Shown piece by piece: positions 1-47,457 of a DNA stretch of 47,457 nt. Source of the DNA: Chloroflexota bacterium (GTDB lineage: Bacteria; Chloroflexota; Dehalococcoidia; UBA2247; JAUWOP01); the NCBI GenBank assembly GCA_030612045.1, contig JAUWOP010000005.1:1-47457 (forward strand), read 5' to 3'. Within the stretch, counting starts at the first letter, position 1. Every line of letters starts with the position of its first letter. Below the pieces are notes generated by a model. That model was not told the origin of the DNA and did not search any database. It was given only the letters and a program-made list of their open reading frames with translations. Position numbers and translations under genes: made by a program.

Positions 1-1
1 A

Positions 2-265
2 ATAGTCTCCAAGCTAAGTGAAGATGAGTTGCAGGAAATCTTGAGGAGAGAGTACCTAAGGAGGCTTACCAGATATAAGTTGGCGGATGAGTCTTTTCGA
101 GAGAAGTATGGCATGACCTTTGAGGAATTTGAGCGAGAAAATATCGTGGTTAAGAAAGACTTTTCATGGGAAGTGGAGTCTGATGCCCAAGAATGGGAGT
201 TGGCTATTGATGGTATAAAAACCTGCCACGAAAAGCTAAAGGACCTTCAGATTGTAGGAAGTTAG
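2..265 (+). CDS. Hypothetical protein, 5'-truncated by the window edge; possibly toxin-antitoxin associated
   Basis: Frame is open from the window start (IVSKLSEDELQEILRREYL...) to the TAG at 263-265; followed by an antitoxin-like remnant. Confidence 0.4.
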   Translation: MVSKLSEDELQEILRREYLRRLTRYKLADESFREKYGMTFEEFERENIVVKKDFSWEVESDAQEWELAIDGIKTCHEKLKDLQIVGS

Positions 266-270
266 CAAAA

Positions 271-496
271 ATGACTGAGGATGGGAAAATCTTGCTTCCG
301 GAAGAAGTAGCCAAGAAACTGTAAGCCATTCCAGAGATTTGTCGTAATCGAAGATGGAGAGGGAGTTATCCTAAATCTGATAAGGATTCCTGATGCTGAT
401 GAGATTGCGAAGAGGGTTAAAAGCTCCGCTCCTCTCACCTTAGAGGAAATCTCTGAGGATGTCCATCAATATCGTAAAGAAAAGAGAACTGCGTGA
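271..496 (+). pseudogene. AbrB/VapB-like antitoxin remnant (frameshifted)
   Basis: MTEDGKILLPEEVAKKL then stop; continues in another frame as KPFQRFVVIEDGEGVILNLIRIPDADEIAKRVKSSAPLTLEEISEDVHQYRKEKRTA. Confidence 0.4.
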
Positions 497-618
497 TAAA
501 GGTTGGCCTGGACTTCTTGAATGGGGCTGAGGTGACGATTGTTCAGGCAGCAAATTCAAATGATCATGTTTTTGAGGTGACGGCGGATTAATACAGGATT
601 AAAACGAGGGGGTTTATT

Positions 619-828
619 ATGTATTTTACAGTAACTTTGGAGCAGGGTGAGGATGGCTATATTGTAGCTGAGTGCCCTTCTCTCCCTGGTTGTATCAGCC
701 AAGGAAGGTTTGAAGAAGAGGCTTTAGCCAACATCAGAGAGGCAATTGAACTCTGGTTAGAGGTTGAAGCTGAGAAGATAGCCAGGGGGATAGATAGTAG
801 CAAGAAGATCTGCGAAGTAAGGGTTTAA
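619..828 (+). CDS. hicB: HicB-family antitoxin
   Basis: MYFTVTLEQGEDGYIVAECPSLPGCISQGRFEEEALANIREAIELWLE matches the HicB N-terminal pattern; stop overlaps the downstream HicA start. Confidence 0.85.
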   Translation: MYFTVTLEQGEDGYIVAECPSLPGCISQGRFEEEALANIREAIELWLEVEAEKIARGIDSSKKICEVRV

Positions 829-1049
829 TGCCTGAGCTACCTCTGATTTCAAGGCAGGAGGCATTGAAGGCTTTTGAAAAGGCGGGGTGGAGCTATATGC
901 GCAGGAAAGGGAGTCATATGGTGATGATCAAGTCAGGGATGCCGGTTAATCTTTCAATTCCTGATCATAAAGAATTAGACCGTGGCACCCTTCGAAAGCT
1001 CGTTCGGCTTTCTGGTCTTACTGTAGAGGAATTTGTTGATTTGTTCTGA
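828..1049 (+). CDS. hicA: HicA-family mRNA interferase toxin (YcfA-like)
   Basis: GWSYMRRKGSHMVMIKSGMPVNLSIPDHKELDRGTLRKLVRLSGLTVEEF. Confidence 0.85.
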   Translation: MPELPLISRQEALKAFEKAGWSYMRRKGSHMVMIKSGMPVNLSIPDHKELDRGTLRKLVRLSGLTVEEFVDLF

Positions 1050-1262
1050 AAATAGTCTCATCCCCACATCTGTCATTGCGAGGAGCGTTCCCACATCTGT
1101 CATTGCGAGGCACGCCCCCATAATCTGTCATTGCGAGGCACGCAGTGCCGAAGCAATCTCGGTGGTGGGAGTAACGATGAGATTGCTTCGCTTCGCTCGC
1201 AATGACAGGGGGAAAGGGCTCGCAATGACAACCTATTTTCATGGTTCGTTGGTGGGCAACCG
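1048..1262. repeat. ~215-bp interspersed repeat with GTCATTGCGAG palindromes; inverted copy at about 23725-23931
   Basis: Near-identical over ~215 bp to the reverse complement of 23725-23931, including ACAACCTATTTTCATGGTTCGTTGGTGGGC. Confidence 0.85.
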
Positions 1263-1345
1263 CCTATGAGTGTTTGTTTGGTAAGTAGGTGTGGCTTCTG
1301 TAGCCACTTAGCTATGACATATTTAAGGACAAGGAGGATTTCACC

Positions 1346-1474
1346 ATGAAAAACCTCAAACTAATCGGGAAGGTGATGGCAGTTCTAGTTATTGCGGCAC
1401 TATTGGCATCCTTCCTTTTGCCCGCCGACTATTCCAATACTAACTTCACTTTTAGCAATCAGAAACAAGCTTAA
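1346..1474 (+). pseudogene. Orphan signal-peptide ORF (MKNLKLIGKVMAVLVIAALLASFLLPADYSNTNFTFSNQKQA), truncated secreted protein
   Basis: RBS AGGAGGATTTCACC plus ATG; duplicated at 2481 (MKNLKPIGKVMGVLLIV). Confidence 0.45.
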
Positions 1475-1488
1475 CGCGGAGGTTTAAT

Positions 1489-1722
1489 ATGCAAACATTA
1501 TTGCAATATAAGAGAAGGATATTTGATGACCTGAACTATCTGCCCGAAGATAAATTGGCAGAAGTTGAGGATTTCGTGAGTTTCCTGAAGGCAAAATACA
1601 GGAGAGAAAAGAAAAACATCATTTCTTTAGAGGGGCTTTGGAGTGGAGTAGAGCTTGGAGAAGATGAAATAAAGAATATTCGCAGGAAATCCTGGGAAAA
1701 CTTGCTGAGGAAGGAGATCTGA
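1489..1722 (+). CDS. DUF2281-like small protein (putative antitoxin)
   Basis: LNYLPEDKLAEVEDFVSFLKAKYRREKK motif; RBS GGAGG upstream. Confidence 0.55.
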   Translation: MQTLLQYKRRIFDDLNYLPEDKLAEVEDFVSFLKAKYRREKKNIISLEGLWSGVELGEDEIKNIRRKSWENLLRKEI

Positions 1723-1726
1723 TGCG

Positions 1727-1803
1727 AATAGAGTTTGTTGAGTTTATAGAGTTCATAGAGTTTGCAGGGTTGGTGGGGAACCCAACAAACTCAATAAACC
1801 CAA
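1727..1803. repeat. Palindromic low-complexity repeat (AGAGTTTGTTGAGTTTATAGAG...GGTTGGTGGGGAACCCAACAAACTC)
   Basis: Similar sequence at 8585-8663 and 41968-42026. Confidence 0.7.
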
Positions 1804-1977
1804 AGAACTCAGATGAAGTGATGTCAGAATCTGAAAGTGTCGAAACTATCTGGTAAGGTAACACCAAAGTAGTAGGGTGGGTGTAGCATAGCGAAACCCA
1901 CCACCCAAGCACATCGTAGCCAGAATGTGGGTTTCACACACCCTAGAAAATCTGTCACAAGGGTAAGGGAGGTAGCA

Positions 1978-2187
1978 ATGGAAATAGCCCCTGGAGTAGA
2001 GGTTAATGAAAGAATCTCTTTTGGGAAGCCTGTTATAAAGGGAGCTAGAGTCCCTGTCGAGTTGGTACTTGGGAAACTGGCTGGGGGGATGGGTTTTGAA
2101 GAAGTCATGAGAGAATACGAGATTACCCTTGAGAATATACTCGCTGCTTTGGATTATGCCTCGAAAGTGGAACCCATTGTGGCATAA
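1978..2187 (+). CDS. DUF433 domain protein (putative antitoxin)
   Basis: MEIAPGVEVNERISFGKPVIKGARVPVELVLGKLAGGMGFEEVMREYEITLENILAALDYA is typical DUF433; internal ATG preferred over the 1927 start. Confidence 0.8.
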   Translation: MEIAPGVEVNERISFGKPVIKGARVPVELVLGKLAGGMGFEEVMREYEITLENILAALDYASKVEPIVA

Positions 2188-2235
2188 TCATAGTCAGGTT
2201 CCCCAATGAGATGTCAACAGAGAGAATCAACGAAG

Positions 2236-2368
2236 GTAACCGTTCACTCGCCCATTTGTCATGCTGAATTTATTTCAGCATCTCTGGTCGTGAGATTCCG
2301 AAACAAGTTCGGAATGACATTATGGCGAGGAATCCAACTGCCCACAATGATGCATGGTGAACGGTTAC
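2236..2368. mobile_element. MITE-like element; termini GTAACCGTTCAC/GTGAACGGTTAC; 8-bp TSD CAACGAAG
   Basis: Inverted termini at 2236-2247 and 2357-2368; CAACGAAG at 2228-2235 and 2369-2376. Confidence 0.8.
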
Positions 2369-2480
2369 CAACGAAGAGGTTTACAAGTGTTTAAACGGAA
2401 TAGAAAATGAAGAAATGAGTAGAAATCTAATTGTCATCTCACCAGGAGAAGGTTAGAATAAGGAGAAGGAGGATTTCACC

Positions 2481-2804
2481 ATGAAAAACCTCAAACCAAT
2501 CGGGAAGGTGATGGGAGTTTTGCTTATTGTTACCCTGGTGGCAACGACGCTCTCTTTTGGTGACTTTGGGAATCAAAGCTAAGCCTTAGCCCAAGAAGTG
2601 GTGGTTAACTTCCCCGACACGAATCTGGAAGCGGTTATCCGTGAGGCGATAGGAAAGCCCGAAGGAGATATTTATCAATCCGACCTTGAAGGGCTCACCA
2701 AGTTCAGTGCTGAATATAAAGGCATCGCCAACCTCTCGGGACTGGAATACTGCACTAACCTTGTCCGGCTTCGTGGAAATAGTTGGACTGTGGATTTGTT
2801 GTAG
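2481..2804 (+). pseudogene. Secreted leucine-rich-repeat/internalin-like protein remnant
   Basis: Signal peptide, in-frame TAA at 2580-2582, then same-frame ALAQEVVVNFPDTNLEAVIREAIGKPEGDIYQSDLEGLTKFSAEYKGIANLSGLEYCTNLVRL before truncation. Confidence 0.65.
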
Positions 2805-2892
2805 CACTTGAACAAGGCGGATTTAGAGAGGTGATAGCATAGCAAAGAAATCCAAACCGACTGGAGCTGAAAACTATCGTCACGACGAACTA

Positions 2893-5800
2893 ATGCGCGA
2901 TAGAGCCATTCAAATCTTCATGTACCTCAAGGAATTGGCACTGCTCAAGACCAAAATCACCAGGGATTTGTCCAGTTATGACGAGGTAATATGGTTTCAT
3001 CAGGTACCCGAATACAAAGGTTGCTTCTCTGTATTGTCTTCTGAATCGGGTGAAAGGCAAGATGGAGTATGGCTTGAAATCCAAAGACCCAGGGAACCCC
3101 AAAAACCGAATGTACCACCTTCTTGTCTGAGATGGCTTGATGATAGTTCCGATACTGACCCTCTGGTTGAGCCACGCTTGAGAGACAAGATAGCAACAAA
3201 TGATAGTTCAACACGAGATTCCAGCTTGAACCCGCAATCTCAGGGCACACTATTCCCCGATCAATTCGAACGACTCACTAGCTATCCAGAAATATCGCAG
3301 GAATGGGAGCGCTACATTCAAGATAAATGGCTTCCCTGGTCTGAAACATACAAGCGCTGGAAAACTGCCAATAACCTCTACTTTCAACTTTTCTCCATCT
3401 ATCAGCAGCTAGAGAAGCTCGGTGAGCGCTATGAGCTTCTACTTGGTTTGGGACTTCTAACCTGGGAAACGCCGAATAATCAGCACATTAAGCGGCATAT
3501 GATCGTAGGAGACGCCTACCTTACCTTCGATGCCAATCGAGCCAGGTTTGAGTTACAGGGAGCACCGAATGGTATTAAGCTTCGCTTTGAAACTGAAATG
3601 GTTGATCAGAGCGATCTCCCACCGCTAGATCAACAGAAAGAAATCGAAGCCCTGTTAGATTCAATCCAGGAATCACCGTGGGACAAGGATGAACTTAATA
3701 AAGTCTTGCGAGGCTGGATTCAATCAATGAGGCCAGATGGGATATACTCTGACTCCCTGATTCCTCCGGAGAAATGCACAGATATACCTACTGTTACCTT
3801 CGCTCCCGCAATAATACTTCGGGAACGCACCCAGCGAAGTCAGGTCCAATGTTTTGCCAACATCGCCGAGCAGATTAGTAGCGGTGGCAACATTCCCTCG
3901 GGAGTACAGCTCCTCTGCGAAATATCTGAGAATACTCCCGAACTTGATGACGATGAGAGAGGGGCAGATAGTGGAAAGCCTATAGACAATACTCTTTACC
4001 TCCCACTACCCGTAAATGAAGAGCAGAGGCAAATTGTTAATCAAATCAGAAATCGCCGCGGAATCCTGGTGCAGGGACCGCCAGGCACTGGTAAAAGCCA
4101 CACAATCGCCAACCTAATCTGTCACCTGCTTGCCCAGGGTAAGAGAGTCTTGGTTACCAGCCAAACGCCTCGTGCACTCAGGGTATTGAAGAACAAAATA
4201 CCCGACGAGGTAGCGGCTTTGTGCGTTACCCTTTTGGGGAATGATAAGGCTGCCCGTGATGAGCTTGAGGGGTCTGTCCAGAACATCAACCAAAAATATT
4301 CTGTATGGAATCGGGTTAGAAGCCAAGAAGAAATAACCTCCCTTAAATCGCATTTGTTTGAAACACAGAAGAATATAGCTGATAAAAATCGGCTCTTAAG
4401 AGAGCAGCGAGAGATAGAGACCTACCAGCACCAAGTAGCCGATGGAAGCTATAGTGGCACGGCTCAACAAATCGCCCAGCAGATTAAGGAGGACCAGAAC
4501 AAATTCAGTTGGATAGCTGATGATATAGAGGAGAATGAGCCCAGAACTTTATCAAGCTCAGAATTCGCGGAACTGGTGAAGTTATACAGGGAGTTACCCG
4601 ATGAATATTGTGCAGAGTTGCAGCAGAAAATAGTTAGCCGAGAGAATGTGCCAGATATCGCCAGTTTTGTCAAAATGGTAACCGATGAGAAGGCAGCCAA
4701 ACAAAATCTCGAGGTGCATAGCTCTCGGCATCAATCGTTTCGCTTTCGCATCCTGGAACAACTGCCGGACGACGATATAAGCTCATTGCGCAGTTCTATA
4801 TCCGCCCTGATTGCTGCAAGAGGTAGCATCAAGAACAGATTTGCATGGGTTCCCCAAGCTGTATCAGACATATTAACTGACAATGATACACCATGGAAAG
4901 AACTTCACGACTCCGTGGTAACCCATTTGAGCAGCTTACATGAAAAGGCTACCGTCACTCAAACAGCTAATGTAGAATTCTCGAATTCTCTGAACAGGAA
5001 AATACTCCGAGCCAATGCCCATGACCTGCTAGAACACTTACAAAAAGGTGGGAAAGTGGGACGGGGTCCCTTCGCTCCACAGGTGGTAAAACGAACTCGC
5101 TATATAAGAGACAGGGTGCAAATAAATGGGCGACCATGTTCTCAGACGAAAGAAAACCTCAGGCTTCTTGTTGCTTACTTAGGCTTACTTGATGAAATTG
5201 ACCTCCTCTGGTCACTGTTTGAGGGGATAGACAAAAGGGAAGAAGTCTCCCTACCAATGCAGGTAGGATACCTTGAGGAGCGTCGCGAGGCTCTTGCGGC
5301 AGTACTTGGACTTGAAAGCTATCTGGAAACTGCGAAAGCCAGCGTAAGGACTGCTCAGGGGCTGGCAGAGCCTCCTTGGAATGATAGGGGGGCAATCGAG
5401 GAAATAATTCTTGACCTTGAAGCCGCAGAGAACGAGCATACTCTCCAGCGTGCCAGTTCTGCGATTGAAGACAGCATTCAAAAAGTCCGCATCATGCAAT
5501 ACAGTTCCAGAGCACATAGCTTGAACCAGGAGTTTCTCACCGCTCTGGAGGAGCGCAATGCTGAAGCATGGGCAAGATGCTTTGATAAGCTCGAGACTCT
5601 GGAACGAGATCGCAAGCGCCTGTCTAAACGCAATGAGCTTCAGGAGCGGCTGAGTAAAGCCGTACCGAAACTCGCAGGGCAATTACAGAGCACATTTACT
5701 GATAATACATGGGAGCAACGGGCAAGAGACTTTGAAGCGGCTTGGTTGTGGAAACAAGCTGATAACTGGCTAAATAAGTTTAACTGGGAGCACGACAAGG

Positions 5801-7868
5801 GAGAACTTGAAACAGAATTGCAACGGCTTTCTGAGGATGAACAAAGGACAATTTCCCAGCTTGCCGCAGCAAAAGCTTGGGAGAACTGCCTGCAAAGCAT
5901 GACAGAGCACCAGCGAACTAACCTTATTGCTTGGGCGAAAGCTATAAAGAGAGGTGGTAAGTGGATCGGGAAATACGCCCTAAAATACCGCAGAGAGGCA
6001 CAACAGTATATGGATGAATGTAAGGGGGCGATACCAGTATGGGTTATGCCTCTTTATCGGGTATTCGAGACGGTAAACCCTGAACCTGAAGCCTTTGATG
6101 TCATAATCGTAGATGAGGCAAGCCAGACCGGCCCAGAAGGGCTGGTCATCCAGTACCTGGCGAAACAGTGTATTGTAGTTGGTGATAATAAACAGATAAG
6201 TCCTGCAGCGGTGGGTGTTGACCTGGGTGAGGTGGGCATGTTGATCAAAAAGTACCTTGATGATATTCCGTTCAAAAACTTATATGACCCGCGAACCAGC
6301 CTTTTTGATCAGGCAGAAATTCGGTTCAGAGGCAGGATTGTACTACGGGAGCACTTCCGTTGCGTGCCGGAGATAATCCAGTTTTCCAATGATTTATGCT
6401 ACAAAGCAACACCGTTGAAGCCTTTGCGTCAATACCCACCAGAGAGGCTTGAGCCAATAATAGTGCGACACATAAAGAATGGCTTCCGTGAGGGAGGCAG
6501 CGGTCGAGCCATAAATCGTCCTGAAGCCGATGCATTGGTTAATACCATCGTGGAATCCTGCTCGCTAAAAGAGTATGCGGATAAGACCATGGGAGTCATA
6601 TCCCTTCAGGGCGAGGCTCAAGCCAAATACATTGAAAGCAAGCTGCTTACCCGTCTGAGTCCTACTGAACTGGAAAGACGCAAGATAGTTTGCGGTGATG
6701 CCTATGCTTTCCAGGGTGATGAGCGCGATGTCATTTTCATGAGTATGGTAGCAGCTCCAAACGAGAGAATAGGGCGTTGGTGAGAGAGGACGACCAAAGA
6801 CGCTTCAATGTGGCTGCCAGCAGGGCTAAAGATCAGGCAGTCTTATTCCACACCGCAACTTTAAACGATTTGAACCCTGACGGTATGCGTCACAAGCTAC
6901 TGAAGTACTATTTGAATCCTGGGGTAAAGCAAAACCCCGTAGACGGTATTGATTTGAATGAACTCCGTGGGCTAGCGCGTACCATTAAAAGGAACCTCGA
7001 AAATCATCCAAAACCTTTTGGCAGTTGGTTTGAGGTAGACGTGTATATTCAGATTGCGGATCGCGGTTTCCGAGTTATCCCCCAATATCCGGTTGCCGGC
7101 TATCGCATTGACATGGTCGTTGAAGGAGCAAGTAGCCAACTTGCGGTAGAGTGTTATGGTGATGAATGGCATGGAATTGAACAATATGAAAGGGATGTGT
7201 TTCGCCAGCGCGTATTGGAACGGTGTGGCTGGAGGTTCTGTATAATTTGGGGGAGTGAATACTATCGGGATCCCGAAGGTTCCCTAGAGTCTCTTTGGAT
7301 GACATTGTCCGAAATGGGCGTTCAACCTCTATCTGACACTGGATTCAGTGAGGAGAACTTATCAAAACACGAGCAACACAGTATGGTTGAAGATATTGGA
7401 GGAAGTTATCGGTCAGGCAATGGAATCGGGCTAGCGGATATCACAGCCATAGGAGAAGAGAGAGAAGCAATATGGCAAACACCAACGCTACCAGATAGCC
7501 TCGTTCAACAACCGCAGGAGCAAGAACCGAAAGGGGAGCTCCCAAGAAAAATGAGAATAGAGAGCGATACTTTTGATATTCACAATCAATACGAGATTTT
7601 AGTTAATGTAGCGGAGTGGCTTATTAGAAAGGAGAAGTTGAAGCCGTCAGATTGTCCAGTTGCGGCAGGTTATAAAAGAAATCTTGTCAATAAAGAGCCT
7701 AAATACAAAAATGGTGACCGATTTAGAGGACCAAAGCAGCTTTCAAACGGTCTATGGATTGAAACACATTGGAAGATAGCCGATTGTATACACAATGCAA
7801 GGCGTTTATTGGAAAGATTTGGTTATTCAGGTCAAATATTAGAGGTCAGGCTGTCTAAAAAGCCCTAA
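2893..7868 (+). pseudogene. SF1 (UPF1/DNA2-like) helicase with C-terminal restriction-endonuclease-like domain (MTES_1575/DUF559-type); single frameshift near 6770
   Basis: Walker A GPPGTGKSHTIANL, DEASQ box VIIVDEASQTGPEGL, QGDERDVIFMSMVAAPNERIG in frame 1, then ALVREDDQRRFNVAASRAKDQ in another frame; nuclease-like segment FEVDVYIQIADRGFRVIPQYPVAGYRIDMVVEG...AVECYGDEWHG. Confidence 0.8.
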
Positions 7869-7902
7869 AAAGGCGATTTTCTGAAGCTAACCATAGATTT
7901 AG

Positions 7903-8041
7903 ATTCAAGAAACTAAAAGGGGGAAGCTATTTCAAAAAAGCAGGAAAGGACCCTGCTGAAATTGCTAGAAGACTGCGTTTGGAAGTAGTGGAGAAGAAGT
8001 GTCCCTCATTCAGAAAATTCAGGGAACTCGTTCGGAATTAG
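7903..8041 (+). pseudogene. Short coding remnant of unknown family
   Basis: Open segment FKKLKGGSYFKKAGKDPAEIARRLRLEVVEKKCPSFRKFRELVRN* with no start codon. Confidence 0.3.
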
Positions 8042-8066
8042 GGATGTTTCTTGAGGAGAATCGCTG

Positions 8067-8575
8067 ATGTTAAACCAGGGCACAATATATACAGTGGGAC
8101 ATAGCAATATTGAGTTTGAAAAATTATTGAACTTGCTGAACGGCATCGAGGCGGTGGTGGATGTGAGGAGTGTCCCATTTAGTAAGTATGCCCCCCAGTT
8201 CAGCAGGGATAATCTAAGAGAAAAGCTCACAGACGCTGGAATTGAATACATCTTTATGGAGGATAAACACATAGGGAATATCCTCGGCGGGAGACCGAAA
8301 GATGAAGATTGCTATGAGAATGGGAAGGTCATTTACGCGAAGGTAGAGGAGAAGGTCTGGTACCAGCAGGGAATCGCATCGCTAGTCGAGCTGGCGAGTA
8401 AAAAAAGGCAGCAATAATGTGTAGCGAAGAAGACCCGCATAAGTGTCATCGGCATCACCTGATTGCTCAAAGCCTGTTAAAAACGGGTATGGTCGTCTTT
8501 CATATGAGAGTAGACGGAACATTGGAAAAAGCAGAAAGGGAAGCCAGTCCAGCTCAGACTAGGTGGTTAGGCTGA
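8067..8575 (+). pseudogene. DUF488 family protein (copy 1), frameshifted at an A7 run (8400-8406)
   Basis: MLNQGTIYTVGHSNIEFEKLLNLLNGIEAVVDVRSVPFSKYAPQFSRDNL...; family C-terminus [22 protein letters not shown] lies in the -1 frame and ends at TGA 8573-8575. Confidence 0.75.
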
Positions 8576-8584
8576 AGCCACTGA

Positions 8585-8663
8585 AGTGGGTTTGTTGGGT
8601 TTGTTGGGTTCTCCACCCCCCTCCAACTCCATGAACTCTATAACCCAACAAACTCTATGAGCT
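8585..8663. repeat. Second copy of the TTGTTGGGTTTGTTGGGTT...AACCCAACAAACTC palindromic repeat
   Basis: Similar to 1727-1803 and 41968-42026. Confidence 0.65.
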
Positions 8664-8675
8664 CATCTGACTATC

Positions 8676-9110
8676 ATGAAGATTTATACCATCGGTTTCA
8701 CCCAAAAGAGTGCCCGGCAGTTCTTCGATACGCTCAGGAGAAACGGTATCAGCCAGGTAGTGGATATCAGGCTTAATAATACCTCTCAGCTCGCCGGATT
8801 CACGAAAAAAGACGACCTGGCGTATTTTTTGAAAGCACTGTGCGGCGTAGACTATTATCATTTGGAATTTCTGGCGCCGACGAAGGAAATCAGGGTCCAG
8901 TATGCCAGGAGCAAGGACTGGGATGTCTACACCCAGGAATATATGGCGCTTCTGGAGAGCAGGGATGTCCTGAGCAGACTTGAGCGATCGTTCTTTGAGA
9001 GAGAAACTTGTTTCCTTTGCAGCGAAGCATCGGCAGAGCACTGCCACAGGAGACTGTTGGCAGAATATTTGAAGACTCACTGGGAAGGTATTGAGGTGGT
9101 GCATCTATGA
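8676..9110 (+). CDS. DUF488 family protein (copy 2)
   Basis: MKIYTIGFTQKSARQFFDTLRRNGISQVVDIRLNNTSQLAGFTKKDDL...CFLCSEASAEHCHRRLLAEYL. Confidence 0.85.
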   Translation: MKIYTIGFTQKSARQFFDTLRRNGISQVVDIRLNNTSQLAGFTKKDDLAYFLKALCGVDYYHLEFLAPTKEIRVQYARSKDWDVYTQEYMALLESRDVLSRLERSFFERETCFLCSEASAEHCHRRLLAEYLKTHWEGIEVVHL

Positions 9111-11299
9111 AGAGAGAGATAAGGGATGATTACGGAAAGCACTTTAACATGGCATTAGCGTATCAGACACTACAAAAATACTTTGGTCATACTTCATTCC
9201 TTCCTCTTCAAGAGGATGTCATCAAGGATATTCTGCTGAAAAATGATGTTTTTGTCCTCATGCCAACAGGTGGCGGTAAATCCTTGTGCTATCAATTGCC
9301 CGCCCTTCTTTTAGACGGTGTAACAATTGTCGTCTCGCCGCTTATCGCCTTAATGAAAGACCAGGTCGATGGGCTGAAAGCAAATGGGGTCGATGCCGCC
9401 TATATCAACAGCTCACTGAGTTTTGATAAGATACAAACTATAAAGTCGAAATTGCTGGAGAACCGAATCAGCATCCTTTATGTGGCTCCCGAAAGAATAA
9501 TGCTGCCGGACTTCCTATCATTTTTACAGCGTTTGAATATCAGCTTGATTGCCATTGATGAAGCCCATTGCATCTCCGAGTGGGGGCATGATTTTAGACC
9601 CGAATATCGCCAGTTGAAATCGCTTAAGGAGCATTTCCCTCAAATCCCTTTGGTTGCCCTGACAGCAACCGCTATTCCCGAGGTACAAAAGGATATCATA
9701 ACACAGCTAAAGCTAGCCGATCCAAAGATATATAAAGCAAGTTTCGACCGGGAGAATCTATTCTACCAGGTTAAACCAAAGGATAATGCCTATCATCAAT
9801 TATGGGAGTATCTAAAGAACCATAAGAGGGATTCGGGGATAATATACTGTTTCAGCCGCAAATCCACCGACGATTTATCAAGTAAACTTCGAGAAGATGG
9901 CTATCGTGCCTTGCCCTACCATGCCGGGTTGGATTCTGATTTAAGGACTGAGACGCAGGATAAATTTCGTAAAGACGATATTGAGATAATCGTGGCAACA
10001 ATAGCCTTTGGAATGGGGATAGATAAGCCAAATATACGCTTTGTGATCCACTACGATTTGCCGAGGAACCTTGAAGGTTATTATCAGGAAACGGGTAGGG
10101 CAGGAAGGGACGGACTTGAAAGCGATTGCATTCTCTTCTTCAGCTATGGTGATAAGGTAAAAATAGAATATTTTATCGGGCAGAAAGAGGATGAAACAGA
10201 AAAGCGAATTGCATATGACAAATTACAGGATATGCTCAATTTTTGTGAAGGTAGAACATGTCGCCGAAAAACCTTACTGAATTATTTCGGTGAAGTGTAT
10301 CACGAAACGAATTGCGGGAAATGCGATAATTGCCTGGAGCCGAAGGAAACGGTTGACGGAACCATTATCGCCCAAAAGATCATATCGTGCGTTTCTCGGA
10401 TTAAAGAAAGATTTGGAGTAAATCACATCGTTGATATCTTGTGTGGCTCAAGGAGTCAAAGGCTAATTCGCAATCGGCATGATACTTTGACCACCTACGG
10501 CATCGGCAAAGAATATACCAGGAAGCAATGGCAGGCTTTTATCAGGGAACTTGTTCAACTCGGTTACTTGCGATTGGATGGTGACAGATACCCCATCGTA
10601 AAACTAAGTGAAAAGAGTCATGGTATCTTATCCGAAAAAGAAATGGTTCTCTTGACCAAACCGGCAGAGGAAGTTCAGATAGCACAAAAATATTTTGATG
10701 AGAGCTTCGATCGAGAGCTATTTGAAAATTTAAGGGGTTTGAGGAAAAGACTTGCTGATGCGGAGGGTATGCCACCGTATATTATCTTTCATGATTCGAC
10801 TTTGAAGGCGATGGCAAGTCATTTCCCGCAAAACCTATCGGATTTTCAGAGGATGGACGGCGTTGGCGAGAGCAAATTAGAGAAATACGGGGAATTATTT
10901 GTAGAAGAAATCAGGGGTTATTGCAAGGAACGCAACATCGAACCAAAACCGACCAGCGTACATAGCTATCTCGCCAAAACAACAACATCTACGCTGCAAG
11001 AAACGCTAGAACTTTACAAACAAGATTTAACGATTGAGGAAATCGCCCGGAAAAGAAACCTGGCAATAAGCACGATAGCATCACACATCGAAAAGCTAAT
11101 TTTATCAGGCGAAGAAATTTCCATTGATAAATTCGTTGATATTGATAAGCAAAAACAGATTGTAAGGGAGCTCTCGATTCCGGGCAGTAAGAGATGGGCA
11201 TCTATAAAAGAAAGGCTGGGCGATGATTACACTTATGAAGAAATACGCCTGGTAAGCGCCTATAATTATGTAAGAAGCGCTGCGGCAGAGCTTATTTGA
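9107..11299 (+). CDS. recQ: ATP-dependent DNA helicase RecQ
   Basis: MPTGGGKSLCYQLPALL, DEAHCISEWGHDFRPEY, Zn-binding CRRKTLLNYFGE...CGKCDNC, HRDC and C-terminal HTH regions; ATGA overlap with the upstream DUF488 gene. Confidence 0.93.
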   Translation: MKREIRDDYGKHFNMALAYQTLQKYFGHTSFLPLQEDVIKDILLKNDVFVLMPTGGGKSLCYQLPALLLDGVTIVVSPLIALMKDQVDGLKANGVDAAYINSSLSFDKIQTIKSKLLENRISILYVAPERIMLPDFLSFLQRLNISLIAIDEAHCISEWGHDFRPEYRQLKSLKEHFPQIPLVALTATAIPEVQKDIITQLKLADPKIYKASFDRENLFYQVKPKDNAYHQLWEYLKNHKRDSGIIYCFSRKSTDDLSSKLREDGYRALPYHAGLDSDLRTETQDKFRKDDIEIIVATIAFGMGIDKPNIRFVIHYDLPRNLEGYYQETGRAGRDGLESDCILFFSYGDKVKIEYFIGQKEDETEKRIAYDKLQDMLNFCEGRTCRRKTLLNYFGEVYHETNCGKCDNCLEPKETVDGTIIAQKIISCVSRIKERFGVNHIVDILCGSRSQRLIRNRHDTLTTYGIGKEYTRKQWQAFIRELVQLGYLRLDGDRYPIVKLSEKSHGILSEKEMVLLTKPAEEVQIAQKYFDESFDRELFENLRGLRKRLADAEGMPPYIIFHDSTLKAMASHFPQNLSDFQRMDGVGESKLEKYGELFVEEIRGYCKERNIEPKPTSVHSYLAKTTTSTLQETLELYKQDLTIEEIARKRNLAISTIASHIEKLILSGEEISIDKFVDIDKQKQIVRELSIPGSKRWASIKERLGDDYTYEEIRLVSAYNYVRSAAAELI

Positions 11300-11570
11300 A
11301 GGGAGGAATCCGCCATCGAGCTTTTAAAGAGATGCTTCAAAACTCACAACAATTAGCAAGAACACCATAGTATGCTCTGCAGGGGGTATGATGGAATCAG
11401 CAAGGGAGATTATGCTCCCCGGAACAGCAATGCTCTCGTTTAGATAGAGTCTATTCTAATTGAAAAATGAGCCTGAAGGATAGTGGCAGCAGTAATAATC
11501 CCTCCTTTCTTTGTGGAGAGTTGTGGATATGGGGATAAAAGAAAGGAAGCAGCTTCAGGCAACCCGCTTA

Positions 11571-11753
11571 TCAAAATCTTGAGATCTGTTGAAAGAAATT
11601 GGAACGAGCCTTCACCATCCTTTCTGCAAATTCATTATCACTCATTTGACTGGCGACTGCTTCCAGACTTTCAAAAATAATGCCGGGACGCAGGCAGTTC
11701 TCAGCTTCGAACAACAATTTCAGCTTTTCTACGCTTGTTGGGGACATTGTCAT
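11571..11753 (-). CDS. Hypothetical small protein
   Basis: 60-aa ORF only. Confidence 0.2.
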   Translation of the reverse strand: MTMSPTSVEKLKLLFEAENCLRPGIIFESLEAVASQMSDNEFAERMVKARSNFFQQISRF

Positions 11754-11824
11754 CTCTAACCTTGCTCATTCTTTGCTGGGGATGAAAACATCCCCCCTTG
11801 AGCCAGTTAGAATTTTCATGGTAG

Positions 11825-11925
11825 CGTGGGGGCTTGTCCCCCACCCCTGCCGAGGATAAACCTCGGCGCTACGATAACCGGATAAACCTCGGCGCTACAA
11901 TGGCTATCGGCGCTACAATAGCTAA
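11825..11925. repeat. Short direct repeats (GGATAAACCTCGGCGCTAC x2 plus a partial) with a GGGGGCTTGTCCCCC hairpin
   Basis: Exact repeats at 11854-11872 and 11880-11898. Confidence 0.7.
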
Positions 11926-12040
11926 TCATAAGAAGAGACTATCCTATTCTAAAGTTTCCGAGAGCACTAAAGGTATTGGAAGAGACTGATGTTTCTCTCA
12001 GTCCGCGCAAAGTGATATACTTCCTGTAAGGAAGATATTG

Positions 12041-12859
12041 ATGGCAGGGAAAAAACAACCAAGATTTCTGATAACTAATGATGATGGTATATACGCCCCA
12101 GGGATATGGGTATTGGCAGAGAATCTAAAACAGGTGGGTAAGGTAGTGATTGTGGCGCCAGATCGAGAGCAGAGTGCTATAGGTACTGCTATTACGCTAC
12201 ACCAGCCCTTGAGGCTTAAAGAGATAGAGCCATTAGTAAAAGGGGTGAAAGCCTATTCTGTAGAAGGCACTCCCTCTGATAGCATCATCCTAGCGTTGCA
12301 GCTTCTACTACGCAACAAGGTTGATATGGTATTCTCCGGTATCAATGAGGGGGCTAATCTGGGCGACGATGTGCTCCTCTCAGGAACAGTAGGTGGGGCA
12401 ATGCAAGGTTATCTTCATGGTCTACCTGCTGTGGCAATCTCGGTAAACGCCTGGGAGAATGTGCATTTTGAGGCAGCTGCCATATTAGGCGTCATACTAG
12501 CAAGAAAACTGCTCTCCTCTCCCCCAAGTGTGAACATCGCGAAAAAGAGAATATTACTTAATGTGAATCTTCCCAACCTGCCAGTTGGAGGAATAAGAGG
12601 GATAGAGATTACTCACTTGGCTGGTAGAAGCTACTTTGACTTGATAAAGAAAGGGCACGATGGGAAGCGGGATTACTACTGGATTGTACGGGGAACACCC
12701 CTATGGGAAGTAGAAGAGGGGACTGATGCAAAGGTAGTGCAGGATGGAAGGATATCCATCACACCTATCCATAGCGATCTAAGCCTCCGAGAGAACAACG
12801 AGCTACTCTACAGTGTATCCTCAGAGATATTCAGAGAGTTGAGGGACGCAGGTCGATAG
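12041..12859 (+). CDS. surE: 5'/3'-nucleotidase SurE
   Basis: RFLITNDDGIYAPGI...VVIVAPDREQSAIGTAIT...VFSGINEGANLGDDVLLSGTVGGAMQG. Confidence 0.95.
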   Translation: MAGKKQPRFLITNDDGIYAPGIWVLAENLKQVGKVVIVAPDREQSAIGTAITLHQPLRLKEIEPLVKGVKAYSVEGTPSDSIILALQLLLRNKVDMVFSGINEGANLGDDVLLSGTVGGAMQGYLHGLPAVAISVNAWENVHFEAAAILGVILARKLLSSPPSVNIAKKRILLNVNLPNLPVGGIRGIEITHLAGRSYFDLIKKGHDGKRDYYWIVRGTPLWEVEEGTDAKVVQDGRISITPIHSDLSLRENNELLYSVSSEIFRELRDAGR

Positions 12860-12892
12860 CTCCCCATTTATCGTGGTCAAGCTGTACACAAA

Positions 12893-14062
12893 TTGCCTTC
12901 GGCAACCTTTTCTAATCACAAGATAATAAGAAGAGTCTTTCCCATCCTGGCTATTGCACTTTTCACTTCCATGTTGGGGGTAGGAATTATTGCTCCCCTC
13001 TTGCCTATTTATGCTGAGAGCATGGGAGCTACCATATTGTGGATAGCTGTAATCTCTGCTAGTTTCTCTCTATCTCGTGCTATCTTCATGCCATTTATTG
13101 GTAGGGCATCTGATAAAAGAGGCAGAAAGGTTTTCCTTTGTGTTGGGCTCTTCGCTTATACAGTAATTTCCCTGGGATATATATGGGCAAGCCAGCCTCT
13201 GGAGTTGACCATAGTCCGACTACTACACGGTAGCGCTGCTGGCATGATTATCCCTATTGCACAAGCTTATATCGGTGACCTTGCCCCGGAGGGTGAGGAG
13301 GGAACATGGATGGGTTATTTCAATGCTACCTTCTTCGCTGGGTTTGGGTGTGGTCCTCTCATAGGTGGGGCACTAACTGACTATTTTGGTATGGATACTG
13401 CCTTTTATACTATGGGTGTGCTCAACCTGCTTGCCTTCATCCTGGTATTCCTTTTCCTTCCTGATGTACATCCCAAGGAGAGAAGGGGGTGTAGCCCACG
13501 GCCTTCCTTCCGAGAAATGGGGAAAAGTAGCATGATAAAAGTGTTGCTCAGCTTTCGTTTCACGAATGCTATGGGGCGGGGAGCCTTCATCACTTTTCTT
13601 CCCATACTTGCAGCTTTTTCTCTGGGACTAACCGCCGCTCAGATAGGAGTAGCTCTAGCACTCAATATCCTTGTGGCAGCATCGCTTCAGCCACTCTGTG
13701 GCAGGTTAGCAGATAAGTTTAGCAGAAGAAAACTGGTGGTCATAGGAAATCTAATTGACACTATGACGCTTGGTATGATTCCCTTGGTGCAAAACTTCTC
13801 TCAATTGCTGGCTCTATGTATAGTTGGTAGTGTTGCTAAAGCACTTTCTATCCCTGCAGCCTCAGCATTAACAGTAGAAGAGGGCAAGAGGTTCGGTATG
13901 GGATCCACCATGGGAGTATTCACTATGGCAATGAGCCTGGGTATGGCAGCATCCGTTATAAATGGTGGAGTAGCAGAACTCGGTGGATTAGATTCCGCTT
14001 TTTATTTTGGGGCTGGCATAGAGGCTCTAGGAACAGGACTGTTTATCTGGTTCACTAGGTGA
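12893..14062 (+). CDS. MFS transporter
   Basis: 12-TM pattern with GRASDKRGRK and GRLADKFSRRK loops. Confidence 0.88.
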   Translation: MPSATFSNHKIIRRVFPILAIALFTSMLGVGIIAPLLPIYAESMGATILWIAVISASFSLSRAIFMPFIGRASDKRGRKVFLCVGLFAYTVISLGYIWASQPLELTIVRLLHGSAAGMIIPIAQAYIGDLAPEGEEGTWMGYFNATFFAGFGCGPLIGGALTDYFGMDTAFYTMGVLNLLAFILVFLFLPDVHPKERRGCSPRPSFREMGKSSMIKVLLSFRFTNAMGRGAFITFLPILAAFSLGLTAAQIGVALALNILVAASLQPLCGRLADKFSRRKLVVIGNLIDTMTLGMIPLVQNFSQLLALCIVGSVAKALSIPAASALTVEEGKRFGMGSTMGVFTMAMSLGMAASVINGGVAELGGLDSAFYFGAGIEALGTGLFIWFTR

Positions 14063-14155
14063 TATTATCCCAAATATTACACACGGTTCCTAGTTGCGTG
14101 ATATGCCCAAAATCTGTATGATTAGTGCTCCCTTAATGGGGAAGATGAGATAAAC

Positions 14156-15493
14156 ATGTACGAGGATACTATTGCAGCTATATCTACACCTATAGGAGAA
14201 GGGGGGATTGGCATCATCCGCCTTAGTGGGAAGAATTCTCAGCCTATTGCAGAGAAGCTATTTACTAGCAAGCTCTCCAACCATCATATCTCCTACGGAC
14301 ATATCATAGACCCTAATGATAACTCTATCATAGACGAAGTACTGGTCTCCTTCATGGCGGCACCTCATAGCTATACCCGTGAGGATGTGATAGAGATAAA
14401 TTGCCACGGTGGACCTCTCCCTTTGCAGCATATTCTGGAGCTAACCCTGCGCTACGGAGCAAGACTAGCAGAACCTGGGGAGTTTACCCTGCGAGCTTTT
14501 CTCAATGGGAGGATAGACCTTGCCCAAGCTGAAGCAGTACTGGATGTAATTCGAGCCAGGACCCAATCCAGCCTGCGTGTAGCGATCCAGGGATTGGAAG
14601 GATATCTCTCAACAGAGGTCAAGAGAATTCGCTCTCAGTTAATGTCAGCCCTTTCCTATCTCACTGCTCGAATTGACTTTCCTGAAGACGAAATTGAACC
14701 TCAGGATATCCTGCAGTTGATGGCAGACTCCCTTCAGAACCTACAGCAACTCCTCAATACTGCCGACGCCGGGATAATCTACCGCCAAGGGGTAAGAATA
14801 GCTATTGTGGGGTGCCCTAATGTAGGAAAGTCTACCCTCCTCAACCATCTCCTTCAGCAAGATAGGGCTATTGTTGCTCCTACACCAGGAACTACACGGG
14901 ATACGATTGAAGAAAGCGTAAACATCAGAGGAATACCTTTCGTATTAGTGGATACCGCAGGAATTCTTCATTCTAACGACCCTGTGGAATCTCTAGGTGT
15001 GGGGCGCAGTCGTAAGGCGATAGAACAGTCTGACCTGGTTCTTCTGGTACTTGATGTAAGCGAGCCAATGACTGATGCCGATAGAGAAATCATCTCCTAT
15101 CTTCGGGGGAAAGCAGTGGTAGTAGCTGCCAATAAGTGTGACCTGCCGCATAGAACCGAGAACCTAAGTCTCCCTTGGGAAGCTATTATGACCTCTGCAC
15201 TCACAGGAGAGGGAATCAGTATTCTGGAGGATAAGATTGCAGATACTGTGTTACAAGGTAAGGTGTTTGCCCCTGATACCCTTTTGGTAAGTAATACCCG
15301 ACATAAAGATGCTCTGCAAAGGGCTAAATTATCCCTGGAGCAGGTGTTCTCTGATATCGAATCGGGTATCCCTGATGACTTTATTACCATCTCGCTCACT
15401 GAGGCAGTAAATGCTCTGGGAGAAATTACTGGAGAGACAATTCGAGAGGAGTTACTGGAGACTATTTTTGCTAACTTCTGTATCGGGAAATAG
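14156..15493 (+). CDS. mnmE: tRNA modification GTPase MnmE (TrmE)
   Basis: DTIAAISTPIGEGGIGIIRLSG, GCPNVGKSTLLN, C-terminal FCIGK. Confidence 0.96.
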   Translation: MYEDTIAAISTPIGEGGIGIIRLSGKNSQPIAEKLFTSKLSNHHISYGHIIDPNDNSIIDEVLVSFMAAPHSYTREDVIEINCHGGPLPLQHILELTLRYGARLAEPGEFTLRAFLNGRIDLAQAEAVLDVIRARTQSSLRVAIQGLEGYLSTEVKRIRSQLMSALSYLTARIDFPEDEIEPQDILQLMADSLQNLQQLLNTADAGIIYRQGVRIAIVGCPNVGKSTLLNHLLQQDRAIVAPTPGTTRDTIEESVNIRGIPFVLVDTAGILHSNDPVESLGVGRSRKAIEQSDLVLLVLDVSEPMTDADREIISYLRGKAVVVAANKCDLPHRTENLSLPWEAIMTSALTGEGISILEDKIADTVLQGKVFAPDTLLVSNTRHKDALQRAKLSLEQVFSDIESGIPDDFITISLTEAVNALGEITGETIREELLETIFANFCIGK

Positions 15494-15559
15494 TTCCAAG
15501 CCTTCAAGATTCATTTCAGCTAATGAGTAAAAGATGTAGGAGTAAATTACAGAGTACAT

Positions 15560-15673
15560 ATGGGCCAAGCATTATTGACAATCCCAATCCCAGCGTTTAT
15601 TCTATTCGTGGGACCCCTTTTGATGCTGGGCTCTATGGTGAATGTTTATTCTGGAATTAAGGGAAGTGCTTAG
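15560..15673 (+). CDS. Small membrane protein (37 aa)
   Basis: MGQALLTIPIPAFILFVGPLLMLGSMVNVYSGIKGSA, one predicted TM; directly precedes the UspA gene. Confidence 0.35.
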   Translation: MGQALLTIPIPAFILFVGPLLMLGSMVNVYSGIKGSA

Positions 15674-15676
15674 AAT

Positions 15677-16111
15677 ATGAAACCTACTAGCAGGATTCTT
15701 GTCCCTGTGTGCGGTAACAGTGCTGACAGGGAAGCTGTTGAAATGGCGTGTAGACTTGCCAAAGGGAACAAGAGTGAAATACATTTGCTTTATGTAATTC
15801 AAGTAAAGCGGTCTTTACCACTTGATGCCAGAATGGAGCCGGAAACACAGAAAGGGGAGACAGTACTATATGCCGCTGAGAGTATTGCTGAGGAATTAGG
15901 ACAGGAGGTGAAGACTGACCTGGTGCAGGCGCGTGAGGTGGGACCTGCAATCATAGAGGAGGCAAGGGAACGAGGTGTTGAACTCACTGTAATGGGAGTA
16001 AATTATAAAAGGCGGTTTGGTGAGTTTGACCTGGGAGAAGTAGTTCCATATGTGCTAAAAAATGCCCATTGCCGTATATTCTTAGTGCGCCAACCTTTTC
16101 CAGTCAAGTAA
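15677..16111 (+). CDS. Universal stress protein (UspA family)
   Basis: RILVPVCGNSADREAVEMACRLAKGNKSEIHLLYVIQV fold signature. Confidence 0.8.
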   Translation: MKPTSRILVPVCGNSADREAVEMACRLAKGNKSEIHLLYVIQVKRSLPLDARMEPETQKGETVLYAAESIAEELGQEVKTDLVQAREVGPAIIEEARERGVELTVMGVNYKRRFGEFDLGEVVPYVLKNAHCRIFLVRQPFPVK

Positions 16112-16113
16112 TG

Positions 16114-16515
16114 ATGAAAGTAGTTATTGTAGGGTGTGGCCGAGTAGGTGCACAGTTAGCAACAATGCTCGCTGCCGAGAATTATGATGTAACCATACTC
16201 GACATTAATCCTCATAGTTTGAGCAAGCTTGTCCCTACTTTTCAGGGAACTGCCTTACTAGGTGATGGAACAGATGAAGACTCCCTACGAAAGGCGGGAA
16301 TAGAGGGAGCAGAAGCCTTCATAGCTTTAACAGGTGAAGACAACCACAATATTATGGCTGCCCAGATTGCGAAGCATATCTTCAAAATACCTCGAGTTAT
16401 TTGTCGTATATATGACTCACAGCGAGGAGAGATTTACCAAGATCTAGGGCTGGAAACTGTAAGCCCCACTATAACCTTTGTCCAATCATTCAAGGATAAG
16501 CTGCAGCAAGGGTAA
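16114..16515 (+). CDS. TrkA-N (RCK) domain potassium uptake regulator
   Basis: MKVVIVGCGRVGAQLATMLAAENYDVTILDIN...LLGDGTDEDSLRKAGIEGAEAFIALTGEDNHNIMAAQIAK. Confidence 0.9.
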   Translation: MKVVIVGCGRVGAQLATMLAAENYDVTILDINPHSLSKLVPTFQGTALLGDGTDEDSLRKAGIEGAEAFIALTGEDNHNIMAAQIAKHIFKIPRVICRIYDSQRGEIYQDLGLETVSPTITFVQSFKDKLQQG

Positions 16516-16671
16516 TTTTCTCACTCGTAACGATAGATGATTCCATCACATGAGGAATGCCGTTTCTGTGAGTGTAAATGTTGCGAAAAGCTAAATGTTT
16601 ATGGTATATAAATAGGCGCAGATATTTAGACCTGCCCAAGTTACGAAAAGACGAAAAAGGGAATGTAGAAA

Positions 16672-17352
16672 ATGTATGTAATTATTGTGGGTAGTGGAAG
16701 ATTGAGCCGCAGTCTGGCTAAGGCTTTGCTTGATGAGGAGCATGAGGTATTGATAATAGATAAGGATGAGGCAAAGGTATCGGCTATTGAAGAAGAGCTA
16801 GGTAGCATTTACCTCTTAGGAGATGGGTGTGAGGTAGATGTTCTAGAGGAAGCAGGTACCGATAGGGCGGATGTATTTATTGCTGTTACCGGGCACGACG
16901 AGGATAACCTCGTAGCCTGTCAGGTTGCCAAGCATAAATTTAATGTACCCCGTACTATTGCACAGGTTACTGATACCAAGAATGAGCATCTCTTTAAGAT
17001 GCTAGAGGTAGATGTGACTGTCACTTCATTTGATATTATTCTCGAACATATAAAGAGGGAAATACCTATTCATCCCTTAACTCGGCTTGCCTTCTTTCCG
17101 GATACTGAGGTGGAGGTGGTGGAGCTCAAAATACCATCAGATGCTGCTAGCGTAAATAAGCGAATTGACGAGCTATCCCTCCCTTCAGAGAGCTGCGTAT
17201 CTCTGATAGTCCGTAGTGGAGAAGATGCCAAAATAATGCCATCATCCGACTTCACCCTCCAGGCTGAAGACAAACTGGTAATCATAGCCAGAGGCACCCA
17301 ATCTGACCTTGAAAAAAACCTGTGTGATACCTTTACTACTCCAGAAAAATGA
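16672..17352 (+). CDS. trkA: TrkA family potassium uptake protein (TrkA-N + TrkA-C)
   Basis: MYVIIVGSGRLSRSLAKALLDEEHEVLIIDKDE... plus a TrkA-C tail. Confidence 0.9.
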   Translation: MYVIIVGSGRLSRSLAKALLDEEHEVLIIDKDEAKVSAIEEELGSIYLLGDGCEVDVLEEAGTDRADVFIAVTGHDEDNLVACQVAKHKFNVPRTIAQVTDTKNEHLFKMLEVDVTVTSFDIILEHIKREIPIHPLTRLAFFPDTEVEVVELKIPSDAASVNKRIDELSLPSESCVSLIVRSGEDAKIMPSSDFTLQAEDKLVIIARGTQSDLEKNLCDTFTTPEK

Positions 17353-18254
17353 TAGTAAATATTGCTTATCTTGGGCCAGAAGGAACTTTTACTGAAGAGG
17401 CTGCGCTGCTTTATTATGGGCAGAGGTTGGAAGGCGGGAATCCCCTTGCAAATACAAACCTGATTCCTTTTCCCAGCATCTCGACAGTAGCCCAAGCTGT
17501 AGCTACCGGAATTGCTATTGAAGGAATCGTCCCCATTGAAAATAGCCTAGAGGGGTCTGTAACTGACACTCTCGATTTACTAATTCATGAGTCCAAAGAA
17601 GCTTTTGTCTTCCCTCTGCTTATTCGCCAGGAGATTGTACTCCCCATTGAACATTGCCTCTTGGTCAAACCGGGCACTCAGATTCAAGATATTAAAACTA
17701 TCTTCTCTCACCCCCAGGCATTAGCGCAATGCCGCCACTTCTTGAAGCAGTTCCTGCCACAGTCTACAGAAAATGCCGCCCTCAGCACAGCTGCTGCAGT
17801 AAAGCAGATGCTCTTACAGCCAACATCTGCTGCTATTGGTACCAGGAGAGCAGCCTTTCTATATGGAGCGGAGATTCTAGCCAGGAGCATACAAGATCAT
17901 TCTCCTAATGCCACCCGTTTTGTTATTCTTGCACATACTGACCACACCCCAACTTCCAATGACAAGACTTCACTTTGTTTCTCCTTCAGCGAGGACCGTC
18001 CCGGCTTGTTGTACGAAGTACTTAAGGAGTTTGCTGAACATAGCATCAACCTTACCAAGGTAGAATCTCGTCCTTCTAGAGAGAGTCTGGGAAGATATAT
18101 CTTTCTTATCGATATGAAGGGACATCGTCAGGACCCTTTAATCAGTGAAGTACTATCCATAGTGCAGTCTAAGACCGCTTTGTTCAAAATACTTGGCTCA
18201 TATCCCTGCTTTAATCTTCAGCCTTTAGTTAAGGGTTCTCGGTCTAAGGGCTAA
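17349..18254 (+). CDS. pheA: Prephenate dehydratase
   Basis: IAYLGPEGTFTEEAA, GIVPIENSLEGSVTDTLDLL, ACT region KTSLCFSFSEDRPGLLYEVLKEFAEHSINLTKVESRPSR. Confidence 0.95.
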   Translation: MIVNIAYLGPEGTFTEEAALLYYGQRLEGGNPLANTNLIPFPSISTVAQAVATGIAIEGIVPIENSLEGSVTDTLDLLIHESKEAFVFPLLIRQEIVLPIEHCLLVKPGTQIQDIKTIFSHPQALAQCRHFLKQFLPQSTENAALSTAAAVKQMLLQPTSAAIGTRRAAFLYGAEILARSIQDHSPNATRFVILAHTDHTPTSNDKTSLCFSFSEDRPGLLYEVLKEFAEHSINLTKVESRPSRESLGRYIFLIDMKGHRQDPLISEVLSIVQSKTALFKILGSYPCFNLQPLVKGSRSKG

Positions 18255-18286
18255 TGACTAATGAGTAGCTTCTCTGGAGACCACAA

Positions 18287-21200
18287 GTGGATTTATCTCC
18301 ATTAACCTCTCTCATTTTGGGACTACCTGCCTTCCGCCTCCTCATTCAGGAGTTGGAAGAGAGGAACACAAGCCAGCTAATAGTTCTTGATGCTGCTACC
18401 CCTTATCTGGTAGCAGCATTGTATCGCAGTCTGCAGCAGCGCGAGCATAGTGTGAGTACTACGAAATATGGAAAATGCATCCTCCTGGTTACTTCCTCCT
18501 CTACAAAGGCAGAGGAAATTAGCGAGCAACTTCGTAGCTGGTGCAGCAAAGACACGCATATACTACATTTAGCAGATAGAGGTCCCATCCCTCCCCTCTC
18601 TGTCTCCATCTTAAATCTTAAATCTCAAATTATAGTTACCTCTGCCCTGGCAATAGCACACAAGCTTCCTACCAAGACTGAGCTAGGTTTGGCATGTCGC
18701 TCTATTTCCGTAGGAATGTGTATTGAACCTGGGGAGTTACTCTACCTCTGGAGCACTATGGGTTATGAGATAAACAGCCCGAAGATGGAAGGGGGAAACC
18801 TCTCCATAGTTGAAGTGCCGGGCACAATGTGTCGGCGTGGAGGTATACTGGACATTTTCCCTTCCAATAGTGAATTGCCACTGCGATTAGAGTTCTGCGG
18901 GAATAAGATAGAAAGTATCCGATTCTTTGACCCCCAAACGCAGTGCTCCTTACGTCAGGTATCTTCATTCATTATAGCACCAGCGGTAGAACTCACGGGA
19001 GCAGCTACCCTCCTTGACTATTTACCCCAAGGCACTCTGGTAGTTTTGGACGACCTCCCAGAGATTGAAGGGGCAGTCATGGAACTGGAAGATTGGGCAG
19101 GTGATTCATGCCACAGGTTAGTTGAGCAGGATGGACTCTTTCCTGATAGCACCACCTCTCTTCCTACCTATTTTTCATGGAGAGAGTTAGAGACTCGTCT
19201 AAAGAAGGTAATCCCGCTCCTGATATTAGGTAAAGAGATTGAAGACATTGGAGGTGAGGTAGAGCATTCATTATTGCTATTTTCCTCTGCTCCTCTCCTT
19301 TTTTGTAATGCTCACACTAGAGGTGAGATGAGCCTCTATCTCAAACGATTACACCAGATGATTGAAGAGGGGTTTCGTCTGGTCATTGTTTCTCACCATA
19401 GTGCCAAGCTTGCCGAGATTCTCCAGGGAGGTAACATCGTGGTTATACCCCGACCGGCTCTGGGGCAATTGCCACAACCTAGCTCTCTAACCTTGATACA
19501 GGGCGACCTCCCCAGGGGGTGGATCATGGGTAGTCTAGCACTCTTTACTGATGCTGAGATTTTTGGATTCACCAAACAGAGGTGCCTTCTTAGGAAACAT
19601 CAGGTGAAACAGTACACTGGTGTGGGCGTTACGAAAAGGCGTAAGCATTATGAGAAGCTGGAACTGAAGGTGGGAGACTATGTAGTGCATGTGGAACATG
19701 GAATTGCTCGCTTTGCAGGGGTAACCAGGATAACAGCGGATGATGTGGAGCGAGAGTACCTAGTGTTAGAGTATGCTGCAGGGGATAAGCTATATGTGCC
19801 TGCTGACCGCCTTGACCTCATTTCTCGCTATATTGGCTCCGGCGGATCCCATCCTCTACTAAGTCGCCTTGGCACCCAAGAGTGGCTTCACCTTAAACAG
19901 AAGGTGAAAGAATCTGCCAGGGAGAATGCACAGGAACTTTTGGCTCTTTATGCCACACGGGAGATCTCACCTGGTTATGCCTTCTCTCCAGATACTGTTT
20001 GGCAGCAAGAGCTTGAGGATTCCTTTCCCTATGTAGAGACAGATGGCCAGGTAGAGGCAGTGCGGCAAATTAAACGGGATATGGAGAAGCTTCATCCAAT
20101 GGATAGACTGGTTTGTGGTGATGTGGGATATGGGAAAACTGAGGTCGCTGTGAGAGCTGCATTTAAGGCAGTGATGGATAGTAAGCAGGTAGCTATCCTG
20201 GTGCCCACTACGATACTGGCTCAGCAGCACTTCATTACCTTTAAACAGAGACTAAGCGCCTTTCCTGTAGTAATAGAAACTTTGAGCAGGTTTCGACCTG
20301 AGAATGAGCAGCGTTCAGTTATCGAGGGGCTGAAGATGGGGACAGTGGACATTTGCATTGGGACTCACCGCCTACTTCAGAAGGACGTAAGCTTTAATAA
20401 TCTGGGGTTGATAATCATAGATGAAGAGCAGCGATTTGGAGTAGCCCACAAGGAGCAACTCAAACAGATGCGAAAAGAGGTAGATGTCCTTACCCTAAGT
20501 GCTACACCAATCCCTCGCACCCTTCATATGTCTCTAATAGGCGTCCGAGATATGAGCATTATGGAAACTCCTCCAGAGGAGCGTCTGCCGGTTAGTACCT
20601 TTGTGGGGAGATATGATGAACACCTGATTCGGAAGGCAATAATTCGTGAGCTGGAGCGCAATGGTCAAGTCTTCTTCGTTCATAACCGAGTTCAAAACAT
20701 CACTTCGGTTGCCAATAGATTAAGAGAGATAGTGCCTGAGGCAAAGATAGCCATAGCACATGGACAGATGACAGGAGATGGAGGCACCCACCTGGAAAAA
20801 ATGATGCTGGAATTCGTCCAGGGCAGAATAGATGTCCTGGTATGTACCACTATTATTGAATCAGGATTAGATATACCTAATGCCAATACCCTCATCGTTA
20901 ATCAGTCTGATAGACTGGGATTAGCACAGTTGTATCAGCTGCGTGGCAGGGTAGGTCGAGGTACCAATCGTGCTTATGCCTATTTTCTGTATGATGGAGG
21001 ACGCTATACTAAAAAGCTCACCCCCACAGCCCACAAGCGACTTGAAACTATATATGAGGCTGCCGAATTGGGTGCTGGCTTCTATATTGCGATGCGAGAC
21101 CTGGAAATCAGAGGGGCAGGTAATTTGCTGGGTACAGAACAGAGCGGTCATATTGCTACAGTAGGGTTCGACCTCTATAATCAGATGCTGGTGGAGGCAG

Positions 21201-21730
21201 TGGAGGAACTGAAGATAGAGTCCGAGGGTGTAGAACCAGCTTCCACTCCCGTGCCTGCTCCTGTCATTGATTTATCCCTCTCAGCATATATCCCTGAGGA
21301 ATATGTAGCTGACCTTGAGACGCGACTGGAGATTTATCGGCGTCTTTCTCGGTTGGCATCTCTCAAAGAAGTAGAAGCAATGAACGCAGAGCTTACTGAT
21401 AGATTTGGAAGCCTACCTACTATGATGGAAAGTCTGCTTTATGTGGTAAGAATCAGAATTCTGGCATTGCAGAGGGGGGTAGAATCTGTCTTGGGAAAGA
21501 ATGGCAGGATTGTAGTCCACTTCAGAGAGGGAGCAGAATTTGACAGTGGTAAATTGAGTCAGAAGTTTAAGGAGTGTGAGCGGTTACGGGAAAACGAAAA
21601 TAGAGTAAAGGTCTTCCCTTCCATGATACAGATAGATACAAAGAGGTGGGCAAGCGCAGGCACTACAAAAAATGTGAGTGTTACGAAGAAGGGATGGCAG
21701 GAAGCCCTGGAGATGGTGCTAGAGAACTGA
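18287..21730 (+). CDS. mfd: Transcription-repair coupling factor Mfd
   Basis: [78 protein letters not shown]. Confidence 0.96.
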
Positions 21731-21793
21731 CAGCTGCCAGTCATATAGAACGACATAATTAAATGCGCATACACTGGAATTAAACTCTAATCT

Positions 21794-21959
21794 CTAGTGT
21801 AGTGTAGTCGTAATAACTATACAGTTTGTCATTCCGTGCTTGACACGGAATCCATCCTTGGACCTTCTGGATTCCTGCTGGAGTTTACCCCGTACTTGAT
21901 ACGGGGCAGGAATGACATGGGGTGTCTATTGTCAAGTCATTTAGGAGACACTACACTAG
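21794..21959. repeat. Palindromic repeat element with CTAGTGTAGTGT termini
   Basis: CTAGTGTAGTGT at 21794-21805 and ACACTACACTAG at 21948-21959; GTCATTCCGTGCTTGACACGGAATCC...GGAATGAC core. Confidence 0.65.
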
Positions 21960-22095
21960 GTTCTAAATCCTAAACAACACCCAAATCCAAATAACCAAAA
22001 CTTGAGATAAATTCCCTAGCGTCCTCACGGGAGTGAGGACGGTTATTTGTTAGCATAGCGTCCACAGGAGTGACAATGCTATCAACTAACGCACC

Positions 22096-23523
22096 CTAAA
22101 GGATGCAGCTATGGCTGGTTTTGAGATTGAGCCTGCGATTGATAAAGCTTACTCCAAACAAGACTACTCCACAGATGACCACCCCTGCCAGATCCCAGTG
22201 ATTGGAACTTACTCCCAGTACCGTCACCTCAGTTCCTAGCTTGAACAGTATCTTACCTGCCAATCCTATTCCACCACCTACAATGAGAGCTGTCATTGCC
22301 CCTACGGCGGTTACCTTGAGTTCCCTCTTATAAAACCCTGCAATCACCGGCAAGACTAGCCCACAAGTATACACCGTGTAAGCAAACATCAGAGAAGCAA
22401 TGACCCCACCGAGAGCCAGGGCAATTGCCAGAGAGACGGCACCGAGGACCACAATTCCTACTCGTGTGAGAAGTATTGTGCTTTTCTCAGACATAGATGG
22501 GCGTAGGCGTCGGATAACATCTACATTCAAGATGGTGCTGGTGGTCAAGAGACAGGTGTCAGCCGAAGACATTACCGCCGCAAGTAAGGCAGCCAGGATT
22601 ATCCCGAAGACTACAGGAGGCAAGAGTTCCTGCATCACCAAAGGAAATGCCTGCTCCGACATTGCTTCGGGGAAAAGCACTTTAGCTCCCATACCAACGA
22701 AGACAATACACAGGGCAAGAGGCACGAGAATAAGAGCCACCCAAAGGACGGCATTTCGGGCAGTCTTCTCATCTCGGGCACAGAATAGCCGCGAATACAT
22801 ATCAGGTCCTACCACATAAGTAGCACCTACAATAACAAGGAAAGTAACCAGTTGCAGAATATCAAATTGTGAACTCAGCGGAAAGCCAAAATAAGAGGAA
22901 GGGAGAGATTCTGTCAGCCCCCCAACGCCACCTAGCTTTATCACTAATACAATGACACCAACAAGGATGCCACCACAGATAATTCCTGCTTGGACTGTGT
23001 CGGTGCGTAAGATAGAGTATTGCCCCCCAATAACCGTATAGGTAACAAATATTGCAGCAGAGATAACCATCCAGAGTGAGACACTGCCTATATCCAGAAC
23101 CCCCATTATTTTAGCTGCTGCCACTATTTGGCCAGCAATAATGCCGGTCCATGCTATCACGATAAGCAGAGAGGCAATCATCGCCACACGACTGTCATAC
23201 TGCTTCTCTACCATCTCAGGGAGGGTGTACAATCCGAACCGCCTCACCTTTCGAGCTAAGAAAATGCCTAGAATCAGTAGTCCTATACTTCCTGCTAGAA
23301 GCCACCACATACCGGTGAGCCCCTGGGTGAAGCCCAGTCCTGACACTCCAATTACTGCTGAACCACCTAAGATAGTAGCAAGGAGGGACCCTATAATAAG
23401 CAAGGTAGTGCCCTTACGGTGGGCAACGAAGAAGCCGTCGGCATCCCTCGCTTTTTTGCGGTTGATTACTCCTATGGCAATCATCCCAGCGAGATAGAGA
23501 ATAATGATAACGAGCTCCAGCAT
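22096..23523 (-). CDS. Sodium:solute symporter (SSS/SLC5-type) family transporter
   Basis: 475 aa, ~13 TM; DADGFFVAHRKGTTLLIIGSLLATILGGSAVIGVSGLGFTQGLTGMWW... and GPDMYSRLFCARDEKTARNAV. Confidence 0.88.
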   Translation of the reverse strand: MLELVIIILYLAGMIAIGVINRKKARDADGFFVAHRKGTTLLIIGSLLATILGGSAVIGVSGLGFTQGLTGMWWLLAGSIGLLILGIFLARKVRRFGLYTLPEMVEKQYDSRVAMIASLLIVIAWTGIIAGQIVAAAKIMGVLDIGSVSLWMVISAAIFVTYTVIGGQYSILRTDTVQAGIICGGILVGVIVLVIKLGGVGGLTESLPSSYFGFPLSSQFDILQLVTFLVIVGATYVVGPDMYSRLFCARDEKTARNAVLWVALILVPLALCIVFVGMGAKVLFPEAMSEQAFPLVMQELLPPVVFGIILAALLAAVMSSADTCLLTTSTILNVDVIRRLRPSMSEKSTILLTRVGIVVLGAVSLAIALALGGVIASLMFAYTVYTCGLVLPVIAGFYKRELKVTAVGAMTALIVGGGIGLAGKILFKLGTEVTVLGVSSNHWDLAGVVICGVVLFGVSFINRRLNLKTSHSCIL

Positions 23524-23571
23524 TTCGCTCTCCTTCCTATTTGATAATCACTCGCCCTGGTATCATTCTCG

Positions 23572-23931
23572 CGAAAATAGACTGATTCCTGCCTGCGCAG
23601 GAATGACATACTGTCGTGTCAAGCCTAAAGTGCCGCACTGATTATTTTAAATCCGCCAGTGCCATATAACATAGGGCAAATGGTCGCTATGCGTTTCACG
23701 GTTGACATGACAATACGCTATTTTCGGAATAAACACTCATGGGTGGCTGCCCACCAACGAACCATGAAAATAGGTTGTCATTGCGAGCCCTTTCTCTCTG
23801 TCATTGCGAGCGAAGCGAAGCAATCTCATCATCGCTCCCCCACCGAGATTGCTTCGGCACTGCGTGCCTCGCAATGACACATTATGGGGATGCTCCTCGC
23901 AATGACAGATGTGGGGGTCAGTCTATTTTCG
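23572..23931. mobile_element. Repeat block/MITE-like element bounded by CGAAAATAGACTGA/TCAGTCTATTTTCG
   Basis: 14-bp perfect inverted ends at 23572-23585 and 23918-23931; contains the inverted copy of 1048-1262; no clear TSD. Confidence 0.6.
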
Positions 23932-23985
23932 AAGCAAACAAGATAGCTTAGGGTGACACAGGAAACACCTGAGTGCCTATACTAT

Positions 23986-24017
23986 TTGTAAACCAATTTA
24001 GTAAGATATGTTGACAT
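23986..24017. promoter_or_regulatory. Candidate BirA operator (TTGTAAACC-N14-TGTTGACAT)
   Basis: Left half matches the remembered consensus TTGTAAACC exactly; right half 6/9 to GGTTTACAA; core spacing 16 as in the E. coli operator. Confidence 0.6.
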
Positions 24018-24032
24018 ATCACGCAAAAAACC

Positions 24033-25079
24033 TCACTCCATAACGCTCACGGATATATTGCCACCCATGGTAATACTCTCCTCTCCTGCTTCATTACTGA
24101 TAATCAGAGCTGCGCTTGTGTCTATACCTCTTGCTATCCCCATTTTTATGCCTTCTGGTGTGTTAGCTCTCACCTGCTTGCCTTGTTCATAGTGGATAGA
24201 AGACCATCTGGACTGAATTATCTCAAACTTATCTTTCTTGAGGAGATGATAGTTTTCCTCTAGCTGTTCGAGAGTGGTCTGGAGTAGCTTCAGCCGAGAC
24301 ACCTCAGTGCCTAGCTCCCTGGAGATGCTGGTAGCCTCTGTGGTGATATCACTAAGCTTAGAAGGGTCAAAATTGACATTCACACCCACACCCAAGATAA
24401 CATACCCTATAGAATCTAATTCTCCACCGAACTCTACCAGAACACCCCCTACCTTCCTGTCATGCAACATGACTTCGTTGGGCCACTTAGGCTGTGCCCC
24501 CAGTCCGGTTAATCTCCGAATACCTTGTGCTGCGGAAAGAGCACCGATGATGGCAAAGCGTGGCAGGTACTGTGGCAGGATACTATCACGGAGAATAACA
24601 GAGAAAAGCACATTCTGTTTTTCGTGACATTTATGCTTCTCTTCCGTAACACTTACACTTTTCCTAATACTCATATCTGGTGAGACCCATGCCTTACCAC
24701 AGCGTCCTTTCCCTCTAGTCTGCACCTCGCAGACAACTACAGTGCCTTCCCCTGCGCCACCTTCAGCCAGCTTTCTTGCTACATCATTAGTAGAGTCCAT
24801 AACAGGCTGATAATAGATTCGTTTACCTATAGTAGTTGTACGAAGACCGCTCTGTATCAGCAGTGGTAAAAGCTTCTCAGGACAGGAGACAAGGCGATAC
24901 CCTCGCTTGGGTACTGCCTCAATCTGGAATCCCTCATCCCGCAACAAATTAATCCTCTTCCACACTGCTGTGCGTGAGATGCCCATTTCCTGAGCTAAAT
25001 CCTCACCTGAGCAATAGTCCCCTGTTTCCTGAAGCGCCTCTATAATACTGATATTACTTTCCCCTTTTGACATTCTCAT
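24033..25079 (-). CDS. birA: Bifunctional biotin ligase/transcriptional repressor BirA
   Basis: N-terminal HTH YCSGEDLAQEMGISRTAVWKRINLLRDEGFQIEAVPKRGYRL and catalytic TRGKGRCGKAWVSP, WPNEVMLHDRKVGGVLVE. Confidence 0.95.
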   Translation of the reverse strand: MRMSKGESNISIIEALQETGDYCSGEDLAQEMGISRTAVWKRINLLRDEGFQIEAVPKRGYRLVSCPEKLLPLLIQSGLRTTTIGKRIYYQPVMDSTNDVARKLAEGGAGEGTVVVCEVQTRGKGRCGKAWVSPDMSIRKSVSVTEEKHKCHEKQNVLFSVILRDSILPQYLPRFAIIGALSAAQGIRRLTGLGAQPKWPNEVMLHDRKVGGVLVEFGGELDSIGYVILGVGVNVNFDPSKLSDITTEATSISRELGTEVSRLKLLQTTLEQLEENYHLLKKDKFEIIQSRWSSIHYEQGKQVRANTPEGIKMGIARGIDTSAALIISNEAGEESITMGGNISVSVME

Positions 25080-25112
25080 ATAATGGCATATTTTAACAGA
25101 GGGTCTCAGTAT

Positions 25113-25143
25113 GTGTCAACTGAAATATATGATATGTTGACAC
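25113..25143. promoter_or_regulatory. Candidate BirA operator in the birA promoter (GTGTCAAC-N15-GTTGACAC)
   Basis: Perfect 8-bp inverted half-sites at 25113-25120 and 25136-25143, 34 bp upstream of the birA start. Confidence 0.65.
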
Positions 25144-25257
25144 ATTTTCTCTGGCTGTTAATGCTTTCCCAAGCAGGAAGCAAAAGAAGGTTTCCCCTTG
25201 CCAAGAAATACCCCTTGATTTACACTTGGAAGGATTTAGAAAGGTAGGCGGGGGGAA

Positions 25258-26109
25258 ATGAACTTTGTTAAGATGCAAGCCACAGGAAATGACTTTATCC
25301 TAGTTGATGCTGAACAGGAAAGAGACTGGGTAGTACTGGCACAGACAGTGTGTGACAGGCATTTTGGTATCGGTTCAGATGGGTTACTGGTGGTGCTGCC
25401 CTCTGATATAGCTGACCTCCGAATGCGGATGTTTAACCCCGATGGTTCCGAAGCTGAGGCATGTGGAAATGGTATAAGGTGTTTTGCTAAATATGCCATC
25501 GAGAATAAAGGAATACAACCACGGAATGGAGAATTGTGTGTGGAAACATCTGTGGGGGTGAGAAAGATTTATCCCTTCCTCAGTGGTAAAAGAGTGGATA
25601 AAATTCGGGTGGGTATGGGTATCCCCTACCTCAGTCCGGGTGAAATCCCTGTGTTGCTGGGGGAGAGAGATAAATTTGACATAACGCCTATACTGGATTA
25701 TCCTGTGATAATAGGAGGCAGAAAGTTATCCCTGAGCCTTCTCTCTATAGGGAACCCGCATGCAGTTCATTTTATAGATGATTCGGTGGGCGACTTTCCT
25801 CTGATGGAACTAGGTCCAAAGGTGGAACATCATCCTGCATTTCCTCGACGGATTAACTTTGAGGTAGCTAATGTGGTGAGCAAAACTCAGGTGAAGGCAC
25901 GAGTGTGGGAGCGTGGTGCCGGGGAGACGCTCTCATGCGGCAGTGGTGCCTGTGCTATTGCAGTTGCCTCCTTCCTTCACTGCTACACGGGAAACCAAAC
26001 TGATATAATCCTGCCAGGGGGTGTCTTAACTATCGAGTGGGATGGAGAAGGAGAAGTCTTCCTCACAGGAGGTGCTGAGACGGTCTTCAGAGGGGAATGG
26101 CCCGATTAG
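25258..26109 (+). CDS. dapF: Diaminopimelate epimerase
   Basis: MNFVKMQATGNDFILVDAE, RMFNPDGSEAEACGNGIRCFAKYA, RGAGETLSCGSGACAIAVA. Confidence 0.96.
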   Translation: MNFVKMQATGNDFILVDAEQERDWVVLAQTVCDRHFGIGSDGLLVVLPSDIADLRMRMFNPDGSEAEACGNGIRCFAKYAIENKGIQPRNGELCVETSVGVRKIYPFLSGKRVDKIRVGMGIPYLSPGEIPVLLGERDKFDITPILDYPVIIGGRKLSLSLLSIGNPHAVHFIDDSVGDFPLMELGPKVEHHPAFPRRINFEVANVVSKTQVKARVWERGAGETLSCGSGACAIAVASFLHCYTGNQTDIILPGGVLTIEWDGEGEVFLTGGAETVFRGEWPD

Positions 26110-26196
26110 TGATATTGAGTTACTAGGGAAAGTATTGTTCTTCCCCATAATCAATCATGCCAATTGTCATTGGCACTACGAAGGATTAAAATAAAG

Positions 26197-26414
26197 ATAA
26201 CCGTTCACCCGCATGTCATTCTGAAGAGCGAAGCGACGAAGAATCTAGAGACCCTTCGCGGAGTTTACCCTGAGCGCCTTGAGATTCTTCACGGAGCCTG
26301 TCCTGAGCCACATGTTGAGATTCCGAGCGAAGCGAGGAATGACATGGCGAAGGGTTCAGAATGACAGGAAACGAAGGGCTCAGGGTGATATATGAGGAGT
26401 GGGTGAACACTCAC
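26197..26414. mobile_element. MITE-like element; termini ATAACCGTTCACCC/GGGTGAACACTCAC; 8-bp TSD AAATAAAG
   Basis: AAATAAAG at 26189-26196 and 26415-26422; interior GTCATTCTGA-type palindromes. Confidence 0.8.
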
Positions 26415-26536
26415 AAATAAAGATATCTTGTAGGGGAGGGGCTTGCCCCTCGTTGTGAGAGGTCACAAGGGTTATCCCTACTATCCGCCTATTTTTGTAA
26501 TAATGACAGGGAGGAGAGGCCACAGGGTTAGGAAAA

Positions 26537-27706
26537 ATGCAATTCTCTAAGCGTATTGAAAAACTACCCCCATATCTCTTCGTGGAGATTTCACGAAAAA
26601 TTGCTGAAAAAAGGGCTAAGGGAGAAGATATAGTCAGTTTCGCTATAGGTGACCCTGATATGCCTACTCCACCTCATATCATTGAGCAACTATGCCGGGC
26701 AGCCCATGATTCAACAAATCATAGATACCCTGAGACTGAGGGGCTTATTGAATTCCGTCAGGCTATAGCTGAATGGTATAAAGGGCGCTTTAACCTCGAG
26801 TTGGATCCTGATAAGGAGATATTACCTCTCATTGGCTCAAAGGAAGGTATAGGACATATTGCCCTGTGCCTCATAGACCCAGGTGATATCGGTCTTGTAC
26901 CTGACCCTGCCTACCCTGTATATGCAGTGAGCACTCTGCTTGCCGGCGGTGTCCCCTACTACCTCCCCTTAACTGAAGAACAGGACTTTCTACCTGCTCT
27001 GGAGCAAATTCCCTCTGAGGTAGCCCAGCAGGCTAAGGTTTTGTGGATAAACTATCCTAATAATCCTACCGCTGCTGTAGCAGGATTAGATTTTTTTGAG
27101 AGGGTGGTTGCCTTTGCCAAGAAGCATGACATTGCAGTGTGTCATGATGCACCCTATACTGAGATTGCTTTTGATGGCTATCGTCCTGTCAGTTTCTTAC
27201 AGGCACAGGGAGCTAGAGAAGTGGGGGTGGAGTTTCATTCACTCTCCAAAAGTTATAATATGACAGGATGGCGAGTGGGAATGATGGTGGGCAATGCAGC
27301 GATGGTGAATGCCCTCATGCGTGTTAAGTCGAACTTGGACTCAGGGATACCCCAGGCGATTCAACAGGCTGCTATAGTAGCGCTTCAATCCTCTCAGGAG
27401 TGTATTCAAGAGCACAACGCAATATATCAACAAAGGCGTGACCGTATTCTCGAGGTACTCTCCAGGATAGGCTTGAAGGTGATTCCACCACAGGCAAGCC
27501 TATATTTGTGGGTAAAGGTCCCTCCTGGACACACTTCGACAACATTTGCCACTCTGCTGTTGGAGGAGGCAGGGGTAGTAGTCACTCCAGGTATAGGGTA
27601 TGGTAAGCATGGGGAGGGCTATATCAGGTTGTCTCTTACCCTTCCTGATGACCGCATGGAGTTGGGATTGGAACGTCTGCTGAATTGCACTAGTATTCAA
27701 GTCTAA
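26537..27706 (+). CDS. dapL: LL-diaminopimelate aminotransferase-like class I/II aminotransferase
   Basis: FAIGDPDMPTPPHIIEQL, GSKEGIGHIALCLIDPGD, YPNNPTAAVA, SLSKSYNMTGWRVG; near dapF. Confidence 0.85.
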   Translation: MQFSKRIEKLPPYLFVEISRKIAEKRAKGEDIVSFAIGDPDMPTPPHIIEQLCRAAHDSTNHRYPETEGLIEFRQAIAEWYKGRFNLELDPDKEILPLIGSKEGIGHIALCLIDPGDIGLVPDPAYPVYAVSTLLAGGVPYYLPLTEEQDFLPALEQIPSEVAQQAKVLWINYPNNPTAAVAGLDFFERVVAFAKKHDIAVCHDAPYTEIAFDGYRPVSFLQAQGAREVGVEFHSLSKSYNMTGWRVGMMVGNAAMVNALMRVKSNLDSGIPQAIQQAAIVALQSSQECIQEHNAIYQQRRDRILEVLSRIGLKVIPPQASLYLWVKVPPGHTSTTFATLLLEEAGVVVTPGIGYGKHGEGYIRLSLTLPDDRMELGLERLLNCTSIQV

Positions 27707-27731
27707 GGTTGACTAAAATTAGTCAACCTAC
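27707..27731. repeat. Inverted repeat AGGTTGACTA-AAAT-TAGTCAACCT
   Basis: 10-bp perfect stem right after the dapL stop; no T-tract. Confidence 0.6.
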
Positions 27732-27797
27732 CCCAAACAGGGAGATAACATCAGAGATAGTGTAAGTATTGCAAAAAAGGTAGAAAATCAGTCCCCT

Positions 27798-28934
27798 GTG
27801 GAACGAGCTTTACTTGTTGGAGTGGGCTTGAAGGGAACAAAGAACCGCTGGAGCATCGAGAGCTCCATCAACGAGTTGGTGCAATTGGCTCACACTGCTG
27901 GAGCTGAGGTGGTGGGTCAGATAATCCAGCAATTGGAAAGACCTGCTGTCGCCTACTATGTAGGGTCAGGTAAGCTCAAAGAGCTGGTAGCTCTCAGAGA
28001 CCAGCTTGAGTATGAGGTGGTCATCTTTGATGACGAACTTTCTCCCCGGCAGCAGCAAAATCTGGAAAATGCCCTTCAGGTAAAGATTGTTGACCGCACT
28101 ACCCTAATTTTGGACATCTTCGCCTGCCATGCTCATACCAAGGAGGGACAGTTACAGGTGGAGCTGGCACAGCACCAGTATCTCTTCTCCCATCTTCCAG
28201 GAAGGTGGACTCATCTGGAGAGATTGGGAGGTGGGATTGGTACCAGGGGACCTGGTGAGTCTCAGATAGAAACTGACAGACGACTGATACGCTACAGAAT
28301 TGGGCGGCTCAAGAGCCAAATCGAGGATGTACGGAAGCACCGTGCCCTCTATCGCAAGTCTCGTAAGAAGAGTGGGGTGCCAATTGTGGCATTGGTAGGC
28401 TACACTAATGCAGGGAAGAGTTCACTCCTCAATACCCTGAGCAATGCCGATGTGCTGGTAGAGGATAAGCTATTTGCCACGCTTGACCCAGTTACTCGTC
28501 GCTTAATGTTACCTGATGGGCAGCAGGTTCTGCTTACTGATACAGTAGGGTTTATTCGGAAGCTTCCTACTATAGTAGTGGCTGCCTTCAGAGCTACCCT
28601 GGAAGAACTCTCTGAGGCAAGTCTCCTGATTCATGTAGTGGATATTTCCCATAGAGAGGCTGCAGAGCAATATCAAGCGGTAGAAGACATATTGAATGAA
28701 CTTAATCTCGCTAATAAGCCACAGATTACTGTGCTAAATAAGGCTGACCTGCTGTTAGAAAAAGAGGAATTTGAAGACCACTCCTACCTGGAGCGGATTC
28801 TTGCACAATCCGGGTTTGGAGGACAAAATAGGCAGGGTATGGTAATACTTTCAGCACTAAAAGGGTGGGGATTAGAATCCCTGCTCCACGAAGTCATGAA
28901 GCAGCTATCATCGGATGATATCCTGGCAGTTTAA
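27798..28934 (+). CDS. hflX: GTPase HflX
   Basis: GRWTHLERLGGGIGTRGPGESQIETDRR, VALVGYTNAGKSSLLN, DTVGFIRKLP; frame open further upstream to about 27723. Confidence 0.94.
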   Translation: MERALLVGVGLKGTKNRWSIESSINELVQLAHTAGAEVVGQIIQQLERPAVAYYVGSGKLKELVALRDQLEYEVVIFDDELSPRQQQNLENALQVKIVDRTTLILDIFACHAHTKEGQLQVELAQHQYLFSHLPGRWTHLERLGGGIGTRGPGESQIETDRRLIRYRIGRLKSQIEDVRKHRALYRKSRKKSGVPIVALVGYTNAGKSSLLNTLSNADVLVEDKLFATLDPVTRRLMLPDGQQVLLTDTVGFIRKLPTIVVAAFRATLEELSEASLLIHVVDISHREAAEQYQAVEDILNELNLANKPQITVLNKADLLLEKEEFEDHSYLERILAQSGFGGQNRQGMVILSALKGWGLESLLHEVMKQLSSDDILAV

Positions 28935-28970
28935 GAAGTATAAATATTACGAAACAGGAGGAATATAGTT

Positions 28971-29846
28971 ATGCCCCAAGTGAGAATCGTTACTGATAGT
29001 AGTAGTTGCTTACCTGAAGATGTGTTGCAACAGAACGATATTCATTTTACCCCGCTGAATTTGGTCTTTGGTGATACAATCTATCGTGACCAGAAGGAAA
29101 TTAATACTGTGGAGTTCTGGAAGCTCTTCCATCAGGCAAGCGCAAGTGGGACAAAAGATAAGCTTCCCACTACCACTGCTGCTTCTGTCGGGGACTTTCG
29201 AGATATTTTCACTGACCTGAGCAAGACTACCGACAGCATAGTGTGTATTACTATCTCTTCAGGGCTGAGTGCTACATACGATTCAGCACTGCAGGCAAAA
29301 GAGCTAGCGCGGGATGAGCTACCAGGAGTGAATATTGAGATAGTAGATTCCCTCACTACTGGTGGGGCTCTGGGACTAATAGTACTTCGGGCGGCTCGAG
29401 CGGCAGCAGAGGGAAAGAGCCTGGAGGAGGTTACTACAGTAGCTAAGGAAATGGTCTTCCGGAGCCACTTTGTCGCTATGGTGGATACTCTCTACTATCT
29501 ATCTAGGCTAGGACGTGCTCCTAAAGTAGTTGCCTGGGCAGGGGATATATTGAAGATGAAACCCCTGATTGGAATATCCGGGGGGGAAGGGACCGTTCAG
29601 ACACGAGGAAGAGTAAGAACTGAGCCTAAAGCCATGATGCGCATGGTGGAGCTAATTGAGAAGCAGGTGGGAACTACTCCTGTGATAGCTATTGTTCATC
29701 ACACTTTGGATGTTGAAAAGGGAGAGAGGCTCAAGGGGATGTTCTGTTCCCGTGTTGACTGCCGTGAGGTTTACCTTACCGAGTTCACTCCTGTGATGTG
29801 TACCCATACCGGGCCTTTAATGGGTATATCATTCCAGACATTGTAG
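28971..29846 (+). CDS. DegV family (fatty acid-binding) protein
   Basis: VRIVTDSSSCLPEDVLQQNDIHFTPLNLVFGDTIYRD...ISSGLSATYDSA. Confidence 0.93.
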   Translation: MPQVRIVTDSSSCLPEDVLQQNDIHFTPLNLVFGDTIYRDQKEINTVEFWKLFHQASASGTKDKLPTTTAASVGDFRDIFTDLSKTTDSIVCITISSGLSATYDSALQAKELARDELPGVNIEIVDSLTTGGALGLIVLRAARAAAEGKSLEEVTTVAKEMVFRSHFVAMVDTLYYLSRLGRAPKVVAWAGDILKMKPLIGISGGEGTVQTRGRVRTEPKAMMRMVELIEKQVGTTPVIAIVHHTLDVEKGERLKGMFCSRVDCREVYLTEFTPVMCTHTGPLMGISFQTL

Positions 29847-29870
29847 AGAATATCCGGGGAGGAGATTAGT

Positions 29871-31064
29871 ATGGCTAAAGCGTTGGATGGTCTTAAGGTA
29901 TTAGATTTTACCAGAATGTATGCTGGTCCCTTTTGTACGATGTTGCTGGGTGAGTTAGGTGCTGAGGTTATCAAGGTTGAAATACCCGTTGGTGGAGATG
30001 CAGTAAGGACTACGCCTCCCCTCACAGAGGGAGGGGAAAGCCATATTTTTACTATATTAAATCGTGGCAAGAAAAGTATCACACTAAATCTAGGCTCTGA
30101 AAAGGGGTGCGAACTTGCTAGAGAGTTAGCCAAATGGGCAGATGTTGTGGTAGAGAACTTTACTCCTGGGGTAATGGATAGGCTTGGCTTGGGCTATGAG
30201 GAACTCAGGAAGGTTAACCCTCGGTTGATATTCGCTTCAATATCTGGATTTGGACACACAGGTCCCCGCAGCTCACAACCGGCATTCGACTTAGTTGCCC
30301 AGGCTATGGGAGGGTTAACAAGCGTTACTGGCTTTCCTCATGACCCTCCAACTAAGGCAGGACCAGCAATAGCAGACTTTAGCGGGGCTCTATACACCGT
30401 AATTTCTATTCTGGCTGCTTTACAATATAGATGGAAGACAGGCGAAGGGCAGATGGTCGATATTTCCTTGCAGGATTGCATATGGGCTCTTACTGCAATA
30501 GAACATCTTCCCTTCTATCTCTTGACAGGCAGAGCACCCCAGAGGCATGGTAATAGCCCTCCTGCACAGACTCCTTTTGGTATTTACCCAGCTAAGAATG
30601 GATATGTAGTAGTTGCCGTGGTTACAATTGGTCAGTGGGAAGGTTTTTTGAGAGTTGTTGGGAGAGAGGATTTAATTGGGGATGAGAGGTATTTTACTCA
30701 GGCACAGCGACTTAATTACAGGGATGAAATGGAGGCATTAGTAGAAGAGTGGACAAGAAAAAGAAGCGTAGAGGAGATATTGAATGAACTGGGTAATGCC
30801 TCTGTACCGTGTTCACCAGTTCCTGCCTTTGATGAAGTAGCTAATGACCCTCAGCTTGCATATCGGGGAATGACAACTGATGTTGAACAACTTATTTCGG
30901 GTAAGGTCAAAGTGCCGGGCTCCATTTTTAAGCTCTCCGAGACACCTGGGGATGCAAAGTCTCCCGCCCCCTTCTTGGGTCAGCATAATTACGAGGTATA
31001 CTCCAACCTGTTAGGGTATAGTGAACAGGAGATAGGAGAATTTGCTGATGCTGGGATAGTCTAG
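29871..31064 (+). CDS. CaiB/BaiF family CoA-transferase
   Basis: ALDGLKVLDFTRMYAGPFCTMLLGELGAEVIKVE...NRGKKSITLNL...ISGFGHTGP. Confidence 0.94.
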   Translation: MAKALDGLKVLDFTRMYAGPFCTMLLGELGAEVIKVEIPVGGDAVRTTPPLTEGGESHIFTILNRGKKSITLNLGSEKGCELARELAKWADVVVENFTPGVMDRLGLGYEELRKVNPRLIFASISGFGHTGPRSSQPAFDLVAQAMGGLTSVTGFPHDPPTKAGPAIADFSGALYTVISILAALQYRWKTGEGQMVDISLQDCIWALTAIEHLPFYLLTGRAPQRHGNSPPAQTPFGIYPAKNGYVVVAVVTIGQWEGFLRVVGREDLIGDERYFTQAQRLNYRDEMEALVEEWTRKRSVEEILNELGNASVPCSPVPAFDEVANDPQLAYRGMTTDVEQLISGKVKVPGSIFKLSETPGDAKSPAPFLGQHNYEVYSNLLGYSEQEIGEFADAGIV

Positions 31065-32479
31065 AGAGTTCCTGTCCCTTGTCTGTTATGTATATAGTTT
31101 GCGTAGCGGCATACTGCGCCTAGAGCGTTAATAGCTCTCTCCATGGAAGGGAAGGTGGGAATCCCGCTTTGCTCAAGGGCTCGATTTACCTCTCTAACGC
31201 GGTCATCCCTTCCTACCGTCCAGGCAGTCATTGGTTTCCCTTCTTGTCTCACGAATCTACCCATTATCTCATAGCCTGAAACCACAAGTACGGAGCCCGA
31301 CGCTGTTTCATTCAAGGCAGGAATCATCATTGCCAGGGCATCCACATTAGGGTCGGAGGCAACTGCCTTGACAGCCCTCTGGTATGCCTCACTCATTCCG
31401 CATACAGGTGCTGCTGCACCCAAATCTACGGGATTTGATATCCTTACCCATGGAGGATTAATCTCCTTAATGGGGTACAGGGTTTCCTCTGCAAGGTTAC
31501 TCACCTTCAGCCCACAGGATTGGCAGGCATCTACCCCCCATACTCCAGCACCTCCACTTGCGCTAATTACCCCTACTCTATCTCCTTGTGGAAGAGGGAG
31601 GAAGGCGAAGGCTTTAGCAAAATCAATAAGTTCTTCAAGGTCTTTAACTCTGATTATTCCTGCTTGTTTGAGAGCAGCATCACATATTACTTCATCTCCA
31701 GCTAGTGAGCCAGTATGGGATGCCGCTGCTTTAGCCCCTGCCTCGCTTCTCCCTGTTTTTAACATAAGGATTGGTTTATGCTGGGAGACTTTCCTGGCAA
31801 TCTCGATAAGCCTCCTGCCATTCTTAATTTCTTCAGTATGGATAGCAATGACCTTAGTATCAGAGTCCTCATCCAGGTATTCTATAACCTCAACATCACT
31901 AACATCTGCCTTATTTCCCAGGTCTATGGACTTACTCACCCCGATGTTACATGCGGAGGATATCCATTCCAGGATGACAGCACAGGTTTGCCCTGTTTGT
32001 GCTACTAAAGACACTGTGCCTTTCTTTATTGTGGGGAAGGGAACAAACGAGACGATAAGATTTCGGGATGGATTAATGGGACCGATTACATTGGGACCCA
32101 TAATTCTTATCCCTAAGTGCCTTGCCTTAGCTACCAGATTCTCCTCCAGGATTTTGCCCTCTTCCCCCGCTTCAGAGAACCCACCGGACATGATTATCAG
32201 TCCCTTGATTCCTTTAGCAGCACAGTTCTCCACTACCTTTGTAGTCTCTTCAGATGCAACCAGCGAAACTCCCAGGTCTACTCTGCCCGGGATATCCCGG
32301 ACAGTTGGATAGGCTTTCCATCCCAGGATTTCATTTGCAGTGGGATTTACGGGGTAGATTGTTCCCTCGAATCCCCCCTGTATTAGATTGTCCACTACAG
32401 CATAACCTGGACGGTCACTCTTCTGGGAGGCTCCTATCACAGCGATACTTTCAGGCTCAAAGAAGCATCTCATATCCAT
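31061..32479 (-). CDS. Acyl-CoA synthetase (ADP/NDP-forming) alpha subunit
   Basis: FFEPESIAVIGASQKSDRPGYAVVDNLIQGGFEGTIYPVNP...AAASHTGSLAGDEVICDAALKQAGI. Confidence 0.92.
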   Translation of the reverse strand: MDMRCFFEPESIAVIGASQKSDRPGYAVVDNLIQGGFEGTIYPVNPTANEILGWKAYPTVRDIPGRVDLGVSLVASEETTKVVENCAAKGIKGLIIMSGGFSEAGEEGKILEENLVAKARHLGIRIMGPNVIGPINPSRNLIVSFVPFPTIKKGTVSLVAQTGQTCAVILEWISSACNIGVSKSIDLGNKADVSDVEVIEYLDEDSDTKVIAIHTEEIKNGRRLIEIARKVSQHKPILMLKTGRSEAGAKAAASHTGSLAGDEVICDAALKQAGIIRVKDLEELIDFAKAFAFLPLPQGDRVGVISASGGAGVWGVDACQSCGLKVSNLAEETLYPIKEINPPWVRISNPVDLGAAAPVCGMSEAYQRAVKAVASDPNVDALAMMIPALNETASGSVLVVSGYEIMGRFVRQEGKPMTAWTVGRDDRVREVNRALEQSGIPTFPSMERAINALGAVCRYANYIHNRQGTGTL

Positions 32480-32490
32480 CTCTTTACCCC

Positions 32491-33693
32491 TCAGATAAAA
32501 TCCTGCCTGATGCGAGCAGTTACTATCTCTATATCATTGCCGGAAGATTCCACTCGCTTCCGCATCTGCTCTACTCGGGTATACTTTCCGACATCCTTCA
32601 TATCCTCTAAGGATTGATAATGCCCTGTTCTTCTACCTAGCTGGAAGTTGAGTCTTTCTTCGGGTGAGAGTGCCAGGTAGTAATCTATTACCCCTAACAT
32701 ATTTGCCTTATCATCGGGGAGATTGCCCTCTACTTCGGGAATAAGGTTAAGAATGTGGTCACTTTTTACCTCACTGTGGCACTCCAGTGCCTCAATAAAC
32801 ATCCGTATCTCTTCTACCATCTCATCTTCAGTTAGTGGAATAAACTCCCCCCGCTGTACCTTCTCCCAGAGGGGTGTCCCATTACGTGCTGCCAAACTCC
32901 TGAGACGGATGAAATCGGGGTCTATCTGATTAAGTACCCTGGCGGTTTCCAGAGCGTGTTCTTGGGACATTACCTTGCCACCCAGACCAGGCATGACATA
33001 CTCGGAAAGAGAAATGCCTGATTCAACCACTTTCCTGCCGCCATTGATATGGTCAGCAGCAGTGACACCTTTCTGTATAGATTGCAGCACCATATCACTA
33101 CCACTCTCTAATCCAGTATGCAAACGAGATAGACCCACCTCGTGAAGCTCTCTCAGTTCCTCCAGGCTCTTCTTGGCGGCTGTTTTTGACCTCGCGTAGG
33201 AGGTTATCCTGGTAATGGAAGGGAGGGTCTGCTTCAGATGCTTTATTACCTCGATGAGCTCAGGAGTTCGCACTATCAATGTATTGGCATCCTGGAGGAA
33301 GGCAGTTTCTGCACCAAAATAGAGCCAGAGCGCCACATTCTGTACACTGGAGTTATAGTGAATCGTCTGAATTACCGCTCCAGCTACATCCCTGGTTCTA
33401 CCACCGTAGCCCATCTTCCAGGCAAGCTCCTCTATTACCTCACTGATAGCCTTCACCGTGTTGATATCCTGCTTTATCTCCTCGACCTCTCGAAGCTGGA
33501 ACTTCTGCCCCTTATATGCTGGGCAGAAGTCACATCTGTTCCAAGGACAGTTTCGTGTTACTCTAAGGAGGAGAGAATATGCCTCACTAGGTGGTCTTAT
33601 AGGACCTACCTCAAAGGAGTAGCGACTGAGCTTATCCAGTTCTGCGGATATGGTAGCATCAAGCTGCGGGTAATTCATCTCTGTTTCTCTCAC
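32491..33693 (-). CDS. Radical SAM protein
   Basis: TRNCPWNRCDFCPAYKGQKFQLR (Cx3-type cluster motif), LHTGLESGSDMVLQSIQKGVT. Confidence 0.88.
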   Translation of the reverse strand: MRETEMNYPQLDATISAELDKLSRYSFEVGPIRPPSEAYSLLLRVTRNCPWNRCDFCPAYKGQKFQLREVEEIKQDINTVKAISEVIEELAWKMGYGGRTRDVAGAVIQTIHYNSSVQNVALWLYFGAETAFLQDANTLIVRTPELIEVIKHLKQTLPSITRITSYARSKTAAKKSLEELRELHEVGLSRLHTGLESGSDMVLQSIQKGVTAADHINGGRKVVESGISLSEYVMPGLGGKVMSQEHALETARVLNQIDPDFIRLRSLAARNGTPLWEKVQRGEFIPLTEDEMVEEIRMFIEALECHSEVKSDHILNLIPEVEGNLPDDKANMLGVIDYYLALSPEERLNFQLGRRTGHYQSLEDMKDVGKYTRVEQMRKRVESSGNDIEIVTARIRQDFI

Positions 33694-33710
33694 TTTTAGT
33701 TAAACACAAC

Positions 33711-33831
33711 ATAACTACTCAGCCCCTTTTGTGTCACCCTGATCCCTTCACTATGTCATTTCGAACGTAGCGAGAAATCTTAATCGGTCGCCGAAGTGCT
33801 CTCTCAGAATGACATTAGGGTGAGTAGTTAC
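33711..33831. mobile_element. MITE-like element; termini ATAACTACTCAGCCC/GGGTGAGTAGTTAC; 8-bp TSD AACACAAC
   Basis: AACACAAC at 33703-33710 and 33832-33839. Confidence 0.8.
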
Positions 33832-34044
33832 AACACAACTTCCTTTTGCGCCTTAAGTATAGGGGGAGTGAGAGCGTAATGCAATACTTGCAAGGAGCAT
33901 AGCGATGAAGCAATCCCGGTAGAGAGTGGAGAATATTGCTTTACTCCACTCACAATAACATAAGAGCTGGTGAACAGCTGCAACTCCAGGCATCGGTTCC
34001 TCTACAAATTAGCTCAACACCTATAGTTAACAGCACAAGATTAT

Positions 34045-35340
34045 TTAGGTCTCTATCTCCTTTAGCCATTGCTGCATTAGACTCTCTTCTTCTTCCATGG
34101 TGCTTACCCTCTGGTCTAGCTTTGCCTCCAGGAGATTCCGCAGCAGATTACCCAGATGGGGACCCGCAGGTACACCCATTTGCTGCAGGTCTACCCCATT
34201 CAGGGATGTGGTGATAAAGCGCAGTTCATCCAGATATAGCTGAAGGTAGCCGCGCACTAGAGCAGATTCATGAGCGAGGGCACAGGCGCGAACTGCATGG
34301 AGGGAGTAATTTTTAAGTAGAAGGTATATCCTGCTAGGCAGGATGTCAGGATAATCCAGCTCACCAAGCCTATGTTTCAGCTCCAGCATATCCTCTATTG
34401 CTCCAGCTTTTGCGCTCGGCAGATTTAACCGAATAATAAACTCATCCCCTTCCTTCGGGGTAAAATGATAGGTTATGAGGGCAAAAGATAACACTAATGA
34501 GATGGAAGGTATCTGGGAACGAGCCTGTTTCAATCGTTCTATCATCTGGGTATTATTACTGAGGGCAGGGTATATTCTACCAAGTACTCCTAGCTCATCA
34601 GCACGGCACAACACCTTCTCAGGCTCTTTTTCCTTCAGGACCAGCTCTACTTCATGCCGTATTCTGTCACCACTCAGTGGTTTTAACATTGAGGCATCAC
34701 AGCATAGCAATTTTTTCGTATCTGGCTCAAGCTGGAAACCCAGCCTTTGTTCGTAGCGAAGGGCACGCAGGATTCGGGTAGCATCATCAACAAAGCTATT
34801 ACGATGTAGAATGCGGATGAGGTGATTCTCCAGGTCATCCCTACCATTATGGAGGTCAATCAGTTCACCAAAACTGTCTGGATTAAGTTGAATTGCCATA
34901 GTGTTGATAGTAAAATCACGCCGAGAGAGGTCCTCTTCGATAGAACTGGGACGGATATTAGGTAAAGCCCCAGGGTAAGGGTAGGTCTCAGTGCGTGCAG
35001 TGGCGATATCAAGACTCACCTCAGGGGTGCGAAGTTTAGCAGTGCCGAACCGTGGATGTACTACTGCTTTCCCGCCTGTCTTCTGCGCCAGCAGGTTTGC
35101 CAGTAAGGGAGCATCCCCTTCGACTACAATATCAATATCCAGGTTAGCCCTTCCCAAGAGTAAGTCTCTCACGGTGCCGCCTACCAGGTAAAGCTTCTCT
35201 CCCCTCTCCTGAGCTATCTCACCTGCCATCCGAATAATCTTCAATAGTGCAGTGGGTAAATGCTGCTCTAATTGTAAACCCAGGTTTTCTGTCATCATCA
35301 TATCCTGTACAATCGTTATTTTAATATCCTTCAATCTCAA
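34045..35340 (-). CDS. CCA tRNA nucleotidyltransferase / poly(A) polymerase family
   Basis: LYLVGGTVRDLLLGRANLDIDIVVEGDA, RRDFTINTMAIQLNPDSFGELIDLHNGRDDLENHLIRILH. Confidence 0.92.
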   Translation of the reverse strand: MRLKDIKITIVQDMMMTENLGLQLEQHLPTALLKIIRMAGEIAQERGEKLYLVGGTVRDLLLGRANLDIDIVVEGDAPLLANLLAQKTGGKAVVHPRFGTAKLRTPEVSLDIATARTETYPYPGALPNIRPSSIEEDLSRRDFTINTMAIQLNPDSFGELIDLHNGRDDLENHLIRILHRNSFVDDATRILRALRYEQRLGFQLEPDTKKLLCCDASMLKPLSGDRIRHEVELVLKEKEPEKVLCRADELGVLGRIYPALSNNTQMIERLKQARSQIPSISLVLSFALITYHFTPKEGDEFIIRLNLPSAKAGAIEDMLELKHRLGELDYPDILPSRIYLLLKNYSLHAVRACALAHESALVRGYLQLYLDELRFITTSLNGVDLQQMGVPAGPHLGNLLRNLLEAKLDQRVSTMEEEESLMQQWLKEIET

Positions 35341-35474
35341 TTTAATAATGTCATCACTATGCTACCACACTCAGTTTAGCAGTGCATTCTGATGCCCTAG
35401 TGAAACTTCCCTCTATGAAGTCTACAATCTTGGTGAAGTAGATGCAAGAGGCTCTATGACAATTAGGATGAGGA

Positions 35475-36263
35475 TTAGTTATTGGGGTGAACCTCACCTT
35501 GTTTAATGGACTGAATAAGCTCAAAGGAATAGTCTACTCTTTCCCTCTCTCCTTCCAAGACCAGGACCACACTCCCCTGAGATGTAACCATACCACCTGC
35601 TGCCACCTGTGTGGCCATTACACCACATAGCATCTCCAGAGCCTGAATCTCTGTTACTACCTTTGAATTAATGAGTGGCATATAGCCCACAGGGTGCCCA
35701 GACATCCTGGTAAAACGGTGAATACCACATTTGGTAGAAGCATCCGCTACCGATGGGATAAGCTTCTCTAGTCCTACAGGGACGATAAGGTGAGAACCAC
35801 GAGCGGCACAGATAGGTAATGCCTGTCCTATGGTGCCACCCATCTTATTCGCAACAAGGATACCGACATCACCCTGAGTATCAACAGCATTGGCTCCCTT
35901 AAGTACTACATCATCAGCAGTAAATTCTTGCAAGGCTTCCTTAACAGTAGTTTTTGCCTGCTTCCCGTTTATCAATACTATAGGCTCCCACCTCTCTGCT
36001 TTTGGAATGGTGCTGAGTTTTCCTTTGGTGATAATCCCTGCAGCATAGTTTATCTTGGGGATTGAGATACCGAGTATTTCCTCAGCCACATAGGCATTGG
36101 TAGTTCCATTACCAATAATAATTCTTCCCTCTTTCAGCGCCCGCTGCACCTCTGGTAATATAGCTACTGCCTTAGCAATAAGCCTCTTGGATTCGGGCGG
36201 GGTAAGCACTACAATAGCTGAAGATTCATTCTTATTCGACGGGATGGGAAACTCGTAGAACAT
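35475..36263 (-). CDS. Conserved protein of unknown function downstream of CobQ
   Basis: 262-aa ORF with LKGANAVDTQGDVGILVANKMGGTIGQALPICAARGSHLIVPVGLEKL; 55-bp overlap with the cobQ 3' end. Confidence 0.75.
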   Translation of the reverse strand: MFYEFPIPSNKNESSAIVVLTPPESKRLIAKAVAILPEVQRALKEGRIIIGNGTTNAYVAEEILGISIPKINYAAGIITKGKLSTIPKAERWEPIVLINGKQAKTTVKEALQEFTADDVVLKGANAVDTQGDVGILVANKMGGTIGQALPICAARGSHLIVPVGLEKLIPSVADASTKCGIHRFTRMSGHPVGYMPLINSKVVTEIQALEMLCGVMATQVAAGGMVTSQGSVVLVLEGERERVDYSFELIQSIKQGEVHPNN

Positions 36264-37777
36264 GAGCTTGCCTCCTTAATTTGTAGTACCTCATAAACTA
36301 ATTCCATACTGAGGCTACGGCGCACAATATCTGCCAGTTTATCGTATTGCTCCTCTCGTGATAGTATGAGCGACTGAGGTGTGGAGACTATACCCTTACG
36401 CTGCCGCAATCCATCAAGAAACTTGTGACGAAATCTATCATTGTCAAATAGTCCATGCAGATATGTGCCGAAGATATTCCCCTCTCCTGACACTGCACCA
36501 TCAAGGTGATTACAGGGAAAATCACCTCTTTGAATAATTTGGAAGGCAGATATGGTAGAATCACTAATAGTCTGCCCCATGTGGATTTCATACCCTGAAA
36601 CCTCTTCTCCTCTTAGCCCTTCAAAGAGCCCATGGTTACAAACTACCCTGGCTCTAGCCTGGTAGGTGGATTTAGTCCCCTCAAATATAGTAGTTACCTT
36701 GAGGAGTCCCAGACCCGGTATGCTGTCAACATCGGATTCAGTGTGATATGGGTCTGCTATTTTTTCTCCCAGCATTTGGAATCCACCGCAGATACCAACC
36801 AAGGGTATTCCTTCTCCCACCCGTTGGATTATAGCATCGGCAACCCCACAATTCCTGATTCGTGCCAGGTCAGCTACCGTGCTCTTGGAACCGGGAATGA
36901 TGATAACATCAGGGTTACCCAATTCATTGGCAGTCATTATATAGCGAACCCTTACTCCCGTCTCCTGCTGTAACGGTTCAAAATCAGTAGAATTAGAGAT
37001 ATGAGGTAAATAGATGACGGCAATATCAATAAGCTCAGCAGTAGTGGGTTGAATAACCTGATAGATGGAGTCCTCTTCTGGTATGAGAATGCCATGGTAA
37101 TAAGGAACTACGCCGATAACGGGACGAGAGGTTAGCTTCTCCAGGTAATCAAGCCCGGGCTGGAGAAGTGTTATATCTCCACGGAATTTGTTGATGATGA
37201 ATCCCTTGATGTGGTCTTGCTCCTTCTCATCCAGTAATACTAGAGTGCCTACCAGTGAGGCGAAGACTCCACCCCTGTCAATGTCACCCACCAGCAGTAC
37301 CGGTGCCTCTGACAGGAGAGCAATCTTCATATTGACTATCTCCCTCTCCTTGAGATTTATCTCCGCCGGGCTGCCTGCCCCTTCAATAACAACTATGTCA
37401 TAGATAGAACGGAGGCGACTCAAGGCATCCATAGCTATTTCAAGAAGTTCACGGGTATGATGATAATACTCACCGGCATGAAGTGTAAAGGCTGGTTTCC
37501 CCATTACCACAATCTGACACCTGGTATCAGCTTCAGGTTTCATCAGTATAGGATTCATGTCTACTGTTGGCTCAATACCGGCTGCTTCTGCCTGAACCAC
37601 CTGGGCCCGTCCCATCTCACCACCCTCTCGAGTCACGAAGGAATTGAGAGCCATATTCTGAGACTTAAATGGCGCTACGGAGAACCCATCCTGCCTGAAG
37701 ATACGGCACAGGGCAGCCACTAACACGCTCTTCCCTACAGAAGAACCTGTACCCTGAATCATCAATACTTTGCCCAT
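36209..37777 (-). CDS. cobQ: Cobyric acid synthase
   Basis: MIQGTGSSVGKSVLVAALCRIFRQDGFSVAPFKSQNMALNS; GICGGFQMLGEKI GATase motif. Confidence 0.95.
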   Translation of the reverse strand: MGKVLMIQGTGSSVGKSVLVAALCRIFRQDGFSVAPFKSQNMALNSFVTREGGEMGRAQVVQAEAAGIEPTVDMNPILMKPEADTRCQIVVMGKPAFTLHAGEYYHHTRELLEIAMDALSRLRSIYDIVVIEGAGSPAEINLKEREIVNMKIALLSEAPVLLVGDIDRGGVFASLVGTLVLLDEKEQDHIKGFIINKFRGDITLLQPGLDYLEKLTSRPVIGVVPYYHGILIPEEDSIYQVIQPTTAELIDIAVIYLPHISNSTDFEPLQQETGVRVRYIMTANELGNPDVIIIPGSKSTVADLARIRNCGVADAIIQRVGEGIPLVGICGGFQMLGEKIADPYHTESDVDSIPGLGLLKVTTIFEGTKSTYQARARVVCNHGLFEGLRGEEVSGYEIHMGQTISDSTISAFQIIQRGDFPCNHLDGAVSGEGNIFGTYLHGLFDNDRFRHKFLDGLRQRKGIVSTPQSLILSREEQYDKLADIVRRSLSMELVYEVLQIKEASSCSTSFPSRRIRMNLQLL

Positions 37778-37897
37778 ATACGCTTAAGTATAGCATCCCG
37801 CATTATCTCCTACAAAATCTTTACCCTGCTGGAGAGTGCTTGCCTACCAAATGGAAAGAGAATAAAATACTTACTATCTTGAAACGAGGAGGGGTAG

Positions 37898-38599
37898 ATG
37901 GTCACAAAGAGCATCCTGGATAAAGCCAAGGGGCAAAAGCGGACTCTGCTTACTGAAATTGAATCTAAGGAGCTTCTCAAGAAGGAAGTAGGGATAGATA
38001 TAGTGGAGGCAAGGCTTGCTACCTCCAAAAAGCAGGCAATTACCATTAGCAAGGAAATCGGCTTTCCTGTAGTGCTCAAGATAGTTTCACCTGATATTTC
38101 GCATAAGAGTGATATTGGTGGGGTTCGCTTGAATCTAGCAAATGCTACACAGGTAGGTAAAGCTTACCAGGAGATAATAGAAACTGTAAAGGAGAAGCAG
38201 CCTAAGGCTGCTATTGGAGGAGTCTCAGTACAGAAGATGGCACCACAGGGCATAGAGGTCATCATGGGAATGTCCAAGGACCCCCAATTTGGGCCAGTAC
38301 TTATGTTTGGGCTGGGGGGTATTCTAGTAGAAATACTAAAGGATGTCTCCTTCCGCATTGTGCCTCTGGTAAAAAGAGATGCTGCCGAGATGATTAGAGA
38401 ACTAAAGGGATACCCACTCCTGGAAGGTTATCGAGGACAGGAACCAGCCGATATCTCTATTCTTGAAGATATGCTTCTCAAACTGTCCAACTATATAGAG
38501 AATCATCCTGAGATAAAGGAGATGGACCTTAACCCCATCTTTGCATACAAGGATAGAGCAGTAGCGGTAGATGCTAGAGTGATACTTGAAGAAGACTAG
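37898..38599 (+). CDS. Acyl-CoA synthetase (ADP-forming) beta subunit, ATP-grasp
   Basis: FPVVLKIVSPDISHKSDIGGVRLNL...GMSKDPQFGPVLMFGLGGILVEILKDVSFRIVPL. Confidence 0.93.
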   Translation: MVTKSILDKAKGQKRTLLTEIESKELLKKEVGIDIVEARLATSKKQAITISKEIGFPVVLKIVSPDISHKSDIGGVRLNLANATQVGKAYQEIIETVKEKQPKAAIGGVSVQKMAPQGIEVIMGMSKDPQFGPVLMFGLGGILVEILKDVSFRIVPLVKRDAAEMIRELKGYPLLEGYRGQEPADISILEDMLLKLSNYIENHPEIKEMDLNPIFAYKDRAVAVDARVILEED

Positions 38600-38629
38600 T
38601 GTAGCCGCTTACAAAGAAAGGGATACCTG

Positions 38630-39175
38630 ATGATATCTGAGGGCGGTGATAGTACAAGTGTTACGAAAAAGAGGAGAGTGCCCAAAGTATGGCAGTATCT
38701 TGGTGCACTCCTTCTCATAGCCTTTGTGGTAGGAGGAGCATATTTCTGTTCACTCCATCTTACGGGAAGGCAGGCTCAAGAGATTATCTTTACCTCTGTT
38801 TCCCCTTCACAGATCGAGGTCTATCTCAGTGGGAGTGTAGCTAACGAGGGTATCTATACCTGCAACGAGGATACCTCTCTAGGAGACATTCTCAACCGTG
38901 CTGGTGGTGTTACGGAGGAGGGGGACAGTAGTCACCTCAGCATATATGTACCGTATAGAGAAGAATCCTCACATGAGGAGCACCAGAAGATTAATTTGAA
39001 TACTGCTGAAGTATGGTTACTTGAAGCACTTGAGGATATTGGTCCAAAGAGAGCAGAGGCAATTGTCGACTATCGTGAGGAACATGGTAGATTTCAGCAG
39101 ATTGAGCAAGTAATGAATGTCCCCGGTATTGGTGAGGTTACCCTTGAGAAAAATAGAGGCAAAATTACCGTGTAG
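38630..39175 (+). CDS. comEA: ComEA-like helix-hairpin-helix DNA-binding protein (SLBB + HhH)
   Basis: N-terminal TM, SLBB region, C-terminal INLNTAEVWLLEALEDIGPKRAEAIVDYREEHGRFQQIEQVMNVPGIG. Confidence 0.88.
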   Translation: MISEGGDSTSVTKKRRVPKVWQYLGALLLIAFVVGGAYFCSLHLTGRQAQEIIFTSVSPSQIEVYLSGSVANEGIYTCNEDTSLGDILNRAGGVTEEGDSSHLSIYVPYREESSHEEHQKINLNTAEVWLLEALEDIGPKRAEAIVDYREEHGRFQQIEQVMNVPGIGEVTLEKNRGKITV

Positions 39176-39366
39176 CTTCTTTTTTGGTAATCGTTCACCC
39201 AGCGTCATTCTGAATATATTCTATGCGCAACTATTTATGCTGTCACATGTAGGATACTATCCCAAGAATGGCTCGCATTATCCACAGTAGCCTTTGCTTT
39301 TTGGTAGTTATGAGCGAGGATGACAGCATTCCTTTGCCTCTTATAGAGGCGGGCAGCAAACTGCTC

Positions 39367-40251
39367 CTACCTTAGTTGATTTAGTTGGTACGGGTTAACA
39401 TGAACCATAACATCCTGCACATGCTCAATCTCTCTCAGGAGTCTGTTTCTTACCTCAGCGGCTATCTGATGGCCTTGCTTCACAGAGAGTCCACCATCTA
39501 CAGCTACTTCTATATCAATGGTGAAGGTAGAGCCTCGCTGGTGCACCCTGATACTATCAATCGCTTCAACCCCTGCAATCCCAAGGGTTGCGCCTCTAAT
39601 CTTGTCCAAAAGTGCTGATTCTGGCTTTTCGTCCATCAAGATTCCAATGTTGGGGCGAAGAATGGTGAGGGACATCTTGATAATTAAGGCTGAGACCACA
39701 AGTCCGGCTATAGGGTCTAAATACTGAAAACCCAGCCTGGCTCCAAGTATACCGGCCAAGGCAGCCATCGACGAGTAGGCATCTGAGCGGTGGTCCCAGG
39801 CATTGGCAATAACAGCAGGGCTATTGCTCCTCTCACCTACCTTGAGTGTATAACGAAACAGTCCCTCTTTTACGACTATAGAAACGGCAGCCGCTGCCAG
39901 GGCTATTGTGGCTGGGGTCTCGAAGTCCTTGTGAGCAATGAGCTGGACAGCGGAAACGCCCACAAAGACGCCGGTAGCGAGGATTATAAGAGCAACGACG
40001 AAAGCAGCGATAGTCTCGGCGTTAGCATGACCATAGGGGTGACCCTCATCGGGCGGCTTTTCCCCAATTCGCAGCCCTACATAAACGACACCTGTGGCAA
40101 AGCAATCCGAGAAGGAGTGAATAGCATCGGCTACCATAGCATAGCTCAAGCCAAATATACCCGCGAGCAGCTTGAAAATAGCCAGGGCTATATTGATAAC
40201 GAGCCCTACCAGGGTGCATGTCTTAGGATCGAGAAGATTGATTCTTGGCAT
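39367..40251 (-). CDS. Cation diffusion facilitator (CDF) transporter
   Basis: YAMVADAIHSFSDCFATGVVYVGLRIGEKPPDEGHPYGHANAETIAAF and ANAWDHRSDAYSSMAALAG. Confidence 0.94.
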   Translation of the reverse strand: MPRINLLDPKTCTLVGLVINIALAIFKLLAGIFGLSYAMVADAIHSFSDCFATGVVYVGLRIGEKPPDEGHPYGHANAETIAAFVVALIILATGVFVGVSAVQLIAHKDFETPATIALAAAAVSIVVKEGLFRYTLKVGERSNSPAVIANAWDHRSDAYSSMAALAGILGARLGFQYLDPIAGLVVSALIIKMSLTILRPNIGILMDEKPESALLDKIRGATLGIAGVEAIDSIRVHQRGSTFTIDIEVAVDGGLSVKQGHQIAAEVRNRLLREIEHVQDVMVHVNPYQLNQLR

Positions 40252-40257
40252 GAACCA

Positions 40258-40405
40258 TTATCCTGTCTCTACTCTCCACTCGTGGGTGTAGACATTCATC
40301 CTCTTTTCCTTTAACTTCTCTTCTGCAAATTGCTTATTCCTCTTTGCTCTTTCGTGGCTTGGGTCAATCTCCAGAGCCTTGTTGTAGCATTTGATTTCCC
40401 TCCAA
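40258..40405 (-). pseudogene. Chimeric remnant: TPR-like segment fused in frame to a copy of the FdhD C-terminus
   Basis: Reverse strand reads WREIKCYNKALEIDPSHERAKRNKQFAEEKLKEKRMNVYTHEWRVETG*; last ~17 residues duplicate FdhD REKRMNVYTHEWRVETG. Confidence 0.55.
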
Positions 40406-40664
40406 TTTTTCTTCATGGTCTTGAAGCTTAGAAATGTAGCACAAGGCTTTATCTTGGTCTCTTTCGTTCCCCTTGTCCCCTTTACTCATTTAGGGATGTT
40501 TTCATCCCCAAGCTCATCCATGCTTTGTGGGGGATGGGAAACATCCTCCTTGAGCAAGCATTGCGGCCTAAGTTGAGCCATTCTTTGGCGGTTTCCCCCT
40601 CAACTTTTTTCTTTCCCGAAAGTCCCACTGGAAATCCTCCTTGCTGGGTTCTTTGTTGTTGTCC

Positions 40665-40886
40665 CTACACAAATTTTAGAAATTCCTCTCGGCTTAACCT
40701 TGCATCTTTTATGATTTTTCTCAGCAATCCCTTTCCGATATCTTCTCCTTTGTGAACTGGAACTATAGTAACCCTACTATCGGGATGTTTCAAAATAACA
40801 TGGCTTCCCTCTTGTCTTTCCTTCTGGAATCCTACCTTTTCGAGGACTTTTATAACTTTCTCCGGTGGTAAAGGTCTAAGCCTCAA
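40665..40886 (-). CDS. hicA: HicA-family toxin (second locus)
   Basis: PEKVIKVLEKVGFQKERQEGSHVILKHPDSRVTIVPVHKGEDIGKGLLRKIIKDARLSREEFLKF. Confidence 0.9.
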   Translation of the reverse strand: MRLRPLPPEKVIKVLEKVGFQKERQEGSHVILKHPDSRVTIVPVHKGEDIGKGLLRKIIKDARLSREEFLKFV

Positions 40887-41109
40887 TTAGTTGCACTCCA
40901 ATAAATTCTGATTTTCCTTCCGGTTTTTCTACTTCAAGGTAGAGCTCTATTGCCTCCTTTATCCTCTCCAGCGCCTCAGTGATGGTTTTTGCTTGAGTAT
41001 GGCAGCCAGGAAGAGAGGGAACATTAGCGGTGTAGCAGCCATCTTCATCTCTTTCAACAACCACTGCAAACTTCCTCGTATTTTTAACCTTTGATTCTAA
41101 AGGTCCCAT
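40876..41109 (-). CDS. hicB: HicB-family antitoxin (second locus)
   Basis: FAVVVERDEDGCYTANVPSLPGCHTQAKTITEALERIKEAIELYLE. Confidence 0.9.
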   Translation of the reverse strand: MGPLESKVKNTRKFAVVVERDEDGCYTANVPSLPGCHTQAKTITEALERIKEAIELYLEVEKPEGKSEFIGVQLIEA

Positions 41110-41149
41110 TGAAAAGCCTCCTTGTTGTGGTTGTAATCATTTTAGCACA

Positions 41150-41905
41150 TTATGGGGAGGCAGCAGGTAGGGTGGGTGCAGCATATCCTGTCTCTACTCT
41201 CCATTCGTGAGTGTAGACATTCATCCTCTTTTCCCTGGCAAAGCTAATGAGAGTTACGCCCAAATCATTGGCTAATCTCACACCTAAGTTAGTGGGAGCG
41301 GCTATGGAGATAAGCAAAGGAATGCCTCTTTTAGCCACCTTTAGTAATATCTCCGATGAGACTCTTCCGCTGGTGATTATTAAGCAATTGTCTGTGGAAA
41401 TATCATTCAAGAGGCACTCCCCAAAAATTTTATCAATAGCATTATGCCTTCCAATGTCCTCACTGAAAATGAGAAGTTGGTCTGGCTTACATAGGGCGGC
41501 ACTGTGGAGACCGTGTGTTGCCTCATAAACCTGAGAGTGATGTTGGAACTCATTTACCAAGGTGAAGACTTGGGAAGCTGATATTTTTGTTTGAGGCTCC
41601 ACGTCCACCTTTTGGGGACTGAAAAAGGTGCTACCCCTTCTTCCACTGGTTTTCACTCGCACTACATCCTTATCCCAATCAAGTTTTATTTCCCTGATTT
41701 CGTCTTTGCTCTCTATCAAGCCCTCGGACCAAAGGTAGCCAATGGTGAGGTACTCTAACTTTGTCGGTGAGCAGAGCAGCGTTACCGCTTCCTGGTTGTT
41801 GAGGATGATGGTAAGAGGGAACTCAGTAACGACGACATCTTCGATTTCACTTCTGCTTTGTTCCATAATCCGCAGTATGGGAAGCCTTTCTATCTCCTCT
41901 TTCAT
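41150..41905 (-). CDS. fdhD: Formate dehydrogenase accessory sulfurtransferase FdhD
   Basis: TEFPLTIILNNQEAVTLLCSPTKLEYLTIGYLWSEGLI, EDIGRHNAIDKIFGECLL, TSGRVSSEILLKVAKRGIPLLISIAAPT. Confidence 0.93.
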   Translation of the reverse strand: MKEEIERLPILRIMEQSRSEIEDVVVTEFPLTIILNNQEAVTLLCSPTKLEYLTIGYLWSEGLIESKDEIREIKLDWDKDVVRVKTSGRRGSTFFSPQKVDVEPQTKISASQVFTLVNEFQHHSQVYEATHGLHSAALCKPDQLLIFSEDIGRHNAIDKIFGECLLNDISTDNCLIITSGRVSSEILLKVAKRGIPLLISIAAPTNLGVRLANDLGVTLISFAREKRMNVYTHEWRVETGYAAPTLPAASP

Positions 41906-41926
41906 AACACCCTCTCACCCTTTTTA

Positions 41927-42056
41927 GTAACTATTCAGCCGGCAATTGATAGTCACAGAGCACACCGAGTTTATAGAGTTATAGAGTTTGTAGGGTTGGT
42001 GGGGAACTCAATAAACTCTACAAACCTTTTCGTGTCCTTTGCGGCTGAACACTTAC
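41927..42056. mobile_element. MITE-like element; termini GTAACTATTCAGCC/GGCTGAACACTTAC; imperfect TSD
   Basis: Same end family as the others; contains a copy of the GAGTTTATAGAGTT...AACTC palindromic repeat. Confidence 0.65.
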
Positions 42057-42079
42057 CTTTTTTGTAACACTTACACTAT

Positions 42080-42964
42080 CTAGCTCCGTGGATTATTTAG
42101 CTTGAGAGTTGATAGATATGTTTCAGCGGCATGAAAGGAGCTGCGCACCAGGGGTCCAGAAATAATGGAGGTGAAGCCCATCTCCTCCCCTATACTTTGA
42201 TATTCCTTAAACTCCCCAGGGGGGACATATCTGGCTACTTCGTGGTGCTTTAATGAAGGCTGCAAATATTGCCCTATAGTTAGAATATCACAACCGACCC
42301 GCCTGAGGTCAGTCATCACATCGATAACCTCTCTCTGCTCTTCACCTAATCCTAGCATAAGCCCGGATTTAGTCACAAGACTACTCCTGAGCAGTTTAGC
42401 CTTCCTTATCAGCTCCAACGAGCGCAGGTAGTTTGCTTCAGGGCGAACCTCAGGATAAAGACGGGGTGCCGTTTCTATATTGTGGTTAAGAACAGTCGGG
42501 GAAACACCTATTACAGCCTGCAATGCAGAGAGTGAGCCCCTAAAATCAGGGATTAGAATCTCGACTAAGATACTGAAATCATATCTGTGGATGGCATTGA
42601 TGGTTTGAACAAACTGGGAAGCGCCACCATCAGGAAGGTCGTCTCTTGTCACTGATGTAATGACTACATATCGGAGAGCTAATTTATCTACCGCTGCCAC
42701 GATATGCTGCGGCTCATCAGGGTCAATGGGCTGAGGTATTCCACTCTTTACGGCGCAGAAGGTGCAATTTCGAGTGCAAATATCCCCCAGAATCATAAAG
42801 GTGGCTGTGCCCCGGGCAAAGCATTCAGTACGGTTGGGACACCGTGCACTTTCACAAACAGTATGTAACTCCAGGTCTTGCATGAGCCTATTCATCCTGT
42901 TCAGTATAACAGGGTCAAGCGGGCTCAGTTTTAGCCATTCAGGGCGTCTAACATAGGCAGGCAT
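42080..42964 (-). CDS. lipA: Lipoyl synthase
   Basis: CESARCPNRTECFARGTATFMILGDICTRNCTFCAVKSG, LMLGLGEE, LTIGQYLQPS. Confidence 0.96.
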   Translation of the reverse strand: MPAYVRRPEWLKLSPLDPVILNRMNRLMQDLELHTVCESARCPNRTECFARGTATFMILGDICTRNCTFCAVKSGIPQPIDPDEPQHIVAAVDKLALRYVVITSVTRDDLPDGGASQFVQTINAIHRYDFSILVEILIPDFRGSLSALQAVIGVSPTVLNHNIETAPRLYPEVRPEANYLRSLELIRKAKLLRSSLVTKSGLMLGLGEEQREVIDVMTDLRRVGCDILTIGQYLQPSLKHHEVARYVPPGEFKEYQSIGEEMGFTSIISGPLVRSSFHAAETYLSTLKLNNPRS

Positions 42965-43026
42965 CTACTTATCTCCCTTCAGGTGGATAGGCTGGAAAAC
43001 GCAAGCTAATCTAACAGTCTTCAGCC

Positions 43027-43373
43027 ATAACTATTCAGCCACAGAGCACACCGAGAGCACAGAGAGGCTCTTTCGACAGGATTACAGGATTGGCAAGATT
43101 TTTTGTAACCGTTCACCCGTGTCATTGCGAGCGGAGCGAAGACGCAAGGCTAATCTCATCGTCTATCAAATCCCCCTTAGTCCCCCTTTTCTAAAGGGGG
43201 AAAAGAATGTAAGCCTCCCCCTTTTCTAAAGGGGGATTTAGGGGGATTGCTTCGTCGCTAACGCTCCTCGCAATGACATGAAAGTGGGTGAACGCTTACG
43301 ATTTTTTAGAGTTCCCGTTCATCTTGTTTTATCCTGTTATCCTGTCAAGAATTCAACCTCGGTGAACGCTTAC
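43027..43373. mobile_element. MITE-like element with 8-bp TSD CTTCAGCC, carrying a nested element
   Basis: Ends ATAACTATTCAGCC (43027) and GGTGAACGCTTAC (to 43373); CTTCAGCC at 43019-43026 and 43374-43381. Confidence 0.75.
43105..43299. mobile_element. Nested MITE-like element; termini GTAACCGTTCACCC/GGGTGAACGCTTAC; 8-bp TSD GATTTTTT
   Basis: GATTTTTT at 43097-43104 and 43300-43307; interior GTCATTGCGAG palindrome split by an AAATCCCCCTTAGTCCCCC palindrome (43168-43247). Confidence 0.8.
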
Positions 43374-43382
43374 CTTCAGCCT

Positions 43383-44114
43383 TCAGCCTATCCACCTAAA
43401 ATGAAGTAAGCTCTCTATGATATCTTTGACCTCCACAGGGTAACCCACTAATTCTGAGATTGAGGTCATTACTTTTCTGTTCTTTGTAGTGTCTACGCTA
43501 ATACCACATGGGTTTATGTATTCGAAATACCTCAGGTCAGGATTCACATTGAGAGCAAAGCCATGCGTAGTGATGTAGTGGCTAACATGTATACCTATAG
43601 AACAAATCTTCTCTTCACCTACCCACACACCCGGGTACTTTACGACCCGGTGGCCCTGGATATTAAAGGTGAGGAGTAGCTTGATAATGACCTCTTCTAA
43701 TCTCCAGATATATTCACGCACACCAGTATGATTGGGACGAAAAGGGCTGTTTTCTTTAAGGTTAAGGATGGGATAGCCTACAAGCTGTCCTGGACCGTGG
43801 TAGGTGATGCCGCCACCTCGATTGGTATGAAAGATAGAAATCCCCTCTTGGGACAATCTCTCTGGAGGAACAATTATGTCTTCCTCCCCTCTAAATCTTC
43901 CTAGTGTAAAAACTGACGGATGTTGCAGGAGCAGCACTACATCAGGAATCTTGCCCTCAGCTCTCGCCTGCGCCAATAATTGTTGTAGCTCTAAGGCATG
44001 CTCATATGGGATTACTCCCAGGTAATGAGCCACACATACCCTCGGAGATAAAGAGTTGGGATAGAGACTGCTCCACTCCGCTTCTCTATCTCTTGTCTCT
44101 GTCTCCATCTCCAT
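43383..44114 (-). CDS. lipB: Octanoyltransferase LipB
   Basis: LQHPSVFTLGRF, TNRGGGITYHGPGQLVGYPILNL, YPGVWVGEEKICSIGIHVSHYITTHGFALNVNPDLRYFEYINPCGI. Confidence 0.95.
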   Translation of the reverse strand: MEMETETRDREAEWSSLYPNSLSPRVCVAHYLGVIPYEHALELQQLLAQARAEGKIPDVVLLLQHPSVFTLGRFRGEEDIIVPPERLSQEGISIFHTNRGGGITYHGPGQLVGYPILNLKENSPFRPNHTGVREYIWRLEEVIIKLLLTFNIQGHRVVKYPGVWVGEEKICSIGIHVSHYITTHGFALNVNPDLRYFEYINPCGISVDTTKNRKVMTSISELVGYPVEVKDIIESLLHFRWIG

Positions 44115-44136
44115 CTCTTGTCTCTGTCTCCCATGT

Positions 44137-45618
44137 CTATACTCTTCGGAAATGGATTGAACCTTCTAGCTGCCCCATTGCTGTCTCAAGCACCGCCTCA
44201 GATAAAGTGGGATGGGCGTGGATAGTAAGGGCAATATCTCTGGCTGTTGCTCCTAGCTGTATTGCAAGTGCGCCTTCGGCGATAAGGTCACTGGCATGTG
44301 CTCCCATGATGTGCATTCCCAGAACTTTGCCATCCTCAGCATTACAAACCATCTTAACCATACCTGCTGTCTCATCCATCGCAACAGCACGGCCACAAGC
44401 GAGAAAGGGGAATTTGCTTACCTTACAAGGAATGCCGCTTCCTTTTACCTCCTTCTCAGTTAAACCAACACTGGCTATCTCGGGGTAGGTAAAGATGCAA
44501 TTAGGAACAGCCCGATAATCTGCTTGACGGGAATGGACAGTGCGAGAGCTACAAGAAAGGGCATTCTCGACGGCTATCTCGCCCTCATAGGAGGCAACAT
44601 GAGCTAGCATAGGCCTTTGTCTTTTGCCCAGAACATCTCCTATGGCATAAACACCATCAATATTTGTCTCAAGGCGCTCATTTGCTATAATAGCTTGCCC
44701 CTCCACCTTTATACCAAGCTGTGCTAGGTTCAGCCCCTCGGTATAAGGCTGCCTCCCCACAGCCACAAGAACTATCTGTCCGATAGCTTCCTGCTCATCT
44801 TTTCCCGTAGCGCTCACGCTCGGAGTATCCCAAACCACCTTGAGTCTGGAGTCTTTAGTCTTTAGTCCCCCTTCCCCCCGACTCTTGACTCTTGACTCTT
44901 GACTCTTGACTCCTTTAATAGCCTTAACTGCAGCTCCAACCTTAACTTCGATGCCTTGTCTGAGCAAGACCTGAGTAATTCGTTTGCTAATCTCTTCATC
45001 AACTGACCTCAGGAGGAGGGGAAGTTTCTCCACAATAGTAACCCTCGTTCCTAACCCATTAAAGATGCTGGCAAACTCAACACCTACATGACTTCCCCCG
45101 ATGACCACAAGGCTTTCCGGGAGCTCTTTCAACTCGAGAATCTCATCGGTGTTGAGTACTCCAGGCAGGTCTGAACCGGGGATAGGAAGTGGAATAGGCT
45201 CAGAACCGGTAGCAATAATAAGCTTCCTGGCTACTATCTCCTTATCATTCACCCTAACTAATTGTGAAGAGAGGATGTGAGCGATGCCCTTATGGACACT
45301 TATGTTGCCTGCTTTCATCAGTTGCTCGATGCCCAACGCTAATTTATTAACTACTTCGCTCTTACGAGCCATAATCTTGGGGAAGTTCGTATTGATATTG
45401 CCAATCTCTACGCCAAACTCGTTTGCCTTTCTTGCGTCGAGGAGCACCTCCACACTTTTAACCAGAGCCTTCGTGGGGATACAGCCTCGATTAAGACAGG
45501 TACCACCTAACCTATCCTTCTCAACCACAGCCACACTAGCCCCCAGGTGGGCAGCATGAATCGCTGCCACATAGCCACCGGGGCCACCTCCAATTATTAC
45601 TACATCCTTTTCATCCAT
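44137..45618 (-). CDS. lpdA: Dihydrolipoamide dehydrogenase
   Basis: VVIIGGGPGGYVAAIHAAHLGASVAVVEKDRLGGTCLNRGCIPTKAL; AIGDVLG; C-terminal HAHPTLSEAVLE. Confidence 0.95.
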   Translation of the reverse strand: MDEKDVVIIGGGPGGYVAAIHAAHLGASVAVVEKDRLGGTCLNRGCIPTKALVKSVEVLLDARKANEFGVEIGNINTNFPKIMARKSEVVNKLALGIEQLMKAGNISVHKGIAHILSSQLVRVNDKEIVARKLIIATGSEPIPLPIPGSDLPGVLNTDEILELKELPESLVVIGGSHVGVEFASIFNGLGTRVTIVEKLPLLLRSVDEEISKRITQVLLRQGIEVKVGAAVKAIKGVKSQESRVKSRGEGGLKTKDSRLKVVWDTPSVSATGKDEQEAIGQIVLVAVGRQPYTEGLNLAQLGIKVEGQAIIANERLETNIDGVYAIGDVLGKRQRPMLAHVASYEGEIAVENALSCSSRTVHSRQADYRAVPNCIFTYPEIASVGLTEKEVKGSGIPCKVSKFPFLACGRAVAMDETAGMVKMVCNAEDGKVLGMHIMGAHASDLIAEGALAIQLGATARDIALTIHAHPTLSEAVLETAMGQLEGSIHFRRV

Positions 45619-45661
45619 AGCTTCTTCGTAACACTTACGCTTGTTACCCTCGAGTCCTTAG

Positions 45662-45788
45662 GATTACTGAAAAAGTCAAAGATTTGCTCTTGAGTTAACC
45701 CGTGTTCCAAGACATTATTCACTCAGCAAATCTCTTAAGGGGTATATCCAATACTAAGAGCTAAATCAAGCCAGCTTTCCTTTTATGG
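45662..45788. repeat. ~127-bp direct repeat, copy A
   Basis: About 95% identical by eye to 46691-46817. Confidence 0.9.
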
Positions 45789-46089
45789 TAGCTATATCTA
45801 AGACCATGTAATCCCTGATTAATCACCTCCTTAAGCTCCTGAATAAAGCAACTGATTTCCCTTTCACCAATATGAAGTCAAAGATAATCGCCGCTCAAAG
45901 GGGGAGGTCGGAGAGTCCGAAGGTAGAAAAACAGGATGAACTTAAGCTGAAAGAGCTATGTGTAGAATATTTACTTGGATGATAGACAGAAAATCTGACT
46001 ACCTACCTGTGACGAAATAAAAGCTAAGAGCTAGCCTTCCTCAGTACTCTCCTAGAACTACTACTTGTTCCAGTTACACATTAAACCCT

Positions 46090-46542
46090 TTATTTGGTCA
46101 TTTCGCAGTATTTCTGCGCCACGATGTATGTAGCATAATCGAATAGGAGCAGTGTCCGATTAATACTTTCTACTGCTTGATACATCTCAGAAGCAGCATT
46201 AAATGTTGCCTGCACCTCAGCATAGAGCCAGATATGCCTCCTCATGATGATTAATGCATAAAGGGCTTCATGTAGGGGAATACCTCTAGCATATGCGTCT
46301 TCTGCATACCGTATCCTCTCCAAAAGCTTTAGAACTTGCTGATAGGAGTCCGTAGTAAAATAGAGATCCTTTAGATTCTTGTAAAAGAAAACTACTTGAG
46401 GGAGACACGCTTCCTTGGGTAAAGAATGATATGAAGGAGTCCTGGAATTTGTACTTACAGATTTATACCACTGCTCAGCAATCTTTTCAGCATGGCACTC
46501 ACATAGATCTAATAACTTGTCACCAAAAACTTTCCACGGCAT
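46090..46542 (-). CDS. RsbRD N-terminal-like sensory domain protein
   Basis: LLDLCECHAEKIAEQWYKSVSTNSRTPSYHSLPKEACLPQVVFFYKNLKDLYF... resembles the RsbT co-antagonist RsbRD N-terminal domain. Confidence 0.5.
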   Translation of the reverse strand: MPWKVFGDKLLDLCECHAEKIAEQWYKSVSTNSRTPSYHSLPKEACLPQVVFFYKNLKDLYFTTDSYQQVLKLLERIRYAEDAYARGIPLHEALYALIIMRRHIWLYAEVQATFNAASEMYQAVESINRTLLLFDYATYIVAQKYCEMTK

Positions 46543-46690
46543 ACTACTTCCCTCTCTTTCTAGGCGCTCTCATAACAGTACTAGCAGTTTACCCTAGTTT
46601 AAATACACTTCCTCCGATAAACCCAACCTTCAAAATCCAGCTCTTCTACCCTTGGCTTACTCTCATTCAAGATGTGCTAGTTTAGCATGA

Positions 46691-46817
46691 GATTACTGAA
46701 AAAGTCAAAGGTTTGCTCTTGACTTAACCCATGTTCTAAGACATTATTCACTCAGCAAATCTCTTAAGGAGTATATCCAATACTAAGAGCTAAATCAAGC
46801 CAGCTTTCCTTTTATGG
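46691..46817. repeat. ~127-bp direct repeat, copy B
   Basis: See copy A at 45662-45788. Confidence 0.9.
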
Positions 46818-46962
46818 AGTAGCATTGGCTAACCTCCTAAACAAAAATGGAGACTGACTTCTACACCAGTCTCCATTGCTATTACTTAGATGCTATAGAT
46901 GACCTGTATTTATTCTATATTAGAGTATGTTTCTTTATCGGTAATCTCTTAGAAATACTTGA

Positions 46963-47337
46963 TTACAGTGCAAGTGAGAAGTTCCCTTGTGCACCATTAT
47001 AGACAAGGAGACAGTGAGATAGCACATCACGACCTATGAGTGCTATCATCTGTAGCTTACCAATACTTTGTCCCATTAAGTCAACGCCAACGACTGAACT
47101 GAATTCTATATCAAACTTGGTGACTGGAAATCTGAATTTCGCCGGGTAGAGATTATGCTGGCTCAGTCCATTTGCAGTTCCAAGAGACACGACACCGATT
47201 GGGTTCACACCTAAATCGGAAATAATACGGCTGTCGACACAACTGCGAGTTGCCCCTGTATCAATCAAGGCGAATCCTGTTGCTGGTGATGGAATGGTCT
47301 CACCCTGCGATGTCAAGAATGAGGTGGTCCCCATCAT
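46963..47337 (-). CDS. Retropepsin-like aspartyl protease
   Basis: GFALIDTGATRSCVDSRIISDLG and LIGRDVLSHCLLVYNG: DTGAT active site plus the G-R-D hydrophobic motif. Confidence 0.75.
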   Translation of the reverse strand: MMGTTSFLTSQGETIPSPATGFALIDTGATRSCVDSRIISDLGVNPIGVVSLGTANGLSQHNLYPAKFRFPVTKFDIEFSSVVGVDLMGQSIGKLQMIALIGRDVLSHCLLVYNGAQGNFSLAL

Positions 47338-47457
47338 CAGGACAGAATAGGGGCTATGTTAAGATTGGGTCCCGCTACTCTCAGGGAGTCTGTTGTTAAG
47401 GTATCCAGTGTTAGGGATTCTACCACAACTCCATGGATAGCTTCCACCTGGCTTGAG

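Follow-up and report, generated by a model that had tools for sequence, protein, structure and literature searches.

The window analysed here is a 47,457-nt stretch of a Chloroflexota contig (JAUWOP010000005.1) from a host genome that was itself searched (1.62 Mb, 97% complete). The part of the window under study contains a symporter gene and birA, with the following features in and around them:

22096–23523, minus strand: SSS-family symporter, proposed Na+/biotin importer (PF00474 domain, SSS fold and genomic context)
23572–23931, no strand assigned: repeat element with 14-bp terminal inverted repeats, between the operator-like site and the symporter, with a partial copy at 1048–1278
23986–24017, no strand assigned: BirA-operator-like site before the symporter, TTGTAAACC-N14-TGTTGACAT, of a Desulfovibrio-like form, its pattern unique with its partner genome-wide
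24033–25079, minus strand: birA, biotin-protein ligase with an N-terminal HTH, regulatory type (domain matches and aligned BirAs)
25090–25119, minus strand: predicted birA promoter TTGACA-N18-TAAAAT (11/12 match), its −35 element inside the dyad of the next line
25111–25145, no strand assigned: predicted BirA operator of birA, perfect dyad ATGTGTCAAC-N15-GTTGACACAT in the birA/dapF intergenic region, a counterpart before birA being conserved in relatives

The sequence at 23986–24017 reads exactly TTGTAAACC-AATTTAGTAAGATA-TGTTGACAT and agrees with the consensus TTGTAAACC-N14/15-GGTTTACAA at nine of nine positions in the left arm and six of nine in the right, so that the BirA-operator-like sequence claimed in the original prediction is indeed present. 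It departs from the consensus in the same way as the Desulfovibrio BirA sites TTGTAAACC-N15-cGTTgACAg and TTGTAAACC-N15-aGTTgACAA (PMC545781, Table 1). The coordinates and strands also bear out the claimed linkage of birA and symporter and the position of the site between them: the two genes are co-directional on the minus strand, and the site follows birA and precedes the symporter, lying 15 bp from the birA end and 463 bp before the symporter start. The loose pattern TGTNNAC-N15/16-GTNNACA occurs in just two places of the 1.62-Mb genome, namely this site and the dyad upstream of birA, 1.1 kb away (the reversed control pattern gave one match in the same genome). A weight matrix trained solely on other genomes gives the site a score of 16.7, the second highest in the 47-kb window, the expectation for Markov sequence being 0.12 matches scoring at least 16 per 47.5 kb. 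By itself this score is moderately unusual; score and position together are more than that.

The dyad at 25111–25145, which the original prediction had overlooked, has 10-nt arms that are perfectly complementary; shuffling the sequence would not be expected to produce its core. On the minus strand, the two BirA-type sites start with ATGTGTCAACATATC and ATATGTCAACATATC. The dyad at birA, though perfect, scores low (9.3) in the matrix trained on other genomes because its outer bases differ. The BirA of the window combines a winged-helix N-terminus (HTH_11), a region aligned across 20 BirAs, with a ligase domain and is therefore assigned to the regulatory type. A bifunctional HTH BirA, a palindromic operator, the half-site and the spacing are thus held in common with known BirA regulons, i.e., the E. 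coli bio operon, the streptococcal birA-bioY pair and the delta-proteobacterial sites (PMC545781); in Streptococcus suis, the bioY site TTGTTAACC-N14-GGATAACAA has been tested by gel shift (PMC4877710). However, elsewhere it is the bio genes or bioY that are regulated, whereas here the regulated partner appears to be an SSS symporter, with a putative operator at birA itself.

The symporter carries an SSF (PF00474) domain and falls below every NCBIfam cut-off, with 110 of 515 bits for PutP, 89.9 against 328.05 bits for PanF and 140 of 184 bits for the superfamily model. The same families are matched by about 47–48 relatives of the symporter, with weak PanF homology in all of them. The PutP and ActP models both match the window symporter only weakly. 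The AlphaFold2 model of the symporter (pLDDT 93.5) finds SGLT2, SGLT1, CHT1 and the sialic acid symporter as fold matches, with TM scores of about 0.8–0.9 by query length, and the TM8 residues A316, S319 and S320, which we take by analogy with vSGLT to be a Na2-type site, are conserved. Membership of the SSS/SLC5 superfamily is thus seen in the SSF domain, the LeuT-type fold and the Na2-site residues.

The symporter had been proposed to be a transporter of the SMVT type. The shared superfamily stands, as does the likeness to SMVT (SLC5A6) in a proposed Na+-coupled import of biotin; a closer kinship does not. SMVT is absent from the 50 fold matches listed for the model, and in the sequence ranking it comes 13th of 16 PDB matches (26va, 59 bits), below SGLT1/2, vSGLT and the choline and sialic acid transporters, the best SGLT/vSGLT chains reaching 115–127 bits. 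Sequence rank and the fold matches listed rule out a kinship finer than the superfamily, SMVT being no closer to the symporter than are the other members of SLC5, and any functional likeness between the two would be convergence within the SSS. The transport of pantothenate and lipoate that the comparison with SMVT had implied finds no support. PanF, the sodium/pantothenate symporter, is likewise a bacterial SSS protein and shows weak homology, at 90 bits against its cut-off of 328; a cluster of lipA, lipB and a dihydrolipoyl dehydrogenase gene lies at 42080–45618 of the window (minus strand), and with lipA and lipB the host should therefore not depend on imported lipoate.

The host has a need for biotin. 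Its genome encodes three biotinyl-domain proteins. Named from sequence features, the first is a decarboxylase-type carrier that neighbours a sodium-pump-type beta subunit, the second resembles pyruvate carboxylase subunit B, and the third is a small carrier protein. The genome contains neither BioY nor BioB above cut-off, i.e., the host is a biotin auxotroph that has neither synthesis nor BioY. At locus L110 (839–2455), the gene for a biotinyl carrier (DAMKVQ) immediately precedes that for a sodium-pump-type decarboxylase beta subunit, and this decarboxylase is a possible source of a Na+ gradient.

Conservation was assessed by running a four-member symporter profile over GTDB genomes, which yielded 80 loci, mostly from Dehalococcoidia and other Chloroflexota MAGs. 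At 22 of these loci, the symporter is immediately preceded by a co-directional birA; such linked copies cluster on the symporter tree, where the linked state nevertheless needs about five changes. A blind scan of 643 kb of these loci for GTNNAC-N-GTNNAC dyads whose arms pair at 8 or more of 10 bases returned 22 strong dyads, 20 of which lie at a birA or symporter start (one genome being counted twice, as L002 and L058). The weight matrix and one manual reading (L049) give boxes for the remaining linked loci except L052, where birA is truncated by the contig end and the upstream region is absent; wherever the birA upstream region is present, a linked copy is therefore accompanied by a dyad at one or both of the two genes. 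The consensus is GTTAACC-N13-GGTTAAC. One relative (G031, locus L002) has the same layout as the window, with one box before birA and another directly before the symporter ATG, and a box precedes the symporter in L097 too.

In an even class sample of 344 Dehalococcoidia-like genomes, in which carriers were called at E ≤ 1e-60, the symporter is found in 34. In half of these carriers (17/34, the window genome and G031 included), birA is directly upstream on the same strand, and a BirA-type box is present in 17/17 of them, counting G155 and G383, whose variant boxes were scored under L027 and L040, taken as the same loci. Conservation of the site upstream of orthologous symporters, by which the original prediction was to be judged, thus holds for the birA-linked copies and not for the unlinked ones, at which the weight-matrix scan found no box above background. 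A strict operator search of 49 carrier genomes gave 12 matches, 10 of them at birA boxes and two with no related gene (L098 and L108); at this stringency, the predicted regulon seems to be the birA–symporter operon alone.

Because half of the orthologues are not adjacent to birA and have no box, and because one genome (G238) has BioY together with an unlinked copy, the members of the family may differ in substrate. In the unlinked clade L039, L066 and L072, a 3-oxoacyl-ACP synthase III-like (ketoacyl-ACP synthase III-like) gene lies directly upstream of the symporter, and the genome of L039 also has birA-bioY; this clade may have another substrate. Other unlinked symporters (L003/L043 in G007 and L004/L077 in G008) lie between cation-antiporter-like and MBL-fold hydrolase-like genes, and an MBL-fold gene is also found near several birA-linked symporters (L044, L058). 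In a genome of the same order that has no BioY (L005, G004 C3:21310–21552), about 81 symporter residues are left in a 128-aa frame, apparently the remnant of a decayed copy. A contig labelled Euryarchaeota UBA186 carries a relative of the birA-linked symporters (L075), reflecting either transfer or a binning error.

The distribution of BioY bears on the function of the symporter. BioY is present in 158 of the 344 class-sample genomes and true BioB in 35. Among the symporter carriers, BioY is found in one of 34 and BioB in none, whereas 157 of the 310 non-carriers have BioY (Fisher P = 7e-9, a value that overstates independence since the carriers share ancestry). BioY occurs in 0/17 of the birA-linked carriers (P = 1e-5) and 1/17 of the unlinked ones (P = 2e-4), these P values being indicative only because the MAGs are related by descent; the sole genome in the class sample with both symporter and BioY is G238, whose symporter copy is unlinked. 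BioY was above cut-off in one of 49 genomes that form a separate set, collected via the symporter loci. At least five families (f3, f22, f47, f51 and f64) contain both symporter genomes and BioY genomes, which argues for repeated replacement. In two BioY genomes (G167 and G238), bioY follows birA on the same strand, and birA is preceded by AATGTCAACC-N14-GGTTGACATT. In two others (G177 and G275), bioY also follows birA, whereas it is not adjacent to birA in eight and a further eight of the BioY genomes examined, birA-bioY being one arrangement among several. In this class, then, either bioY or the symporter can come after birA, with operators of one kind in front, and we regard this as the strongest evidence for the symporter filling the role of BioY.

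With a BirA operon and BirA-type sites, and with hosts that have neither biotin synthesis nor BioY, the symporter is very probably a bacterial biotin importer, Na+-coupled and belonging to the BirA regulon, which would replace the ECF transporter BioY in biotin auxotrophs. Comparative genomics strongly supports BirA control of the linked genes, and the birA linkage, the boxes in all 17 linked carriers and the near-exclusion with BioY and BioB make biotin the likely substrate, as the original prediction had proposed. We infer biotin from this context and Na+ coupling from the family, and both the ligand of BirA and its action as a repressor would follow known BirA biology. With ample biotin, BirA carrying biotinyl-AMP would dimerise on dyads of the GTTAACC-N13-GGTTAAC type (25111–25145 and 23986–24017) and keep both birA and the symporter gene from being transcribed. 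Under biotin shortage, the carboxylases would consume biotinyl-AMP, the block would lift, and import, driven by the Na+ gradient, would rise.

Other explanations give the symporter a different cargo or deny the regulation. It is unlikely that the symporter imports pantothenate in the manner of PanF, or some other nutrient, with BirA controlling it just as one element of a broader cofactor or carboxylase economy. PanF shows that a bacterial SSS protein can transport a vitamin, and all 48 relatives are weakly homologous to it; however, the PanF score is far below its cut-off, and both the near-exclusion with BioY and the exchange of bioY and symporter beside birA point specifically to biotin. 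The broad specificity of SMVT (PMC12121362) would allow a symporter that moves a biotin precursor or relative such as dethiobiotin or lipoate, as a multivitamin transporter does. However, precursors would be useless to the carriers, since BioB is absent from all 34 of them, and with lipA and lipB in the window and a symporter that stands no closer to SMVT than to the rest of SLC5, this reading is quite improbable. It is scarcely credible that the site matches by chance and stands beside these genes by accident: the matrix score is not extreme for a 47-kb window, but the two genome-wide pattern matches both flank birA, and the box is kept in every linked carrier. Pattern uniqueness and conservation rule out chance as the origin of the 23986 site.

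A further explanation accepts BirA-regulated biotin import for the linked copies and concerns this genome alone. The repeat element at 23572–23931, also overlooked in the original prediction, is MITE-like, with perfect 14-bp terminal inverted repeats (CGAAAATAGACTGA), and about 200 bp of it recur in inverted orientation at 1048–1278 with 92% identity. It may have uncoupled the symporter from the 23986 site, leaving the site as a relic and the symporter to another promoter, a possibility that is doubtful and yet deserves to be kept in view. The gap of 463 bp compares with about 0–60 bp in most linked relatives, the element carries a weak terminator-like stem, and the promoter scan found no good promoter at the 23986 site. 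However, the site is near consensus and the birA dyad perfect, which speaks of little decay, and read-through from birA could still reach the symporter. Position and co-direction thus make the control of the window's own symporter by this site, as originally proposed, plausible, but it is uncertain because the repeat element with its terminator-like stem intervenes.

With Na+-coupled biotin import under BirA as the preferred reading, the symporter can be set beside the known bacterial routes. Like bioY, which in G167 and G238 follows birA behind a BirA box, its gene can stand next to birA, and the job implied for it in auxotrophs is that of BioY. However, BioY is a small S component that works with an ECF module, whereas the symporter would be a secondary Na+ symporter of an unrelated family, and the two are nearly mutually exclusive. 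YigM of the enterobacteria is, like the proposed importer, a secondary transporter for biotin, and it belongs to a different protein family from the SSS symporter. BioY and YigM are the only bacterial biotin transporters named in a survey (PMC6593275). In the open-licence literature, to which the search was confined, no description was found of an SSS biotin transporter, a birA-panF link or biotin auxotrophy in Dehalococcoidia. The symporter probably represents a new, SLC5-like SSS family of BirA-controlled bacterial biotin transporters that has displaced BioY repeatedly among Chloroflexota, in some cases at the very position beside birA, and is functionally convergent with SMVT. If this is true, bacteria would have a third type of biotin transporter beside BioY and YigM, namely an SSS symporter of the BirA regulon, and a family now named just "sodium/solute symporter" would gain a function. 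It would also provide a bacterial system in which to compare Na+/biotin coupling with that of SMVT, structures of which are now in the PDB, and it would explain the biotin supply of a large group of uncultured biotin-auxotrophic Chloroflexota.
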